DNA of 64,000 bases, taken from NCBI RefSeq assembly GCF_020171465.1, contig NZ_JAIUZR010000003.1, positions 930,001 through 994,000 of the forward strand. Direction: 5' to 3'. Numbering within the stretch: position 1 is the stretch's first letter; every line of letters starts with the position of its first letter. This DNA is from Lutimonas saemankumensis. Its GTDB lineage: Bacteria; Bacteroidota; Bacteroidia; Flavobacteriales; Flavobacteriaceae. This document shows, piece by piece, positions 1-64,000 of this stretch. The notes beneath the pieces were generated by a model. The model saw nothing but the letters and a program-made list of their open reading frames with translations, was not told the DNA's origin and did no database searches. Position numbers and translations under genes: made by a program.

Positions 1-377
1 ATTCTTTCCTTCTTTAAGGGTGATTTATCGATTAATGAGGGAAAAGTAAAAGTTGGCCTCACGTTGGCAAAAAGGCCAAGTTTTTTTCTCATTTTCAATA
101 ATCCCTGCTCAGGCCTGACTTTGGCTGAAGGATCATTGTCAAATCGAGGATGACCGATGGCGCCAAAAAGGACCGCATCCGAATTCGCGCAAATCTCATG
201 TGTCTCTTCAGGGTAAGGATCACCTACCGCATCTATGGCCGCAGCTCCGGTCAATGCAGGATGCCAGCTTATTTCATGATTGAACTTTTTTGCAATGGCA
301 TCAGAGACTTTTACAGCCTGATCGATTACTTCTGGTCCAATTCCGTCTCCTGCCAAAAGTGCAATATTTAATTTCAT
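1..377 (-). CDS. leuB: 3-isopropylmalate dehydrogenase, N-terminal part (cut by window edge)
   Basis: Reading the minus strand from the ATG at 377 gives [17 protein letters not shown], the nucleotide-binding start of the isocitrate/isopropylmalate dehydrogenase family, followed by an [10 protein letters not shown] segment and a [14 protein letters not shown] segment typical of LeuB. The frame is open for 125 codons and runs off the window at base 1. LeuB oxidatively decarboxylates 3-isopropylmalate to the keto precursor of leucine, in the cytosol. It starts 15 bp after the stop of leuA and is the last visible gene of the leuC-leuD-leuA-leuB operon. The C-terminal two thirds, with most catalytic residues, lie outside. 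Confidence 0.95.
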
Positions 378-392
378 AAGAAGTTTTTTTAA

Positions 393-1913
393 CTATATTA
401 TATTCAACATTTTTTGTGTGGCAACAATAGCTGATACCGTTTGATCAGAATCAAGGCCACGTGTTTTAAATGATTTATCATCCAATTGCCAGGTGATCAC
501 AGTCTCACAAAGTGCATCAGAATTGGATCCAGGAGGTATTCTTACGGCATAATCCGTCAATTCTGGTAAAGCCTTACCCTTATCCTTGTAAATTTTCTTT
601 AAGGTATTCATAAAAGCATCAAACTGCCCGTCCCCCTGGGCATTTTCCTGAATGGATTCACCCTCAAACTTCAGGGAAACAGTAGTGGAAGGCCGCAGAC
701 CTTTGGAATGTGTCAGAACATAAGACTCGACAATCACCTTCTCTTCAACAGCATTACTGTCCAGCACATCGGATATAATATAAGGAAGGTCTTCTTTGGT
801 GACCACCTCTTTTTTATCACCCAATTCAATAATTCGTTTGGTCACTTTGGCAATATCTTCATCACTGAGATGTAATCCCAGCTGCTGAAGATTCTTTTGG
901 ATATTGGCTTTACCCGAGGTTTTACCTAAAGCGTACTGTCTTTTTCTACCAAACCTTTCAGGAAGCAGATCATTAAAGTAAAGGTTATTCTTATTATCTC
1001 CATCAGCATGAATTCCAGCAGTTTGTGTAAACACATTATCTCCAAGAACTGGTTTGTTGTCTGGAATTCTGAAGCCTGAAAAAGTTTCAACAAGCTTACT
1101 GACTTTATAGAGGGATTTCTCTTTCACCCCGATTTTAACTTCCGGAACAAAATCATTTATGACTGCTACAGCACTGGCGAGCGGTGCATTACCTGCACGT
1201 TCACCCATGCCGTTCATAGTCAGATGCAATCCATCCGCTCCTGCTCTTACCGCTTCCAGAACATTTGCAACTCCCAGATCATAGTCATTGTGAGCGTGAA
1301 AATCAACATGGAGATCCGGATATCTGTCTTTTACCTGCTTTATAAAATCGAAGGATTCCTTGGGAGTCAAGACACCCAGGGTATCCGGCAATAAGAGTCT
1401 TTTGATAGGCTGCCCTGATAAAAAATCCAGAAATTGAAAGACATATTCAGGAGAATTCCTCATGCCATTGCTCCAATCTTCTAAGTATACATTGGTATCA
1501 ATCCCGCTTTCTTTGGCCATTGCTATACTTTGAGCAATTTCCTTAAAATGCTGTTCAGGAGTCTTTTTTAACTGATGGGTCAAATGATTTAATGATCCCT
1601 TGGTCAAAAGATTCTGAACCCTGGCACCGGTTTCAACCATCCACTTGATTGAAAGTCCTTTATCCACAAATGACAAAACCTCTACTTGATCTATAAAACC
1701 TTCTTCCCTCGCCCAGTCAGTAATACTTTTTACGGCCTTGAATTCTCCTTCTGAGACCCGGGTTGAGGCAATTTCGATTCTATCAACGTGCAGTTCCTCG
1801 AGTAACAGCTTGGCAATGGTGAGTTTTTCAGAAGATGAAAATGACACGCCACTGGTTTGTTCACCATCTCGCAGCGTGGTGTCCATGATCTCTATTTTTC
1901 TTTTTCCTGCCAT
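393..1913 (-). CDS. leuA: 2-isopropylmalate synthase family protein (LeuA; citramalate synthase possible)
   Basis: 506 aa. The catalytic TIM barrel starts with TLRDGEQ (residues 13-19). The metal-binding HAH is at 206-208 and GMGERAGNAPL at 235-245. A C-terminal LeuA-type regulatory (allosteric) domain covers roughly residues 390-506. The family condenses acetyl-CoA with a 2-keto acid. Between leuD and leuB, the expected reaction is 2-ketoisovalerate to 2-isopropylmalate, the committed step of leucine synthesis. Citramalate synthase (pyruvate as substrate, isoleucine route) has the same architecture and cannot be excluded by eye. It is 10 bp from leuD, so almost certainly co-transcribed. Leucine feedback through the C-terminal domain is known for the family but not shown here. 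Confidence 0.9.
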   Translation of the reverse strand: MAGKRKIEIMDTTLRDGEQTSGVSFSSSEKLTIAKLLLEELHVDRIEIASTRVSEGEFKAVKSITDWAREEGFIDQVEVLSFVDKGLSIKWMVETGARVQNLLTKGSLNHLTHQLKKTPEQHFKEIAQSIAMAKESGIDTNVYLEDWSNGMRNSPEYVFQFLDFLSGQPIKRLLLPDTLGVLTPKESFDFIKQVKDRYPDLHVDFHAHNDYDLGVANVLEAVRAGADGLHLTMNGMGERAGNAPLASAVAVINDFVPEVKIGVKEKSLYKVSKLVETFSGFRIPDNKPVLGDNVFTQTAGIHADGDNKNNLYFNDLLPERFGRKRQYALGKTSGKANIQKNLQQLGLHLSDEDIAKVTKRIIELGDKKEVVTKEDLPYIISDVLDSNAVEEKVIVESYVLTHSKGLRPSTTVSLKFEGESIQENAQGDGQFDAFMNTLKKIYKDKGKALPELTDYAVRIPPGSNSDALCETVITWQLDDKSFKTRGLDSDQTVSAIVATQKMLNII

Positions 1914-1923
1914 TTAAGGGTAA

Positions 1924-2520
1924 TTAAAATGGTCTTTTACCAGCAAATTCTATGATCTCTTCCTTTATATTCTGCAGATAATCAATATCATCAAATCCGT
2001 TCAGCATGTTTTCTTTTTTGTAACCATTGATCACAAAAGATTCCTTTGTTCCTGTTGATAAAAGAGATACCTCTTGTTGATGCAGATCTACCAGAATCTC
2101 TGTTTTAGGATCCTTTTCTATTTCCGCAAAAATCTCGGCTAGAAAATCCTCACTAACCTGCACAGGAAGCACCCCCACATTTAAACAGTTGTTCTTAAAG
2201 ATATCCGCAAAGAAGCTGGATATGACACATCTAAAACCAAAATCATACACAGCCCATGCAGCATGTTCACGTGATGAACCTGACCCAAAGTTCCGTCCCC
2301 CCACAAGTATCTTTCCACTATAGATGTCCTTGTTCAGGACAAAATCACTTTTTTGGGAACCATCATTGTTGTATCTCCAGTCCCTGAAAAGGTTATCACC
2401 AAATCCCTTTCTTTCCGTAGCTTTTAGAAATCGAGCCGGAATGATCTGATCCGTGTCGACATTCTCTATAGGCAAGGGATACGCACTGCTCTTTAAAATC
2501 GTAAATTTATCGTAAGCCAT
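1924..2520 (-). CDS. leuD: 3-isopropylmalate dehydratase small subunit
   Basis: 198 aa, normal length for LeuD. It has the swivel-domain signatures DTDQIIPARFL near the N-terminus and GSGSSREHAAW in the middle, which contact substrate in the aconitase-like active site formed with LeuC. The pair isomerises 2-isopropylmalate to 3-isopropylmalate through a dehydration-hydration cycle in the cytosol. It lies 28 bp downstream of leuC and 10 bp upstream of leuA on the same strand, the usual flavobacterial order. Nothing unusual was seen. Confidence 0.96.
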   Translation of the reverse strand: MAYDKFTILKSSAYPLPIENVDTDQIIPARFLKATERKGFGDNLFRDWRYNNDGSQKSDFVLNKDIYSGKILVGGRNFGSGSSREHAAWAVYDFGFRCVISSFFADIFKNNCLNVGVLPVQVSEDFLAEIFAEIEKDPKTEILVDLHQQEVSLLSTGTKESFVINGYKKENMLNGFDDIDYLQNIKEEIIEFAGKRPF

Positions 2521-2548
2521 TTTTTCTGTTTCTTAAATTGAATACTTT

Positions 2549-3946
2549 TTAAATTAATTCTCTCGGATCTGTTACCTCACCCGTTACGGCAGCTGCTGCT
2601 GCCACCAAAGGACTTGCGAGTAAGGTTCTTGAACCCGGACCCTGTCTTCCTTCAAAATTCCTGTTGGAGGTACTTACGGCATATTTACCTGCCGGCACCT
2701 TATCATCGTTCATTGCCAGACAGGCCGAACAACCCGGCTGACGCAATTCAAATCCTGCTTCGGTCAATATATCAAGAATTCCTTCTTCTTTGATCTGTTC
2801 CTCAACAATATGAGATCCCGGAACCAACCATGCCGTCACATGCTCAGCCTTTTTACGTCCTTTCACAATGGATGCGAAAGCCCTGAAATCTTCAATTCGG
2901 CCGTTGGTACAACTGCCTAAAAAAACATAATCGATCTTTTTCTTTTTCATGGCCTCACCCTCACTAAAGCCCATATACTGAAGGGACTTATCATAAGTTG
3001 CTTTTCCTCCCTCTACCTTTTCTGCATTAGGAATATCCCTGGAAATACCAATACCCATTCCAGGATTTGTTCCGTAGGTGATCATGGGTTCAATTTCAGA
3101 GGCATCAAATGCAAATTCTTTATCAAAAACCGCGTCTTCATCTGTTTTAAGGGTTTTCCAATAAGCCATTGCTTTTTCCCAGTCCTCACCTTTTGGGGTA
3201 AATTCTCTACCTTTCAAATAATCATATGTGGTTTGATCCGGAGCTATCATTCCTCCCCTTGCTCCCATCTCAATGCTGAGATTACAAACTGTCATCCTTC
3301 CTTCCATACTCATTTGCTCAAAGACTTCACCGGAATACTCAACAAAATAACCCGTCGCCCCTGAAGTGGTCAACTTTGAAATGATAAAAAGAGCAACATC
3401 TTTTGGGCCAACTCCCCTTCCCAGGCTACCATTTATATTAATTCTCATCTTCTTTGGCTTGGGCTGCATAATGCATTGGGTTGAAAGTACCATTTCCACT
3501 TCCGAAGTACCAATTCCAAAGGCTATGGCACCAAAGGCACCGTGCGTTGATGTATGAGAATCACCACAAACAATTGTAGAACCGGGCAAGGTAATACCAT
3601 GCTCAGGCCCAACAACATGAACAATACCGTTATTTTTATCGCCCAGACCCCAGTGGCTTATGCCGTATTTTCCGGCATTTCTTTCCAAAGTTTTCAGCTG
3701 ATTCGCTGATAGCGGATCCTTGACGGGAAGGTGTTGGTTAATGGTTGGGGTATTATGGTCGGCGGTTGCAAATGTCCTGTCAGGGTACATCACACCAACT
3801 CCTCTGTTTTCAAGGCCAAGAAAGGCTACCGGGCTGGTCACTTCGTGTATAAAATGTCTGTCGATGAAGAAAACATCCGGTCCGTCTTCAATCTTGCGTA
3901 CCACATGCGAATCCCAAACTTTATCAAATAAGGTATTATTACTCAT
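2549..3946 (-). CDS. leuC: 3-isopropylmalate dehydratase large subunit
   Basis: 465 aa, full length. It belongs to the aconitase family and should hold a [4Fe-4S] cluster through three cysteines seen in [10 protein letters not shown] and in [24 protein letters not shown] and GTNPGMG are further family motifs. It forms the isomerase with LeuD. This is the first gene of the visible leucine operon. A Bacteroidota-type -7 element (TAAATTTG) lies about 45 bp upstream, which suggests transcription starts directly in front of leuC. Confidence 0.96.
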
Positions 3947-3990
3947 AATCTTGCTTAATTATTTTTTATCGATTTTACCAAAGGCAGATG

Positions 3991-3998
3991 CAAATTTA
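3991..3998 (-). promoter_or_regulatory. Putative -7 promoter element for the leu operon
   Basis: On the minus strand this is TAAATTTG, a full match to the Bacteroidota -7 consensus TAnnTTTG. Transcription would start about 10 bp further on, giving a leuC leader of roughly 40 nt. No TTG is found at the usual 17-23 bp upstream (one sits 11 bp upstream), so the -33 box is weak. Confidence 0.4.
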
Positions 3999-4056
3999 TC
4001 TCTTTAGATCAATCTTATTTAGGGTTTTATTATTTTTTTTACAACGTTCAAAGGTG

Positions 4057-4094
4057 TGAAAAATCTTCTGCCCAGATTTTTCAATTACCTGGGC
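4057..4094. repeat. Inverted repeat with overlapping alternative stem in the leuC/dipeptidase intergenic region
   Basis: TGAAAAATCT (4057-4066) and AGATTTTTCA (4074-4083) form a perfect 10-bp stem with a 7-nt loop. Read on the minus strand, GCCCAG (4094-4089) can instead pair with CTGGGC (4075-4070), which overlaps the first stem, so the two folds compete. No T-run follows on either strand, so it is not a classic terminator. It sits upstream of the proposed leu -7 box, so it fits an operator better than an attenuator. The rest of the 366-bp intergenic region (3947-4312) is AT-rich, with divergent promoter candidates and no convincing leader peptide. Confidence 0.45.
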
Positions 4095-4244
4095 TTGATA
4101 TATTTGAATTTAAATTATAATTATATTAACAAACTGAGGTTTTTTTTGCGATATAATCAATACCAAGGTGAATTATTAAAAATTTACTATTACCAGGATC
4201 GATCTTGATTCTTTAGGACCGTAAAATACCAATATTAATCAATA

Positions 4245-4276
4245 TTGAAATACGATTTTTAAGTGGAATAATATTG
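4245..4276 (+). promoter_or_regulatory. Putative promoter of the dipeptidase gene
   Basis: TTG (4245-4247), a 21-bp spacer and TAATATTG (4269-4276) match the flavobacterial pattern with one mismatch in the -7 box. The ATG at 4313 would follow a leader of about 28 nt. Confidence 0.4.
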
Positions 4277-4312
4277 TATTTTTAACCCCTTTGAAATCAA
4301 AATACACATTCA

Positions 4313-5605
4313 ATGAAACGATTTTTAACTTTCCTGACCTTATTGTTTTGCTCATCCAGTATCTTTTCTCAAACAAGACCTCCCGAAAGTGATTACAGCA
4401 TTCGAAGCAAGGCCGAATCCATTCATGCGTCTGTCATCACCATTGACACACATAATGATTTCGATCTGGACAATTTCACTCCAGAAAAGAATTATACTCA
4501 GAATCTGGATACTCAGATAAACCTTCCAAAAATGATTTCCGGAGGCCTGGATGTTTCCTGGCTCGTTGTTTTTACAGGCCAGGGGGAATTGAACAAATCA
4601 GGATATAAAAAGGCATATATTCACTCTCAAATGAAGTTTGAAGCGATCCACAGATTTACACAAGAGCTGGCACCTGACAAAATTGAGCTTGCCCTTACTG
4701 CAGAAGATGTTGTTCGAATTCATGATTCAGGAAAAAAAATTGCAATGATCGGTGTGGAAAATGCCTATCCCATTGGAGAAGATTTAAACAGGATCGAGGA
4801 ATTCTTCAACAAGGGTGCAAGATATATGTCTTTGGCTCATAACGGACATAATCAGTTCGCTGATTCTCATTCAGGAGAAAAAGAAGGTGAATGGCTTCAT
4901 AATGGCTTATCGGACCTCGGGAAAATGGCTATTCAAGAAATGAACCGGCTTGGTATTATGATTGACCTTTCCCACCCTTCAAAGGAAGCGAATATCCAAA
5001 CAATACAGCTTTCCAAGGCCCCCGTAATTGCCTCTCATTCATCCGCCAGATCACTTAGCGATGTGAGTAGAAATCTTGATGACGAAGTGCTAATGATGAT
5101 CAAGGAAAACGGTGGTGTGGTGCAAACTGTTGCCGTAGGAACTTTTCTTAACGCTGAAAAATTTAATGCCTTTTTAGAGGCTTCCCGACCGGTATTGGAG
5201 GAGATTGCTTCAGAACTGAATGTTAGTTTTTTAACCATTGATGAAATAGGGCAATTAACAGGTGAAGAAGCTCATAAGGCTTACATTAATTATGAAAAGA
5301 TCATGAAAATTTCCGAGGATCGTACCCGGGAAATAGCTAAAAAACACCCTAAGGTTTCCGTTTCTGACTTTATAGATCATATTGATTTTATGGTAAAATT
5401 AATAGGAATCGATCATGTAGGCATAAGTTCTGATTTTGACGGCGGAGGTGGAATCGTAGGATGGATGGATGCTTCTGAATCATTCAATGTAACTTATGAG
5501 CTCGTTAAGCGAGGTTATACGAAAGAGGAAATTGAAAAATTATGGGGAGGAAATCTGCTTCGGGTTATGAGGGAAGTGGAATTGGTTTCAAAGAAAATGC
5601 AGTAA
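4313..5605 (+). CDS. Secreted membrane-dipeptidase family protein (peptidase M19)
   Basis: 430 aa. Residues 1-20 are a Sec signal peptide (MKRFLTFLTLLFC...SIFSQ), so the enzyme is periplasmic or secreted. The M19 (renal dipeptidase) zinc ligands are visible: H47 and D49 in IDTHNDFD, the bridging E149 in GVENAYP, H221 in DLSHPS, H242 in ASHSSARS, and an Asp in SSDFDGG near the C-terminus. The family hydrolyses dipeptides with two zinc ions and also accepts some D-residues and beta-lactams; the actual substrate here is unknown. It is a single-gene unit between divergent leuC and the kelch gene, with its own candidate promoter. Confidence 0.93.
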   Translation: MKRFLTFLTLLFCSSSIFSQTRPPESDYSIRSKAESIHASVITIDTHNDFDLDNFTPEKNYTQNLDTQINLPKMISGGLDVSWLVVFTGQGELNKSGYKKAYIHSQMKFEAIHRFTQELAPDKIELALTAEDVVRIHDSGKKIAMIGVENAYPIGEDLNRIEEFFNKGARYMSLAHNGHNQFADSHSGEKEGEWLHNGLSDLGKMAIQEMNRLGIMIDLSHPSKEANIQTIQLSKAPVIASHSSARSLSDVSRNLDDEVLMMIKENGGVVQTVAVGTFLNAEKFNAFLEASRPVLEEIASELNVSFLTIDEIGQLTGEEAHKAYINYEKIMKISEDRTREIAKKHPKVSVSDFIDHIDFMVKLIGIDHVGISSDFDGGGGIVGWMDASESFNVTYELVKRGYTKEEIEKLWGGNLLRVMREVELVSKKMQ

Positions 5606-5642
5606 AGTCTCTGCCTTTTCAAACAGAGTCATTGGCGAGGGG

Positions 5643-5672
5643 TTGACTTGATACAATATTTTTTGTATCTTG
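5643..5672 (+). promoter_or_regulatory. Putative promoter with inverted repeat, upstream of the kelch-like T9SS protein
   Basis: TTG (5643-5645) and TATCTTG (5666-5672) are 20 bp apart and resemble the flavobacterial promoter. GATACAA (5650-5656) and TTGTATC (5663-5669) form a perfect 7-bp inverted repeat with a 6-nt spacer that covers the spacer and the -7 box, so it could be an operator. Confidence 0.4.
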
Positions 5673-5694
5673 CTGATAACTAAACCCCTATGCT

Positions 5695-7440
5695 ATGGAC
5701 AAAATTACTTTTCAAAAATTTTTTTCTACAATTTACAGAAACGTTACAAATGAAGTTTTGAGAAAATCTGTATTTGGTAAGACTTTATTGGCTCTATTGG
5801 TATTTATTTTGTCAGCCAATGGAATACCTGATTGGCAAAAGAATCAGGGAAAAAACTTCAAATCCTGGACCTGGGAGGTAATCAAGGAAACTGTTCAAAT
5901 ACCTCTTCCACCGCCTTTCGGCCCTGACATTCCACCTCCAACTGACAACTGGTATCAAAGAGCGGGGCTTCAGGCTTTAAACCACAGAGGTGAATTCTAC
6001 ATTTTTGGCGGGCGTACGCCATTACCAATTCCAGTTCCGGGAGCAAGTATTATTCACGGAGATGTATGGAAGAGTTCTGACAAAGGAAAGACCTGGCAAA
6101 ACCTCCTTCAATCTAACCCAACCATTCCGGGTGTGCCTCCTGACCCAAATTCGACTTCACATTGGGCAAATCGGGCCTATTTTCAGGCAGTGAAAAAAGG
6201 AAGGTATATGTACATAATAGGAGGACAAGACTTTAATATTGTTGAAAATCCTGATTACAGACCAGATTTAAATCCTGAATTTCCTTGTGGTATTTTTGTC
6301 CCTCCCGAGTTTTGTTTTCCTCAAAAACCTCTATCACAGTTTTTTAACGATGTCTGGCGGTCAATGGATGGAATTAATTGGCAAAGAATGGTACAGAATC
6401 AGGAGATTGATCCAAAAGAGGAAAATCCAGCTCACTGGGCAGGACGCGCTGGTTTAAGTGCAACGGTTTTCAAAGGCTATATTTATGTTATGGGAGGCTC
6501 TGTTAATGACGATCTCTCTATAGATCCTACGGCTCCAGCCAGAATTTATTTTAATGATGTTTGGAGATCCAGAAATGGAAGGAACTGGGAAAAGGTAAAT
6601 AATGCGCCTTGGGCTCCAAGAGCAGGTGGTATAGCTGTTGTTAAAGGTGGTTATATGTATATGATTGGCGGAGAGGAAGGATTTACATGCGCACCTCAAG
6701 GAGTTCCATCTGATATTCCTTGCCCACCTTATTTTAATGATGTATGGAGAACCAAGGATGGCATAAATTGGGAAGAAATGACCCCTGAAGCGGAATGGGA
6801 TAAACGTCCGGGTCATCAGGTAGTAGTGGCTCAGGACCGATTGGTATTATTTGGTGGATTTGGATTAGGAGAAGACAATGGCGCCACTCCTTCAAATCCG
6901 TCTGATGTATGGATCAGTAATAAAGGAAAGGTGTGGAAAAAAGTGAGTGATGCACCATGGAACGCTGATGGTTCTGAAGATATCAAATACGATTTTGATG
7001 CAGTCGTTGTAAAAGGTAAAAACAGAAATCAGGATGCCATTTATACTTTTGGTGGGGACCGCGAAACTTTCGACTTTAATGATGATCAAAACTATAAGAA
7101 CGTGGACAATGATGTTTGGAAGTTCAGTTTACCGAAAAAATCAGAGGAAGAAACAGAGGTGGCAAAGGCCCTGACCTTATACCCTAACTATCCCAACCCT
7201 TTCAATGAGTCTACTACTTTAAAGTACTACATTCCGAGTAAATCATATGTATCCTTAATGATTTTTGATCGTTATGGCAGGTATGTTACCAAACTTGTGA
7301 ATAAGAACCAGGGGCCGGGTGAATATGAAGTTCTGTGGAACGGCGAAAATTACAGAGGTAAATCTGTAAGAAATGGGCTTTATTATGCCAGAATTTGGCA
7401 TAAAGGAAAGGCCAGAACCATTAAAATGATTAAAAATTAA
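5695..7440 (+). CDS. Kelch-repeat-like protein with C-terminal type IX secretion sorting domain
   Basis: 581 aa. A long basic N-region (about 30 aa) precedes one hydrophobic stretch (TLLALLVFILSANG), an unusual but plausible signal peptide. The body repeats blocks of the form YMYIIGGxxx...FNDVWRSxDGxNWxxM, each with a GG-turn and a W, as in kelch/galactose-oxidase beta-propeller blades; I count at least five. The last ~85 residues (from LYPNYPNPFNES) resemble a T9SS type A sorting domain, ending in a basic motif. Prediction: a surface or secreted adhesin or binding protein with no visible catalytic residues. The NYPNPFN style of sorting domain is more common outside flavobacteria. It is a single gene with its own promoter and terminator. 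Confidence 0.8.
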   Translation: MDKITFQKFFSTIYRNVTNEVLRKSVFGKTLLALLVFILSANGIPDWQKNQGKNFKSWTWEVIKETVQIPLPPPFGPDIPPPTDNWYQRAGLQALNHRGEFYIFGGRTPLPIPVPGASIIHGDVWKSSDKGKTWQNLLQSNPTIPGVPPDPNSTSHWANRAYFQAVKKGRYMYIIGGQDFNIVENPDYRPDLNPEFPCGIFVPPEFCFPQKPLSQFFNDVWRSMDGINWQRMVQNQEIDPKEENPAHWAGRAGLSATVFKGYIYVMGGSVNDDLSIDPTAPARIYFNDVWRSRNGRNWEKVNNAPWAPRAGGIAVVKGGYMYMIGGEEGFTCAPQGVPSDIPCPPYFNDVWRTKDGINWEEMTPEAEWDKRPGHQVVVAQDRLVLFGGFGLGEDNGATPSNPSDVWISNKGKVWKKVSDAPWNADGSEDIKYDFDAVVVKGKNRNQDAIYTFGGDRETFDFNDDQNYKNVDNDVWKFSLPKKSEEETEVAKALTLYPNYPNPFNESTTLKYYIPSKSYVSLMIFDRYGRYVTKLVNKNQGPGEYEVLWNGENYRGKSVRNGLYYARIWHKGKARTIKMIKN

Positions 7441-7482
7441 TTTTGCTTACAATAACAATTAACCAAGTCTTCCCATAGACTA

Positions 7483-7524
7483 ACAGCCTCACTTTACCAG
7501 GAATTGTGGGGCTGTTTTATTTAA
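7483..7524 (+). terminator. Rho-independent terminator after the kelch-like gene
   Basis: ACAGCCTCAC (7483-7492) pairs with GTGGGGCTGT (7506-7515) with one G-U pair, followed by a T-rich tail. Confidence 0.8.
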
Positions 7525-7583
7525 TTGTTTTACAAGCTCTGAATCTGCGTAAAAATATTGAAGCAATCCAATTAAGGAAAATC

Positions 7584-8252
7584 CTAATATTCAGGAGTGA
7601 TCATGATATGGGCATTATACTGCCCCGGAAACATCAGCCAGGGATGACCCGGCTCATTGGGTGCAAGTGAAAGGCCTGTACTTTCCTGTGTGGCATAAGG
7701 GATATAAACAACATACCTGAATTTACCATTTTCAATTTTATCTGTTTCGGTGTTGAAATAGGCATCAGGCCCATAATATATATGCAACGTTGCCGGTGCT
7801 TCCGGTAGGGGCATCTTTCCTGTTTCAGCTTCTTTTGCCCTTATCTCTTCTTTTTCCTCTCTTGATTTTCCATCAGAATCCAACTCACGACCTCTGGCCA
7901 TCATGGGCTCAAGGCTTTTGTGATAAGCCACGATTTGAAAACCATCTTTTTTCGGATTATTAGCGATACAAATAAAGTCATTGGTTCCCTCTCTCAAGGT
8001 CATGAACTCTCCATTCTCACTATATCCATAAACAGTGGCTCCGTCTCTTGCAGCCTTAGGGACAACCAGCGTAGCCGAAGCAATCTGCTGAGCTGCAGTA
8101 AGTTCTTGATTCAAAGGGATTTCGTCAAAAATAGAGCTTTCAGAAGCAGCTTCCTCCTGAGTTTTTAAAATTTCATTTTTTTTATACGAAGGTTTTCCGC
8201 AACTATTGATAACCATACTTAAAACCAGAAGTAAAACTAATTTGATTTTCAT
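7584..8252 (-). CDS. Hypothetical lipoprotein
   Basis: Starting at the ATG at 8252 gives 222 aa beginning MKIKLVLLLVLSMVINSCGK, a lipoprotein signal with lipobox Cys at about residue 18. An in-frame upstream start exists but would bury the signal peptide. The mature part has no catalytic motif I recognise. It has a charged, low-complexity middle (KSREEKEEIRAKEAET) and a C-terminal half rich in aromatic residues (HIYYGPDAYF, PGHPWLMFPGQYNAHIM). The repeated MPLPE phrase has no known meaning. It is probably attached to a membrane facing the periplasm. It is a single gene, convergent with the kelch gene terminator. Function unknown. Confidence 0.75.
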   Translation of the reverse strand: MKIKLVLLLVLSMVINSCGKPSYKKNEILKTQEEAASESSIFDEIPLNQELTAAQQIASATLVVPKAARDGATVYGYSENGEFMTLREGTNDFICIANNPKKDGFQIVAYHKSLEPMMARGRELDSDGKSREEKEEIRAKEAETGKMPLPEAPATLHIYYGPDAYFNTETDKIENGKFRYVVYIPYATQESTGLSLAPNEPGHPWLMFPGQYNAHIMITPEY

Positions 8253-8569
8253 GATATTGAATCTTTTGTTGATTAAAGCTAAGATAGAACAATTCACAAT
8301 TACCTCAAAATAACTGAATCATGCCCTTTCAAAGCCCGAAAAGATAAAAACAGCTTAAAAACAACAAGCATACAATAATTATGAACCAATGGCGTTATTT
8401 AGATATAAGTTCTTAACCATAATTAAATTGCTAAATAATCCGGAAGAAAAAGGATATTTATCAAAAAGAGTCATAGCGAGTAAAACGGCCTTGAGGGGGG
8501 CTTATTGATCAAACTAAAAACATTTAGATATAGATGTTCAACTATTGAAACTTGCTATGGCTTTTTTAT
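8253..8569. other. Intergenic region without recognisable gene
   Basis: These 317 bp lie between the lipoprotein start and the end of the molybdenum hydroxylase gene, both on the minus strand. AT-rich; they must contain the lipoprotein promoter and possibly a terminator, but I see no convincing -7 box, hairpin with T-run, or small ORF. Confidence 0.5.
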
Positions 8570-10759
8570 TTATACCAACCCTTCATTACTCAAAGGCAAA
8601 TTTCTGTATCGCTTTCCGGTTGCATTAAAAATGGCATTGACTATTGCAGGAGCTATAACCGGAACTCCTGGTTCTCCTATTCCAGTTGGGGCCTTGGAAC
8701 TTTCAACAATTTCAACATGCACATTCGGGCTTTCATGCATCCTTAACACTCTGTAATCATGAAAATTACTTTGTTCAACGCTGCCTTGATCGGTCGAGAT
8801 ATTTCCATAGTAAGCCAGTGACATTCCAAAAATGGCCGCTCCTTCCAGCTGAGCCTTCACCGTATTTTTATTTACCACAGTTCCGCAATCAACCACTGTA
8901 AAAACATCATGTACCTTTAAATTGCCATCGATTACAGATACCTCTACTACGGAAGCCACATAACTGTAAAAACTATAATGAACGGCCAATCCAAGCCCAT
9001 GCCCAAAAGGAAGTTTTCTTCCCCAACCTGCATTTTTGGCTGCTTTCGAAAGTACATTCTTCAGCCTTTTCGTATCCAGTTTATACTCGTTGTCTGAGGG
9101 ATATAAGCGATCTGAACCGATAAGGTTCAACCTGAATTCCAATGCATCTTTTTGGGCAGCTACTGCGAGTTCATCAGCAAAGACATTGACTGAGAAACCA
9201 TGGATGATGTTGATAACAGAGCGCAACCAACCTATCCTCAAATGAGCATTTGCCTCTCCGTTTTCAAACTTTATATTTTCTACCTCATAAGGCATATTGG
9301 TCATCCCTTGCTGAAATTCAAATCCTGCGGCATGGTTAACACCAGGCATAAAGGTGGATGTGATCGAAGGAAAAGCATTTCTATGGAGCCATGAGGTCAC
9401 TTTACCTTCTTTCATTGAAGCCTTTAGATGCTGTGCGCTGATAGCATGATAATAACTGTGCCTGATATCATCTTCCCTTGTCCATAAAACCTGGACCGGC
9501 CTCCCCATCATTTTTGACAAGGCGACAGCTTCAAGTACAAAATCCGGTTTAGACTTTCTGCCGAACCCTCCTCCTAAAAATGTAACGTTAACTTTGACTT
9601 GCTCAGTTTCTAAGCCCAAAAAGTCACTTATTTCCTGTCTCGTAAGTTGTGGGGCCTGAACAGGTGCCCACACTTCACAAAATCCTTCCTGAACATTTGC
9701 TGTTGCATTAGGAGTTTCCATGGGTGCATGGACGAGATGAGGAAGTTTGTATGTAGCTTCAACAATTTTATCTGCTTTCTGCATGGCTCCACTAACATTG
9801 CCCTCTTCACGGATCAATTTTGCCTTATTTTCTACGTTCCGGGTAAGTGTATCCATGAATTCCTTGGTTGAATAGGACTCATTTTCACCGGGGTCCCATT
9901 CAATAGTTAAGGCCTCATTTCCTTTGATCGCAGCCCAGCTATTCTCCGCTAAAACCGCTACTCCACCCAAAGCACCAAAAGGTTTTTCTATCCTTTTCAT
10001 TTCCCTGACATCAATCACACCCGGAATCTTCATTGCCTCGGAACTATCATATGATACAGCCCTTCCAAAAGTAACAGGACATCTGCTGATATTTGCATAG
10101 ATCATTTGATCAACTTTTATATCAAGGCCATATTTTGACCTTCCATTGACAAAATCAGCAACATCGACACTGGCCAGATCTTTACCTATATAAATAAATT
10201 CATCACGGGATTTAAGCCTTGGGGATTCAGGCAGGGGCATTTTTCCGGCCGCTTCGACCAGATCACCATAGAATAGTTTTTCATTCGAACCAGTCCGGAA
10301 AACATGATGCAGTTCCGTTTTACAAAGTTCTTCAGAAACACCCCATTTTTCAGCCGCAGCGGAAACAAGCATGGCCTTTGCCATGGCCCCCATTCTTCTC
10401 ATGGGTTCATATATGGTTCTTATACTCCTCGATCCATCCGTGTTTTGATTACCATAAGCATCATCTCCAGGTGCCTGAACCACAGATACCTTTGACCAGT
10501 CAGCATCCATTTCATCAGCAATTACCGAAGTTAATGAAGTTCTGACTCCCTGTCCCATTTCACTTCTCGAAGCTGTCAATATCAAAGAACCGTCCTTTCT
10601 GAGTTCAACAAATAAATTCGGCGAAAATCGGCTGGGATCAGACGTATTCAACGAAACATCCTTTGAAGAATTCATATCACAGGCCAATAAAATACCGCCG
10701 CTCAAAAGACTCAAATTCTTAATAAAAACACGTCTGTTCGTTTTTGATAAATTCTTCAT
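8570..10759 (-). CDS. Molybdopterin-binding subunit of a xanthine dehydrogenase-family oxidoreductase (IorB-like)
   Basis: 729 aa. The N-terminus [19 protein letters not shown] is a twin-arginine (Tat) signal, so the folded cofactor-loaded enzyme is exported. Molybdopterin motifs include GGGFGRKS in the middle and [12 protein letters not shown] near the C-terminus, whose Glu matches the catalytic base of this family. Length and Tat signal match isoquinoline 1-oxidoreductase beta subunits and related periplasmic aldehyde dehydrogenases. It pairs with the 2Fe-2S subunit encoded just upstream, whose stop overlaps this start by 4 bp. No FAD subunit gene is present, so electrons probably pass to a cytochrome or other carrier. 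Substrate unknown. Confidence 0.92.
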
Positions 10760-11232
10760 AGTCCTCCTTCATTTTCAGATTCATTCCTCATTGAAGCCGC
10801 CAAATGAATCGCTTTTCTTATTCTTACATAGGTACCGCATCGGCAAATATTACCGCTCATCCCTTTATCAATATCCTCGTCTGACGGAGAGGGTTTTTCA
10901 TTGAGTAAGGCTACTGCACTGATTACCTGACCCGGCTGACAGAATCCACATTGCGGCACATTGAGTTTTTCCCAGGCCTTCTGCACGGATTTATTGATCT
11001 CTGAAATACCTTCAATACTAACAATTTCTTTATTATTCAAAATTGAAATGGGAGTCACACATGATCTAAGGGCTTTCCCCTCGACCAAAATTGAGCAGGT
11101 TCCGCACACACCCAACCCACAACTGTATTTTGTCCCAGTCAACTCAAGCACATCTCTTAGCACCCAAAGAACAGGCATTTCCGGGGAAACATCAAGGGAA
11201 TGGGGTTTCCCGTTTACGGTTATATTAATCAT
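10756..11232 (-). CDS. 2Fe-2S subunit of a molybdenum hydroxylase (IorA-like)
   Basis: 158 aa, the usual size. The N-terminal plant-type ferredoxin cluster is marked by CGLGVCGTC and a later Cys in LRSCVTP. The C-terminal helical cluster is marked by CGFCQPG and CRCGTY. These two [2Fe-2S] centres carry electrons away from the molybdenum site of the adjacent large subunit. It has no signal of its own and would be co-exported with the Tat-bearing partner (hitch-hiker export, known for this family). It is the first gene of the two-gene operon, divergent from the small secreted protein at 11345. Confidence 0.94.
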   Translation of the reverse strand: MINITVNGKPHSLDVSPEMPVLWVLRDVLELTGTKYSCGLGVCGTCSILVEGKALRSCVTPISILNNKEIVSIEGISEINKSVQKAWEKLNVPQCGFCQPGQVISAVALLNEKPSPSDEDIDKGMSGNICRCGTYVRIRKAIHLAASMRNESENEGGL

Positions 11233-11344
11233 ATTTTTTCAATTGAAAAGGTAGCTTTGTAAAGTTAGTATTTTTAATTAATTTAGTTAATTCAGATCAA
11301 AAGCAAAACTTCATTTATCGAACCCCCAAAAATCCCACATCAAC

Positions 11345-11812
11345 ATGCTCAAACCACTGCTCACTATTATACTATTTATTTCTATTTGTTTTACCTCTAA
11401 TTCACAATCAAATCAGGACGAATTGCAATTGATGCAATCCCTTTACGGTATGGAAAAGAGGGATATTGTAGCTGAATTCGTAGAATTAAGTGAAACTCAG
11501 GAAAATGAATTCTGGAGCCTCTATGACGAGTATGAAAACAAAAGAAAGGCACTCGGTCAGGAACGTTTTGATTTGCTTCAACGCTATGTAAATGAATACG
11601 GGGAAGTAAAACCGGAAAACGCAGAAAATTTTATGAAGCAAGCCATTCCAATTCGAATTAAGACAGATAAGCTACGGGATAACTATTACAATAAAATTAA
11701 ATCCAGGACTGACCCGGTAGTTGCCATGCAGTTTTATCAGATTGAGAACTATCTTTCTGATGCAATAAGAATGGAACTTTTAGAAGAAATATACACGACT
11801 AAAAAAAAATAA
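11345..11812 (+). CDS. Small secreted protein of unknown function, paralogue 1
   Basis: 155 aa with a signal peptide (MLKPLLTIILFISICFTSNSQ). The mature part is helical and charged, with the phrases EFWSLYDEYENKR and VVAMQFYQIENYLSDAIR. It is clearly homologous along its whole length to the next gene (shared FW-LYDEYE, LLQ-Y, A-P-R---DKL, QFYQIE-Y-SD-IR), so the two arose by tandem duplication. No catalytic motif seen. The general look (small periplasmic, helical, signal peptide) recalls Spy/CpxP-like proteins, but this is only a resemblance. It probably forms a unit with 11842 and 12322. Confidence 0.8.
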   Translation: MLKPLLTIILFISICFTSNSQSNQDELQLMQSLYGMEKRDIVAEFVELSETQENEFWSLYDEYENKRKALGQERFDLLQRYVNEYGEVKPENAENFMKQAIPIRIKTDKLRDNYYNKIKSRTDPVVAMQFYQIENYLSDAIRMELLEEIYTTKKK

Positions 11813-11841
11813 CACTAATTCAATAACTTAAAAACAATAAC

Positions 11842-12312
11842 ATGAAAAAATTAACTTATTTAATTGCCGCTTTCCTGGTGTTCAACATGTCTTTTGCTCA
11901 GGATTCGGCTTCTGAAGAAATTCAAATGGTTCAAGAATTATTCGGACAGGAAAAAAGAATGATTATAGAAGATAATGTTGACTTGACCGGTGTAGACGGG
12001 GTTGCCTTCTGGAAACTTTATGATGAGTATGAAGCGCAGCGTCAGGATCTTGGTAAGGCGAAACTTGAATTATTACAAAAGTATACCACAAAACAAGGCG
12101 ACCTTACGAATGCCCAGGCGAAGGACCTTTTGATGGAGGCTGTTCCTTTAAGAACCTCTGAAGACAAATTGATACTTAATTACACTAAAAGAATTGAAAA
12201 AGCCACAAGTGCCCTGGTTTCAGTTCAGTTCTATCAGATAGAACATTATATTTCCGACGGAATCCGATTTGCGATTTTAAACAATATTGATTTCATTCAG
12301 GATAAAAAATAA
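11842..12312 (+). CDS. Small secreted protein of unknown function, paralogue 2
   Basis: 156 aa with a signal peptide (MKKLTYLIAAFLVFNMSFAQ). It is a paralogue of the preceding gene, with FWKLYDEYEAQR and SVQFYQIEHYISDGIR at the same positions. Spacing is 29 bp to the first copy and 9 bp to the beta-barrel gene that follows, which suggests one transcript and a shared role at the cell envelope. No recognised domain. Confidence 0.8.
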   Translation: MKKLTYLIAAFLVFNMSFAQDSASEEIQMVQELFGQEKRMIIEDNVDLTGVDGVAFWKLYDEYEAQRQDLGKAKLELLQKYTTKQGDLTNAQAKDLLMEAVPLRTSEDKLILNYTKRIEKATSALVSVQFYQIEHYISDGIRFAILNNIDFIQDKK

Positions 12313-12321
12313 ATATCATCG

Positions 12322-12930
12322 ATGAATAAATATCGAATCGTCTTTGTGCTTCTTACCTTTTGGGTTTTTGGTTCCATGCATGCCCAAAAAGTTGAGATAG
12401 CACCACAATTTGGATATCAGGTAGGTGCCAAATACAATTATTACGGCGGATATGTCAAACTGAAAAGTTCAGAGCAGTACGGTCTTACTTTTGGAGTCAA
12501 TGCAACAGATGATATAACCGTTGAATTTATGTGGGCACAGCAGAATTCAGTGGTAAGCATCAAAGATTTTCAGTTTTATCCTCAGGAAACAGAATTAACC
12601 GATGTAGTAGTGAATCATTATCAAATTGGAGGTATTCATATGTTTGGATATAGTGACGCCAGACCATTTGCCGGCTTATCTGCAGGATGGTCAACATTTA
12701 ATCCAGAAAACAATCGATATGACGGAACAACAACCTTTACCCTTGGACTTACCGGTGGTCTGAAATATTTCTTTACCGATCGAATAGGTCTAAGACTCCA
12801 GGCTCAGTTACTTATGCCCGTTAGTTGGGGAGGAGTTTATATTGGAGGTGGCGGTGGTGGTGTTACCACGGGTGGTTCGATATTACAATTAAATTTCAGC
12901 GGAGGCCTGGTCATAGGACTAGGAGATTGA
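12322..12930 (+). CDS. Outer-membrane beta-barrel family protein
   Basis: 202 aa with a signal peptide (ending SMHAQ). The mature protein alternates aromatic and glycine-rich strands (QFGYQVGAKYNYYGGYV, GLTGGLKYFFTDRIGLRLQAQLLMP) and ends in a strand after a Gly-rich turn, as in small 8-strand outer-membrane barrels. It lies 9 bp after the second paralogue of the small periplasmic pair. Function is otherwise unknown. Confidence 0.75.
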   Translation: MNKYRIVFVLLTFWVFGSMHAQKVEIAPQFGYQVGAKYNYYGGYVKLKSSEQYGLTFGVNATDDITVEFMWAQQNSVVSIKDFQFYPQETELTDVVVNHYQIGGIHMFGYSDARPFAGLSAGWSTFNPENNRYDGTTTFTLGLTGGLKYFFTDRIGLRLQAQLLMPVSWGGVYIGGGGGGVTTGGSILQLNFSGGLVIGLGD

Positions 12931-12976
12931 TCTCATGATATTGGTGCAAAAATGTAACTAAAGTTCTCTAATCTAG

Positions 12977-12996
12977 TCCTCAAAATACTTTGAGGA
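12977..12996. repeat. Short inverted repeat upstream of the sulfatase
   Basis: TCCTCAAA and TTTGAGGA form a perfect 8-bp stem with a 4-nt loop (ATAC), 42 bp before the sulfatase ATG. No T-run follows, so an operator or leader hairpin is more likely than a terminator. Confidence 0.35.
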
Positions 12997-13037
12997 GACA
13001 ATTAAATAATACTGAATAACAATTAAACCCCCTAATT

Positions 13038-14579
13038 ATGAAAAAAAATAACCTATTAACAATTATTTTGATGAGCTTCCTTTTGACAGGAAGCGTCTAT
13101 TCTCAAGAGAAACCCAATATTCTGGTCATATGGGGCGATGACATTGGACAATCCAATATCAGCGCCTATACCTTTGGATTAATGGGCTATCAGACTCCGA
13201 ATATTGATCGATTGGCCAATGAAGGATTGATGTTTACGGATTATTATTCTGAACAAAGTTGCACGGCCGGAAGATCATCCTTTATAACCGGACAAAGTGT
13301 TTTCAGAACAGGCCTTAGTAAGGTGGGTCTTCCGGGTGCCAAAGAAGGAATTAGCGAAAAAGACCCGACCATAGCAGTAATGTTAAAGGAACTTGGATAT
13401 GCCACAGGTCAGTTTGGTAAGAATCACTTAGGAGACCGGGATGAACATCTTCCAACGAATCATGGTTTTGATGAGTTCTTTGGAAACCTTTATCACCTGA
13501 ACGCAGAAGAAGAGCCGGAATTACCGGATTATCCGGATCCTGAGGAGTATCCGAACTTCCGTAAGAATTTTGGTCCCAGAGGTGTAATCCATTCTTATGC
13601 TGATGGAAAAATTGAAGATACTGGTCCTTTGACCAAAAAAAGAATGGAAACGGTAGACGATGAAACGGTTGCAGCTGCAGAAAAATTCATTCGAAATGCA
13701 GTAAAATCCGGTAAACCTTTCTTTGTTTGGTGGAATGGAACCAGAATGCATTTCAGAACACATGTTAAAGATGAATTGAGAGGGATATCAGGGCAGAATG
13801 AATACAGCGATGGAATGGTTGAACATGACATGCATGTAGGAAAATTACTGGATTTATTGGATGAACTGGGTGTAACTGACAACACTATTGTCCAGTACGG
13901 TACGGATAACGGACCCCATAAGAATACATGGCCTGATGCTGCTTCTAACCCTTTCCGAGGTGAGAAGAACACAAACTGGGAAGGTGGATGGAGAACTCCG
14001 TCCTTGGTAAGATGGCCTGGAAAGATAAAGGCAGGCTCAATTTCTAATGAAATAATGTCCGGTATGGACTGGTTTCCTACTTTCTTAGCCGCAGCGGGAA
14101 ATGAGAACGTGGTTGAAGACCTTAAAGGAGGAAAAACCGTGAACGGCAGATCTTATAAGGTACACCTTGATGGTTATAATTTTTTACCTCATTTAACAGG
14201 TAAAGAAGCCAAAGGGCCAAGAAAAGAACTTTTCTACTTCTCTGATGATGGTGACCTAACAGCTATGCGATATGATGACTGGAAGTTTATTTTTATGGAA
14301 CAAAGAATGGCCGGTACTTTAGGGGTATGGGCAAATCCATTTACTCCATTGAGGTTACCACTGATCTTTAATTTAAGAAGGGACCCTTATGAAGCGGCTA
14401 CCATTACTTCCAACACTTATTATGACTGGCAACTTGACCATGCCTTCCTACTAGTTCCTGCACAAACAATCGTGGGGCAGTTTTTGGGGTCATTCAAAGA
14501 ATATCCACCTCGAATGAAAGCAGCCAGTTTTAGTCTCGAGAAAGTTATGGAGGAGCTCTCTACCCCCGGTAACAATTAA
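13038..14579 (+). CDS. Sulfatase (arylsulfatase type, family S1)
   Basis: 513 aa. A signal peptide (ending GSVYSQ) exports it. WGDDIGQSN supplies the first metal-binding Asp residues. C75 in SCTAGRSS is the CxAxR motif, whose Cys is matured to formylglycine, the catalytic nucleophile that removes sulfate esters. QYGTDNGPH is a further family motif. The C-terminal third (about 370-513) looks like the small subdomain. The natural substrate could be an algal sulfated glycan, but no glycoside hydrolase or SusC/D pair is nearby, so this is only inference. The maturating enzyme must be encoded elsewhere. Confidence 0.93.
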   Translation: MKKNNLLTIILMSFLLTGSVYSQEKPNILVIWGDDIGQSNISAYTFGLMGYQTPNIDRLANEGLMFTDYYSEQSCTAGRSSFITGQSVFRTGLSKVGLPGAKEGISEKDPTIAVMLKELGYATGQFGKNHLGDRDEHLPTNHGFDEFFGNLYHLNAEEEPELPDYPDPEEYPNFRKNFGPRGVIHSYADGKIEDTGPLTKKRMETVDDETVAAAEKFIRNAVKSGKPFFVWWNGTRMHFRTHVKDELRGISGQNEYSDGMVEHDMHVGKLLDLLDELGVTDNTIVQYGTDNGPHKNTWPDAASNPFRGEKNTNWEGGWRTPSLVRWPGKIKAGSISNEIMSGMDWFPTFLAAAGNENVVEDLKGGKTVNGRSYKVHLDGYNFLPHLTGKEAKGPRKELFYFSDDGDLTAMRYDDWKFIFMEQRMAGTLGVWANPFTPLRLPLIFNLRRDPYEAATITSNTYYDWQLDHAFLLVPAQTIVGQFLGSFKEYPPRMKAASFSLEKVMEELSTPGNN

Positions 14580-14611
14580 CTTTGAAGAAGTAAAATTTAA
14601 GATAGTAGCAT

Positions 14612-14645
14612 AAAAAAAACAGGTAGTTTAACTACCTGTTTTTTT
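14612..14645. terminator. Bidirectional rho-independent terminator
   Basis: ACAGGTAGTT and AACTACCTGT form a near-perfect hairpin flanked by an A-run on the left and a T-run on the right. It separates the convergent sulfatase and the Fe-S protein and can serve both. Confidence 0.88.
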
Positions 14646-14652
14646 AATGGGT

Positions 14653-15078
14653 TTATCCTTCAAATCCAGTTTTTTTATGTTCACCATCACAAAATGGTTT
14701 ATTATTTGAAGCTCCACAACGACAAAAAGCCGTGATCTTTTCCTTGTTCACAACCGAACCGTCAGGGGATTTGATCCGTAAAGAGCCCTTGACAAGCAAA
14801 GGGCCGTTTTCCATTAATTCAACTTCAGTTTTTAATACCTGCATAGGATTGGAGGCATCCTCCAAATCATAACTCAACGCCCCCGAAGGGCATTTATCAA
14901 TCTGATTTTTTAGTTCCTCAACCGAGGCATTTTCGGGTTTGATCCAAGGCCTGGACTTTGGATCATAAACACCAGGAAGCTCCTTTACACATACCGCGGA
15001 ATGTATGCATTTACCCGGCTGCCAATTAATTATTAGATTATCCCTTTTATACTTTTTGATTATATCTTTTTTATCCAT
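14653..15078 (-). CDS. Fused divergent 4Fe-4S mono-cluster (YjdI-like) and CDGSH iron-sulfur protein
   Basis: 141 aa. The first half (about 9-75) has CIHSAVCVKELPGVY and a later DKCPSGALSY, the pattern of the YjdI-like mono-cluster ferredoxin family. The second half ends with FCRCGASNNKPFCDGEHK, the CDGSH zinc-finger-like motif that binds a [2Fe-2S] cluster through three Cys and one His. It is probably a small cytosolic electron-transfer or cluster-transfer protein. It has no operon partners and converges with the sulfatase. Confidence 0.88.
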   Translation of the reverse strand: MDKKDIIKKYKRDNLIINWQPGKCIHSAVCVKELPGVYDPKSRPWIKPENASVEELKNQIDKCPSGALSYDLEDASNPMQVLKTEVELMENGPLLVKGSLRIKSPDGSVVNKEKITAFCRCGASNNKPFCDGEHKKTGFEG

Positions 15079-15175
15079 GATTTAAATGTTTAAATTCACA
15101 ACTTCAGGTTCTACTCAAAGATAATGTTAATATCTGATTTACTTAACTTCAGTTAAAACGGAGTATTTGATTTTT

Positions 15176-15979
15176 ATGATTAGGTTATTGGTTTCGCTTT
15201 TATTTATCCTGAACTTTCTTGTTGTTTCAGCACAGCAAGAAGATCCTGTAGATGCCAACGTTAACAGACAGTTTTGGCTGGATTTCAATACCAGGCGTAG
15301 TTTGGATTCCATACATGAATTAAGCGGTTTTGTTGGCTACAGAAGCATTTCGCCTCATCTTTTTGATAAATTTCTGGTGGTTCCTACCTATAACATTATA
15401 CATACAAAAAGCCCAAAATTCATGAACCTGGAAAAACCATTGATTAGCTCATTTCATTTAGGTGCCGGTTTGTACTACACGAATAACAAGTACGAACCCG
15501 ATAATTTCGAATTCCGATTGATGCAGGGATTGAAATTCTTTTTACCTTCAATTGATATGATTCCCTTAAAGAACTATGTAAGGCTCGAAGAACGATTTCA
15601 AAAGACTTTTGATGGATCCTATTGGAATGCTTCCTTCAGATTCAGATATAAAATTTCAACTGTGATTGAATGGAAAAAGCATCTTTTCTCCTTTAATAAG
15701 GGTCTATACATACCCATGAGCGTAGAATTCTTTTTCAATTTAAAAAAAGCGGACCGCTTTAACGATGTAATTCGAATAACTCCCGGACTTGGATATAAAT
15801 TCAACGAGGAATGGAAGGCTGAATTCTATGTGTCCTATCATTACAGCCAGAATACTTCTGAAGATGACGATTCGACCAATGATTTTGTATTTAGACTCAG
15901 AATCTATAAAAAATCTATTCAGAAGAAGCCTCCTGTCTTTAATACCAAGGAAGAAGATCTAAAAGAGCTAATCGAATAA
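15176..15979 (+). CDS. DUF2490 family outer-membrane protein
   Basis: 267 aa from the ATG at 15176; a TTG three codons earlier is possible but less likely. A signal peptide (ending VVSAQ) is followed by NRQFWLDFNTRRSLD and many alternating amphipathic strands (FHLGAGLYYTNNKY, WNASFRFRYKIS), as expected of a beta-barrel. The QFW...N start matches DUF2490 proteins, and a second member is encoded at 22013-22789. Function is unknown. It converges with the octaheme cytochrome gene. Confidence 0.75.
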   Translation: MIRLLVSLLFILNFLVVSAQQEDPVDANVNRQFWLDFNTRRSLDSIHELSGFVGYRSISPHLFDKFLVVPTYNIIHTKSPKFMNLEKPLISSFHLGAGLYYTNNKYEPDNFEFRLMQGLKFFLPSIDMIPLKNYVRLEERFQKTFDGSYWNASFRFRYKISTVIEWKKHLFSFNKGLYIPMSVEFFFNLKKADRFNDVIRITPGLGYKFNEEWKAEFYVSYHYSQNTSEDDDSTNDFVFRLRIYKKSIQKKPPVFNTKEEDLKELIE

Positions 15980-16002
15980 AATACCATTGAAACCTTGTTG
16001 AA

Positions 16003-18171
16003 TCACTGGGATGATTGAAGTTCATTAAGGATCGTATTGGCTTCATCAATACGTCCCAATTCTTTTAAAATCAGAGCTTTTAAGTATTTTATATCCGGAT
16101 TGGCCGGATCGATTCCAAGTGCGTGATTCGCTTCTTTCAGGGCTGACTCAAAATCTTTATTTTGATAATAATAGGTCGCAAGATTATACATAGAGCGTAT
16201 ATCCTGAGGATCAAGATCAATCGCCATTTTCAGGTCCTCCACCGCAATTTCACCATTTCCCAATTCAAAGTTTAGCAATGCCCTTAAATAATAAGGCCTT
16301 CCGGCATCTGGTTGATAATCCATCCAGGTGTTCAATGTCTCAAATGCTTTTTCTGTATTCTGATCTATACTGTAGGCAGTGGCCAGATTCGTATAAACAG
16401 GAAAAAGTAAACTATCCATCTCCAAGGCTTTGTCATAATGCTTTATGGCCGTCTTAATATCATTGTTTTGCATGAAATAATCACCCAGTTGCAGCCTTCC
16501 GGTGGAAAAATCAGCATTGGCAAATAACATTTGTTCAAACTCCTCATTCGCTTTGAACAAATTAAGTTTATCCGTTTCACTCCAGCCTTCCCCATTAAAA
16601 CCGATAAGCAGTTGTGCCGACCCGATACGCACCAGTTTTGTCTTATCGGTCAAATGCTTTTGAGCAACTGTCATTCGATCCTGGGGAGCCATACCCCTGA
16701 ATTGCATCAACGCGTGATATCTGACCACTGCCGAAGAGTCACTCAAAGCTTTAAGTAAAGATTTTACCTGATCTTCTCCTGAAAACGTTAAATTTCCGAT
16801 CACTGTTGACCGAGCGATGTATGGATAATTCAGATCGTTAATGAATTCGTTCAGTTTCAACCGATCCTCGTAAGAAATCTCATTTTGATTACTCAACAAA
16901 AGATAATCCGAAAAATGAGGTGTCCTGTCTTTACCATACCATTTCTCCACCCAATTGGCCGCCCATTCCTCTGACTGATCCTGGTGACATTCATTACATG
17001 CATTTGGCGTGCCATAGGATACGCTCTGGTCCGGTCTAGGAACCCTGAAACTATGATCCCTTCTAAAATCATTACCCATATAATACCTGCCTGTCATGTG
17101 ACAGTTTATACACTTTGCCGATTCTGAATTCATTTCATGAAAATGGTGTTCTTTGCTATCGTATTTTTCAGGTACGTGACATTGCAGACATAGTTTGTTG
17201 CCTTCGAGTTTTAACTTATTGGAATGCACATTATGACAGTCTCCACATTTAATTCCCTGGGTATGCATCTTGCTTTGAAGAAAAGATCCATAAACATAAT
17301 CTTCTTCTAAAATCTGGCCGTCAAGGTGATAATACTCTGACGAGATATTCTGAACGAGATACTGGTCTTCAAAAAGGTTGCCCGGAATCAAATTTTGTGT
17401 AAGTTTCATTCTTCGTGCATGACACGGGGCGCACATATTCAGTTGAGACTTTTGATCATTTCCTAAAATTGTATGCATCTCCCCTTTCTTCTGACCTGAA
17501 TATGCCCATTGAACATGCTTTTTACCAGGCCCGTGACAACTTTCGCAACTCACGTTTATCGATGAGTACGTGGTGTGAAAAGAATCTTTCTCAACAAAAT
17601 AATTTTTTTTCAAATTAGTTGAATGACATTCGGCACACATGGTATTCCAGTTCTGAGCCCCTCTTGTCCAGTGCAGCCAGTCTGTTATAGTTATTTCATC
17701 ACCTGCATACTGATGGAACCATTTATGCTCCAGTGTGTCCCATGTAACCCGCAGAACTTGATTCTTTCCATTTGGAAATTCCACGATATACTGTTGCAAG
17801 GGTGTCAATCCAAAAACATATGCAACCTTATACTCGGCTTCAGAACCATCAAGTTCCTTCACCTTAATCATGAAATCATTATCATTTTTAAAAAACTCAT
17901 AGTCTACCCCATCAATGCGGGCATTAACATTATTAAAATCTCCAAGAACGGTTGAATCGGTAACCACCTGCATGGCTTTGTCATGATGTGAACCTTTCCA
18001 GGTATCATATTCAGTTTTATGACATGACACACAACTGGCATCACCCAAATAACCTTCGCTGTCGGCGTGTGACACCTTGCTGATTTCCTGATATGCTCCT
18101 TCATTTGATCCCTTCTCGCAGGCTATCAATAACAACGAAATCAAGATAATAATTGGAAACGAAAATCTCAT
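16003..18171 (-). CDS. Octaheme c-type cytochrome lipoprotein with HEAT-like and TPR domains
   Basis: 722 aa. A lipoprotein signal (LLLIAC, Cys18) anchors it. Eight CXXCH heme-binding motifs are visible (CVSCH, CAECH, CESCH, CAPCH, CGDCH, CLQCH, CINCH, CNECH) between about residues 45 and 350. After them comes an all-helical part resembling HEAT repeats (VVRYHALMQFRGM) and then three or four TPR units (IKHYDKALEMD, PVYTNLATAYS). It probably carries electrons in the periplasm while the repeats dock partner proteins. Known octaheme enzymes reduce nitrite, hydroxylamine or tetrathionate, but no specific active-site motif was identified. It lies downstream of the porin-asparaginase-Dcu genes on the same strand, separated by a terminator. 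Confidence 0.88.
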   Translation of the reverse strand: MRFSFPIIILISLLLIACEKGSNEGAYQEISKVSHADSEGYLGDASCVSCHKTEYDTWKGSHHDKAMQVVTDSTVLGDFNNVNARIDGVDYEFFKNDNDFMIKVKELDGSEAEYKVAYVFGLTPLQQYIVEFPNGKNQVLRVTWDTLEHKWFHQYAGDEITITDWLHWTRGAQNWNTMCAECHSTNLKKNYFVEKDSFHTTYSSINVSCESCHGPGKKHVQWAYSGQKKGEMHTILGNDQKSQLNMCAPCHARRMKLTQNLIPGNLFEDQYLVQNISSEYYHLDGQILEEDYVYGSFLQSKMHTQGIKCGDCHNVHSNKLKLEGNKLCLQCHVPEKYDSKEHHFHEMNSESAKCINCHMTGRYYMGNDFRRDHSFRVPRPDQSVSYGTPNACNECHQDQSEEWAANWVEKWYGKDRTPHFSDYLLLSNQNEISYEDRLKLNEFINDLNYPYIARSTVIGNLTFSGEDQVKSLLKALSDSSAVVRYHALMQFRGMAPQDRMTVAQKHLTDKTKLVRIGSAQLLIGFNGEGWSETDKLNLFKANEEFEQMLFANADFSTGRLQLGDYFMQNNDIKTAIKHYDKALEMDSLLFPVYTNLATAYSIDQNTEKAFETLNTWMDYQPDAGRPYYLRALLNFELGNGEIAVEDLKMAIDLDPQDIRSMYNLATYYYQNKDFESALKEANHALGIDPANPDIKYLKALILKELGRIDEANTILNELQSSQ

Positions 18172-18211
18172 TAGTGCTGATTAGAGTAGATCGCTAAAAT
18201 AGAGTATTCAT

Positions 18212-18244
18212 AAAAAAAGACCTAACATTTTTGAAGGTCTTTTT
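18212..18244 (-). terminator. Terminator downstream of the porin gene
   Basis: AAAAAGACCT and AGGTCTTTTT flank an 11-nt loop. On the minus strand it ends in a T-run just after the porin stop. The symmetric A/T flanks could allow function in both directions. Confidence 0.8.
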
Positions 18245-18263
18245 GTGAAATAGTATCAGGATA

Positions 18264-19442
18264 TTAAAATATTTTCAGGGGTGAAATAATACCGATGGCA
18301 AATCGTCCAGTCTGATAATCGACCAGACCTACTCTGGATTCTGCATAACTTGAATAATTGTAAAATCTGCCAACATAAACCGCAAAGAATTTCAAATTTA
18401 TATCTGACCAGGGGTAGAATTCAATGGAAGGAATGACTCCATACCCTGTACGCCAGTGGTCTGTTGTTTTTTCAGGATCAATGTCATCGAGCCATTTTGC
18501 CTGATCTATAAATCCGGTAAAACTGGCCCCCCATTTCTTTGCGAATCGGTAGTCGATCTTTGTCCAATGACTGTAATACAAGGTATTTTCCAAAGCCCAT
18601 GGGTACAAGTCATCAGGAACGTCTTCACTGATTATACCCGTTCTGTCCAAATCTTCTTTGCTCCATTTAAAATCATATGCAATGGTCCATTTATCCAGTT
18701 TTAACTGGTTACCAAGCGCTATGTAATTCTTAAAAGTATCCTTTGCCTCGTTGAACAGCGAATAGGACCAAAGTGTTGTAAATTTCCCATCAAGGAACTT
18801 ACCCCGCCAGTTGACCACAGCCGCCAGAGGGATATCAGAGCCTTCGAGTTCGGGGTGTCCTTGATAGAGTTCTTCAAAAGACTGGGTTCTGGAGTTTAAA
18901 ATCTGAAAAGAAAACCCGTTTCTCTCGGTTGCCTGCCAGTAAGCCCCAACACCAGTCAGGAAATTATCGGCTTTCTCGATGATATCAGAAAATTCATAGA
19001 CATAAATAGGATTCAGATCAAATTCAATCCCACCCCAGTCTGCAAACGTTTTACCAATTGTCAACTGAACTTTTTCAGACACATCAAACCTTACAAAGGC
19101 AAAATCCACACCTTTTATGATCTTATCTATGGATTGGGGTTCAAATGTACTGGTATAGCGATGTCTGAATCTAAAATATATTTTTTCATGAACATAGCCC
19201 TTAAACTCCAATCTGAATTGCTCCACCCTGAATTTTGTTTCCAGATGTTCTCCTTCATAAAAGTCACTTCTTAAGGCCATTTGTAAATTTGCAATCATGT
19301 CCACATTCTTCAAAAGCGATTGTTTTCCTGTAGGAATTAAACTTCTATACGTAGAAACGGTGTCTACCTGTCTGTTTTGAGCAAGCACCCCTGGTATGGT
19401 AAGACAAAGCAATAAAAATAAAATAGCAGACTTAAATTTCAT
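18264..19442 (-). CDS. Outer-membrane porin (phosphate-selective porin O/P-like)
   Basis: 392 aa with a signal peptide (ending GVLAQ). The mature chain is made of alternating strands with many aromatic and charged residues (KIYFRFRHRYTSTFEPQ, VDFAFVRFDVSEKVQLTIGKTFADWGGIEFD), the pattern of OprP/OprO-type porins in Bacteroidota, and it ends in an aromatic residue (IISPLKIF). It lies 48 bp after the asparaginase gene, which itself follows the Dcu transporter. It may therefore let asparagine or small acids across the outer membrane; this role is inferred from context, not from the sequence. Confidence 0.78.
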   Translation of the reverse strand: MKFKSAILFLLLCLTIPGVLAQNRQVDTVSTYRSLIPTGKQSLLKNVDMIANLQMALRSDFYEGEHLETKFRVEQFRLEFKGYVHEKIYFRFRHRYTSTFEPQSIDKIIKGVDFAFVRFDVSEKVQLTIGKTFADWGGIEFDLNPIYVYEFSDIIEKADNFLTGVGAYWQATERNGFSFQILNSRTQSFEELYQGHPELEGSDIPLAAVVNWRGKFLDGKFTTLWSYSLFNEAKDTFKNYIALGNQLKLDKWTIAYDFKWSKEDLDRTGIISEDVPDDLYPWALENTLYYSHWTKIDYRFAKKWGASFTGFIDQAKWLDDIDPEKTTDHWRTGYGVIPSIEFYPWSDINLKFFAVYVGRFYNYSSYAESRVGLVDYQTGRFAIGIISPLKIF

Positions 19443-19489
19443 GTGTTGATCGTTTTGTTGAAAATTAATATAAAGAATTCAATAAACCA

Positions 19490-20563
19490 CTAATAGGTAT
19501 AAAACAGTTTCTGAATATCCTCCAGGCTTCGGTCCTTCAATAAGGCCAGCATGAGTAAAACCCTGGACTTTTGAGCGTTCAGTTCATCTGAGGCAATTGT
19601 CTTATTCTCGTCATCATTGATTTCTGCATTTCTTAAAACATAACCCGTTGGAACCCTGGTGCTTCTGACAACCACAACCCCTTGTTCAGCCGCATTTTTA
19701 CAGGCATTTAGCGTGGCTGCATTCATGTTCCCATTTCCCACACCCGCTATGACTATCCCTTTGGCACCTGCCTTTAAAGACATGTCAACAAGGTCTGCAG
19801 GTGAATCTACTCCGGTATAAATGATATCAACTCTTGGCAGGGAGGTAACCCCTTCAATGCTAAACTCACTTTCCAGTCCAAATATGCCATGTGGTTTACT
19901 GTAAAACTCATGTTTCCCATAAATTACAGCTCCTGTTAACCCATGCATGGGTGACATAAAGGTTTGTACTGAGGTTGTGTTTGTCTTCGTAACTCCATGA
20001 GCAGAATGGATCTGATCGTTCATTACAACCAGCACCCCATAACCACTGGCCTTCGAATCCGCTGCAATGGCTACGGCGTTATACAGATTCAATGGCCCTT
20101 CCGCACTGACAGCTGTAGAGGGCCTCATGGATCCTGTGGTTACAACAGGCTTGTTACTTTTGACGACAAGATTAAGAAAAAAAGCCGTCTCTTCCTGGGT
20201 ATCTGTACCATGCGTGATGACGATTCCGTCAACATCATCCCGACTTAATAGTTCATTCACTCTATTAGCCAGCTTTAACCAGATTTCAACACTCATGTCC
20301 TGAGAACCGACATTGGATATTTGCTCGCCCGTTACGTTAGCGAGGTCTGTTATTCCGGGTACTGCTGCAATCATTGTTTCAATACCAACCTGCCCTGAGG
20401 TGTAACCTGCCTGGGTTCCGGTTGCTGCAGAACCTGCAATGGTACCGCCTGTTGCAAGAATTACAACATTGGGCAGATCTTTGTTTTGAGCTTTTGAATA
20501 ACTGATCGCAGACAAAATGACAACGATCATTATAATTTTTCTGAATATTTTATTTCTTAACAT
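19490..20563 (-). CDS. ansB: Periplasmic type II L-asparaginase
   Basis: 357 aa with a signal peptide (ending SYSKAQ). Active-site motifs are intact: ILATGGTIAGS with the nucleophilic Thr, VITHGTDTQEET with the Thr-Asp pair, and TKTNTT with the Lys. The type II enzyme hydrolyses asparagine to aspartate and ammonia outside the cytosol. It sits between the upstream C4-dicarboxylate transporter (45 bp gap) and the downstream porin (48 bp gap), which suggests a three-gene unit: import through the outer membrane, deamidation, then uptake of aspartate. Confidence 0.95.
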   Translation of the reverse strand: MLRNKIFRKIIMIVVILSAISYSKAQNKDLPNVVILATGGTIAGSAATGTQAGYTSGQVGIETMIAAVPGITDLANVTGEQISNVGSQDMSVEIWLKLANRVNELLSRDDVDGIVITHGTDTQEETAFFLNLVVKSNKPVVTTGSMRPSTAVSAEGPLNLYNAVAIAADSKASGYGVLVVMNDQIHSAHGVTKTNTTSVQTFMSPMHGLTGAVIYGKHEFYSKPHGIFGLESEFSIEGVTSLPRVDIIYTGVDSPADLVDMSLKAGAKGIVIAGVGNGNMNAATLNACKNAAEQGVVVVRSTRVPTGYVLRNAEINDDENKTIASDELNAQKSRVLLMLALLKDRSLEDIQKLFYTY

Positions 20564-20608
20564 AGGGCAAAAAGTTTAATAGGTTTGATCATCTTTTACA
20601 GTTTCTAA

Positions 20609-21937
20609 TCAGGTAACAAAGGTTATCAACAGAGCAATGGCAACAGCGGAAAATGTTGTTACGAGGCCAGGCAACATAAAGCTATGGTTGAGCAGATACT
20701 TTCCAATTTTTGTTGTTCCGGTCTGATCAAAGGATATGGCGGCTAATATAGTTCCGTAGGTGGGCAGGAAAAAGAAACCGTTAACAGCTGGATAAAGAGC
20801 TATCAACAATTCAGCATCCAGTCCAAGAGCCAGGCCCAGTGGCATGAGGGTTACAACCGTTGCTGCCTGACTAAAAAGCATGATAGACATGGTAAATAAA
20901 CCAAATCCAAAAACCCAGTGATAACCTTCGATCAACTGAGAAATTCCATCAACGAGAACTGTTCTGTTCCCTTCAAAAAAAGAGGAACCAAGCCATGCGA
21001 TTCCAAGAATGGAAATTATGGCAACCACTCCACTTTTCATAACACTCCCAGAAACTGCTTTTTCCGGGTCAGCCTTTAAAAGGATCATAATCAAAGCACC
21101 AACAGTTAACATCAATATCATAATGGTAGGCCCCATAGCTATCTGATCCCTTACAACCGTTCCATCTTTAATGATTTCACTTACTGGCCTTAACTCCGGG
21201 AACATTCCGAAAACAACAACCAGCAATATGGCAGAAAAGAACAAGGCTATAGATCTCCTGGCATTCTTAACTGATTTTCTTTCCAAGGATTTAGAATTTG
21301 CCAACTCCCTTATCTTTCCTTCCTTTAAGCGTTGAAGATAAACAGGATCTTCAGATAGTTCCTTCCCTTTTTTATAAACGCTTATCGATCCAATAATTAC
21401 GGCAAAAAATGTGGATGGAATCACGATCATGAGAATACGGGGCAAACTCACTCCACTCACGGTCAAAATACCCAGCATGGCAACGGTAGCCGCAGAGATT
21501 GGTGAGGCCACGATACCTTGCATTGCAGCGATATCTGACATTGCTATGGGTCTTTCAGGCCTTATACCTGACTTCCTGGAAATTTCGGCAATTACGGGTA
21601 AAAGGGCGTATATAACATGCTGCGTACCTGCTGATAAAACTAAAACGTAGGTAACAAGTGGTGCAACAAAGGTTATATTCTGGGGCCTCTTTCTCATTAT
21701 CTTTTCTGCGACTCCGATCAAATAGTCCAGTCCACCTGCAGCTTCCATGGCAGACAATGCGGTAATTACAGCCAGGATCATTCCTAAAACAATGATTGGC
21801 GGGCTACCAACGGGTAATTTAAAAAGAAATATAAAAAGAATAAGACCAATACCTGCAAGGGTACCCATACCTATTCCTCCAATCCTGGAACCTATAATAA
21901 CAATAGATAAAAATATGATCAGTTCGATCCAGAGCAT
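20609..21937 (-). CDS. Anaerobic C4-dicarboxylate transporter, Dcu family
   Basis: 442 aa and very hydrophobic, with about 10-12 membrane segments. The N-terminal region (IIFLSIVIIGSRIGGIGMG), the GTQHVIYALLPVIAEIS segment and the C-terminal TYGTILAAISFD segment match DcuA/DcuB. The family exchanges fumarate, aspartate or malate for succinate across the inner membrane. First gene of the unit with ansB and the porin. A palindrome-containing promoter lies directly upstream. In this setting the likely cargo is aspartate made by AnsB. Confidence 0.9.
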   Translation of the reverse strand: MLWIELIIFLSIVIIGSRIGGIGMGTLAGIGLILFIFLFKLPVGSPPIIVLGMILAVITALSAMEAAGGLDYLIGVAEKIMRKRPQNITFVAPLVTYVLVLSAGTQHVIYALLPVIAEISRKSGIRPERPIAMSDIAAMQGIVASPISAATVAMLGILTVSGVSLPRILMIVIPSTFFAVIIGSISVYKKGKELSEDPVYLQRLKEGKIRELANSKSLERKSVKNARRSIALFFSAILLVVVFGMFPELRPVSEIIKDGTVVRDQIAMGPTIMILMLTVGALIMILLKADPEKAVSGSVMKSGVVAIISILGIAWLGSSFFEGNRTVLVDGISQLIEGYHWVFGFGLFTMSIMLFSQAATVVTLMPLGLALGLDAELLIALYPAVNGFFFLPTYGTILAAISFDQTGTTKIGKYLLNHSFMLPGLVTTFSAVAIALLITFVT

Positions 21938-21961
21938 TTGAGGGAATGGTTAAGTTACTGA

Positions 21962-21992
21962 CTTATAAATATAAGCATTCCCCATAAAACAA
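21962..21992 (-). promoter_or_regulatory. Putative promoter and palindrome for the dcu-ansB-porin unit
   Basis: On the minus strand, TTG (21992-21990), a 16-bp spacer and TATATTTA (one mismatch to TAnnTTTG) precede the Dcu start by about 25 bp. The -7 box lies inside CTTATA-TT-TATAAG, a perfect 6-bp inverted repeat (21962-21975). Confidence 0.45.
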
Positions 21993-22012
21993 AAAATAAA
22001 CGAATGATGTGC

Positions 22013-22789
22013 CTACTCTATATCTCCAACCGGATAGTGGGGCAATTCTTTGCCCTTCTTCTTTCTTAAATCTGGTGAAAAATAGAAAAATAGTCTTATG
22101 GTATGATTCATATCATATCGAAATCCACTATATTTTTGCTGAAAAACCATCATATAACCCGCATCAAATGACCAACCTTTTCCCATCTTGTGATTTATTC
22201 CTACAAACAATCGGTTTTGGTCAAAGGTGTTGTAAACAATTTCTTTTCCAAAATGAAACAGGATTTCATCAGATAACACAAGCCGTGGTTTTTTTTCATC
22301 CTCAAACACTCTGATTGCGGCAGAAAATAAAAATCTTACCCTGTTTGAAAATCTAATTCGATTTACACTTCCATCCGGGTTAAGTACCTCGTGCCATCTT
22401 TGTTCATTTCTTATTCGCTGCAAAAATTTGGCTCTTCCGTTTACATTTCTCCAAAGCAGTTGTTGATAGATACGATTTTCAATGGCGTAATTCCAACCTC
22501 CATCCAGCGCAGGTTGGGCCAGCCATAAGCGCGCTCCACCACCTGCAAGAGAAATTTTATCGTTAAACCAGTAAACACCACCCAATCGAAGGAAATAAAA
22601 ATTCGGATCTTTGAGGAAATCATTTCTTCTTACATGAAAATCTCCCATGGCACCCCAGTGTTCACTTAATCTCCAGGTGGAGTTGACACTCGTCCAGAAC
22701 TGGACCTGTTGATTTATTTCTTTTTCAGTTTGCCCCCTTAAAGCTAAGCCAATAAGCAGGAAAACTGATAATGATATTATTCTCTTCAT
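22013..22789 (-). CDS. DUF2490 family outer-membrane protein, second copy
   Basis: 258 aa from the ATG at 22789, which opens a signal peptide (MKRIISLSVFLLIGLALRGQ). Longer in-frame starts would add a non-signal, basic extension. The QVQFWTSVNSTWRLSEHWG start and amphipathic strands (FYFLRLGGVYWFNDKISLAGGGARLW) match DUF2490 and resemble the protein at 15176. Probable outer-membrane barrel, function unknown. It lies upstream of the Dcu gene (75 bp gap that holds the Dcu promoter), so it is probably transcribed separately. Confidence 0.78.
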   Translation of the reverse strand: MKRIISLSVFLLIGLALRGQTEKEINQQVQFWTSVNSTWRLSEHWGAMGDFHVRRNDFLKDPNFYFLRLGGVYWFNDKISLAGGGARLWLAQPALDGGWNYAIENRIYQQLLWRNVNGRAKFLQRIRNEQRWHEVLNPDGSVNRIRFSNRVRFLFSAAIRVFEDEKKPRLVLSDEILFHFGKEIVYNTFDQNRLFVGINHKMGKGWSFDAGYMMVFQQKYSGFRYDMNHTIRLFFYFSPDLRKKKGKELPHYPVGDIE

Positions 22790-22920
22790 AAGGGGAGCAA
22801 AAATACGAAATAGGCACAGATCTGTACAGAACAATCGACAGAATCTAAGAAAACGATTTCGATGAAATAAGATCAATTTTAAGGGTTTCCAGAGGCTTAA
22901 ATCTCTGGAATACGAGGTCA

Positions 22921-22955
22921 AAAAAAAAGGCTTGAGTATTCGAACTCAAGCCTTT
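22921..22955 (-). terminator. Strong terminator after the Gly/Tyr-rich lipoprotein gene
   Basis: AAAGGCTTGAGT (22926-22937) and ACTCAAGCCTTT (22944-22955) form a perfect 12-bp stem with a 6-nt loop. On the minus strand it ends in an 8-nt T-run, just after the stop at 22979. Confidence 0.92.
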
Positions 22956-22978
22956 GATATATTAAAAAGCTCTTTAAT

Positions 22979-23656
22979 TTACTTTTTTAACTGTTTAGCA
23001 ACAGCATCCGCGTATTTTGGAGCCACTTTTGAAGCTGATTTAGGATCAGTAATATCGATGGCTATAACACCTAACAACTGCTTCCCTGGTTCAAGGTCAA
23101 GGTTATAGATTACCGTTTCTAAGTTATACGTTTCCGAAGTGTAAGTTCTCGTTTCGGATGGAACATAGGTTCCTCCGTATCCGTAACCATAGGGTGAGTA
23201 GACACGTCCGTAGTATCCACCGAATCCTCCGTAGTATCCTCCGTAGTAAGAAGGGTAATATCCTCCAGAAACATAACCACCGGTCTCGGAGGTTACAATT
23301 TCTTTGCTCATGTCCTTAAGGACTGTTAGTACAACACCTTTATAACCTTCGTTTTTAATAATCTGTACCCTTTGTGCAATCTGCTCTTCCGTCAATTCCT
23401 GATTCTGTTTCATCGCAGGAAACTTTTTATAGCTTTCCATGGCATCCACTCCACCTGCCCTTAATCTTTCTGCTATTTCCTGTTCAAAACGTTGTCTTCC
23501 CACCATATCATCCGATCTGGCAATTACCAATATTTTTGCCCCTGCCAAAGATTCGATCTCATCTGCTTTCCAGGAATCCACCACTTTGATGGAAGAACAA
23601 CTTGATGCAATCACAACGATTGACATCAACATTATTAACTGTTTGATTTTTTTCAT
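22979..23656 (-). CDS. Lipoprotein with Gly/Tyr-rich insert (DUF4136-like)
   Basis: 225 aa. A lipoprotein signal (MKKIKQLIMLMSIVVIASSC, Cys20) is followed by SSIKVVDSWKADE, the start typical of DUF4136-like lipoproteins, and an alpha/beta domain (AKILVIARSDD, GYKGVVLTVLKDM). Residues about 128-163 form a low-complexity Gly/Tyr segment (GGYYPSYYGGYYGGFGG), which may be a flexible exposed loop. The C-terminus (ADAVAKQLKK) again fits DUF4136. Location: periplasmic side of a membrane. It is monocistronic with its own -7 box and terminator. Function unknown. Confidence 0.75.
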   Translation of the reverse strand: MKKIKQLIMLMSIVVIASSCSSIKVVDSWKADEIESLAGAKILVIARSDDMVGRQRFEQEIAERLRAGGVDAMESYKKFPAMKQNQELTEEQIAQRVQIIKNEGYKGVVLTVLKDMSKEIVTSETGGYVSGGYYPSYYGGYYGGFGGYYGRVYSPYGYGYGGTYVPSETRTYTSETYNLETVIYNLDLEPGKQLLGVIAIDITDPKSASKVAPKYADAVAKQLKK

Positions 23657-23697
23657 GTTTCTTAAAATGTAGTTAGGTTTTAATCATTATAGTATTA

Positions 23698-23705
23698 CAA
23701 ATATA
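23698..23705 (-). promoter_or_regulatory. Putative -7 box of the Gly/Tyr-rich lipoprotein gene
   Basis: TATATTTG on the minus strand fully matches TAnnTTTG and lies 42 bp before the ATG. No clear TTG is found at the -33 distance. Confidence 0.4.
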
Positions 23706-23866
23706 GAGTATTTTTTATTGAAAGGACTGCATATATTTATTTTTCAACGGATCGTTTTCCTCGGCGGAAGTTGGCTAATCGCTCTAGCCTCAAAAACTAT
23801 CAAAATATAAGTGAAATGGATTTTACTTTTGAGTTCCTATTTTTCTTAAAATAATATAAAAAATGT

Positions 23867-23897
23867 TTGGAGGATTCTAAACCAAATAATACATTTG
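23867..23897 (+). promoter_or_regulatory. Promoter of the tRNA-Ser/tRNA-Pro unit
   Basis: TTG (23867-23869), a 20-bp spacer and TACATTTG (23890-23897) match both boxes of the flavobacterial consensus. tRNA-Ser begins 36 bp downstream. Confidence 0.65.
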
Positions 23898-23932
23898 CAA
23901 ACCAAAATTTTTGTTCTTTTAAAAAGATTATC

Positions 23933-24016
23933 GGAGAGGTGCCAGAGTGGTAATGGAGCAGATTGCTAATCTGTCAACGGGCAACCGTTGCCTGGGTTCG
24001 AATCCCAGTCTCTCCG
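23933..24016 (+). tRNA. tRNA-Ser (anticodon GCU)
   Basis: Class II tRNA of 84 nt. The acceptor arm GGAGAGG pairs with TCTCTCC (one G-U), and the discriminator is G. Anticodon loop TTGCTAA gives GCT (23965-23967), reading AGC/AGU Ser codons. A variable arm is present (CAACGGGCAACCGTTG) and the T-arm is CTGGG-TTCGAAT-CCCAG. CCA is not encoded. Confidence 0.96.
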
Positions 24017-24038
24017 CAATTATACTCAAATTTATTTT

Positions 24039-24113
24039 CGGGGTGTAGCGTAGCCCGGTTATCGCGCCTGCTTTGGGAGCAGGAGGTCGCAGGTTCGAAT
24101 CCTGCCACCCCGA
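24039..24113 (+). tRNA. tRNA-Pro (anticodon UGG)
   Basis: 75 nt. Acceptor CGGGGTG pairs with CACCCCG. The anticodon loop TTTGGGA gives TGG (24074-24076). The T-arm is GCAGG-TTCGAAT-CCTGC, with discriminator A and no encoded CCA. It lies 22 bp after tRNA-Ser and is probably co-transcribed. Confidence 0.96.
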
Positions 24114-24114
24114 C

Positions 24115-24242
24115 AGATCAAAATCCTTTTGAACGGAAGTTCGAGAGGATTTTTTTGTTTGGACCGCGTCGCATGCTTGCTTGCGTAAGCGGGGCAAACC
24201 AAAAAATCCGAAATGCGCCAGCATTTCAAAGGATTTTGATCT
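24115..24242. repeat. Nested inverted-repeat (cruciform-type) element at the 3' end of tRNA-Pro
   Basis: The outer arms AGATCAAAATCCTTT (24115-24129) and AAAGGATTTTGATCT (24228-24242) are perfect 15-bp inverted repeats starting 1 bp after the tRNA. Inside are a second long stem (GGATTTTTTTGTTTG with CAAACCAAAAAATCC, one mismatch), a GC-rich core around 24165-24193 and a perfect hairpin GAAATGC-GCCA-GCATTTC. No protein or known RNA family was recognised. It resembles REP-like mobile palindromes. The following 214 bp up to the oxidoreductase stop (24243-24456) show no gene. Confidence 0.7.
24120..24156 (+). terminator. Terminator of the tRNA unit
   Basis: AAAATCCT (24120-24127) pairs with AGGATTTT (24146-24153), enclosing an inner GAAC-GGAA-GTTC hairpin, and ends in a T-run. 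It shares its left arm with the larger inverted repeat, so the two folds are alternatives. Confidence 0.75.
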
Positions 24243-24456
24243 GAACGACACCCTCACTCAGGATCAACGCAGTTAATCCGCCGAAATCTCACAGTCAAGG
24301 TAAAGGAGAATAAAAAAAGATACGAGGTACTAGCCAGGGTTCAGCTTTTGAGTCACTACCTATTTCAGGATCAAGCCCTCTTCAACAATATTCCGTTTCG
24401 TAAACTGAAGCAAGTACTTTCCTTTGCCCAATATTCTTTTGTTAACAGTATCCGCA

Positions 24457-26097
24457 TCATACTGCACCAACCGTATCCGGTGCTAATTGTCCTACCCCGG
24501 AAGGACTTTCAAGGAGCACAGCATCCAGGTCCACGCCTTCAATGGGTCTGATCACCTCTTCTTTCGGGTCCCATTCTATACGCCTTCCCAATTTCCATGA
24601 GAGCCCCGCCATATGTGCAGACATAGCTTCTTCGAAGCCCTCTTGTATGCCACAGCTTACCTTGCCGCCATTCCGGATGACACTCAGCCATTCCCGCATG
24701 TGAAGGAAGGTGGAATCTACCCGTTTGCCATCAATATAGGTCCACATTAAACCCTTATCGGCAAAGTATTGAGAGGTTGCAGAGGAGACCCCGTCAATTG
24801 CGGTTTCCGAAGGATCATACCTGTAAATTGGGGTTTGAGGTGTCATATTACGGGAACCTAACTGTTCGGCATAGCGCGTAGAACCTGAATCGGGCCAAAT
24901 GGTTAAACGGTTGCCAAGCTCCATGGAGGCATCATGTCCCATGAGCATGGTCGGCCGGCTGAATCCGTTGCCCAGGGAAGCACTGTAGGTAAAGGTCATT
25001 CCCCTTTGATTATTGGGATTTTGATTGTTGCCCGTGCTAAAGTCAGGGTACTCAAAATTCACCTGCAGTACATCGGGCACGTTGCGTCCATCCCTGTGTG
25101 TATAAATACCTCCTGAGGCCATCACTGACTGAGGCATCCCCATTTTAAGGACGCAGTTCAGTCGATCGTAATCATGGGTGAGCAAGTCACCGGAAAGACC
25201 TGAACCATAAGCCCACCATTTCCTCCAGCGAAAAAAGTGGTTCTTATTAAAAGGTATTTTAGGGGCCGATCCCAGAAACTGCTCCCAATCGATAGTCTGA
25301 GGATTGGCATCCGGATGAATATCATAGTTCCACGCCCCGTTATCATCATTTCGGTTGGTGTTGGTTGTGATGAGGGACACATGTCCCAAAATCCCATTAT
25401 CCACGATGTTCTGGGCCGTTTTAAAACTCAAGGTCTGGCGGTGCTGGTGCCCAACCTGGAATACGGCCTTGGAATTACGGACAGCTTCCCTTAATTCGTA
25501 GGTTTCGGCAATGGTATGGGTCATGGGTTTTTCCACGTAGACATGCACGTTGTTCCGCAGGGCTTCAATGGACATGGGAGCATGCCAATGGTCCGGAGTG
25601 GCAATAACCACGGCATCCACATCCCCGCTGAGGATCATATCCTTGTGAGTGGTGTATCGTTTCACAGTCTGCTCAGGAGTGCTGAAGGACCGGATGGCTT
25701 TTTCGGCGCGGATATCGAAGACATCACAAACCCCAACAATCCTTACGTTTAAGGGATCCTGCTTTTGAAAATCTTCAAGTGCAGTAAAAGGTCGATCTTC
25801 CTTCCTGGCACGGTCCGCGGCCGCCTCCATGTCGGCAATCCATTCGTCAGTAGCATATCCCAGGGACCTGCAGAGCTGTTCACCGCGTATTCCGAAACCG
25901 ATTATTCCCACGCGGACTGGTTCTCCTGTAATGGCTGGAACCGGAGATGGAAGGGACGGCTGAATGTTCAACTGTTCGAGCAATTCGTCCCGCTGTCTTT
26001 TTTTTCCAACGGTTCCATAGGCTCCTGCCCACCATACTGCACCCAATACAGGGATGCTTCCTAATCCTAAAAGTGCTTCTCTTCTTGTCCAACTCAT
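24457..26097 (-). CDS. Gfo/Idh/MocA-family oxidoreductase with Tat signal
   Basis: 546 aa. The N-terminus MSWTRREALLGLGSIPVLG carries a twin-arginine motif and a hydrophobic stretch, so the enzyme is exported. The NAD(P)-binding GIIGFGIRG starts at about residue 65 and the family EKP signature is in HVYVEKPMTH. It has a C-terminal alpha/beta domain of the kind that binds a sugar derivative. Members of this secreted group oxidise or rearrange sugars; the substrate here is unknown. It overlaps the upstream DoxX gene by 4 bp. Base composition is clearly richer in GC than neighbouring genes (58% in bases 24901-24960), suggesting foreign origin or different codon use. Confidence 0.9.
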   Translation of the reverse strand: MSWTRREALLGLGSIPVLGAVWWAGAYGTVGKKRQRDELLEQLNIQPSLPSPVPAITGEPVRVGIIGFGIRGEQLCRSLGYATDEWIADMEAAADRARKEDRPFTALEDFQKQDPLNVRIVGVCDVFDIRAEKAIRSFSTPEQTVKRYTTHKDMILSGDVDAVVIATPDHWHAPMSIEALRNNVHVYVEKPMTHTIAETYELREAVRNSKAVFQVGHQHRQTLSFKTAQNIVDNGILGHVSLITTNTNRNDDNGAWNYDIHPDANPQTIDWEQFLGSAPKIPFNKNHFFRWRKWWAYGSGLSGDLLTHDYDRLNCVLKMGMPQSVMASGGIYTHRDGRNVPDVLQVNFEYPDFSTGNNQNPNNQRGMTFTYSASLGNGFSRPTMLMGHDASMELGNRLTIWPDSGSTRYAEQLGSRNMTPQTPIYRYDPSETAIDGVSSATSQYFADKGLMWTYIDGKRVDSTFLHMREWLSVIRNGGKVSCGIQEGFEEAMSAHMAGLSWKLGRRIEWDPKEEVIRPIEGVDLDAVLLESPSGVGQLAPDTVGAV

Positions 26098-26597
26098 GTC
26101 AATTCGGTTTTAGTGTTTGCTTTGTTCTTTGAAAAAAATCGGGAAAGGCCAAAAACGGCCCCTGTAGGGCAGTAGAATAAAACCAGGCATACGACCGCCT
26201 CGATGAGGTTCTTGTTCACGATCCAGTAACTACCTTCCGTATTGATCTGGGCCATACCCGGCCAGGAAGGGTGTGCCAGGTAATACAGCAACAGCAGGCC
26301 TGCGCCTACCAGAGCACCTGCCTTTTCAAATATACCCAGGATAAGCGTAATACCCACAAAGACAAGGGCTGCCCAATTTAGGGTATCCACCCAGGGAAGT
26401 AGAGCTTCCGAGGCCATGGCCTGGAATATGGGTCGAAACGGTCCCTGGGCAGTCGCCAGGTAACCAAAACTGGTCCATTCCGGATTGTACACCTTGACAA
26501 TTCCCTCGTAAAGAAAATGCCAACCCACAAGTATTCGAAGGAGGGTAATACTCTGTTTGAGTCCCCACTTTTTGGATGTTGAAGACATATCGATCAT
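26094..26597 (-). CDS. DoxX family membrane protein
   Basis: 167 aa with four predicted membrane segments (e.g. ALVFVGITLILGIF, ALVGAGLLLLYYLA, LIEAVVCLVLFYC). The N-terminal LLRILVGWHFLYEGIVKV is typical of DoxX. The start is taken at the ATG at 26597; an ATG three codons later is equally possible. It is translationally coupled (ATGA overlap) with the Gfo/Idh/MocA oxidoreductase. DoxX proteins are linked to quinone or redox functions, so it may help re-oxidise the exported dehydrogenase; this is inference from the pairing. It shares the raised GC content of its partner. Confidence 0.85.
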   Translation of the reverse strand: MIDMSSTSKKWGLKQSITLLRILVGWHFLYEGIVKVYNPEWTSFGYLATAQGPFRPIFQAMASEALLPWVDTLNWAALVFVGITLILGIFEKAGALVGAGLLLLYYLAHPSWPGMAQINTEGSYWIVNKNLIEAVVCLVLFYCPTGAVFGLSRFFSKNKANTKTELT

Positions 26598-26852
26598 GTT
26601 TGATTTTTAAAATAATGTAGCCGTCGTTTATATATTCCCTTAAAAAAAGAGCCTGACAAAGGTAGCTCATACAGTCTAAAAATCAATGACAGAAATCAGT
26701 AAAAATGCTTTTTGATCATTGATGTTGGATCGTTAACCAAACGCCAGGGTTCACTTGATCTCAGTACACTTAAACTTTTATGACAACAAGAATTTATGGT
26801 CTATGTTCCAAAGGCATTAAAACTCAAACCTCTACCCTATTTCCCTAACCAA

Positions 26853-27824
26853 TCATTTTCTGTAATTCACGGACCTTGGGCTTATCCATGTCAAATGTTT
26901 TAAGGCACTCAAATAATAAGAAACAAGATTCTTTAAGATCAATATATTCACTCTCAACTTGGGTTTAAAAAAGAATAATAATCCGAGAATCGAGAGAAAG
27001 ATTCGCTCGAGAAGAAAACCGGTGATCATCAAGAAATGAAGTAAAAAAGCCTCTATTCCATTAAAATGACGAGAGATATAAACATGCTTTGAAATAATTA
27101 CTTCGGTCTTGGTAAGTGCTTTTGTTTTTAAATTGATCCTTGAAGTCCCCCCATGCATATGCAGGATTGAAATTTTTTTAGAAATACCTACCTTACCTCC
27201 CCCTTCATTTATTCTTTTACAAAAATCCACATCTTCCAGATAAAGCCAGAAATCCTCATTCCATCCGGACACTTTCTCAAACCAGCTTCGGTCGGTGAAT
27301 ATCACTGAGCCGGAAATCCAGTCCGGATACACCAAATCTGAATCAGCATCATTGAACCGATCCAGGTACTTTTGTCGATTTATTATTCTGTCAAAACTTC
27401 TGAAAACTCCAAAAAACCGGGAAAACGAAGGAAACAGCCTCTCCTGTTTTTCAATTCTTCCATCCTCATCTTCCTGGACACAGGACAACAAAGCGATTTC
27501 GGGATTCGATTCATAGGTTTGTTGTAGGGACTGTAAGGTGTCCTTTTTAACGATCGTGTCAGGATTTAGGAAAAGCAAATAATTACCTTTTGAGTTTCTT
27601 GCACCCAGATTACATCCATTGGCAAACCCAAAATTACCGTCATTTAAGATAAATTGAAAGTCTGAAAATTCATTTTTAAAGGCGAGTAATTTCCCATCAT
27701 TGGAATCATTATCGACCACGATAACTTCAAATTGGACCTCATCGCGATCAATTTGCACCAGGGACAAAAGACATTTCTTCAATGCTCTCCAACCTCTGTA
27801 ATTAACTATAATTATTGAAATCAT
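26853..27824 (-). CDS. Family 2 glycosyltransferase
   Basis: 323 aa. The GT-A fold is shown by MISIIIVNYRGWRAL at the start, VDNDSNDG, and the nucleotide-sugar/metal site LLFLNPDTIV at about residues 90-99. SGSVIFTDRSWFEKVSGWNEDFWLYLEDVDFCKR is the acceptor-side motif of the rhamnosyltransferase-like group. The C-terminus has a hydrophobic stretch (FLLERIFLSILGLLFFF) that may tether it to the inner membrane. It is a single gene with no polysaccharide cluster around it. Substrate unknown; a related enzyme is encoded at 56626. Confidence 0.88.
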   Translation of the reverse strand: MISIIIVNYRGWRALKKCLLSLVQIDRDEVQFEVIVVDNDSNDGKLLAFKNEFSDFQFILNDGNFGFANGCNLGARNSKGNYLLFLNPDTIVKKDTLQSLQQTYESNPEIALLSCVQEDEDGRIEKQERLFPSFSRFFGVFRSFDRIINRQKYLDRFNDADSDLVYPDWISGSVIFTDRSWFEKVSGWNEDFWLYLEDVDFCKRINEGGGKVGISKKISILHMHGGTSRINLKTKALTKTEVIISKHVYISRHFNGIEAFLLHFLMITGFLLERIFLSILGLLFFFKPKLRVNILILKNLVSYYLSALKHLTWISPRSVNYRK

Positions 27825-27996
27825 CCGAAAAGTTTAAAAAAGAGTCTTCACTTTCGTGAGCACAAAGAAACAAGATTCTTGGTTAAAATGATCAACAATG
27901 ATAAATTAATTTATACGGGACTATCTATGTCTTAAAAGACAAACAGGTAGCAGAATACAACATCAGGAAACAGGTAAAATAAAATATTAACAAAAT

Positions 27997-28042
27997 TTTT
28001 GTTTAACTTTTTTGCTTTATAGTTAAACAAAACATATCTTTG
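27997..28042 (+). promoter_or_regulatory. Promoter inside an 11-bp perfect inverted repeat (likely TetR operator)
   Basis: TTG (28012-28014), a 20-bp spacer and TATCTTTG (28035-28042) make a full consensus promoter. TTTTGTTTAAC (27997-28007) and GTTAAACAAAA (28022-28032) are perfect inverted repeats with a 14-bp spacer that bracket the -33 box and reach the -7 box. The TetR-family gene starts 17 bp after the -7 box, so autorepression is the simplest reading. Confidence 0.7.
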
Positions 28043-28058
28043 ACTAAAATTAAGAGAT

Positions 28059-28715
28059 ATGGCACGCAAGAAAAAAATTAACAAAGAAGACATCTACACA
28101 TTTTACATGAACTATTATCTTGAAAATGGTCGAGCTCCATCTTCAGCCTTTGAACTGGCAAAATTGCATAATTTTGATGAAAAGGACTTCTACACTTTTT
28201 TCGGAAATTTGAAAACTGTTGAAAAATCAATTTTCGATTCCTTTTACGATCAAACCCTCCTACTATTGCAAAATAGTGAGGATTTTGAAAGTTTTGACGT
28301 CAGAAATAAATTGCTGAGCTTTTACTACACTTATTTCGAAATACTCACAGCCAACAGGAGTTTTGTCATGGCTCTTGCATCTAAAAGTACGTTCAAATAC
28401 GACCTGCTGAAGTTATTATCTTCCACAAAAAGGAAATTCTCATTTTTTGTTCAAAGACTCGAAATTGACAAATTTGATCTTAAGGACACAAAACTGGATA
28501 AGTTTATTGACAGATCCATTGAAGAAAGTCTGTGGGTTCAATTCGTAGTCTGTTTCAAATTCTGGCTTGATGATGAATCCGCCTCATTGGAAAAAACAGA
28601 CATTTTTATAGAAAAATCAGTAAACACAGGCTTTGATCTTCTTAATGTAAAACCCTTGAGGAGTATCCTGGACCTTGGTAAGTTTTTATACCATGAGAAA
28701 ATACACATGAATTAA
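28059..28715 (+). CDS. TetR-family transcriptional regulator
   Basis: 218 aa. The basic N-terminus (MARKKKINKEDIYTFYM) leads into a helix-turn-helix (about 27-60: SAFELAKLHNFDEKDFYTFFGNLKTVEKSIFDSF), followed by an all-helical ligand or dimer domain. First gene of a five-gene operon; its stop overlaps the next start by one base. The 11-bp inverted repeat over its promoter is the likely binding site. The inducer is unknown. I recall homologues next to ABC1 kinase, flavin reductase and photolyase genes in flavobacteria, which would suggest control by light or oxidative stress; that is recollection, not seen here. Confidence 0.85.
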   Translation: MARKKKINKEDIYTFYMNYYLENGRAPSSAFELAKLHNFDEKDFYTFFGNLKTVEKSIFDSFYDQTLLLLQNSEDFESFDVRNKLLSFYYTYFEILTANRSFVMALASKSTFKYDLLKLLSSTKRKFSFFVQRLEIDKFDLKDTKLDKFIDRSIEESLWVQFVVCFKFWLDDESASLEKTDIFIEKSVNTGFDLLNVKPLRSILDLGKFLYHEKIHMN

Positions 28716-30028
28716 TGAATACTATTGACAGAATACCCGTTGGAAAAGTAGAACGCGCCACCAACCTGGTTCAGACCGGAGCAAAAGTTGGAGTGAACTA
28801 TCTTAAATACTATGGAAAAAAACTAACCTCTAGTGAAAAAGAAGCAAGAGCCAGGTTAAATGAAGACAACGCTTCAGACATCTATGATGGATTAAAAAAG
28901 TTGAAAGGAAGTGCCCTTAAAGTGGCTCAAATGCTCAGCATGGAAAAAAGCATCATGCCGCAGGCCTATGTGGAAAAATTCTCGTTATCCCAGTTTTCTG
29001 TACCTCCATTATCCCCGGCTCTGGTTGTTCGAACTTTTAAAAAATACTTTGGCAGGTCACCACACGAGGTATTTGATGAATTTAATTCCAAATCCGTTAA
29101 TGCAGCGAGTATTGGACAGGTTCATCAGGTCAAAAACAATGACAAAATGCTCGCTGTTAAAATTCAATATCCCGGAGTTGCCGGAAGTATAAGTTCCGAC
29201 CTGGCCCTGGTCAAACCAATAGCCATTAAAATGTTCAATATTCAGGGCAAAGATTCGGACAAATATTTTAAGGAGGTTGAAGATAAACTCATTGAAGAAA
29301 CAGATTACAGACTGGAACTAAAACAATCCTTAGAAATGGCGAAGGCATGCGGTCACATTCCAAACTTAAAGTTTCCTGATTACTACGAGGAATTTTCATC
29401 TGAAAAAATCCTTACTATGGATTGGATGTCAGGGGAGCATCTGTCTGAATTTGTAAAGCATGAGAATGATCAATCGGACTTAAATGTTTTGGGACAGGCC
29501 TTATGGGACTTTTATATGTTTCAAATTCACAAGTTGAAAAAAGTTCACGCAGATCCTCATCCCGGTAATTTCCTGATTTCAAGAGATAAAAAGTTAATCG
29601 CGCTTGATTTTGGTTGCATCAAACAAATTCCTGATGACTTTTACAATCCATATTTCGAGTTAGCCAATAGAGAAAATCTGTCAAACCCGGCATATTTTAG
29701 AAACAAACTATTTGAACTTGAAATTCTGCTGGAGGATGATTCAAAGGAGGAAATTGAATTTTTTACTGCGATGTTCCATGAATTGCTGACAGTTTTTACC
29801 GAACCCTTCCAATCCGAATTTTTTGATTTTTCAAGGAGTACGTTTTTTGATAAAATCAGTGATCTGAGTGAGAAATACAGCAAGAACACTGAGCTGAGAA
29901 AAATGAATGCCAACAGAGGATCCAAACACTTCATCTATATGAATAGAACCTTCTTCGGGCTATATAATCTGATGTTCGATCTAAAGGCTAAAAATGTAGA
30001 GATTAACCGCTTCAATTCATTTTCATGA
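28715..30028 (+). CDS. ABC1/AarF/UbiB-family atypical kinase
   Basis: 437 aa. Kinase-like motifs: ALKVAQMLSMEK (the KxGQ motif of the family, here KVAQ with Ala for Gly), the Ala-rich loop NAASIGQVHQV, the ATP-contacting Lys in LAVKIQYPG, the catalytic VHADPHPGNFL and the metal-binding ALDFGC. UbiB/COQ8 proteins are ATPases that support isoprenoid quinone synthesis, though this shorter branch lacks a C-terminal membrane anchor as far as I can see. It is coupled to the TetR gene (1-bp overlap) and to the flavin reductase (4-bp overlap). A role in quinone or other lipid redox chemistry is inferred. Confidence 0.88.
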   Translation: MNTIDRIPVGKVERATNLVQTGAKVGVNYLKYYGKKLTSSEKEARARLNEDNASDIYDGLKKLKGSALKVAQMLSMEKSIMPQAYVEKFSLSQFSVPPLSPALVVRTFKKYFGRSPHEVFDEFNSKSVNAASIGQVHQVKNNDKMLAVKIQYPGVAGSISSDLALVKPIAIKMFNIQGKDSDKYFKEVEDKLIEETDYRLELKQSLEMAKACGHIPNLKFPDYYEEFSSEKILTMDWMSGEHLSEFVKHENDQSDLNVLGQALWDFYMFQIHKLKKVHADPHPGNFLISRDKKLIALDFGCIKQIPDDFYNPYFELANRENLSNPAYFRNKLFELEILLEDDSKEEIEFFTAMFHELLTVFTEPFQSEFFDFSRSTFFDKISDLSEKYSKNTELRKMNANRGSKHFIYMNRTFFGLYNLMFDLKAKNVEINRFNSFS

Positions 30029-30666
30029 GATCGTTTACTAAATATGATTTGAAAGAGATGGAAAGGTTGTATAAAATAAACCTTATAAACTCTGCTTCTG
30101 GTTTTAAATCTGCAAACCTTATCGGCAGTATAAGTAAATCAGGTAATGGTAATGTTGCCATTTTCAGCTCCGTCATCCATCTCGGTTCTGATCCTGCTTT
30201 GCTTGGGTTTGTAAGCCGACCTGTTTCCGTACGTCGGAATACTTACGACAACATTAAAGAAACAGGAGTTTATACCATTAATCATATTTATGAAGACATC
30301 ATTGAAGATGCCCATCATACGTCAGCAAAATACGATGCGTCGATTTCAGAATTTACCATGACGGACCTTTCAGAAGAATTTAAATCGGGATGCCAGGCAC
30401 CTTTTGTAAAAGGTGCGCCCGTTCAAATGAAAATGAAATTTCTTGAAGAAGTAAAACTAAATTTAAACGGAACCTTGATGATCATTGGGGAAATTCAGGA
30501 GTTGTTCGTTGATCAAGACATTTTAAAAGATGATGGTTTGATAAACCTAACGGAAGCTAAGGTTGTGGCCTTAAATGGTCTTGACCATTATACGATTCCG
30601 CAGTCGGAGAAACGTCTTCCCTATCAGAGACCCAAAATATCGAATCAATTAATAAAAGAAACATAA
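30025..30666 (+). CDS. Flavin reductase-like FMN-binding protein
   Basis: 213 aa. The flavin reductase fold is shown by NLIGSISKSGNGNVAIFSSVIHLGSDPALLGF and RRNTYDNIKETGVYTINHI, which line the FMN pocket. Proteins of this family bind FMN and use NAD(P)H, or act as stand-alone split-barrel oxidoreductases. It overlaps the kinase gene by 4 bp. A 64-bp gap with a weak inverted repeat (AATGCT...AGCATT, 30691-30716) precedes folE. In this operon it may supply reduced flavin to an unknown monooxygenase or reductase. Confidence 0.85.
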   Translation: MRSFTKYDLKEMERLYKINLINSASGFKSANLIGSISKSGNGNVAIFSSVIHLGSDPALLGFVSRPVSVRRNTYDNIKETGVYTINHIYEDIIEDAHHTSAKYDASISEFTMTDLSEEFKSGCQAPFVKGAPVQMKMKFLEEVKLNLNGTLMIIGEIQELFVDQDILKDDGLINLTEAKVVALNGLDHYTIPQSEKRLPYQRPKISNQLIKET

Positions 30667-30730
30667 ACTTTATACCTATTTATATTAATCAATGCTTTGC
30701 TAGAAAAGACAGCATTAAAAAAAGACAATT

Positions 30731-31426
30731 ATGAAAACAAATGAGCCCCTATTTACCGACGGAACTTCTGCTTTAAAGATTTTGGACCACAATGAAATTG
30801 GCGACAATCACATGATGACCAGTTTGGATACCCCAATGAAAGATTCTGCTTTTGATATAAGCGATGAGGAAAAAAAAGAGAAAATAGCCTTTCATTTTAG
30901 TGAAATCATGGAAACTTTAGGCCTGGACCTGACGGATGACTCACTTCAGGGAACGCCTGACAGGGTGGCTAAGATGTATATAGAAGAAATTTTTTCAGGA
31001 CTGGATCCAAAAAATAAACCAAAAGTTGCTTTGTTCGACAACAAATACCAATACGATCAGATGCTTGTTGAAAAAAATATCACTTTCTATTCCAATTGTG
31101 AACACCATTTTGTTCCCATTATCGGAAAAGCACATGTGGCATATATTTCTTCGGGAAAAGTAATCGGGCTTTCCAAATTAAACCGCATCGTTCAGTATTA
31201 CGCAAAAAGGCCTCAGGTTCAGGAAAGGCTGACCAATCAGATAGCCAATGAACTTAAGAATATCTTAGGAACCGAGGACATTGCTGTCATTATCGATGCC
31301 AAACATCTTTGTGTTTCCTCAAGAGGCATAAAAGATGACAGTTCCACCACAGTTACTGCCTATTACGGAGGAGCCTTTGAGAAACATGAGAAAATAGTTG
31401 AGCTTCAAAATTTTATCCAATCATGA
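30731..31426 (+). CDS. folE: GTP cyclohydrolase I with N-terminal extension
   Basis: 231 aa. The catalytic domain begins near residue 45. The zinc/active-site residues are present in SNCEHHFVPIIGKAHVAY (Cys and two His) and KHLCVSSRG (second Cys). It opens the GTP ring to make dihydroneopterin triphosphate, the first step to folate and to biopterin-type pterins. About 45 extra residues at the N-terminus (MKTNEPLFTDGTSALKI...) have no known function. Placement in a TetR-kinase-flavin reductase operon rather than with folate genes suggests a dedicated pterin product. The next gene overlaps its end by 4 bp. Confidence 0.93.
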   Translation: MKTNEPLFTDGTSALKILDHNEIGDNHMMTSLDTPMKDSAFDISDEEKKEKIAFHFSEIMETLGLDLTDDSLQGTPDRVAKMYIEEIFSGLDPKNKPKVALFDNKYQYDQMLVEKNITFYSNCEHHFVPIIGKAHVAYISSGKVIGLSKLNRIVQYYAKRPQVQERLTNQIANELKNILGTEDIAVIIDAKHLCVSSRGIKDDSSTTVTAYYGGAFEKHEKIVELQNFIQS

Positions 31427-32106
31427 AAAAAGTACTCCTTGTCGGAGCAAGTAAGGGAATAGGCAAAGCCCTGGCGCAAATCATGAGTGAATCCTATGAA
31501 TTGATCTCGATAAGCAGGTCATCTTTGGATGATCTTGATAATGTTTCGGTCCATTATTCCTGTGACATTTTGAAGGATGACCTACCGGACATTGAGAAAC
31601 TGGATGGTCTGGTCTATTGTCCGGGAAGTATTAATCTAAAACCGTTTACTCGATTGTCCGAAACAGATTTTAAGGAAGACTTTGAGATCAATGTATTGGG
31701 TGCGGTAAAGGTGATTCAAAAATACCAAAAAGCTCTTAAAAATGGATCCGATTCTTCGGTGGTACTTTTCAGCACAGTTGCGGTGAAAATGGGCATGCCT
31801 TTTCATGCCAGTATAGCGGTTGCGAAAGCTGGAGTAGAAGCACTGGTTAAGTCTTTGGGGGCAGAGTTATCACCTGGTATAAGATTCAATGCTATAGCCC
31901 CCACAATCACGGATACCTCCTTAGCCGAAAAAATTTTAAGGAACGATGCCATGAAAGAAAAAATGCGAGAGAGACATCCTATGAAGTCCTATCTGGAACC
32001 TAATGATGTGGCTGAAATGGCGGAGTTTTTGATTTCAGACAAAAGTAAAAAAATATCAGGCCAGGTATTTGAATTGGATTGCGGGATAGTTACCTTTAAG
32101 ATTTAG
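31423..32106 (+). CDS. Short-chain dehydrogenase/reductase lacking the catalytic Tyr
   Basis: 227 aa. The Rossmann motif LLVGASKGIGKALA and a central LVYCPGSINL (in place of NNAG) mark the SDR family. The usual YxxxK motif is replaced: in HASIAVAKAGVEAL the Lys is kept, but the residue four before it is Ile, not Tyr. FabG in this window (36215-36961) has the canonical YAASKAG at the same place. The protein may be a non-classical reductase or a binding protein. Last gene of the operon, overlapping folE by 4 bp, so it could act on a pterin. Confidence 0.85.
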   Translation: MKKVLLVGASKGIGKALAQIMSESYELISISRSSLDDLDNVSVHYSCDILKDDLPDIEKLDGLVYCPGSINLKPFTRLSETDFKEDFEINVLGAVKVIQKYQKALKNGSDSSVVLFSTVAVKMGMPFHASIAVAKAGVEALVKSLGAELSPGIRFNAIAPTITDTSLAEKILRNDAMKEKMRERHPMKSYLEPNDVAEMAEFLISDKSKKISGQVFELDCGIVTFKI

Positions 32107-32226
32107 TCTGAGTACTGTATTAAATCGATAAAAATATTTTCGAGAACTCAGAATAAAGATGATCTCGTGCTGTGTTTTTCACATTATTTTATTAAATAAT
32201 TAACTCAATATTTAGTATCATTGCGC

Positions 32227-33156
32227 ATGCAAAAAATTGTGTTGACATTTTTTTTGATTTGCTTTCATCTGAATATTTTTTCTCAGCAGGTTACAGAAAA
32301 AGAAAAAGATTCTGTGCCCGCTGAATCTGTATCCAGTAAACAGGATTCGATCAATAGTGGAATATTTACGAATGTTGAAGGGATTGTAAACGATACTGTT
32401 GGAAAGGATGATCAAGGCGCATATACCCTGAAGGGGAGAATTATCAGTATCACGGACAAAAAACCTCTTCAAAGCGCGCATGTGGTAAACCTAAATTCGG
32501 TAGACGGAACCATAACTAACTCAAATGGACAGTTTGAGATCCCTGCCGTTGTCAACGATACCATATTCATCTCTTATATTGGTTTTCAATCAATTAAACT
32601 TAAGATCACCAATGATTTATTAAAGGGAAATGAACTGGAGATTGCGATTCATGAGAAAGTAGTGAACATTCAGGAAGTAACGTTAAAATCGCACAAATTG
32701 ATCGGTGTGCTTGTTGTGGATGCCAAAAATGTGCCTCAGGATTCCTACAGCAGAATTCATATTAACGGATTGCCTCAGGCCTATGAAAGAGGCAATGCGT
32801 ATAACAGGAATTTTAATTCGGGATTGGGAGCCATATTTAACCCTGTTGATTTCTGGTATAATAAGTTTGGTAAGAAACCAAAGGAAATGCAGCGACTCAG
32901 GAAGTTGAAGGAAGGGGATCAGATGAGAAACATGATGGAGCAAAAGTACAGCCGAGAAATCATGATGGACTATCTTGATATGAGTCGAAAAGAATTGAAT
33001 GACCTTCTTTCGGAATGCAACTATTCAAATCGATTTATCAATAAGGCCAGTGACCTTCAGATCATTGAAGCAGTGCTGGAATGTTATGAGAATTACAGAG
33101 CACTTCAAAAAGGACAGGTTAAAAAAGATATTATCCATATCAAGGATAGTTACTAA
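32227..33156 (+). CDS. Secreted protein with carboxypeptidase-like regulatory domain
   Basis: 309 aa from the ATG at 32227; a TTG two codons earlier is less likely. The signal peptide ends NIFSQQ. Residues about 75-150 form a CarboxypepD_reg-like beta-sandwich (LKGRIISITDKKPLQSAHVVNLNSVDGT), the module found at the N-terminus of TonB-dependent receptors. It is followed not by a barrel but by a mostly helical segment with LRKLKEGDQMRNMMEQKYS. Such stand-alone proteins are common in flavobacteria and their role is unknown. It is 120 bp after the SDR and probably separately transcribed. Confidence 0.78.
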   Translation: MQKIVLTFFLICFHLNIFSQQVTEKEKDSVPAESVSSKQDSINSGIFTNVEGIVNDTVGKDDQGAYTLKGRIISITDKKPLQSAHVVNLNSVDGTITNSNGQFEIPAVVNDTIFISYIGFQSIKLKITNDLLKGNELEIAIHEKVVNIQEVTLKSHKLIGVLVVDAKNVPQDSYSRIHINGLPQAYERGNAYNRNFNSGLGAIFNPVDFWYNKFGKKPKEMQRLRKLKEGDQMRNMMEQKYSREIMMDYLDMSRKELNDLLSECNYSNRFINKASDLQIIEAVLECYENYRALQKGQVKKDIIHIKDSY

Positions 33157-33184
33157 AAAAGGCCGGTTTTCACCGACCTTTCCT
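33155..33184. terminator. Terminator between convergent genes
   Basis: AAAGGCCGGT (33158-33167) and ACCGACCTTT (33172-33181) pair along 10 bp. The single C-A mismatch on the plus strand becomes a G-U pair on the minus strand, where a T-run follows, so it fits best as the terminator of the SPFH gene. It may also stop plus-strand transcription. Confidence 0.7.
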
Positions 33185-33207
33185 TTTCAAATATGAGTTT
33201 CTATCAA

Positions 33208-34035
33208 TTAATTGTTCCCTAGAATCAGAGGCAGCCCATCCTGACCTCCAACGATAACTACTTTGGTATTTGGAGATTCTGACAACTTCAATGTGGCTTC
33301 AATTCCCTTATCCCGTAATATCTTGTCAGTTAAAGAGGCGCTTAGGATTTTGTTTGCATCCGCTTTACCCTGGGCTTCAATTCTTTGCTTCTCAGCTTCT
33401 TTCTGGGCCTTCTCCAACCTGAATTCATATTCCAGAGATTCCTGCTCCTGCCCAAGCTTTCTTTCGATGGCGTCCTTGATAGCAGGTGGAAGGGTAACAT
33501 CTCTTACCAATACGTCATTCAATTGTATGAACTGATCCTGAACAATCTTTTTGGTTTCATCAAAGATCTCTTCCTGGATAGCATCTCTTTTTGAAGAATA
33601 AATCTGTTCAGGCGTATATCGTCCCACAACACTCCTGGTTGCAGATCTCATGGCTGGCTTCAAAACTCTGTCAAGATAATTCGTCCCTTTTGTTTGATGA
33701 AGCATACCAAGATTATCTGATTCTGGCTGATACCAGGCCGTTGCCTCAAGCTGAATATCAAGCCCGTTGGATGAAAGTACTTTCATTTTTTCTGTAAGCT
33801 CCTGCTGTCTGATTTCATAAACAATCACAGTATTCCAGGGAGCCACAAGGTGAAATCCTTCACCCAAGGGTGGTTCATCTGTTACTACTCCACCTCCAAA
33901 CCTTTTCCATAGAACCCCGGCTTCTCCCGCTTCGATAGTGATTGTAGATTTTGAAATAAATATCAGGACGAGAATCCCGACAAATATTATTGGCAATATT
34001 CCTTTTGGAAATTGCAATTGCGCTTGTTGTGCCAT
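33208..34035 (-). CDS. Prohibitin-like SPFH/band 7 membrane protein
   Basis: 275 aa. One N-terminal membrane helix (about 14-30, ILPIIFVGILVLIFI) is followed by the SPFH domain (AGEAGVLWKRFGGGV..., VVGRYTPEQIYSSKRDAIQEEIF) and a charged coiled-coil (LEKAQKEAEKQRIEAQGKADANKI). This is the prohibitin layout. Such proteins form membrane-associated oligomers that organise lipids or guard the FtsH protease. It lies 40 bp after the VWA protein gene on the same strand, so the two may be co-transcribed. Confidence 0.92.
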   Translation of the reverse strand: MAQQAQLQFPKGILPIIFVGILVLIFISKSTITIEAGEAGVLWKRFGGGVVTDEPPLGEGFHLVAPWNTVIVYEIRQQELTEKMKVLSSNGLDIQLEATAWYQPESDNLGMLHQTKGTNYLDRVLKPAMRSATRSVVGRYTPEQIYSSKRDAIQEEIFDETKKIVQDQFIQLNDVLVRDVTLPPAIKDAIERKLGQEQESLEYEFRLEKAQKEAEKQRIEAQGKADANKILSASLTDKILRDKGIEATLKLSESPNTKVVIVGGQDGLPLILGNN

Positions 34036-34075
34036 TTTATAAATTTTATATTAAACTCTATTTAAATGTTTTTCT

Positions 34076-36088
34076 TCATACCAATCCACGGTATTTTCGA
34101 AGAAACCATTCCAAACTCAAAGATAGCACAATTAGACCTAAAAGCCATCTCCAATCGATCAAAGAAACCCTTTTGATCCGTACTTTTTCCAATGGTCTGA
34201 ACTTGTTGTTATTCATCAAGTCAGATTTGACATTCTCAAAATCATCTATAAAATACACTGCTCCACCACTATGATCCGCTAAAAGTTGTAAATCTTTAAT
34301 ATTGGGGGCCATATTTTCTTCTTCCAGTGAAAATTTATCCACAATAAAAGATCCCTTTTTATAGCCTTCAGAATCAAGATCATTAACCTGAAACCGATAA
34401 GTTCCTGGTTTCAATGAACCAATATTGACTTCATAACTCCTGTTTTTTAAGTAAAATGGAAATACTTCATCCGAATCGTCAAGTTTTAGAGCCAGACTGG
34501 AATTTAAATCCAAATTTAAATTACTGTCGTATTTCTTTGCCTGAATTAATATGGGTTGCCTGGCATGAAAAACAGGATCATATGTCAGTTCCAACTCTTT
34601 TTTTCTCTCTGATAATTGCAGATATTGAATCAAACTATTGAAAAAATTGTCAAATTCTGTAAATGATCCGTGAATTGAAAAACTTTCGGCCCTCCATTTC
34701 CAAATATCTTCACCGAAAAAAACAACATTTTTACGATCACCCTGATCAGAAGCAATAAGAAGAGGGTTCTGACTTTGGATATCATTGATACGCTGTGATA
34801 ATAGAACCTGATTGTTCTTACTCAATACGATCTCCCCGATTTTGCCTTTTAAGGGTGGAAACGAACCAAAACCAATATCTTCAGTATAAAACGCGTTGAA
34901 ATCTCTTTCATATACAGGAAACAGATTCTCCGTGAGATCGCTATACTCTTTCCTAAACCCATTTTGAAATTCTTCCAGGACCTTCCAGTTTGTTTGGGTA
35001 CCAATAAAGAGCATATAACTTAGGTTTTCCTCTTGAATATATCCCAGCAAGTTTTTAAAGCTCTCATCCGGCTGATACAAAATAAAAAGATCAAATTCAT
35101 TTTTACGGCTTTCAATTTCTTCAATGTTCAAAAGATTTGCTTTTCTTTGCCGATTGGCCTCTACGGACCTTTTTATCATGCCTGCATCAGGGTGCAAAAG
35201 CCCGTAAACTATAGCGACGTTTGTCTGCTCATCCAGGATCTCAACTCCAAAATTCTTAGTATTGTTTGCCAATACTTTCTCGTTTATTATCGGTTCTATT
35301 GATGCTGTATACAGTTGCATTCCGACGGTATCTGCAGGTAACAGCATGGTAACTACTTCATTTCTTTTGTCCTTATCAAAATCAATTGTTTTCGAAAATA
35401 CTACTTCGCCATTTTTTTTCACAATTAGTTTTGATTTGAGTTCTTGAGATAAATTTGCATTGACAAAGATTTCAACCGGAAAATTATTGTCTAAAGTTGC
35501 ATAAGCATTAGCATTAATCCTTTCAATACTCAAATCGATTATATGAAGTGTATCAGCTGTTATAATTGGAAATATGGGGTTCTTAGGCTTTAAGTAGGCA
35601 TAATTTTGACCATAGTTCTGTCTTCCGTCACTGATCATTATTATGGAGGCACTGCCTTCCTCACTTAGTGCTTCAAGATCCGTTATCGCCCTGTGTATAT
35701 TGGTTTGCTCATCCCGGAAATTCCATAAGGAATCTGAGACCAACCTTTCTCCAAAAAGAAAAGTAGAAACTTCAAATCGATTGTTAAGGTCAGCATCTTC
35801 ATTCAGGTCATCGATGAAACTTTTTAGTTCTTGATCAATCTCAGGCCGATTCATTGACGCCGAATTATCAATAGCGAGAAAAAGCTTTGGTTTTACCAAT
35901 GTAACGGTCTTCTTTTCAACCGTTGGATTAATAAGCAAAAGCATTACTGCCAACATGGCAACAAATCTAAAAGCTGCCAATACCCAATGTTGGCGATTTA
36001 TTCTATTTCTGAAAAAATACTGATAAAAAACTATCAAGGCAGACAAAATAAGAGCCAGAACACTTAAGATGATGCTTGTAAAATTCAT
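34076..36088 (-). CDS. Membrane-anchored VWA-domain protein (BatA/BatB-like)
   Basis: 670 aa. Two N-terminal membrane segments (about 4-22 and 38-58) precede a von Willebrand A domain whose metal site is visible as FLAIDNSASM (DxSxS) and MISDGRQN. The middle has immunoglobulin-like and glutamine-amidotransferase-like portions (NVAIVYGLLHPD, VVFFGEDIWKW), and a third membrane segment sits at the C-terminus (WRWLLGLIVLSLSLEWF). Most of the chain is periplasmic. The layout is common in Bacteroidota and linked loosely to envelope-stress Bat proteins; the role is unproven. It lies between fabG and the SPFH gene. Confidence 0.85.
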   Translation of the reverse strand: MNFTSIILSVLALILSALIVFYQYFFRNRINRQHWVLAAFRFVAMLAVMLLLINPTVEKKTVTLVKPKLFLAIDNSASMNRPEIDQELKSFIDDLNEDADLNNRFEVSTFLFGERLVSDSLWNFRDEQTNIHRAITDLEALSEEGSASIIMISDGRQNYGQNYAYLKPKNPIFPIITADTLHIIDLSIERINANAYATLDNNFPVEIFVNANLSQELKSKLIVKKNGEVVFSKTIDFDKDKRNEVVTMLLPADTVGMQLYTASIEPIINEKVLANNTKNFGVEILDEQTNVAIVYGLLHPDAGMIKRSVEANRQRKANLLNIEEIESRKNEFDLFILYQPDESFKNLLGYIQEENLSYMLFIGTQTNWKVLEEFQNGFRKEYSDLTENLFPVYERDFNAFYTEDIGFGSFPPLKGKIGEIVLSKNNQVLLSQRINDIQSQNPLLIASDQGDRKNVVFFGEDIWKWRAESFSIHGSFTEFDNFFNSLIQYLQLSERKKELELTYDPVFHARQPILIQAKKYDSNLNLDLNSSLALKLDDSDEVFPFYLKNRSYEVNIGSLKPGTYRFQVNDLDSEGYKKGSFIVDKFSLEEENMAPNIKDLQLLADHSGGAVYFIDDFENVKSDLMNNNKFRPLEKVRIKRVSLIDWRWLLGLIVLSLSLEWFLRKYRGLV

Positions 36089-36163
36089 AGTTTTTTTATT
36101 GAAAATATAGACCCTGACTATTGATTAAGTAAAGATACTTTTATTTTGAACGATAAATAAAAT

Positions 36164-36193
36164 AAAAAAGCAAACCGTTAAAAGGTTTGCTTT
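36164..36193 (-). terminator. Terminator after fabG
   Basis: AAAGCAAACC (36167-36176) and GGTTTGCTTT (36184-36193) are perfect inverted repeats with a 7-nt loop, ending in a T-run on the minus strand just after the fabG stop. Confidence 0.88.
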
Positions 36194-36214
36194 GAGCTAT
36201 TAGGCGTTCATCAC

Positions 36215-36961
36215 TTATGTAAGCATTCCACCGTCCACATTAAGGGTCTGACCCGTAACATAGGAAGACATGTCAGATGCTAAAAACACACAGGCATTTG
36301 CAACATCTTCAGGTGAACCTCCTCTTTTTAAAGGAATAGCCTTTCGCCACTCATCTACTGTGTTCTGATCCAGTTTCGCTGTCATTTCAGTTTCAATAAA
36401 ACCAGGAGCAATTGAATTACATCTTATGTTTCTCGATCCTAGTTCCAAAGCTACTGACTTTGAAAAGCCTAGAATACCGGCTTTGGAAGCTGCATAATTC
36501 GTTTGGCCCGCATTTCCTTTAACACCAACAACAGAGCTCATATTGATAATAGAACCTTCTCTTTGTTTCATCATCGGACGAATGACTGCTTTGGTCAAAT
36601 TAAATACTGATTTCAAATTGACTTCTATTACCTTATCGAAGTCTTCTTCCGAAATACGCATCAAAAGATTGTCCTTTGTGATACCGGCATTATTTATTAA
36701 AACCTGTAAACTACCAAAATCTTTGAGGACTTCCTTTACCAGTTCCTGTGCTGCGTCAAAATCTGCAGCGTTTGACTGATATCCCTTTGCTTTAACGCCA
36801 TAAGACTCCAGTTCCTTTTCAAGTTCCTTTGCCGCTTCTACCGAAGCATTGAAAGTAAAGGCTACATTGGCCCCTTGTTTTGCAAACTCAACAGCGATCC
36901 CCTTGCCTATTCCGCGTGAGGCCCCGGTGATTAAAGCTGTTTTATCTTTTAGTAATGTCAT
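36215..36961 (-). CDS. fabG: 3-oxoacyl-[acyl-carrier-protein] reductase
   Basis: 248 aa. SDR motifs: ITGASRGIGKGIA (cofactor), VLINNAGITKDN, the catalytic Ser in INMSSVVG and YAASKAG (YxxxK), and the C-terminal GQTLNVDGGMLT. This is the NADPH-dependent reductase of fatty-acid elongation. It is monocistronic, with a full-consensus promoter and a strong terminator. It could be one of several FabG paralogues in the genome, but all motifs support true FabG. Confidence 0.93.
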   Translation of the reverse strand: MTLLKDKTALITGASRGIGKGIAVEFAKQGANVAFTFNASVEAAKELEKELESYGVKAKGYQSNAADFDAAQELVKEVLKDFGSLQVLINNAGITKDNLLMRISEEDFDKVIEVNLKSVFNLTKAVIRPMMKQREGSIINMSSVVGVKGNAGQTNYAASKAGILGFSKSVALELGSRNIRCNSIAPGFIETEMTAKLDQNTVDEWRKAIPLKRGGSPEDVANACVFLASDMSSYVTGQTLNVDGGMLT

Positions 36962-36986
36962 AATTTATTTTGTGAATTTTCCAAAT

Positions 36987-37018
36987 CAAAGATACTAATT
37001 TGTGTTAGAGAATAACAA
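36987..37018 (-). promoter_or_regulatory. Promoter of fabG
   Basis: On the minus strand, TTG (37018-37016), a 21-bp spacer and TATCTTTG (36994-36987) match both boxes of the flavobacterial consensus, 25 bp before the ATG. Confidence 0.65.
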
Positions 37019-37025
37019 GCAAACT

Positions 37026-37057
37026 AAAAAAGAAAACCCCGTGGAAAAACACGGGGT
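37026..37057 (-). terminator. Terminator after the M16 peptidase gene
   Basis: ACCCCGTG (37036-37043) and CACGGGGT (37050-37057) form a perfect 8-bp GC-rich stem with a 6-nt loop, followed by a T-rich stretch on the minus strand. Confidence 0.9.
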
Positions 37058-37080
37058 ATTCAAAATAATGTATCAGAGAT

Positions 37081-40044
37081 CTATTGTTTGACTTCTGTTT
37101 CCTGATAATTAAATAAATAATCAATATCCATTTCATGGACTTTACCTAACTTCTTTAAAGCCTGCATATCAAGATCTTTCTTGTTTCCAATAACAGAAAC
37201 AGAGTAATCCTGACCTTTGATATTGGAGGCGAAAAAATTACTCAGATCAGCCATGGTCATTTCCTGTATTTCCTTATACATTTCCTCTCTGTTATCATAG
37301 TCCAGACCTCTTTTTTTAAGGTTCTCATAGCTCCAAAAAATATTCGACTTGGTGATTCGTTGAGAAGCAATTTGCTTTAAAGCAGATTCCTTTGCCGTAA
37401 TAAACTGTTGCTCTGCTTCGGGCATATTGTTCAATAGATTCAGCATGGCTTCAACAGCTTCCGGAACTTTATTGGCCTGAGTTCCGATATATGCGAATGT
37501 TCTATCATAATTCTCCTTTTTTGAAGATGGCAAATAACCCGCAGCAGCGGCATAGGCCAGACCTTTTGACTCTCGGATTTCCTGAAGAACCACAGAGGAG
37601 AAACCTTGACCAAAATACGAATTAAACACAGTGGCCAGTGCCATTTTTTTTGCATCAAACTGCTCTCCTTTGGCAATAAAGAACATCTCTGCCTGTACCA
37701 TATCAAAATCTGCAAAATACACGTTTTTTCCTGTCGCCAGCTGCTTATACTCCTTGGCCGGAGGGTATTCCTTTAAAGATTCCAAAACCTTATGATGCTT
37801 ATTCAATGCCGTTTTTGCAGCCTGAACATCCTTTCCGTAATAAAAAATTCGATGCTTATAATTATTTAAGTCTGTAATAATATCTACTAACTCTGATACA
37901 TCCATATTTTTTAACTCCTCGGCCGTATAAATGTTTCTCAATCTTGAGTCCTCTCCGTACTGGGCGAAACTATTCAGGCCATTCTGTAATATATTTCCCT
38001 TCTGGGTTTTTCCATCTTCTCTTGCCTTTAAGATTCTCTCAACATAAAGATCGTAGGCCTCCTGATCAGCAACAACGTTATCCATCAAATGTTCCAGCAA
38101 TTCAAGTCCAGGGTCCAGATTTTCCTGAAGTCCTGAGATGGCTACATAAGAACGATCGTTTCCTGTACTGACGCTGTAATTGATTCCGAGTTTGTAAAAC
38201 TCTTTTTTCAATTCCTCAGCACTGTATTGATCAGTCCCCAAAAATTCCAGGTATCCAACAGCAAGAGATAGTTTTTTATCATTATCCTTACCCATATCAA
38301 AAATGATATTCAGATTGAAAAGATCATTATTCAGATTTTTAATATTGGAAACTTCCAATCCGCTTTCCAGCCGATCTGCCTGAATTTCCTTTTTATAATC
38401 AACAAAAACCGGCTGTAAATCAGTCGATTCAATTTTAACAAACTCTTTCAAATAGTCTGATTCAGCTCCTCTATTGATCTGAATTGGTGTAATCCCGGGG
38501 TTTTCCACTTTGGCAATATTCTTATCTTCCCCCTGCCTTTTGTATACAACGACATAATTATTATTAAAAAAATCATTTGCAAAGGACACCAGTTCATTCT
38601 TGCTTATTTTCTTTAAATCATCAAGGAACCGGATCTTGTCACTCCATTTCTCATCATGAATAAATGCATTGTAATACATTGATGCCAGTGCTGTAGAATT
38701 TTCATATCCACGCATTTCAGTTAGTTTTAAATCATTCACAACGGCTTCGATCATCCAGTCTTCAAAATCTCCAGATTTGATTAATTCGGCCTGACTTAAC
38801 ATCAGATCTTTTACTTCATCCAATGTCTGACCGGCTTTAGGAGTTCCGCTAAAAGTCAAAGTTCCGTAATCATTCTGGAAAAAAGGTGATGAAGTCGCAT
38901 ACTGAACCAACTGTTTTTGATTCAGATTCAGGTCCATTAATCCTGCGCTGCTATTGGCCAAAATCATATCGATCAAGGTTATATATTTTTGATCTTCAGA
39001 TCCAATTCCTCCGGTTCTAAATGAAACAGTCACACTTTCATTGTTAGGTCCAAAAACTTCTCTTGAAACGATTCCAGCAAGAGGTTCCTCCTTTGGAAGT
39101 TCTGGATGTTTGACTTCTTTAAATTCAAACTTTCCAAAGGTGGCATCAATTGTCTTTATGGTTTTATCAAAATCTATGTCACCTACTAAAACAACAGCCA
39201 TGTTATTTGGAACATAATACGTGTCAAAATAATTCTTAATAGCCACCATTGAAGGATTTTTTAAGTGCTCACTTGTTCCAATCGTGGTTTGCTGGCCATA
39301 GGGATGTGTGGGAAACAATGCTTCCATTTTTGCATAGTGTGCCTTTCTACCATCATTGTCCTGCCCTCTGTTGAATTCTTCATAAACTGCTTCTAATTCG
39401 GTATGAAATAAACGCAAGACCAATTTACCGAACCTTTCACTTTCCAATGATGCCCATTTTTCCAGTTCATTTGCAGGAATTTTGTTTTTATACACAGTTT
39501 CCTCGTACCAGGTATGTGCATTCGTACCTGAGGCTCCCAACAAACTGACCATTTTATCATATTCGTTTGCCACGGCATATCCGGAGGCTATATAGGAAAT
39601 GCTGTCTATTTCCCTGTAAATGGCCAATTTTTTGGCAAGGTCCGGTTCGGCTTTATGTTTTTCATACAAATCAGAAATCTCTGCTATCAGCTTCTTTTCT
39701 TCTTCCCAGTTTAATGTTGCAATCTTGTCAGTTCCCTTGAAGACCATATGCTCCAGATAATGTGCCAATCCAGTATTATCTTTTGGATCGTAATTGGAAC
39801 CGGCTCTAACTGGAATAAAAGTCTGAATGGTAGGCTCATCCTTATTCTGACTTAAATATACCTTAAGGCCATTATCCAAGGTATATAATCTTAAACCCGT
39901 TGGATCATTTGAAACTGTTTCATAGACATAACCATTGAGGTCCTTCTCGGATTGTACTTTATAATCGGTTTTGCTGTCGGTTTTTTTACATGCGACACTT
40001 CCTACCAATAAAAAAGCATAAAATAAAAATTGTATTTTTTTCAT
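37081..40044 (-). CDS. M16-family zinc metallopeptidase lipoprotein (two-half, pitrilysin type)
   Basis: 987 aa. A lipoprotein signal (LLVGSVAC, Cys19) anchors it on the periplasmic side. The inverted zinc motif HYLEH is at residues 95-99 and the third ligand Glu lies in ELEAVYEEFNR. A second M16 half (about 550-960), lacking the zinc motif, completes the clam-shell: both halves are in one chain, as in pitrilysin. It probably degrades peptides in the envelope. It is a single gene with its own -7 box and terminator. Confidence 0.93.
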   Translation of the reverse strand: MKKIQFLFYAFLLVGSVACKKTDSKTDYKVQSEKDLNGYVYETVSNDPTGLRLYTLDNGLKVYLSQNKDEPTIQTFIPVRAGSNYDPKDNTGLAHYLEHMVFKGTDKIATLNWEEEKKLIAEISDLYEKHKAEPDLAKKLAIYREIDSISYIASGYAVANEYDKMVSLLGASGTNAHTWYEETVYKNKIPANELEKWASLESERFGKLVLRLFHTELEAVYEEFNRGQDNDGRKAHYAKMEALFPTHPYGQQTTIGTSEHLKNPSMVAIKNYFDTYYVPNNMAVVLVGDIDFDKTIKTIDATFGKFEFKEVKHPELPKEEPLAGIVSREVFGPNNESVTVSFRTGGIGSEDQKYITLIDMILANSSAGLMDLNLNQKQLVQYATSSPFFQNDYGTLTFSGTPKAGQTLDEVKDLMLSQAELIKSGDFEDWMIEAVVNDLKLTEMRGYENSTALASMYYNAFIHDEKWSDKIRFLDDLKKISKNELVSFANDFFNNNYVVVYKRQGEDKNIAKVENPGITPIQINRGAESDYLKEFVKIESTDLQPVFVDYKKEIQADRLESGLEVSNIKNLNNDLFNLNIIFDMGKDNDKKLSLAVGYLEFLGTDQYSAEELKKEFYKLGINYSVSTGNDRSYVAISGLQENLDPGLELLEHLMDNVVADQEAYDLYVERILKAREDGKTQKGNILQNGLNSFAQYGEDSRLRNIYTAEELKNMDVSELVDIITDLNNYKHRIFYYGKDVQAAKTALNKHHKVLESLKEYPPAKEYKQLATGKNVYFADFDMVQAEMFFIAKGEQFDAKKMALATVFNSYFGQGFSSVVLQEIRESKGLAYAAAAGYLPSSKKENYDRTFAYIGTQANKVPEAVEAMLNLLNNMPEAEQQFITAKESALKQIASQRITKSNIFWSYENLKKRGLDYDNREEMYKEIQEMTMADLSNFFASNIKGQDYSVSVIGNKKDLDMQALKKLGKVHEMDIDYLFNYQETEVKQ

Positions 40045-40067
40045 TTCAAGTTACATTAGATTCAAAT

Positions 40068-40075
40068 CAAAAATA
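40068..40075 (-). promoter_or_regulatory. Putative -7 box of the M16 peptidase gene
   Basis: TATTTTTG on the minus strand fully matches TAnnTTTG, 24 bp before the ATG. No clear TTG lies at the -33 distance. Confidence 0.45.
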
Positions 40076-40145
40076 TCAATTGTTCAAGTATAAAATTTTC
40101 TTTACGGTTTTATTGTGAATATTTTAACATTTGATTTTACAGCAT

Positions 40146-40174
40146 AAAAAAACCTGCCGTAAATGACAGGTTTT
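40146..40174 (-). terminator. Terminator after sucD
   Basis: AAAACCTG (40149-40156) and CAGGTTTT (40167-40174) form a perfect 8-bp stem with a 10-nt loop. A T-run follows on the minus strand after the sucD stop. Confidence 0.85.
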
Positions 40175-40196
40175 AACATTTTTCATTGGAATTTTT

Positions 40197-41069
40197 TTAA
40201 CTCAAAACTTCCACTACTTTCTGACCTATTTCAGCAGGAGATTCAACTACGTGAACTCCATTCTCTGCGAGTATTTTCATCTTTGCCTGGGCAGTATCAT
40301 CCTTTCCTCCTACTATGGCACCGGCATGCCCCATGGTCCTACCTGCCGGAGCGGTCTGACCCGCAATAAATCCAACTACAGGTTTTTTGTTTCCTGTTTC
40401 TTTGATCCATCTTGCAGCATCGGCCTCCAATTGGCCACCAATTTCACCAATCATAACGATTACCTCTGTATCCGGATCGTTCATTAACAACTGAACCGCT
40501 TCTTTCGTAGTGGTTCCGATAATTGGATCTCCTCCAATTCCAATAGCGGTTGTTATTCCAAGCCCCCTTCTTACAACCTGATCGGCTGCTTCATAAGTTA
40601 AGGTTCCTGACTTGGAAACGATTCCCACCTTTCCTTTTTTAAAAACAAAACCGGGCATGATACCAACCTTAGCTTCTTCCGGAGTAATTACACCCGGACA
40701 ATTTGGTCCAACCAGGGTACAATCTCTGCCTTCCAGGTATGCCTTTACCTTTACCATATCCGCGGTTGGAATTCCTTCGGTAATACAAATTATTACTTTA
40801 ATTCCCGCCTCAGCAGCTTCCATAATGGCGTCACTTGCAAATGCCGGTGGAACAAAAATTATTGAAGTATCTGCTCCTACCTCTTTTACGGCGTCAGCAA
40901 CAGTATTAAAAACAGGTTTCTCCAGATGCGTCTGGCCTCCTTTTCCCGGGGTTACCCCTCCAACTACATTTGTCCCGTATTCGATCATCTGTCCGGCGTG
41001 AAAAGTACCTTCACTTCCTGTGAAACCCTGTACGATTACTTTAGAATCCTTATTAACTAAAACACTCAT
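40197..41069 (-). CDS. sucD: Succinate-CoA ligase subunit alpha
   Basis: 290 aa, full length. [19 protein letters not shown] at the N-terminus is the CoA-binding part. GPNCPGVI is in the middle, and GHAGAIVGG near the C-terminus holds the phospho-His of the catalytic cycle. With SucB it converts succinyl-CoA to succinate and forms a nucleoside triphosphate in the TCA cycle. sucB is not in the window, so the two subunits are encoded apart, as is usual in this group. It has its own -7 box and terminator although it follows the lipid A genes. Confidence 0.96.
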
Positions 41070-41116
41070 TTAATTGATTTTTTTGGGTGAATCTATATTT
41101 TATAAATATACTAGTA

Positions 41117-41124
41117 CAAAAGTA
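41117..41124 (-). promoter_or_regulatory. Putative -7 box of sucD
   Basis: TACTTTTG on the minus strand fully matches TAnnTTTG and lies 47 bp before the sucD ATG. The -33 box is unclear. Confidence 0.45.
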
Positions 41125-41148
41125 TATCAATAGGTTGACTTATTACAT

Positions 41149-42081
41149 CTATTTCTTAATATTTTCAAGTAATTTTGGCAGTGATTTCAGAGAGGCCATT
41201 TCTTTGTATTTTTCTCTTGCTTCTCCAGCAGGCGAACCGAAATAAGCCTTTCCTGCATCCAGATCCTTGCCCACTCCGGACTGGGCATATACTACAGCTC
41301 CCTTTCCTATGGTAACATCACTGATCACTCCAACCTGACCCCATAATGTTACTTCATCTTCAATTCGCACGCACCCTGCAATACCAACCTGAGAGGCTAT
41401 CAAACATTTCCTGCCAATAGTGGTGTCATGGGCAATCTGTACCTGGTTATCGATTTTGGTCCCTTCACCTACAATGGTGTCTCCGGTAACTCCCCTGTCA
41501 ATGGTACATGCCGCACCTATTTCCACATGATCTTCAATGACCACTCTTCCGCAGGAATATAGCTTGTCAAATCCCTTTGGCCGTTTTTGAAAATAAAAAG
41601 CATCAGCGCCCAAAACAGTACCTGAATGGATCACTACATGATCCCCAATAACGCAGTTGTCATTAATGATAACATTGGCGTGAATCAAACAATGGTCGCC
41701 AATGGTTACATGATTACCTATAAAAACATTGGGTTGAATTATGGAATTTTCACCGATGATCGCAGATTCTGAAATGGACTGAGCTGCTCTTTGAAACGGT
41801 TTAAAATGAGTCGAGAGTTTATTGAAATCTGAGAACGGATCTTCAGAAATCAACAGAGCTTTACCTTCAGGACAATCAACCTTTTTATTAATTAATACGA
41901 TTGTGGCAGCTGAATTAAGCGCTTTCTCGTAGTATTTAGGATGGTCCACAAAAACAATATCACCAGGTTCTACCACGTGAATTTCATTCATTCCCTTCAC
42001 AGGAAAATCGTCATCACCAATATAATCAATGCTTAATATATCAGCAATTTCCTTTAATTCATACGTTCGTGAAAATTTCAT
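41149..42081 (-). CDS. LpxD-like acyltransferase, second copy
   Basis: 310 aa. An N-terminal UDP-binding-like domain (about 1-95) precedes a left-handed beta-helix of hexapeptide repeats (IGENSIIQPNVFIGNHVTIGD...). The His of VQIAHDTTIG matches the catalytic His of LpxD, and a C-terminal helix follows. LpxD adds the second hydroxy-acyl chain to UDP-acyl-glucosamine in lipid A synthesis. A full LpxD is encoded at 44857-45894 in the same gene string, so this copy may have another acyl or sugar specificity. It lies 4 bp downstream of efp. Confidence 0.87.
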   Translation of the reverse strand: MKFSRTYELKEIADILSIDYIGDDDFPVKGMNEIHVVEPGDIVFVDHPKYYEKALNSAATIVLINKKVDCPEGKALLISEDPFSDFNKLSTHFKPFQRAAQSISESAIIGENSIIQPNVFIGNHVTIGDHCLIHANVIINDNCVIGDHVVIHSGTVLGADAFYFQKRPKGFDKLYSCGRVVIEDHVEIGAACTIDRGVTGDTIVGEGTKIDNQVQIAHDTTIGRKCLIASQVGIAGCVRIEDEVTLWGQVGVISDVTIGKGAVVYAQSGVGKDLDAGKAYFGSPAGEAREKYKEMASLKSLPKLLENIKK

Positions 42082-42085
42082 CTCT

Positions 42086-42652
42086 TTATTCTTTCACTCT
42101 TTCAACGTAAGATCCTTTTTCAGTATCAATTTTTATCTTATCTCCTTCATTTATAAATAAGGGTACATTTACTTTTGCACCGGTTTCCACAACTGCCGGT
42201 TTTGTCGCATTCGTTGCTGTATTACCTTTGACTCCCGGTTCCGTATGAGTAACTTCAAGGTAAACATGGGATGGCATTTCTACGGCCAGGGGAAGTTCAT
42301 CTGAAGTCCTGATGATAATTGTTACGATCTCCCCTTCCTTCAAAAGTTCAGGCGCATCTAAAGCCTGTCTTTCCAGTGAAATCTGATTGTAATCATCTGT
42401 ATTCATAAAGTGATAAGTATCTCCTTCCGGATATAGGTATTGATATTTTCTTGTTTCTACCCTTACCTCTTCGATCTTGTGTCCTGCAGAAAACGTATTT
42501 TCAAGCACTTTACCCGTTGTCAAACTCTTTAGTTTTGTCCTTACAAAAGCAGGCCCCTTACCCGGTTTAACGTGCAAAAATTCAATGATTTTATAGGTAT
42601 CATTGTTAAATACGATACAAAGACCCTTTTTTATGTCTGATGTGTTTGCCAT
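42086..42652 (-). CDS. efp: Translation elongation factor P
   Basis: 188 aa, the standard three-domain EF-P. The N-terminal loop VKPGKGPAFVRTK carries the conserved Lys (about residue 33) that reaches the peptidyl transferase centre. IIRTSDELPLAVEMPSHV and the C-terminal GDKIKIDTEKGSYVERV are typical. It relieves ribosome stalling at proline runs. No EpmA, EarP or YmfI-type modification gene is nearby, so the Lys may be unmodified here. It lies within the lipid A operon, 9 bp after lpxA and 4 bp before the second lpxD-like gene. Confidence 0.96.
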   Translation of the reverse strand: MANTSDIKKGLCIVFNNDTYKIIEFLHVKPGKGPAFVRTKLKSLTTGKVLENTFSAGHKIEEVRVETRKYQYLYPEGDTYHFMNTDDYNQISLERQALDAPELLKEGEIVTIIIRTSDELPLAVEMPSHVYLEVTHTEPGVKGNTATNATKPAVVETGAKVNVPLFINEGDKIKIDTEKGSYVERVKE

Positions 42653-42661
42653 TTCTGTTTT

Positions 42662-43447
42662 TTAATAATTACTAGTGTATCCTTTCATGATACCTCTTTG
42701 TGAATTGTTGATAAAGGTTAATACCTCATCCCTCTCCGGGCTCGCATCTAATTCTGCTTCCAAAATCCTTGCAGCCTGCGTAGTATTGTTATTTTGCTGA
42801 AACAGGATCCTGTAAATATTTTGTATTTCATTGATCTTGTCTGATGAGAAACCTCTTCTTCTGAGTCCAATAGAATTTATACCAATATACGATAAGGGTT
42901 CCTTAGCCGCCTTAACAAAAGGAGGAACGTCTTTACGAACCAGGGATCCTCCCGAAATCATGGCGTGTTTCCCGATATGAATGAATTGATGGATTCCTGC
43001 TAACCCCCCTATTATGGCGAATTCTCCAATTTCTACATGTCCCGCCAACGTCACACCATTAACAATAATTACATTGTTTTTAATGATGCAATCATGCGCC
43101 ACATGCGCTGTTGCCATAATTAAACAGTTATTTCCAATCTCTGTTTTACCATAGGCTTTGGTACCTCTGTTGATCGTTGCACATTCTCTGATTGTCACAT
43201 TGTCACCTATCACTGTAAGAGAGTCCTCTCCTTCAAATTTAAGATCCTGAGGAATGGCGGAAATGACGGCTCCTGGGAAAATTCGGCAATTTTTTCCAAT
43301 TCTTGCACCTTCCATGATGGTTACGTTTGAACCAATCCAGGTACCCGAACCAATTTTCACATTATTATGGATCGTTGTAAAAGGTTCAATAACCACATTA
43401 GTGGCAATTTTAGCTCCAGGATGTATATATGCTAATGGTTGATTCAT
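42662..43447 (-). CDS. lpxA: UDP-N-acetylglucosamine acyltransferase
   Basis: 261 aa. The left-handed beta-helix of hexapeptide repeats begins IHPGAKIATNVVIEPFTTIH. The catalytic His lies in MATAHVAHDC, and INRGT and GINSIGLRRRGFS are LpxA landmarks. It transfers a 3-hydroxyacyl chain from ACP to UDP-GlcNAc, the first step of lipid A synthesis. It follows lpxC/fabZ by 15 bp. Confidence 0.96.
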   Translation of the reverse strand: MNQPLAYIHPGAKIATNVVIEPFTTIHNNVKIGSGTWIGSNVTIMEGARIGKNCRIFPGAVISAIPQDLKFEGEDSLTVIGDNVTIRECATINRGTKAYGKTEIGNNCLIMATAHVAHDCIIKNNVIIVNGVTLAGHVEIGEFAIIGGLAGIHQFIHIGKHAMISGGSLVRKDVPPFVKAAKEPLSYIGINSIGLRRRGFSSDKINEIQNIYRILFQQNNNTTQAARILEAELDASPERDEVLTFINNSQRGIMKGYTSNY

Positions 43448-43462
43448 AAATTTTAGATTTGA

Positions 43463-44860
43463 TTAAATATCAGGGTTTCTGACGATTTGTGCCATTAATT
43501 CTGCTTCTACAACCAGCTTGTTATTTGCGTAACCATAGGCCTGCATATGACAAATCCCCCTTCTGATTGGAGCCATAAGCTCAGCTTTGAAAATCAACGT
43601 ATCTCCCGGAAGAACTTTTTGCTTAAACCTGACATTATTCATTTTCATAAAATATGTAAGATAATTCTCAGGATCAGGAACTGTGCTTAAAACCAGAATT
43701 CCTCCACATTGTGCCATGGCTTCTACCTGCAGTACACCGGGCATTACAGGTGCACCAGGGAAATGCCCAACAAAGAATGATTCGTTCATGGTGACATTTT
43801 TCATACCCACAACATGATGATCAGAAAGTTCAATGATACGGTCAATCAACAAAAAAGGAGGTCTGTGCGGCAACAATTTCATGATCTTATGAATATCCAT
43901 AAGAGGTGGCTTGTTCAAATCGTACTGAGGTACTTTATTCCTCTTTTCAATTTTGATAAGCTTCATCATTTTTCGGGCAAACTGAGTATTGATCTTGTGG
44001 CCCGGTTTTGTTGCAATAACTTTTCCTTTAATTTTCGTTCCAATCAGGGCAAGGTCACCAATTACATCAAGAAGTTTGTGTCTTGCGGCTTCATTGGCCC
44101 AATGAAGGGTTAAATTGTCAAGAATCCCATTAGGCTTTACCTTTACAGAATCTTTTTTAAAAGCCTTGCTCAATTTCTTCATCGTGGCATCTGACAGTGG
44201 TTTATCCACATAAACGATGGCGTTATTAAGGTCCCCACCTTTGATGAGATCATTATCAAGAAGCATTTCTATTTCATGTAAAAAACTAAATGTTCTGGCA
44301 TCCGCGATTTCCTTTTTAAAATCACTCATTCTTTCCAGGTTCGCATTTTGAGTCCCCAAAATTTTTGTTCCGAAATCAACCATAGTGGTAATTTCGTACT
44401 TGTCCGAAGGCATGATCATGATCTCGCTTCCTGTTTCTTCATCTTTAAAAGAAACAATGTCTTTTACTTCGTAAATTTCTCTTTCCGCATCCTGCTCAAC
44501 GATTCCGGCTTTCTCCAGAACTTCGACAAAATATTTAGAAGACCCGTCCATGATCGGAGGCTCAGGAGCATCAATCTCAATGACAATATTATCAATGTCC
44601 ATCCCTACAATGGCAGCAAGGACGTGTTCTGAGGTATTGATCACGACCCCATTCTTCTCAATATTGGTTCCTCTTTGGGTATCGGTAACATAGCAAGCCA
44701 AGGCCTCAATAGCGGGCTGGCCTTCCAGATCCGTTCTCACAAAGGTAAAGCCGGTATTTTCTTCGGCCGGTTTAAAAGTAAGAGAAACTTGATTTCCTGT
44801 ATGCAGTCCAATTCCTTGCAAGGAAACCTCATTTCCTATAGTCTTTTGCTTTTCACTCAT
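43463..44860 (-). CDS. lpxC/fabZ: Bifunctional UDP-3-O-acyl-N-acetylglucosamine deacetylase / 3-hydroxyacyl-ACP dehydratase
   Basis: 465 aa fusion, the normal form in Bacteroidota. LpxC (about 1-310) has zinc ligands in NTSEHVLAA and in ARHKLLDVIGD, and its loop GVVINTS is also present. FabZ (about 320-465) has HRPPFLLIDRI and the catalytic His and Glu in GHFPGAPVMPGVLQVEAMAQ. LpxC commits flux to lipid A and FabZ to fatty acids, so the fusion links two users of 3-hydroxyacyl-ACP. It overlaps the stop of lpxD by 4 bp. Confidence 0.97.
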   Translation of the reverse strand: MSEKQKTIGNEVSLQGIGLHTGNQVSLTFKPAEENTGFTFVRTDLEGQPAIEALACYVTDTQRGTNIEKNGVVINTSEHVLAAIVGMDIDNIVIEIDAPEPPIMDGSSKYFVEVLEKAGIVEQDAEREIYEVKDIVSFKDEETGSEIMIMPSDKYEITTMVDFGTKILGTQNANLERMSDFKKEIADARTFSFLHEIEMLLDNDLIKGGDLNNAIVYVDKPLSDATMKKLSKAFKKDSVKVKPNGILDNLTLHWANEAARHKLLDVIGDLALIGTKIKGKVIATKPGHKINTQFARKMMKLIKIEKRNKVPQYDLNKPPLMDIHKIMKLLPHRPPFLLIDRIIELSDHHVVGMKNVTMNESFFVGHFPGAPVMPGVLQVEAMAQCGGILVLSTVPDPENYLTYFMKMNNVRFKQKVLPGDTLIFKAELMAPIRRGICHMQAYGYANNKLVVEAELMAQIVRNPDI

Positions 44861-45894
44861 TTTTTATTCTGATTATCACCAATTTTTTTTTCCAGATCAT
44901 CTAATCTCGAACATAATTTGGGTAAATTCCTAAAATGTACATATGATTTATTAAAATCGTTATAAGGCATTGCGGGGCTTCCTTGTACGATTTCACCATC
45001 AGGAATCGACTTACCTATCCCGGATTGTGCCTGAATCCTAACTTTATTGCCGATGGTTATATGCCCAACGATTCCTACCTGTCCACCAATCTTACATTCG
45101 CTTCCAATCTTCGTGGAACCCGCGATTCCAGTCTGAGCCGCTATAACCGTATGGGCACCGATTTCCACATTATGTGCCACATGAATTTGATTGTCCAGTT
45201 TTACACCGAATCTGATAATGGTTGAACCCAGAGTTGCCCTGTCTATGGTTGTACCTGATCCAATATCCACAAAATCTTCTATAATCACATTCCCGATTTG
45301 TGGGATTTTATTGTAACCTCCGTTTTTATCCGGAGCAAAACCAAAACCATCACTCCCGATAATACATCCTGAATGAATTGTACAATTATTGCCAATTTCA
45401 GTTTCAGAATATATTTTGGCACCGGCAAAAATGGTGGTATGATCACCAATAACTACATTATCTCCGATGAAAACATTGGGGTAAATTTTAACGTGATTAC
45501 CTATTTTCGCATTTTCACTAATATAGCTGAACGCCCCTAAATAAATCTCTTCCCCACATGTAGCGCTTGAATGTATAAATGAAGGCTCCTCAACACCTGA
45601 TTTATGTAATTGAATGTTGTTGTAAAATTCCAGAAGTTTAGTAAAGGCCATATAAGGGTCCTCTACCCTAATCATCGTACTGGAAACTTCTTTTTCGGGT
45701 TGGAATTTTTGATCTATAATAACAACAGATGCGTCAGTGGTATAAAGCCAGGAATTATACTTTGGATTCGACAAGAATGTTAGAGAGCCTTTTTCTCCTT
45801 CTTCAATTTTGGATAATTTTGATACCTCTTCATTTGGGTTTCCATAAACCTCCCCATTGAGGATTTCTGAGATTTGTTTGGCTGTAAATTTCAA
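44857..45894 (-). CDS. lpxD: UDP-3-O-(3-hydroxyacyl)glucosamine N-acyltransferase
   Basis: 345 aa. The N-terminal uridine-binding domain is followed by a long hexapeptide beta-helix. The catalytic His is in IHVAHNVEIGAHT and the GSDGFGFAPDKNGGYNKIPQ segment is typical of true LpxD, with a C-terminal helix. First gene of the lpxD-lpxC/fabZ-lpxA-efp-lpxD2 operon, with a full -7 box 33 bp upstream. Confidence 0.95.
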   Translation of the reverse strand: MKFTAKQISEILNGEVYGNPNEEVSKLSKIEEGEKGSLTFLSNPKYNSWLYTTDASVVIIDQKFQPEKEVSSTMIRVEDPYMAFTKLLEFYNNIQLHKSGVEEPSFIHSSATCGEEIYLGAFSYISENAKIGNHVKIYPNVFIGDNVVIGDHTTIFAGAKIYSETEIGNNCTIHSGCIIGSDGFGFAPDKNGGYNKIPQIGNVIIEDFVDIGSGTTIDRATLGSTIIRFGVKLDNQIHVAHNVEIGAHTVIAAQTGIAGSTKIGSECKIGGQVGIVGHITIGNKVRIQAQSGIGKSIPDGEIVQGSPAMPYNDFNKSYVHFRNLPKLCSRLDDLEKKIGDNQNKK

Positions 45895-45926
45895 TCGATA
45901 CGTTTTAAAATTCCTGTTGCTGATTG

Positions 45927-45934
45927 CAAAAATA
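45927..45934 (-). promoter_or_regulatory. Putative -7 box of the lipid A operon
   Basis: TATTTTTG on the minus strand fully matches TAnnTTTG within the 64-bp gap between the HD gene and lpxD. The -33 box is unclear. Confidence 0.45.
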
Positions 45935-45958
45935 CTAAATTTTAGCTATTCAGGTTAA

Positions 45959-47179
45959 TTATAACAAATTCTTTGGATAGCACAAAAAATACTTTCTAAC
46001 GGTCATGGATAATGCGGATATGCTTTCACTGTCCGAGGCCTCGACTATATCCCTCTGATCACCATTTTTATAGAGAATTGTTATAGCCTCCTTCTCTGGG
46101 TTATAAGCCTTGTTTTCAACGCTTCCATCGTAAACAAAATAATCAAGGTCTTCCCTTTTCACTCCGAGTTTTCCCCTTACATTTGATTTAACATCCTCAA
46201 TGTATTCTTTAGCAAAAGCCTCATTACTCATTTCGATTTTTGGCAATTTTCTGTTCACCACTGAATTGCACAGGTAAGAAAGAATCGAATCGTCGTGATT
46301 TGACCACAGTTTTAAGGCAGACATGACATCATAATCATCCAAACGGCTAAACATATCAAGTTTACTTTGATCAAATTTTTCCCGGTCTATGTCTTCTTTC
46401 AAAAATACTTTTAGTGTTTGGCTACACCTCAGTTCGGTACCCTGCGAGGTCAACTCTCTCGCTCTTTGCAAAATCTTTACCAGTACTTTTTCGGCCACAA
46501 TACCGGTTTTGTGAAGATACACCTGCCAGTACATAAAACGTCTTGCCATAATGAACTTCTCGGCCGAATAGATCCCCTTGTATTCCAAAACAAGTTTATC
46601 ATCCTTCACATTTAGCATCGTTATAAGACGCTCAACATTTATATTGCCCTCCGCCACACCACTATAAAAACTGTCTCTTTTCAGATAATCCAGCCTGTCC
46701 ATATCTAACTGGCTCGAAACAAGCTGATTCATAAAGACCCTGTGATAAACACCTTTAAAAATATCAATAGACAGGTCAAGCTCTCCGTTAAATTCTGTAT
46801 TCAAGGCTTCCATAAAGCGCAAGGAAACTTCTTCGTGCCTAATTTTATGAAGAAAACTATGTTCAAGAGCATGTGAAAAAGGACCATGTCCCATATCATG
46901 CAACAATATGGCCACGATTAAAGCTTCCTCCTCCTTTTCACTGATTTCGATATGTTTACTTCGAAGCGTTTCAATGGCCATCTGCATCAGGTAAGTACAA
47001 CCCAGCACATGATGAAATCTTGTATGATGTGCTCCCGGGTAAACCAAATATGATAATCCCATCTGAGAAATCCTTCTCAACCTCTGAAAATAAGGATGTT
47101 CGATTAGCTTAAAAACCAGAGGGCTTCTAACGGTTATAAAACCATAGATAGGGTCATTAAAAATTTTTATTTTTTTCAA
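45959..47179 (-). CDS. HD-domain phosphohydrolase (dGTPase-like)
   Basis: 406 aa. The HD metal site is complete: RFHHVLGCTYLM gives the first His, ILLHDMGHGPFSHALEH the His-Asp pair, and SSQLDMDRLDYLKRD the later Asp. Proteins with this layout hydrolyse dNTPs or related nucleotides to the nucleoside; the substrate of this subgroup is not established. Positioned upstream of the lipid A operon on the same strand and divergent from porX, as in many flavobacteria. Confidence 0.9.
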   Translation of the reverse strand: MKKIKIFNDPIYGFITVRSPLVFKLIEHPYFQRLRRISQMGLSYLVYPGAHHTRFHHVLGCTYLMQMAIETLRSKHIEISEKEEEALIVAILLHDMGHGPFSHALEHSFLHKIRHEEVSLRFMEALNTEFNGELDLSIDIFKGVYHRVFMNQLVSSQLDMDRLDYLKRDSFYSGVAEGNINVERLITMLNVKDDKLVLEYKGIYSAEKFIMARRFMYWQVYLHKTGIVAEKVLVKILQRARELTSQGTELRCSQTLKVFLKEDIDREKFDQSKLDMFSRLDDYDVMSALKLWSNHDDSILSYLCNSVVNRKLPKIEMSNEAFAKEYIEDVKSNVRGKLGVKREDLDYFVYDGSVENKAYNPEKEAITILYKNGDQRDIVEASDSESISALSMTVRKYFLCYPKNLL

Positions 47180-47244
47180 TATATTAACTTTGATTTTTGT
47201 ACTTTTCAGAATTAATTTTGTTCCTTGCAGTCCAAGAATATGCG

Positions 47245-47252
47245 CAAAAATA
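47245..47252 (-). promoter_or_regulatory. Putative -7 box of the HD phosphohydrolase gene
   Basis: TATTTTTG on the minus strand fully matches TAnnTTTG, 65 bp before the ATG, in the region shared with divergent porX. Confidence 0.4.
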
Positions 47253-47290
47253 AAGGTTTAATTTAATTAATCATAGTTAATAGATTTAGA

Positions 47291-48838
47291 ATGAGTTCAG
47301 GAAAAATACTTTGGGTTGACGATGAGATCCAACTTCTAAAACCCCATATGTTATTTTTAGAGAAAAAGAATTATGAAGTAACACCATGTACCAATGGTGC
47401 TGATGCCGTTGAAAGCGTTAGCGAAGAACAATTTGACATTGTTTTTCTCGATGAAAATATGCCTGGATTGTCCGGTTTGGAAACTTTGTCTCAAATTAAG
47501 GAGAAACTTCCCAATCTTCCTGTTATCATGATCACGAAGAGTGAAGAAGAATATATAATGGAAGAAGCCATTGGATCTAAAATAGCTGATTATCTGATTA
47601 AACCCGTTAATCCAAATCAAATTCTTTTGAGTTTGAAAAAAAATCTTGACACTTCGAGATTGGTATCTGAAAAGACTACCTCGAGTTATCAGCAGGAATT
47701 CAGGAAAATATCACTTGACCTCGCTATGGTCAATACTTATCAGGACTGGATAGAATTATACAAAAAACTGATCCACTGGGAAATTCAGCTGGAATCGATA
47801 GCGGATCCTGGCATGACCGAAATTCTTGAAAGCCAGAAAGAAGAGGCCAATTCTCAGTTTTACAAGTTTATCAAAAACAATTACAGGGACTGGTTTCATG
47901 GAGAAGATCGGCCGGTACTGTCACACACCTTATTTAAAGAAGTAATTGTTCCACAGCTTGAGAACGATCCGGGTACCTTGCTCGTGGTTATAGATAATCT
48001 TCGTTATGATCAGCTCCGGGTACTGGAACCGATAATTAATGAGTATTACAAGCTGAAAGAAGAAAAATCCTTCTTTAGTATTTTACCTTCAGCCACTCAA
48101 TATGCCCGTAATGCGATTTTTTCCGGGTTAATGCCACTGGATATGGAAAAGAAATTTCCACAATACTGGAAGAACGATACAGACGAAGGTGGAAAAAATC
48201 TATATGAAAATGAATTCCTGACGGAACAGATCAAAAGACTGGGGCTGGATTTAAATCACGAGTATTATAAAATCACCTCTTTGAGTCAAGGTCGTGAACT
48301 CGCTTCAAATCTGGCTAAAGTTAAAAATAACGATCTTACCGTAGTTGTTTATAATTTTGTGGACATGCTGTCACATTCCAGGACCGAAATGGATATGATC
48401 AAAGAACTGGCCAGCGATGATAAGGCGTACAGATCACTGACGCTGAGCTGGTTCAAAAATTCTCCACTTTTGGAGATTATTCAAAACGCCCAGAAAATGG
48501 GATTGAAATTGATCATCACTACGGATCATGGAACAATCAATTCTGTAAGGCCTTCAAAAGTAGTCGGAGACAAGAATATTAGCTCAAATCTGCGTTATAA
48601 AACGGGTAAAAGTCTAAGTTATAATGAAAAAGAGGTTTATGAGGTGAAGGATCCAAAAGACATATTTCTTCCTGCTCTTCATATCAGTAGCTCCTTTATA
48701 TTCGCGAAAGAAGATTATTTCTTTGCTTACCCAAATAATTACAACCACTACGTAAAATATTACAAGAACACCTATCAGCACGGAGGAATTTCTTTGGAAG
48801 AAATGATTATTCCCTGTATGACCTTTGAACCAAAGTAA
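47291..48838 (+). CDS. porX: PorX-type response regulator with PglZ/alkaline-phosphatase-like domain
   Basis: 515 aa. The receiver domain (1-120) starts ILWVDDEIQLL, has the phospho-acceptor D54 in VFLDENMPG and the Lys in YLIKPVNP. The rest is a PglZ/alkaline-phosphatase-like domain, with metal ligands likely in LLVVIDNLRYDQ and in LIITTDHGTINS. PorX controls type IX secretion genes in Bacteroidota and its phosphatase domain cleaves signalling nucleotides (known for the family). No PorY sensor gene is adjacent. A T9SS-targeted protein is encoded at 5695 in this window. Confidence 0.93.
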   Translation: MSSGKILWVDDEIQLLKPHMLFLEKKNYEVTPCTNGADAVESVSEEQFDIVFLDENMPGLSGLETLSQIKEKLPNLPVIMITKSEEEYIMEEAIGSKIADYLIKPVNPNQILLSLKKNLDTSRLVSEKTTSSYQQEFRKISLDLAMVNTYQDWIELYKKLIHWEIQLESIADPGMTEILESQKEEANSQFYKFIKNNYRDWFHGEDRPVLSHTLFKEVIVPQLENDPGTLLVVIDNLRYDQLRVLEPIINEYYKLKEEKSFFSILPSATQYARNAIFSGLMPLDMEKKFPQYWKNDTDEGGKNLYENEFLTEQIKRLGLDLNHEYYKITSLSQGRELASNLAKVKNNDLTVVVYNFVDMLSHSRTEMDMIKELASDDKAYRSLTLSWFKNSPLLEIIQNAQKMGLKLIITTDHGTINSVRPSKVVGDKNISSNLRYKTGKSLSYNEKEVYEVKDPKDIFLPALHISSSFIFAKEDYFFAYPNNYNHYVKYYKNTYQHGGISLEEMIIPCMTFEPK

Positions 48839-49034
48839 AAGTTTCGTTTTAATCTGAACTTGATTCATCTTAATTCAAACCATAATTGAATTATGATTTG
48901 AATAATTAAGATCCTTTACATTTATAAATGCGTAATAAAGCACTGTAATTTTTAGTGATTTATTAGTCTGTTTTTGAAAGAATTTTATCAATTTTGCAAA
49001 AGCAAATTTAACTAATCATTTAAACAGGAAATTG

Positions 49035-50093
49035 ATGAAAAAACATAATTTTAGTGCGGGACCTTGTATCCTTCCTCAGGAAGTCCTAAAAAAGGCCTCA
49101 GAAGCTGTTTTGAACTTCAACAATCTGGACCTTTCACTGATAGAAATCTCTCACAGAAGTGCTGATTTTGTTGAAGTAATGGAAACAGCCAGGAATCTCG
49201 TTCTGGAGTTATTAGACCTAAAAGATAAAGGTTACTCCGCATTGTTTCTTCAAGGTGGGGCCAGTCTTGAGTTTTTGATGGCTCCATATAACCTTCTGCC
49301 CGAAGATGGAAAAGCGGCTTATATTGATACAGGAACCTGGAGTGCGAAATCAATTAAGGAGGCAAAGCTGTTAGGTGAGATCGATGTAATTGCTTCTTCC
49401 AAGGATAAAAACTACAATTACATCCCTAAAGATATTGAAATTCCTGCTGATGCCACTTATGTTCACTGCACGAGTAACAACACGATTTTTGGAACTCAAT
49501 TCAAAACTTTTCCTCAGACAGATAAGCTCCTTGTATGTGATATGAGTTCGGATATTTTTTCACGTGAACTCGACTTTAGTCAGTTTGACCTGATTTATGC
49601 GGGGGCTCAGAAAAATATGGGTCCGGCAGGTACAACCCTGGTGGTTGTAAAAAATGACATACTCGGCAAAACGGGTCGTAAAATTCCATCTATGCTGGAT
49701 TATCAGGTACATATCTCTAAAGACAGTATGTTCAATACACCATCAGTATTTCCTGTATACGTTTCAATGCTTACCCTTCAATGGCTTAAAGATCTTGGAG
49801 GTATAAAAGGAATTGAAAAAATCAATGAGGAAAAAGCAGAACTTCTTTATGGAGAAATAGATTCAAATCCACTTTTCCAGGGTGTTGCAGAAAAGGAAGA
49901 TCGATCAACAATGAATGTTACTTTTACATTGACAGATGAAAGTAAAAAAGATGAATTTGACAAAAAATGGAAAGCTGCCGGCATAAGTGGAATCAATGGC
50001 CACAGATCTGTTGGAGGATACAGAGCAAGTATATACAATGCGATGCCATTGGAAAGTGTACAGGCCCTGGTAGATGTAATGAAGGCACTTTAA
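49035..50093 (+). CDS. serC: Phosphoserine aminotransferase
   Basis: 352 aa from the ATG at 49035; a TTG one codon earlier is in frame. KHNFSAGPCILPQEVL and SHRSADFVE are SerC landmarks, and YAGAQKNMGPAGTTLVVV holds the PLP Lys. The C-terminal HRSVGGYRASIYNAMP binds substrate phosphate. It transaminates 3-phosphohydroxypyruvate to phosphoserine. It is followed after 21 bp by serA, the enzyme for the step before. Confidence 0.96.
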   Translation: MKKHNFSAGPCILPQEVLKKASEAVLNFNNLDLSLIEISHRSADFVEVMETARNLVLELLDLKDKGYSALFLQGGASLEFLMAPYNLLPEDGKAAYIDTGTWSAKSIKEAKLLGEIDVIASSKDKNYNYIPKDIEIPADATYVHCTSNNTIFGTQFKTFPQTDKLLVCDMSSDIFSRELDFSQFDLIYAGAQKNMGPAGTTLVVVKNDILGKTGRKIPSMLDYQVHISKDSMFNTPSVFPVYVSMLTLQWLKDLGGIKGIEKINEEKAELLYGEIDSNPLFQGVAEKEDRSTMNVTFTLTDESKKDEFDKKWKAAGISGINGHRSVGGYRASIYNAMPLESVQALVDVMKAL

Positions 50094-50114
50094 AAATAAA
50101 AAAATAAATAAATT

Positions 50115-51065
50115 ATGAAGGTATTAGCAAATGACGGAATAGCGACTTCAGGAATCATTGCTTTGGAAAATGCAGGATTCGAAGTCATCTTAAAAACAGT
50201 TGCGCAGGAGCAATTGGCTGATTTTATAAATGAGAATCAGATAGATGTACTTCTGGTAAGAAGTGCGACAAAAGTACGTGAAGGATTAATTGACAGTTGT
50301 CCATCGATAAAGATTATTGGTCGCGGAGGAGTTGGAATGGATAATATTGATGTTGATTATGCGCGCAACAAAGGGATCAAGGTCATTAATACCCCGGCAG
50401 CATCCTCTCATTCTGTAGCAGAGCTTGTTTTTGCTCATTTGTTTGGCATGGTTCGGTTTTTACATGATTCAAATCAAAATATGCCTCTTGAAGGAGATTC
50501 TAAGTTCAAAGAATTGAAAAAGGCTTATGCTAAAGGTGTTGAATTAAGAGGTAAAACCTTGGGAATTCTTGGATTTGGACGTATTGGACAAGCTACTGCA
50601 AAAATTGGTTTGGGAGTTGGAATGAAAGTAGTTGCATACGACCCTTATATCGATGCGGCAAATATCCAACTTGATTTCTTTGACAAACAGCACGTAAATT
50701 TCACGATTGACACCATTGATAAAGAAGCCGTTTTACAACAGGCTGATTTTATTTCTCTTCATGTTCCTGCTCAGGACGAATATGTAATTGGAGAAAAAGA
50801 ATTTAAGATAATGAAAGACGGGGCGGGTATTGTAAATGCCGCTCGTGGCGGGGTTATCGATGAGAAGGCTCTTATCGAAGCCATTGAAGATGGGAAAATT
50901 TCAAACGCGGCTTTGGATGTCTTTGAAAATGAACCAACACCCGAAATCAAATTACTGATGAACAGAAGTATTTCTTTAACTCCCCATATTGGAGCTGCAA
51001 CAAAAGAAGCTCAGGACAGAATTGGAGAAGAATTAGCGACTCAGATAATAGAGATTTTATCCTGA
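50115..51065 (+). CDS. serA: D-3-phosphoglycerate dehydrogenase, short form
   Basis: 316 aa. The NAD motif GKTLGILGFGRIGQATA is at about 145-160, the catalytic His lies in LTPHIGAAT, and VNAARGGVIDEKAL is present. It oxidises 3-phosphoglycerate to start serine synthesis. It has no C-terminal ACT domain, so serine feedback of the E. coli type is not expected. Pairs with serC, and a strong terminator follows. Confidence 0.93.
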   Translation: MKVLANDGIATSGIIALENAGFEVILKTVAQEQLADFINENQIDVLLVRSATKVREGLIDSCPSIKIIGRGGVGMDNIDVDYARNKGIKVINTPAASSHSVAELVFAHLFGMVRFLHDSNQNMPLEGDSKFKELKKAYAKGVELRGKTLGILGFGRIGQATAKIGLGVGMKVVAYDPYIDAANIQLDFFDKQHVNFTIDTIDKEAVLQQADFISLHVPAQDEYVIGEKEFKIMKDGAGIVNAARGGVIDEKALIEAIEDGKISNAALDVFENEPTPEIKLLMNRSISLTPHIGAATKEAQDRIGEELATQIIEILS

Positions 51066-51165
51066 TTTTGCCTAAACGAATCCGGATATAAATTACTTTA
51101 ATATTAGGACAATAACTTTCCGATATAAAAATGGGTTCATTATAGCCTTTTCCAATTGGATTTAA

Positions 51166-51199
51166 AAACACTCCAAAATGATTTGGAGTGTTTTTCTTT
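51166..51199 (+). terminator. Terminator after serC-serA
   Basis: ACACTCCAAA (51168-51177) and TTTGGAGTGT (51182-51191) are perfect inverted repeats with a 4-nt loop, followed by a T-rich tail. Confidence 0.92.
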
Positions 51200-51314
51200 G
51201 ATAAAACTTTGTTTTTATTGTTCGTTAGCTAAGAAAATAAAACTTTTGAATTCAAAACTAAACTTCATTTCATCCTTATTAGAATCTGAAAAATAGTGGA
51301 AATTATTTCTTATT

Positions 51315-52958
51315 CTATTCCGAAGATAATTGATCAAAATTGAGATTTTTCAAAATCATCCTATTCTTATATTCAAAGTTTTTGTTAATCAAACTTTTTG
51401 TCGAATCAAATTCAATAAAAGATACATTGGCCAAATCAGCCATAGTATAAATTAGATCCTCAGAATTGTATTTTCTATCCACATCTATTTCAAAAGTCTT
51501 AAAATGTTGTGTGGTGTAATCTGACGACCAGATAATAAAAGGTATTTCATACATGGTACTTCTAAACTTTTCTTCCCAATGACCTGCGATATTCAGAGAT
51601 TGATAAACTTCCTCACCGTGATCTGAAAGGTATAAAAAACTTGATCTGGTTTTTGATTCCTTAAGTAAGGAAATTATCTCACTAATAACATAATCGTTAT
51701 ATAAAATTGCGTTATCGTATTCATTAATGTATTTATATGCATCTTCATGTTTAAACTTCGTTCTAGGGGTAGATTTAAATTTATCGAAATCTTCAGGATA
51801 TCTTTCATCATATCTAGTATGTGTTCCCAGGAGATGAAGTATAATCAACTTGTTCTCAGTATCATTTGACAATACCTCTTTTAATGGATTCAATATTTCT
51901 CCATCTAAAGGAGTGTAATCGTAACTTGATATAAAAATTTGATCGTCGCAAGCATTTGAAATACCTGTGACAAAAGATGAGTTGACACCGGTTTTATCTT
52001 GGGCCGAAATCCAGTAAGTTTTGAATCCTGCCTTGTTAAATAACTGTATTATTGATCCGTCAAACTTTCTTTCAGGATTGTTATAATCGCCTAAAGTTAG
52101 AATTTTACTCAACGAAGGAATGGTTGAAGCATGGGGTGAAATTACGTTTTGAAAAATTAGAAGCTCATTTTTTAATTCATTGAGTCGCGGTGTTGTATTA
52201 CGATAATATCCATAGATACCCATGTGCCCGTTCGTTGTTGACTCCCCCAGAACCAATACAACATTTTGGTTTGATTGATTAGATTTTAATTTGACATTGC
52301 TGAAATTTCCTCCAACTTTATTGTTTCCTAACTTTTGAAAGGACAACCAATCTTGATGGTAATGATTGTATCCTTTAACAATTGTGTACGGTAAGAAATT
52401 ATACTTGTTGTAATAGAGAAAAACAGCAAAAACCAAAGTCGCACTAAAAAAAATGAATAATTGTTTAATCGCTCTTGACCCTCCCTCTATAATTAAATAA
52501 TCCGATTTATTTATCCTGAAATACTTTCTAATCAAATATGATGAAACAGAAATGCATAGGAGTATAAAAGACCCAAATAAGAATAGGTTTTTGTCAAAAT
52601 ACATGGATAAAAACGAAGAAGCTTCGGATTTGTTTGTTTCCAGAAGAACATACATCGAACTTTGAGAAAAATTGTACTCAAACAGGTAAATATGCGAGAA
52701 ATCTATAAATACCATAAGATTCAATAGTATTAGACTCGTAATTTCCATAATAGCACCAACGGAATGATTAAATATAAGGGTAGCCCCAAGTACCGTTAAT
52801 AAAATAATGAGAATATTAAACCCTAATACATCTGGATACAAATACTTTCCATAAATGATAAAAATCAATGCAGGAGATACCAGAATTGGTAAACTATATA
52901 AGATTCTGGCAATATTTAGCTCCTTATTTACAAACAGATCCCTGAGAATAACTTTCAT
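51315..52958 (-). CDS. Phosphoethanolamine transferase (EptA/sulfatase-fold)
   Basis: 547 aa. Five N-terminal membrane segments lie within residues ~15-180 (e.g. IARILYSLPILVSPALIFI, LFIFFSATLVFAVFLYY). The periplasmic sulfatase-fold domain begins QNVVLVLGESTTNGHMGIYGY, where a Thr of the ESTT motif is the expected nucleophile, and continues to FLYLSDHGEEVY with metal ligands. The family moves phosphoethanolamine onto lipid A or other glycans. The gene is AT-richer than its neighbours (28% GC in bases 52501-52560 against 40% in 50581-50640 of serA) and sits alone on the minus strand between serA and DUF1015, genes that are often adjacent. It looks like an insertion. Confidence 0.87.
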   Translation of the reverse strand: MKVILRDLFVNKELNIARILYSLPILVSPALIFIIYGKYLYPDVLGFNILIILLTVLGATLIFNHSVGAIMEITSLILLNLMVFIDFSHIYLFEYNFSQSSMYVLLETNKSEASSFLSMYFDKNLFLFGSFILLCISVSSYLIRKYFRINKSDYLIIEGGSRAIKQLFIFFSATLVFAVFLYYNKYNFLPYTIVKGYNHYHQDWLSFQKLGNNKVGGNFSNVKLKSNQSNQNVVLVLGESTTNGHMGIYGYYRNTTPRLNELKNELLIFQNVISPHASTIPSLSKILTLGDYNNPERKFDGSIIQLFNKAGFKTYWISAQDKTGVNSSFVTGISNACDDQIFISSYDYTPLDGEILNPLKEVLSNDTENKLIILHLLGTHTRYDERYPEDFDKFKSTPRTKFKHEDAYKYINEYDNAILYNDYVISEIISLLKESKTRSSFLYLSDHGEEVYQSLNIAGHWEEKFRSTMYEIPFIIWSSDYTTQHFKTFEIDVDRKYNSEDLIYTMADLANVSFIEFDSTKSLINKNFEYKNRMILKNLNFDQLSSE

Positions 52959-53041
52959 ATGACATAAATAACGAATTAATTTTGAATTTATTAATTATTA
53001 CGATTTAAAGGACAGTTTATTTTAAATCTACGATAAATCTC

Positions 53042-53049
53042 TATTTTTG
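53042..53049 (+). promoter_or_regulatory. Putative -7 box of the DUF1015 gene
   Basis: TATTTTTG fully matches TAnnTTTG, 49 bp before the ATG. The -33 region (TTTAT) is a weak match. Confidence 0.35.
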
Positions 53050-53098
53050 TTTTATGATGCATCATTTGATTTAGAAAAAAGTTAATCAATATCCAACA

Positions 53099-54334
53099 AT
53101 GGCCAACGTCAAACCCTTCCAAGCCACGAGACCAACCAGAGACAAGGTTGCCCTGGTAACAACCCGATCTTATGATATATACAAAAAGAAGGAATTGAAT
53201 GATATTCTAAGATTAAATCCATTTTCATTTCTTCACATCCTCAGGCCAGGGTTCAAATTTCACAAAACCGTTCATGGATTTAAACGATTTAAAATGGTTC
53301 ATAACAGGTATTGTGAGTTTAAAGAAAATGGCATCTTTAAAAAAGATAATAAACCCTGCTTTTACCTACATCAGAAATCTCACAACGGTGATGTATTCTG
53401 GGGCATCATTGGACTTGCATCACTAATAGACTATCAAAAGGAAGTAATCAAAAAGCATGAAAATACCCTGAGTGAAAGAGAAGCTCTATTTGGGAATTAC
53501 CTGGAAGTTACAGGATTTAATGCCGAACCGGTGCTTATCACCTATCCGGACGATGAATACTTAGGGTCTTTGATAAAAAAATACAGTAAACTGAGAGCTG
53601 AATACGAATTTACCACGAATAAGAATCGTACCCATCTGATGTGGCTCATTGAAGACGATATTGAAATTGAAACGATTGTAAAAGCTTTCGAAAAAATGCC
53701 GTCACTTTACATTGCAGACGGTCATCACAGAACGGCCTCATCAAATTACCTGTATCAGAAAATCTTAAAGAAAGAAGGGGCAAAAAAGGAAGAACTAAGT
53801 AAGTATTTTATGGCCTATTTTATTCCGGAATCGAACATGAGAATCACTTCCTTCTATCGTTTTGTAAAGACCCTTAATGATGTTCCCAAGAAGGAGTTTC
53901 TTATGGCACTGGATGAAAACTTCAGGATTCAAAAACTGGGGAAAAGACACTATAGTCCGTCAAGAAAACATCATTTCTCCATGTACCTGGACGGCGATTT
54001 CTATAAATTATATCTTAGAAAAAGCAGCTTTAAACCTAAAAATGAATTAGACAAGCTTGATTCTCAAATCTTATTCACAAAAATTCTGGACCCCATTCTA
54101 GGCATAAAGGATCCCTCTAAGGATCAAAATATTCATTACCTACCTGAAAAAGGCAATGAACTTCAGTTGCAGCACCTGGTCGATTCACAAGAATTTGCGG
54201 TAGGCTTCGGTATTTTTCCTGTCTCGGTTGAACAGTTAAAAACCGTAGCAGAAAACAGCCTTACCATGCCGCCTAAGAGCAGTTACATAGAACCTAAACT
54301 CAGAAGTGGATTAACCATCTATGAATTAAAGTAA
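53099..54334 (+). CDS. DUF1015 family protein
   Basis: 411 aa, full length for the family. FQATRPTRDKVALVTTRSYDIY at the N-terminus, NPFSFLHILRP and SLYIADGHHRTASS in the middle are DUF1015 landmarks. Function is not established. It is usually a neighbour of serA, which suggests a link to serine or phosphohydroxypyruvate metabolism; here the two are separated by the phosphoethanolamine transferase. It lies 22 bp upstream of the YggS gene and is probably co-transcribed with it. Confidence 0.92.
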   Translation: MANVKPFQATRPTRDKVALVTTRSYDIYKKKELNDILRLNPFSFLHILRPGFKFHKTVHGFKRFKMVHNRYCEFKENGIFKKDNKPCFYLHQKSHNGDVFWGIIGLASLIDYQKEVIKKHENTLSEREALFGNYLEVTGFNAEPVLITYPDDEYLGSLIKKYSKLRAEYEFTTNKNRTHLMWLIEDDIEIETIVKAFEKMPSLYIADGHHRTASSNYLYQKILKKEGAKKEELSKYFMAYFIPESNMRITSFYRFVKTLNDVPKKEFLMALDENFRIQKLGKRHYSPSRKHHFSMYLDGDFYKLYLRKSSFKPKNELDKLDSQILFTKILDPILGIKDPSKDQNIHYLPEKGNELQLQHLVDSQEFAVGFGIFPVSVEQLKTVAENSLTMPPKSSYIEPKLRSGLTIYELK

Positions 54335-54356
54335 TAATTCCAATAAAAATACATAA

Positions 54357-55022
54357 ATGTTTGTAAAAGAGAATTTAAACAATTTTAAAGAAACTTTACC
54401 CAGTCACGTTTCCCTCGTTGCAGTATCCAAAACCAAACCTGTGTCAGACATACGGGGTGCCTATGAAGCAGGACATCGAATTTTTGGCGAAAATAAGATA
54501 CAGGAAATGGTGAACAAACACGAGGTTCTTCCTGAGGATATTGAATGGCATATGATTGGCCACCTTCAACGGAATAAGGTAAAATATATGGCACATTTTG
54601 TCAGTCTGATACATGGTGTAGACAGTCTGAAAACCTTAAAGGAAATTGATAAACAGGCCAAAAAGCACGATCGGGTAATCAATTGTTTACTTCAAGCTAA
54701 AATTGCCAGAGAAGAAACGAAGTTTGGACTGACCTTTGACGAGGTCAAAGACATTTTAAAGAGTGAAGAGTTGGCAGCTTTGACCCATGTTAAAGTGAAG
54801 GGCCTTATGGGAATGGCGAGTTTCTCAACGGATCAAAAGGTCATTTCCGATGAATTTAAAAGTTTGAAACGTTTATTTGACGAATTGAATAAAGAAGGTC
54901 AAGAGTTAGAGATATTATCCATGGGAATGAGCGGTGATTATAAACTAGCCATAGAACATGGCAGCAACATGATCAGAGTCGGAAGCGCTATTTTTGGCCC
55001 AAGAAACTATATTGCCTCTTAA
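54357..55022 (+). CDS. YggS-family PLP-binding protein
   Basis: 221 aa. The PLP Lys lies in LVAVSKTKPVSD (about residue 25). FGENKIQEM, EWHMIGHLQRNK, GLMGMAS and the C-terminal SMGMSGDYKLAIEHGSNMIRVGSAIFG complete the family. YggS proteins have a TIM-barrel alanine-racemase fold, bind pyridoxal phosphate and keep B6 homeostasis without a known catalytic activity. Convergent with holA. Confidence 0.95.
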   Translation: MFVKENLNNFKETLPSHVSLVAVSKTKPVSDIRGAYEAGHRIFGENKIQEMVNKHEVLPEDIEWHMIGHLQRNKVKYMAHFVSLIHGVDSLKTLKEIDKQAKKHDRVINCLLQAKIAREETKFGLTFDEVKDILKSEELAALTHVKVKGLMGMASFSTDQKVISDEFKSLKRLFDELNKEGQELEILSMGMSGDYKLAIEHGSNMIRVGSAIFGPRNYIAS

Positions 55023-55055
55023 ATTCGGCTGCTTTATCAACCCGAATTCACTTCT

Positions 55056-56060
55056 CTAGTGAATGATTTTAAATAACAACTCCTTTAAAATATCTCCCTG
55101 AGGAAGCGCAGTTGCGCCCACCCCTTTACTTTTTAGATCTGCCTCTCTAAGTCTGGTAATGACCTGAGCTACTTTTCGCATGGGATAATTCTTTGCCGCT
55201 CTTTGATACTCAGGAACGAAATACGGATTAATCCTGAGACTTTTGGCCACATTTATTTTTCCCTTATCCTTTAAACCGTGATAAAGCAACAGTTGTGTAA
55301 AAAAACTGTTCAGCAATGATATCGTCATTACAAGAGGATTGCTCTTTGGGTTTTGAGCAAAATATTGAACGATCTGATTGGCTTTTACTATTTCTTTATC
55401 ACCAATGGCTTTTCTTAACTCGAAATTATTAAAATCTTTGCTGATTCCTATATTCTCTTCGATGTGCAAGGGCGTAATCAGGGTCTTTTCTTCCAGAATC
55501 AGGGATAGTTTTTCAAGTTCATTATCGATCTTAGACAGGTCCGTTCCTAAAAACTCTACCAGCATGTGAGCCGCTTTTGGTTCTATTCTATGCCCCTTCT
55601 GTTTCAGGATGGATCCAATCCAGTCACTCACTTGATTTTCATAAAGTTTTTTGCTCTCAAACAGACAACCCTTCTGTGCCACGATCTTGCCAAGCCTTTT
55701 TCTCTTATCTATCGTTTTATATTTGTAGCAAATCACTAAAACAGTAGACGGTTGAGGGTTCTCAGCATAATCAGCCAGTTTTTCAATGGTTCTGGACAAG
55801 TCCTGAGCTTCTTTGACAATGACAACCTGTTTTTCAGACATCATCGGGAAACGTTTCGCGTTGGCTACAATATCCTCAATAGTGACATCTCTTCCATACA
55901 GCACCATTTGATTAAATCCCTTTTCCTCCTCGGTCAAAACGTTGTTTTCAATAAAATCGGAAATCTTATCAATGTAATAGGCTTCCTCCCCCATCAAAAA
56001 ATAAATAGGCTTGGTGTTTTTTGACCTTATTTCTTCAGCGATCTGTTTGAGTCTGTTCAT
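55056..56060 (-). CDS. holA: DNA polymerase III subunit delta
   Basis: 334 aa from the ATG at 56060 (MNRLKQIAEEIRSK). A start 16 codons upstream would overlap the divergent gene's promoter region and is less likely. IYFLMGEEAYYIDKIS, LADYAENPQPSTVLVICYKYK, FLGTDLSKIDNELEKLSL and the C-terminal LREADLKSKG match HolA. It is the clamp-loader subunit that opens the beta clamp. The gene converges with YggS. Confidence 0.92.
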   Translation of the reverse strand: MNRLKQIAEEIRSKNTKPIYFLMGEEAYYIDKISDFIENNVLTEEEKGFNQMVLYGRDVTIEDIVANAKRFPMMSEKQVVIVKEAQDLSRTIEKLADYAENPQPSTVLVICYKYKTIDKRKRLGKIVAQKGCLFESKKLYENQVSDWIGSILKQKGHRIEPKAAHMLVEFLGTDLSKIDNELEKLSLILEEKTLITPLHIEENIGISKDFNNFELRKAIGDKEIVKANQIVQYFAQNPKSNPLVMTISLLNSFFTQLLLYHGLKDKGKINVAKSLRINPYFVPEYQRAAKNYPMRKVAQVITRLREADLKSKGVGATALPQGDILKELLFKIIH

Positions 56061-56107
56061 CCTACAAATTAATGGTACTATTTGACAAAGATTATTATTT
56101 TTACTCA

Positions 56108-56551
56108 ATGATAAATCTCAATCTTCCCAAATATTCCTTTCGAATCAAAAGTAAAGAAAATAAGCTTTATATTTTTGATAAGGTTAGAAAAAAAGACCTC
56201 GTTCTTACCGAGGAAGAATGGGTAAGGCAGCATTTTATAACTTACCTTAATGAAGATAAAAAATATCCCTTATCACGTATGGCCGTTGAAAAAAAATGTG
56301 TTGTAAATAATATGGCGAAACGGACAGATATAGTGGTTTTTGACGGAATGGGTTCACCTTATATAATCGTGGAATGTAAAGCTCCAAAGGTACAGATCAC
56401 TCAACAGAGTTTCGATCAGATAGCAAGGTATAATATGACGTTAAATGCAAAGTTTCTCATCGTCACCAACGGGCTTCAGCATTTTTACTGTCAAATGGAT
56501 CATGAAGCAGAAGAATACAGATTCTTAAAGGAAATTCCGGATTATGCTTAA
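56108..56551 (+). CDS. Small HsdR-N-like protein with PD-(D/E)XK nuclease motif
   Basis: 147 aa from the ATG at 56108 (MINLNLPKYSFRIKS), chosen because family members begin this way; an earlier in-frame ATG adds 12 residues. It matches the N-terminal domain of type I restriction R subunits (YLNEDKKYPLSRMAVEKK), with RTDIVVFD...YIIVECKAP as the catalytic D-ExK core. No helicase part, methylase or specificity gene is nearby, so it is not a restriction system. The gene diverges from holA, a recurrent flavobacterial arrangement, which hints at a DNA repair or replication role. Confidence 0.88.
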   Translation: MINLNLPKYSFRIKSKENKLYIFDKVRKKDLVLTEEEWVRQHFITYLNEDKKYPLSRMAVEKKCVVNNMAKRTDIVVFDGMGSPYIIVECKAPKVQITQQSFDQIARYNMTLNAKFLIVTNGLQHFYCQMDHEAEEYRFLKEIPDYA

Positions 56552-56571
56552 AAGTTGTCGGAATTATAGTT

Positions 56572-56597
56572 TTGATTGTTGAAAAAAGCTATGTTTG
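56572..56597 (+). promoter_or_regulatory. Promoter of the TTG-start glycosyltransferase gene
   Basis: TTG (56572-56574) and TATGTTTG (56590-56597, full match to TAnnTTTG) are 15 bp apart, slightly short. The predicted transcript begins after the in-frame TTG at 56572, which rules that codon out as the start and favours the TTG at 56626. Confidence 0.5.
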
Positions 56598-56625
56598 CAC
56601 TCCCAAATTCAATTTATTCATTGTC

Positions 56626-57630
56626 TTGAAAATAGCAATTGTCATTTTAAACTGGAATGGAAGAAAACTTCTTGAAAAGTTTCTGCCATCTATGGTTAAG
56701 TTTAGTCTTGATGATGCCGAAGTATATGTGGCTGACAATGACTCGGAAGACGATTCTATAGATTTCATAAAAGCAAATTATCCGGAGGTAAAAATAATTC
56801 AAAACAAGATCAATGGAGGCTTTGCCAAAGGATACAACGATGCCTTGAAAGAGATCGACGCTGATATTTACGCCCTTGTCAACTCTGACATAGAGGTGAC
56901 CAAAAATTGGTTAAAACCGGTTAGAAGTGCATTCGAAAAATTTCCGCAAACGGCAGTTATTCAGCCTAAAATTCTCGACTTCAAAGACAAAACCAAATTT
57001 GAATATGCGGGAGCCGGAGGTGGATATGTAGATTTTATGGGATATCCATTTTGCCGAGGAAGGATATTCATGGAACTGGAATCGGATCAAGGCCAGTTTA
57101 ACGATGTTGCCGACATTTTTTGGGCTTCCGGAGCGTGCTTCTTTATAAAATCGAAAATTTATCATGAACTTGGTGGCTTTGACGAACAGTATTTTGCCCA
57201 CCAGGAGGAGATAGATTTATGCTGGCGGGTTCAAAACGAAGGGCACAACATAAAATACGTGGGAGAATCTGAAGTTTACCATGTTGGAGGGGCAACTCTG
57301 AGGGAATCCAATCCCAGAAAAACCTTTCTCAACTTCCGGAACAGCCTGTTTACGATCACCAAAAACGTACCTAAACGTTATGTCATTCTTGTCATTTTGC
57401 TCAGGCTCATCCTTGACGGAGTGGCGGGATTAAAATTTGTCCTCGAACTGAGACCGGTTCATAGCTGGGCCATTATAAAAGCCCATTTGAGTTTTTACTG
57501 GTATTCCAGAAGAATGCTTGCAAAAAGAAGGGCGCTTTCCTTTAAACAAACCTCCTATTTTTACTGCTTTAGCATAGTGTGGGAACATTTTATATTAGGG
57601 AAGAATCGATTTGATTCCTTACGTAAATAA
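56626..57630 (+). CDS. Family 2 glycosyltransferase (TTG start)
   Basis: 334 aa starting at TTG 56626, giving (M)KIAIVILNWNGRKLLEKF, the normal family N-terminus. No ATG is available nearby. VADNDSEDDS and the metal site ALVNSDIEVTKNWL mark the GT-A fold, and FDEQYFAHQEEIDLCWRVQNEGH is the acceptor loop. The C-terminal part has a hydrophobic stretch (YVILVILLRLILDGVAGL). It probably adds a sugar to a lipid-linked or surface glycan; the donor is unknown. It is 74 bp after the HsdR-N gene with its own promoter. Confidence 0.86.
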   Translation: MKIAIVILNWNGRKLLEKFLPSMVKFSLDDAEVYVADNDSEDDSIDFIKANYPEVKIIQNKINGGFAKGYNDALKEIDADIYALVNSDIEVTKNWLKPVRSAFEKFPQTAVIQPKILDFKDKTKFEYAGAGGGYVDFMGYPFCRGRIFMELESDQGQFNDVADIFWASGACFFIKSKIYHELGGFDEQYFAHQEEIDLCWRVQNEGHNIKYVGESEVYHVGGATLRESNPRKTFLNFRNSLFTITKNVPKRYVILVILLRLILDGVAGLKFVLELRPVHSWAIIKAHLSFYWYSRRMLAKRRALSFKQTSYFYCFSIVWEHFILGKNRFDSLRK

Positions 57631-57663
57631 TGCTCTTTTACCAATTGCATTTTCTTCTATTTA

Positions 57664-57692
57664 TTGATCTTTCATTAATTTTCCTATATTTG
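57664..57692 (+). promoter_or_regulatory. Promoter of the MltF-like gene
   Basis: TTG (57664-57666), an 18-bp spacer and TATATTTG (57685-57692) match both boxes. The leader to the ATG at 57783 would be about 83 nt. Confidence 0.55.
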
Positions 57693-57782
57693 ATTCAAGA
57701 GCTGAAAGAGATGCCTATTTTGGTATAATGAATCAAAGACCTCTATCCGGATCAACAGTTCGAATTAAAAAGCAAATGAAAA

Positions 57783-59252
57783 ATGAATAGGAATAAGAAA
57801 TTCATAAATAAGGATAAAATTCTTTTTAGAATGATCTTTGTTGTTTTTCTTATTTTTTTGCTCTCATGTGAATCCGGGGAAAAAAAATTAGCTGAACAAA
57901 GCCATAATCTAAAACAGGTTGTTTCCACAGACTTACCGCAGATTATTGAATCCGGGGTTCTAAAAGTCATAACGAGCTACTCTCCAACAGGTTATTTTCT
58001 TTACAAAGGGAAAACAATGGGTTTTGAATACGAAATATTTAAGCGACTTGCTGATCATCTCGGAGTAAGGCTTGAAATGGTTATCGCAAAAAATGTTGAC
58101 TCCGTGATTCCGATGCTCAATCGTGGAGATGGTGATATAATCGCACTGGGATATACGATTACATCTGCACGAAAAGAAGATGTCAGTTTTACGGACCCCT
58201 ATTTGATAACGCATCAATCCCTTATCCAGAAAAAACCCGATAACTGGAGGAAAATGACTAAAGATAACATCAAAAAAAGTCTGGCAACAGATGTTATCGA
58301 CCTGATCAATGATACGGTTTCCGTAAGAAAAAACTCTTCCTATTACCTGAGGATAAAAGAATTATCCAATGAACTTGGAGATTCTATTTACATTAAGGTA
58401 CTTCCTGGAGAGTTATCTGATGAGCAAATCATCAAAATGGTCTCTGAAGGAACAATAAAATATTCTGTGATTGACAATCACAAAGCCTCAATTCACAAAA
58501 GTTATTTTCCAAATATCGATATCAGTACCCCAATAAGTTTATCCCAAAGAATTGCCTGGGCGGTTCGAAAAACATCGCCTGAACTTCTCGAGACCATTAA
58601 TAAAGGACTTGCCACGATCAAAAGAAAACCAGATTATAATATGATCTATGACAAGTATTTTAAAAACAGGCGCCAGTTTCATAAAAGGCTCGACAGCGAA
58701 TTTTATACCGGTAAAACTGGAAAATTCAGTGAATACGACGAGATTGTTAAAAAATATTCTGATGGTCTGGGGTGGGACTGGATTCTTTTAAAATCCCTGA
58801 TCTATCAGGAATCAATGTTCAAATCAGATAATACGGCCTGGACTGGTGCAAGCGGCCTGATGCAATTGATGCCTACAACGGCAAAAGAAATGGGTGTAAC
58901 CAACATCTATGACCCTGAACAGAATATTAAAGGAGGTACAAAATATCTGAAACGAATGTATTCATACTGGGATCAGATACCTGATTCCATACAACGAATC
59001 AAATTTGCCATTGCTTCATACAATTGTGGATACGGACATATCAAAGACGCTCAAAAGCTGGCGTCTGTAAAAGGAAAGGATTCATTGAATTGGGACAATG
59101 GGGTTGATTATTATGTTTTAAACCTTTCAAAGCCTGAATTTTACAATGACCCCGTGGTTGAATTTGGTTATGCCAGAGGATATGAACCTTATAATTATGT
59201 CAAAGATATTTTTGACCGTTATAAGAATTATAAGACCATCTCCTCCCAATAA
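57783..59252 (+). CDS. MltF-like membrane-bound lytic murein transglycosylase
   Basis: 489 aa. A lipoprotein signal (LIFLLSC) follows a longer basic N-region. Residues about 55-295 are a periplasmic solute-binding (type 3) domain (GVLKVITSYSPTGYF, GDGDIIALGYTIT, RKEDVSFTDPYL). Residues about 310-489 are a lytic transglycosylase domain with the catalytic Glu in LIYQESMFKSD and GASGLMQLMPTTA. This is the MltF layout: peptidoglycan cleavage regulated by ligand binding. It is 14 bp from the TRIC channel gene, so possibly co-transcribed. Confidence 0.92.
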   Translation: MNRNKKFINKDKILFRMIFVVFLIFLLSCESGEKKLAEQSHNLKQVVSTDLPQIIESGVLKVITSYSPTGYFLYKGKTMGFEYEIFKRLADHLGVRLEMVIAKNVDSVIPMLNRGDGDIIALGYTITSARKEDVSFTDPYLITHQSLIQKKPDNWRKMTKDNIKKSLATDVIDLINDTVSVRKNSSYYLRIKELSNELGDSIYIKVLPGELSDEQIIKMVSEGTIKYSVIDNHKASIHKSYFPNIDISTPISLSQRIAWAVRKTSPELLETINKGLATIKRKPDYNMIYDKYFKNRRQFHKRLDSEFYTGKTGKFSEYDEIVKKYSDGLGWDWILLKSLIYQESMFKSDNTAWTGASGLMQLMPTTAKEMGVTNIYDPEQNIKGGTKYLKRMYSYWDQIPDSIQRIKFAIASYNCGYGHIKDAQKLASVKGKDSLNWDNGVDYYVLNLSKPEFYNDPVVEFGYARGYEPYNYVKDIFDRYKNYKTISSQ

Positions 59253-59266
59253 AAATTACCTGCCCA

Positions 59267-59875
59267 ATGACTATTTTTGATTTTCTAGACCTATTAGGAA
59301 CGGCAGCATTTGCTATATCTGGAGCCTTATTTGCCATAAAAAAAAGAATGGACACCTTTGGTGTTTTGATCATTGCTTTTGTTACAGCCGTTGGTGGCGG
59401 AACTTTGAGGGATATATTGATAAATGCCGACAGAATAACCTGGATGAATGATCTAAATTATATTTATGTGATCTTATTTTCAGTGATCTTTGCAATAATA
59501 TTTAGAAAAAAAATAGGCTACCTCAGTAAATCGCTGTTCCTTTTTGATACAATCGGGCTCGGAATCTTTACCATAATTGGTACAGAAATCGGGTTGCAGA
59601 ATGAATTCCATGGAGTTATATGTGTTTCACTGGGAATGATTACAGCCACTTTTGGCGGAGTGATTCGAGATACCCTGAGTAATGAGATTCCACTGATTTT
59701 TCAGAAAGAAATTTATGCAACCGCCTGCATTATAGGAGCAACTACGTATTTAATACTTAATAATTACCAAATTGATCGGGACCTGATCCATATATTAACA
59801 ACAATAATGGTGATCGCCGTAAGGTTAATTGCAGTTCGATTCAAATTACAACTACCTACCTTCTATAGCTCTTAA
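59267..59875 (+). CDS. Trimeric intracellular cation channel (TRIC/YadS) family protein
   Basis: 202 aa with about seven membrane segments in two similar halves, as the family shows: LDLLGTAAFAISGALFAI with GGGTLRDIL in the first half, and LGMITATFGGVIRDTL in the second. Bacterial TRIC homologues form cation-permeable trimers in the inner membrane; physiological role unclear. It ends only 4 bp from the convergent transketolase gene. Confidence 0.92.
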   Translation: MTIFDFLDLLGTAAFAISGALFAIKKRMDTFGVLIIAFVTAVGGGTLRDILINADRITWMNDLNYIYVILFSVIFAIIFRKKIGYLSKSLFLFDTIGLGIFTIIGTEIGLQNEFHGVICVSLGMITATFGGVIRDTLSNEIPLIFQKEIYATACIIGATTYLILNNYQIDRDLIHILTTIMVIAVRLIAVRFKLQLPTFYSS

Positions 59876-59879
59876 AATT

Positions 59880-60725
59880 CTAGTAATCCCCAAGAGTTTC
59901 AGGGTTCTGGTCCAGTCCCGTTTTTAACTGGTCATCATTTGGGGCTTTTCCGTGCCAGGCATGGGTTCCCATCATGAAATCTACTCCATTCCCCATTTCA
60001 GTATGCATTAAAATACAAACCGGTTTACCTTTACCCGTTTCCGCTTTGGCTCTCTTCAAACCTTCAAGCACACTCTCAATATCGTTCCCTTTTTCTATTT
60101 CAAGAACCGTCCATCCAAAAGCTTCAAATTTAGCTCTTAGGTCACCGAGAGGCATAACCTCATCAGTTGCCCCGTCAATTTGTTTCAGGTTGTAGTCTAT
60201 CGTTGAAATCAGATTATCAACTTTCTTACCGGCAGCATACATGGCGGCTTCCCATATTTGCCCCTCCTGAAGCTCACCATCTCCGTGCAAACTGTAAACC
60301 AAATGCTCATCATTGTTAAGCTTCTTGGCCGTTGCGGCTCCAACTGCTACAGACAATCCCTGCCCCAAAGAACCAGCCGACATTCTAACGCCAGGCAATC
60401 CTTCATGCGTTGTGGGATGTCCCTGTAACCTTGTGTCAATTTTCCTGAAAGAAGCCAATTCAGATACAGGAAAAAAACCAGTCCTTGCAAGCACACTGTA
60501 AAGTACAGGTGAAATATGTCCGTTAGATAAAAAGAACAAATCCTCCCCTTTTCCATCCATATCAAAATCTTTGGAATAATCCATCACCTCCTGGTACAAG
60601 GCTGTCATAAATTCCGTACAACCCAAAGATCCTCCCGGATGTCCTGAATTAACGGCATGCACCATTCTTAGTATGTCACGTCTTACTTGTGTCGAAAAAT
60701 CTTTAAGTTCACTTACAGTTGGCAT
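59880..60725 (-). CDS. Transketolase, N-terminal subunit only
   Basis: 281 aa, equal to the N-terminal (thiamine-diphosphate) half of transketolase. Motifs: HAVNSGHPGGSLGCTEF, GDGELQEGQIWEAAMYA (metal/ThDP site) and HAWHGKAP at the end. Split transketolases need a separate C-terminal subunit for the pyrimidine-binding part. That gene normally follows directly, but here the stop lies 4 bp from the convergent TRIC gene and no C-terminal half is in the window. It must be encoded elsewhere for activity. Confidence 0.92.
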   Translation of the reverse strand: MPTVSELKDFSTQVRRDILRMVHAVNSGHPGGSLGCTEFMTALYQEVMDYSKDFDMDGKGEDLFFLSNGHISPVLYSVLARTGFFPVSELASFRKIDTRLQGHPTTHEGLPGVRMSAGSLGQGLSVAVGAATAKKLNNDEHLVYSLHGDGELQEGQIWEAAMYAAGKKVDNLISTIDYNLKQIDGATDEVMPLGDLRAKFEAFGWTVLEIEKGNDIESVLEGLKRAKAETGKGKPVCILMHTEMGNGVDFMMGTHAWHGKAPNDDQLKTGLDQNPETLGDY

Positions 60726-60888
60726 ATCTCTTTGTTTTAGCAGGGCAAAAATACTAAACTCAATCCAATATCTGAATCAAAAAAAAAGATAATTTAAAGG
60801 CTTATAAACAGTAATCAAGAATTTTCATTTTCATCAAATTTTAAACTATGTTTAACAAAAGAGTTATCTTATATCCATACGAAAAAGC

Positions 60889-60896
60889 TAAATTTG
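60889..60896 (+). promoter_or_regulatory. Putative -7 box of the TlpA-like gene
   Basis: TAAATTTG fully matches TAnnTTTG, 26 bp before the ATG. The -33 box (TTATC) is weak. Confidence 0.45.
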
Positions 60897-60921
60897 TACG
60901 GTTTAACAAAATTGACACTTA

Positions 60922-61932
60922 ATGAAAAGATTAATAATTTTTGCAGTTGCTATAAGTTTGCTAGCCTGTGAAAAGGAACCAAAAGATTATGTAAGCCTTG
61001 AAGGAAAGGTGAGTAACGGCAAATTAGATAGCTTGACCGTGAAGGGAAGAAATTTTAGCAAGACAATGAAAATCTCTGAAGATGGATCTTTTAAAGACAC
61101 GATGAGAATTACAGATGGATTTCACGCGATCAGCAACGGTTCAAGAGAGTTCTATTTATACCTTAAAAATGGCTATGAACTGGAAGTAACCATGGACATG
61201 GAACGTTTCCCTGAATCTATTTCTTTTGAAGGAAAGGGAGCTATTACAAATGAATATCTGAAAAGAAAAATTCAATTTATCAAGGATGAAGATCTGGCTA
61301 ATTACAACAAATATTTTGAACTTGAAAAGGACGAGTTTGATGTAAGTATTGCCCTCCTTCAATCAAAAATGGATGCGTTGCTAAATGAGACCAAGGGTCT
61401 TGAACCTGAGGTTATTCGAATGGAAAAAGATGCCAATGACAGAATGATCATTTTCTTTCAGGATAATTATGAAATAGAGCATAAAGCACTTGCAGGACTC
61501 AAAACAGGTGATCCCTCGCCTGGATTCAGTTACCCGGATCAAAATGGCAAAAACGTTTCTCTTGAAGACTTAAAAGGAAAGTTCGTCTACATTGATGTAT
61601 GGGCCACCTGGTGCGGGCCGTGTATGAAAGAAATACCTTTTCTAAAAGAAATGGATGAGGAATATAAAGGCAAGAATATTGCTTTTGTGAGCCTGTCCAT
61701 AGATAAAATGGAAAATAAAGATAAATGGCTTAAAATGATCGAAGATGAAGATTTAAGAGGAATACAGTTACTTGCCGATAATGACTGGAATTCTGATTTT
61801 GTAACTTCATACAACATAAGGGGTATTCCAAGGTTTATCTTGCTGGATGACCAGGGAAATATCTTGGATTCGAATGCTCCGAGGCCATCGGATCCGAACC
61901 TGAAAGATATTTTAGATGGTCTGTCCTTGTAA
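60922..61932 (+). CDS. TlpA-like thioredoxin-fold lipoprotein
   Basis: 336 aa. A lipoprotein signal (MKRLIIFAVAISLLAC, Cys16) anchors it on the periplasmic side. Residues about 25-190 are a beta-rich then helical N-terminal region like DUF4369. The thioredoxin domain (about 200-336) has the redox pair in WATWCGPCMKEIP and the cis-Pro in RGIPRFIL. Proteins of this layout reduce disulfides in the envelope, for example in cytochrome c maturation; the partner is unknown. It is monocistronic, with a terminator. Confidence 0.92.
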   Translation: MKRLIIFAVAISLLACEKEPKDYVSLEGKVSNGKLDSLTVKGRNFSKTMKISEDGSFKDTMRITDGFHAISNGSREFYLYLKNGYELEVTMDMERFPESISFEGKGAITNEYLKRKIQFIKDEDLANYNKYFELEKDEFDVSIALLQSKMDALLNETKGLEPEVIRMEKDANDRMIIFFQDNYEIEHKALAGLKTGDPSPGFSYPDQNGKNVSLEDLKGKFVYIDVWATWCGPCMKEIPFLKEMDEEYKGKNIAFVSLSIDKMENKDKWLKMIEDEDLRGIQLLADNDWNSDFVTSYNIRGIPRFILLDDQGNILDSNAPRPSDPNLKDILDGLSL

Positions 61933-61951
61933 GGATCAGATAAGATTTATG

Positions 61952-61981
61952 AAAGCTCCTGTTAACCCAGGAGCTTTTTTT
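61952..61981 (+). terminator. Terminator after the TlpA-like gene
   Basis: AAAGCTCCT (61952-61960) and AGGAGCTTT (61969-61977) form a perfect 9-bp stem with an 8-nt loop and a T-run. Confidence 0.93.
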
Positions 61982-62095
61982 ATGCCGAAAAGTCAGCTAA
62001 TTCCTTATAAAACAGTCATTTTGACACTTTTTAGATGTTTAGATAGGATTGGAATATGTTTTGAAACAATTTAAACGAACAAAAAGAACAGACAA

Positions 62096-64000
62096 ATGAA
62101 TTTTAATAATTTCACTATAAAATCTCAAGAGGCTGTGCAAAGAGCCCAGCAAATTGCACAAGGCCTGGAGCAACAGCAAATTGAAAATGCTCATATTTTA
62201 AAAGGTATATTGGAAGTTGATGAAAATGTAACCCCGTTTATTCTTAAGAAACTTGGTGTAAATGTTGAGCTTTTCAACAAAACACTTGAAAATATCATTC
62301 AGAGTTTTCCAAAAGTAGAAGGGGCCGAGCTGATGCTATCAAAATCGGCGAATAAGATGCTCATAGATTCTGGAAACATTGCAAAAAGCATGAAAGATGA
62401 GTATGTTTCGCTTGAGCACTTATTGCTGGCCATTTTAAAGTCCAAAGGGGATACAACCCAGCTTTTAAAAGACAACGGTATCAATGAAAAGGACCTTTTA
62501 AACACTATCGAAGAGCTCAGAAAAGGAAACAGGGTAACTTCGCAAAGTGCAGAAGAAACTTACAACTCTTTAGAGAAATACGCAAAGAACTTGAATCAAC
62601 TCGCGAATGACGGAAAACTCGATCCGGTAATTGGGCGTGATGAAGAAATTCGGAGGATTTTGCAGATCCTGTCACGAAGGACAAAGAACAATCCTATCCT
62701 AATCGGAGAACCAGGAACGGGTAAAACTGCCATAGCGGAAGGCCTTGCACATAGAATTGTAAAAGGTGATGTTCCTGAAAACCTTCAAAACAAGGTTATT
62801 TATTCCCTGGACATGGGAGCATTGATTGCCGGAGCAAAGTATAAAGGTGAATTCGAGGAAAGATTAAAGTCGGTGGTCAAGGAAGTGATTTCATCGGATG
62901 GTGAAATTGTACTCTTTATTGACGAGATCCATACACTCGTTGGTGCCGGAGGCGGACAGGGAGCCATGGATGCTGCCAATATTCTTAAACCCGCTTTGGC
63001 AAGAGGAGAACTTAGAGCTATTGGTGCAACTACCCTGGATGAATACCAAAAACATTTTGAAAAGGATAAGGCCCTTGAACGCAGGTTTCAGAAAGTAACC
63101 GTTAATGAACCGGATACTGAAAGCGCTATCTCAATACTACGCGGTATCAAAGATAAATATGAGACGCATCATAAGGTTGAAATAAAAGACAGTGCTATAA
63201 TTGCCGCTGTTGAGCTTTCTCAAAGGTACATCAGCGACAGGTTCCTTCCCGACAAGGCGATTGACCTAATGGATGAAGCCGCTTCAAAGTTGCGTATGGA
63301 GATCAATTCAAAACCGGAAGAACTCGATGTCCTGGATAGAAAAGTGATGCAGCTGGAAATTGAAATTGAAGCCATCAAACGGGAAAAAGACACGAAAAAG
63401 CTTAAATTCTTAAAAGAAGAACTTGCAAATATCAAGGAAAAGAGAAATGAGATCAATGCGAAATGGACAAGTGAAAAAGAGATTGTAGACAAGGTTCAGT
63501 CAACCAAAGAGAATATTGAAAAATTCAAACTGGAAGCAGAACGTGCCGAAAGAGAAGGTAATTACGGTCTGGTAGCTGAGATCAGATATGGAAAGATCAA
63601 AAGTGAAGAAGAAAAATTGCTTGAATATCAGAAAGAACTGGAAGAGAATCAGGAAAACTCTCTGATCAAGGAAGAGGTTACCAGCGAGGATATTGCGGAA
63701 GTTGTTGCCAAATGGACAGGAATTCCGGTTCAAAAAATGCTGCAGAGCGACAGAGAGAAACTCTTGCAGTTGGAGGAGGAATTGCACCAAAGGGTCATTG
63801 GCCAGAATGAGGCTATTGAAGCTGTTTCTGATGCGGTAAGAAGATCTCGGGCCGGTTTGCAGGACAGCAAAAAACCTATTGGTTCTTTCCTGTTCCTGGG
63901 TACGACAGGAGTTGGAAAAACTGAACTGGCGAAGGCCCTGGCAGATTACCTTTTTGACGATGAATCTGCCATGACCAGAATTGACATGAGCGAATATCAG
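62096..64000 (+). CDS. clpB: ATP-dependent chaperone ClpB, N-terminal part (cut by window edge)
   Basis: 635 codons from the ATG at 62096, open to the end of the window. Order: Clp N domain (about 1-145); NBD1 with Walker [10 protein letters not shown] (about 204-212) and Walker [11 protein letters not shown]; the long coiled-coil middle domain (about 395-535) specific to ClpB; and the start of NBD2 with Walker [10 protein letters not shown]. ClpB pulls proteins out of aggregates together with DnaK. The NBD2 loop has Thr where many ClpB have Pro (GPTGVGKT), probably a lineage feature. No CIRCE-like heat-shock operator was seen upstream. The C-terminus lies outside. Confidence 0.96.

Follow-up and report, generated by a model that had tools for sequence, protein, structure and literature searches.

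A five-gene TetR-ABC1-flavin reductase-FolE-SDR operon of Lutimonas saemankumensis, probably induced by light as part of a CarH/LitR regulon

What brings a TetR-like regulator, an ABC1-family protein, a flavin reductase-like protein, FolE and an SDR protein together in one operon of Lutimonas saemankumensis? An earlier note, made from the 64,000-nucleotide stretch analyzed here (the window), proposed a light- or redox-controlled pterin system. The five open reading frames are all on the forward strand and span 28059-32106; by their coordinates, three junctions overlap by 1, 4 and 4 bp and the fourth is a 64-bp gap, matching the earlier description of overlaps of 1-4 bp with a single gap. The first gene (28059-28715) encodes a TetR-like regulator for which the C-terminal TetR_C_23 domain (PF17931, 9.9e-39) is the sole Pfam or NCBIfam match, with no DNA-binding domain called by either. 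It is followed by an ABC1/UbiB-family atypical kinase/ATPase (28715-30028; COQ8/ADCK3-like; PF03109, 3.2e-52), which has COQ8A/ADCK3 among its solved relatives and in which the KVAQ, AASIGQVH, AVK, HADPHPGN and DFG stretches are conserved. Next come a flavin reductase-like FMN-binding split-barrel protein (30025-30666; PF01613, 3.4e-16), whose nearest solved relative is 3fge (6.2e-53), and the GTP cyclohydrolase I FolE (30731-31426), above cut-off for both PF01227 and the NCBIfam FolE model. The last gene (31423-32106) encodes an SDR protein (PF13561, 1.2e-39) without the canonical catalytic Tyr. Residue I131 stands where the YxxxK motif has Y, and the Tyr of both 1cyd and 2nm0 falls on the I131 column when they are aligned. 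Across all 57 aligned sequences (56 of 60 relatives' sequences were taken after a length and identity filter), this column holds V, I or T, with K four residues later.

The consensus promoter described earlier is borne out. A flavobacterial-type promoter lies on the forward strand at 28012-28042, with TTG at 28012-28014, a 20-nt spacer and TATCTTTG at 28035-28042, and fits the TTG/TANNTTTG consensus quoted in PMC3587595. Lying over it is an inverted repeat that the earlier note does not mention. This predicted LitR/CarH box, TGTTTAA-N16-TTAAACA (28000-28029, no strand assigned), is a perfect inverted repeat, covers the TTG (-33) element, and is the sole strict site in the 64-kb window; its perfect arms reach 12 bp (27997-28008 and 28021-28032). 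No known RNA or riboswitch was found in 27800-32400 at Rfam gathering scores.

The box is conserved before tetR, where it is exact in 64 of 80 sequences (79 related loci plus the window) and has at most one mismatch in 75, against 0.0 and 0.02 loci in shuffled controls. Searches upstream of other genes at the same loci found no box before ABC1 (0/80), SDR (0/60), photolyase cluster 3 (0/65), GPx (0/44), TspO (0/42) or SRPBCC (0/33) genes. It precedes u142, which heads the half of a photolyase island (discussed below) that contains FolE and SDR, in 48 of 59 cases. A TAnnTTTG-like element begins 35 (46/63) or 34 (10/63) bases downstream of the box start before tetR, and 35 (35/60) or 34 (9/60) bases downstream of it at other island sites.

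The same box marks the gene of a candidate photoreceptor. L. saemankumensis has three MerR_1 matches, one of them with a 320-aa frame, and encodes a MerR-B12 regulator, LitR, at G000:C6:199165-200049. This protein has MerR_1 and B12-binding_2 domains above cut-off and a weak B12-binding match, and its best solved relatives, 3whp and 5c8d, are of the CarH type. The ExHExG motif, which we take to be the lower-ligand His motif of the regulator, is present in this LitR and in 16 of 30 proteins from fetched LitR loci (the best 30 of 53 listed matches), so B12 dependence may vary. The Wx9EH motif, taken from PMC8156234, is also present in this LitR and in 29 of those 30. A strict box site lies at the start of litR, and an exact Y/R box occurs near the LitR gene in 25 of the 30 fetched loci (0.0 in shuffles). 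The half-site TTAAACA agrees with the TnnACA element given for CarH in PMC9304148.

Seven strict box sites were found in the genome as a whole, compared to none for a reversed-pattern control. One each lies at this operon, at LitR, at u142 and at a DUF2452-DUF2805-amine oxidase locus; two lie between a fasciclin gene and RibD_C-photolyase-DPRP, and one is within an open reading frame. All but the last, six in number, thus fall at this operon, at litR or at relatives of the flavobacterial photolyase island. The genome's crtI and a 607-aa fasciclin gene are each preceded by a box with one mismatch, and at the photolyase-DUF2867 locus on contig C4 only sites with three mismatches were found. Allowing up to two mismatches makes the box useless genome-wide, as 16 sites were found compared to 21 in the control.

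Does the box belong to LitR, or to the TetR encoded beside it? It lies directly before tetR, the usual place for a TetR autoregulatory site, and could be the operator of an autoregulatory TetR that controls the operon by sensing a small molecule or redox signal, with light not the input. We consider this unlikely. The box is not confined to its tetR: of nine LitR-positive genomes lacking an ABC1 gene, eight carry an exact box at the LitR locus (TetR was searched for only jointly with ABC1, and these genomes may have a lone TetR), and the exact box is missing at tetR in all six LitR-negative genomes that keep TetR-ABC1. Moreover, the 14-16 bp between half-sites make a long gap for one TetR dimer to bridge, which counts against a TetR operator. 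The total number of sites follows the same pattern, with 88 in 17 LitR-positive genomes of family f1 against 13 in the control, and 7 in 15 LitR-negative f4 genomes against 7. By these counts the box tracks LitR across genomes, not TetR-ABC1, and for this reason TetR is the less likely binder. There are exceptions. In family f6, all 11 ABC1-positive genomes have LitR, yet none has a box with at most one mismatch at tetR, and one genome (G081) has LitR with no box site found. Among 42 inspected sites in relatives and in this genome, 18 adjoin no recognized island or light gene, 6 of these 18 lying within open reading frames; the inspected sites (40 regions) were drawn from the listed sites, leaving out those known at tetR or litR, as well as G002, G017, G034, G076, some of G041 and G066, and all seven f4 sites.

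Given this association with LitR, the light control suggested earlier gains sequence support: the promoter carries the same box as the gene of a CarH/LitR-type regulator. In this genome or its relatives, the 30-letter box is common to the operon, the B12-type light-sensor gene, DNA-photorepair genes and proteorhodopsin genes, so the operon is probably switched on by light within a sunlight-protection program. We assign a probability of about 0.7 to the prediction that it is a light-induced unit of a CarH/LitR regulon. We infer that, in the dark, the MerR-B12 photoreceptor LitR would occupy the box, which overlies the -33 region, and obstruct RNA polymerase, and that it would come off in the light. 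Once made, the products would contribute to photorepair and the mending of photo-oxidative damage. For example, the flavin reductase may provide photolyase-family enzymes encoded at other loci with reduced flavin, and FolE may increase pterin flux, replacing folate destroyed by light and feeding a folate antenna. ABC1 could have membrane quinones or lipids as its targets, and TetR could tune a sub-circuit.

This predicted arrangement resembles the B12-dependent CarH/LitR light regulons described in Myxococcus, Thermus, Bacillus and Pseudomonas; shared features include a MerR plus B12-binding regulator beside carotenoid genes, the Wx9EH motif, a half-site that fits TnnACA, and a box over the promoter. 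In Pseudomonas, light induces photolyase, SDR and folE genes, according to passages of PMC9304148, PMC8156234 and PMC9758184. However, the studied CarH operators are tandem 11-bp direct repeats, whereas the half-sites here are inverted and 23 bp apart. The operon also differs in its contents, namely TetR, ABC1 and flavin reductase. Our literature search, mostly outside subscription papers, found no report of a LitR/CarH operator in Bacteroidota.

The related loci are the best 80 of 578 relatives and are therefore close relatives. All five families occur together in 40 of these 80 loci, TetR is immediately 5' of ABC1 in 79, and the uninterrupted five-gene order is found in two (L003 and L005); in L030 it holds with one extra open reading frame. 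By this measure the linkage exceeds chance, and the earlier note, which had staked its proposal on conserved linkage, is upheld on this point. Its statement that similar sets lie beside photolyase/cryptochrome genes also proved sound: at least one photolyase-family gene is present in 63 of the 80 loci, and such genes sit between flavin reductase and FolE in 37. The five families recur, in those 40 loci, in an island of the kind described in PMC5932025, where a passage reports a photolyase proximity cluster with enrichment among marine Flavobacteriia that carry proteorhodopsin. Here, in contrast, the operon stands alone, with relatives of DUF2867-photolyase, DPRP, DUF2805 and u142 scattered genome-wide. 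The statement that there is no photolyase holds for the window, in which no relatives of photolyase clusters 3, 12 or 14 were found among the open reading frames, but not for the genome, which has PF03441 matches at two other loci (C4:494400, and C3:382984 with C3:384971). The C3 locus has two boxes, and the C4 locus no strict box. Since photolyase-family genes are present elsewhere and the C3 locus is boxed, the idea that the core set has a job of its own is weakened, and the five genes look like a piece of a photoprotection regulon that has become separated from the rest. When the sample was widened to 30 ABC1-positive genomes, TetR-ABC1 was found in all 30, SDR in 10, and FolE and flavin reductase in 3 each; the unit that persists is the TetR-ABC1 pair, not all five genes.

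Could the operon instead be a dedicated pterin system, with FolE and SDR supplying a reduced pterin to an enzyme encoded at another locus, for instance the genome's phenylalanine hydroxylase-like protein? The genome has two FolE matches, the operon copy being the second folE, whose absence the earlier note had named as evidence against its proposal; two PTPS-family genes and one Biopterin_H protein are also present. A second FolE with an SDR adjoining a light regulon recalls the folM-folE-folX operon near a LitR gene in Pseudomonas mendocina, in which, according to a passage of PMC9758184, folM and folE are 1.6-3.3 fold up in light. Unlike that tetrahydromonapterin (FolM-FolE-FolX) operon, this one has no folX-like gene, and ABC1 and flavin reductase are added. 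The 25 NCBIfam matches listed include no FolM model, and a role for the SDR as a FolM-type pterin reductase is weakened by the loss of the catalytic Tyr throughout its alignment. The scarcity of FolE in the wider sample (3/30 TetR-ABC1 loci) further indicates that the TetR-ABC1 pair is not a pterin unit, and we regard a dedicated pterin system as improbable. It is very improbable that the operon is a lineage-specific, decaying relic of the island that no longer has a function, as the rarity of the compact form and the closest locus (L004; TetR 99%, ABC1 match ending at residue 357, no recognized flavin reductase, FolE or SDR downstream) might suggest, since all five frames in the window are intact, with 60-82% identity to Lutimonas proteins, the promoter box is perfect, and L004 stems from a metagenome bin and may be misjoined.

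Light regulation of the operon may extend to a wider set of genes. A box with at most one mismatch lies within 300 bp of the proteorhodopsin gene in 9 of 21 cases, including 9 of 9 in families f1 and f6 together, and none was found near the other 12; for L253 (G086), the frame measured is a 298-aa open reading frame on the strand opposite the rhodopsin match, probably a divergent neighbor. One interpretation, to which we give even odds, is that in Flavobacteriia one B12-type photoreceptor and a shared 30-bp inverted box form one light regulon that serves both light harvesting and the repair of light damage. Its targets would be the regulator's own gene, neighboring carotenoid genes, several photolyases, fasciclin surface proteins, the TetR-ABC1-flavin-pterin operon and, in genomes that have them, proteorhodopsin and the retinal-making blh. 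Control of flavobacterial proteorhodopsin is described in a passage of PMC3587595 as needing further work. If a single regulon exists, it would name the regulator of light-responsive proteorhodopsin expression that this passage leaves open, with LitR as the candidate. The predicted light control of the operon also suggests a reason for the recurrent grouping of UbiB-like, flavin, pterin and photolyase genes in marine flavobacteria, and a puzzling gene set now yields a testable prediction with a defined box, a defined photoreceptor and a target list.

Relatives of the operon's genes were also sought on plasmids. No plasmid relative of ABC1 matched at 1e-40, and an SDR match in a Spirosoma plasmid had no island around it. 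Flavin reductase relatives were found in 22 plasmid records; of the three regions inspected, two, from Pseudoalteromonas, pair flavin reductase with an SDR gene, and the third, from Vibrio pelagius, has photolyase-flavin reductase.

The earlier note described five tightly packed genes behind a promoter, and ORF calling bore out the packing: tetR, ABC1, and the genes for a flavin reductase-like protein, FolE, and an SDR occupy 28059-32106 on the forward strand. Pfam and NCBIfam support the domain identities given for the last four, and the first gene product has a TetR_C_23 domain. The promoter is present in the sequence as TTG-N20-TATCTTTG and is spanned by a perfect 12-bp inverted repeat (27997-28008 / 28021-28032). 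This repeat contains TGTTTAA-N16-TTAAACA (28000-28029; the box), a predicted site for the CarH/LitR-type MerR-B12 regulator LitR. Across 79 related loci and the window, the box 5′ of tetR is exact in 64 of 80 and has at most one mismatch in 75, compared to 0.0 and 0.02 loci in mononucleotide shuffles. When Y/R letters and a spacer of 16 or 17 are allowed, 69 of the 79 related loci have an exact match, seven have one mismatch, one has two mismatches, and two (L054 and L079) lack the box. In the flavobacterial photolyase island, an exact box also precedes u142, which heads its FolE-SDR half (48/59 loci), the DUF2911 gene on the opposite strand at the tetR side (10/52), FolE (5/55), and DUF2867 (3/65, in loci with an inserted histidine kinase). 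No exact box was found 5′ of ABC1 (0/80), SDR (0/60), photolyase cluster 3 (0/65), GPx (0/44), TspO (0/42), or cluster 16 (0/33). Counted from its start, the box is followed after a fixed 34-35 bases by a TAnnTTTG-like element at 56/63 sites 5′ of tetR and at 44/60 other island sites.

The genome's own LitR (contig C6, 199165-200049) is a 320-amino-acid (aa) frame with MerR and B12-binding domains and the Wx9EH motif, and its best solved relatives are the CarH-type proteins 3whp and 5c8d. Its gene is the first in a cluster that also contains amine-oxidase/crtI-like, phytoene synthase, FA_hydroxylase, and lycopene cyclase genes, and a fasciclin gene lies divergently beside it. A strict (exact-pattern) box overlaps the litR start, and one-mismatch boxes lie 5′ of the crtI-like and fasciclin genes. 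Among the best-scoring 30 of 53 listed LitR matches, 25 loci contain the box without mismatch (0.0 in shuffles), including 8 of 9 from ABC1-negative genomes. Strict genome-wide sites number 88 against 13 for a reversed-pattern control in 17 LitR-positive genomes of family f1, compared to 7 against 7 in 15 LitR-negative f4 genomes (Fisher, 0.003). LitR-negative genomes that keep TetR-ABC1 have the box at tetR in 0 of 6 cases. Of 13 f1 relatives, 11 have the box at tetR exactly or with a single mismatch, one of them with spacer 17; G002 and G076 lack it there. By coordinates, no more than 13 kb separates LitR from ABC1 in five of the f1 genomes (G002, G017, G096, G047, and G086).

Some observations count against assigning the box to LitR. 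All 11 ABC1-positive f6 genomes have LitR, yet at tetR none of them has a box within one mismatch, and G081 has LitR and zero sites in a strict genome-wide search. In the own genome, a loose box pattern was not enriched over control. The ExHExG motif is kept in only 16 of the best 30 of 53 listed LitR proteins. The CarH operators studied so far are tandem 11-bp direct repeats (PMC9304148), whereas the box is an inverted repeat. CarH structure and operators have been described (PMC9304148 and PMC8156234). In Pseudomonas mendocina, phrB, folM, and folE, which lie near LitR genes, are reported to be induced by light (PMC9758184), and for Flavobacteriia that carry proteorhodopsin a proximity cluster of photolyase genes has been noted (PMC5932025). 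As far as the searched literature shows, the predicted Bacteroidota LitR box and the operon's putative place in a LitR regulon are new.

The own genome has seven strict sites (control, 0). They lie at the operon, the LitR gene, u142 on contig 1, a DUF2452-DUF2805-amine oxidase set on contig 3, between fasciclin and RibD_C-photolyase-DPRP (two sites), and inside a 469-aa ORF, the last taken as chance. We inspected 42 further sites in 40 regions, one being this ORF-internal site (genes were labelled by BLAST, except rhodopsin and blh, which were assigned with Pfam). By our count, the first gene within 250 bp is of island or light type at 24 of 42: fasciclin-like 10, proteorhodopsin/blh 4, flavin reductase 3, DUF2452 2, SRPBCC-like 2, and DUF2867, photolyase, and u142 1 each. 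The other 18 have no such first gene, and six of them fall within ORFs; one of the 18, in a relative, lies 5′ of a gene for peptide-methionine sulfoxide reductase (MsrA), which is followed by folE (L223:662-2010). Fasciclin-domain proteins are the most frequent box neighbours (L199, L200, L202, L206, L210, L215, L219, L225, L230, L234, L094:5374-6003, and L142:3174-4997). Of the 98 genomes searched, 21 have proteorhodopsin, the window's own not among them; in 9 of the 21, a box that is exact (6) or has one mismatch lies within 300 bp of the gene, comprising 9/9 in f1 and f6 and 0/12 elsewhere. For L253 (G086), the frame measured in this count is a 298-aa ORF on the strand opposite the rhodopsin match, probably a divergent neighbour. 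In two relatives, the genes for proteorhodopsin (Bac_rhodopsin) and blh (BCD) diverge, with two boxes between them (L204:1247-2962 and L231:1252-3018).

Genome contigs were scanned with the ABC1 protein, and the best 80 of 578 relatives were used. In these 80 loci, tetR is immediately 5′ of ABC1 in 79 and all five families occur together in 40, the uninterrupted order being found in two (L003 and L005, Lutimonas halocynthiae); in most others these genes border a larger island. The photolyase/cryptochrome linkage stated in the earlier note holds: 63 of these 80 have one or more photolyase-family clusters. The island's members, again among the best 80, are NmrA/DUF2867 (65), photolyase cluster 3 (61), u142 (59), DUF2805 (50), GPx (44), DPRP photolyase (43), TspO (42), a second photolyase-family cluster, 14 (41), and cluster 16 (33), which has no Pfam match and which we read as SRPBCC-like. 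In a 98-genome sample drawn evenly at order level, 31 have ABC1 (E<=1e-60). PF03441 photolyase-family genes occur in 31/31 of these versus 33/67 ABC1-negative genomes (Fisher, 1e-7), and, read off the tables for genomes of at least 2.5 Mb, in 31/31 versus 15/21 (Fisher, 0.003); by coordinates, a match lies within ~12 kb of ABC1 in 19/31. In 30 ABC1-positive genomes, the window's own left out, TetR-ABC1 is found in 30, photolyase cluster 3 in 18, DPRP in 13, SDR in 10, and FolE and flavin reductase in 3 each. Because SDR, FolE, and flavin reductase are this scarce beside 30/30, TetR-ABC1 is the lasting unit and the five-gene set one lineage's version. The closest of the best 80 loci, L004 (TetR 99%, ABC1 97%), has an ABC1 match that breaks off after residue 357, and neither a flavin reductase nor FolE nor an SDR was recognised downstream of ABC1; in this metagenome bin, the state is either rearrangement or misassembly. 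In Gelidibacter L017, L038, and L058, ABC1 is separated from DUF2867 by ORFs resembling a sensor kinase (1267 aa) and a response regulator, and in these loci a box lies 5′ of DUF2867.

The own genome holds the photolyase island in dispersed pieces, since contig 4 has a 426-aa photolyase directly 3′ of a DUF2867 gene (61% and 53% identity to island clusters) and on contig 3 the genes for a DPRP protein and for an FAD_binding_7 protein of 372 aa adjoin RibD_C and fasciclin genes. The contig-4 photolyase has no site with fewer than three mismatches. The genome also has two folE copies, one Biopterin_H protein, and two PTPS-family genes. The island SDR (31423-32106) is predicted not to be a standard reductase because the YxxxK Tyr, placed by alignment to 1cyd and 2nm0, is replaced in 57/57 sequences (V 33, I 23, T 1); the catalytic Lys is kept in all 57. 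The flavin reductase may serve photolyases, given that box-linked copies are followed by a DPRP or cryptochrome-like gene in 3/3 cases (L226, L232, and L235) and that, by our reading, Vibrio pelagius (L096) has it 3′ of a photolyase gene. ABC1 resembles COQ8/ADCK3 and has its conserved motifs intact. The presence of ABC1, GPx, and GTP cyclohydrolase I together in one light island may parallel three defences against lipid peroxidation in animal cells.
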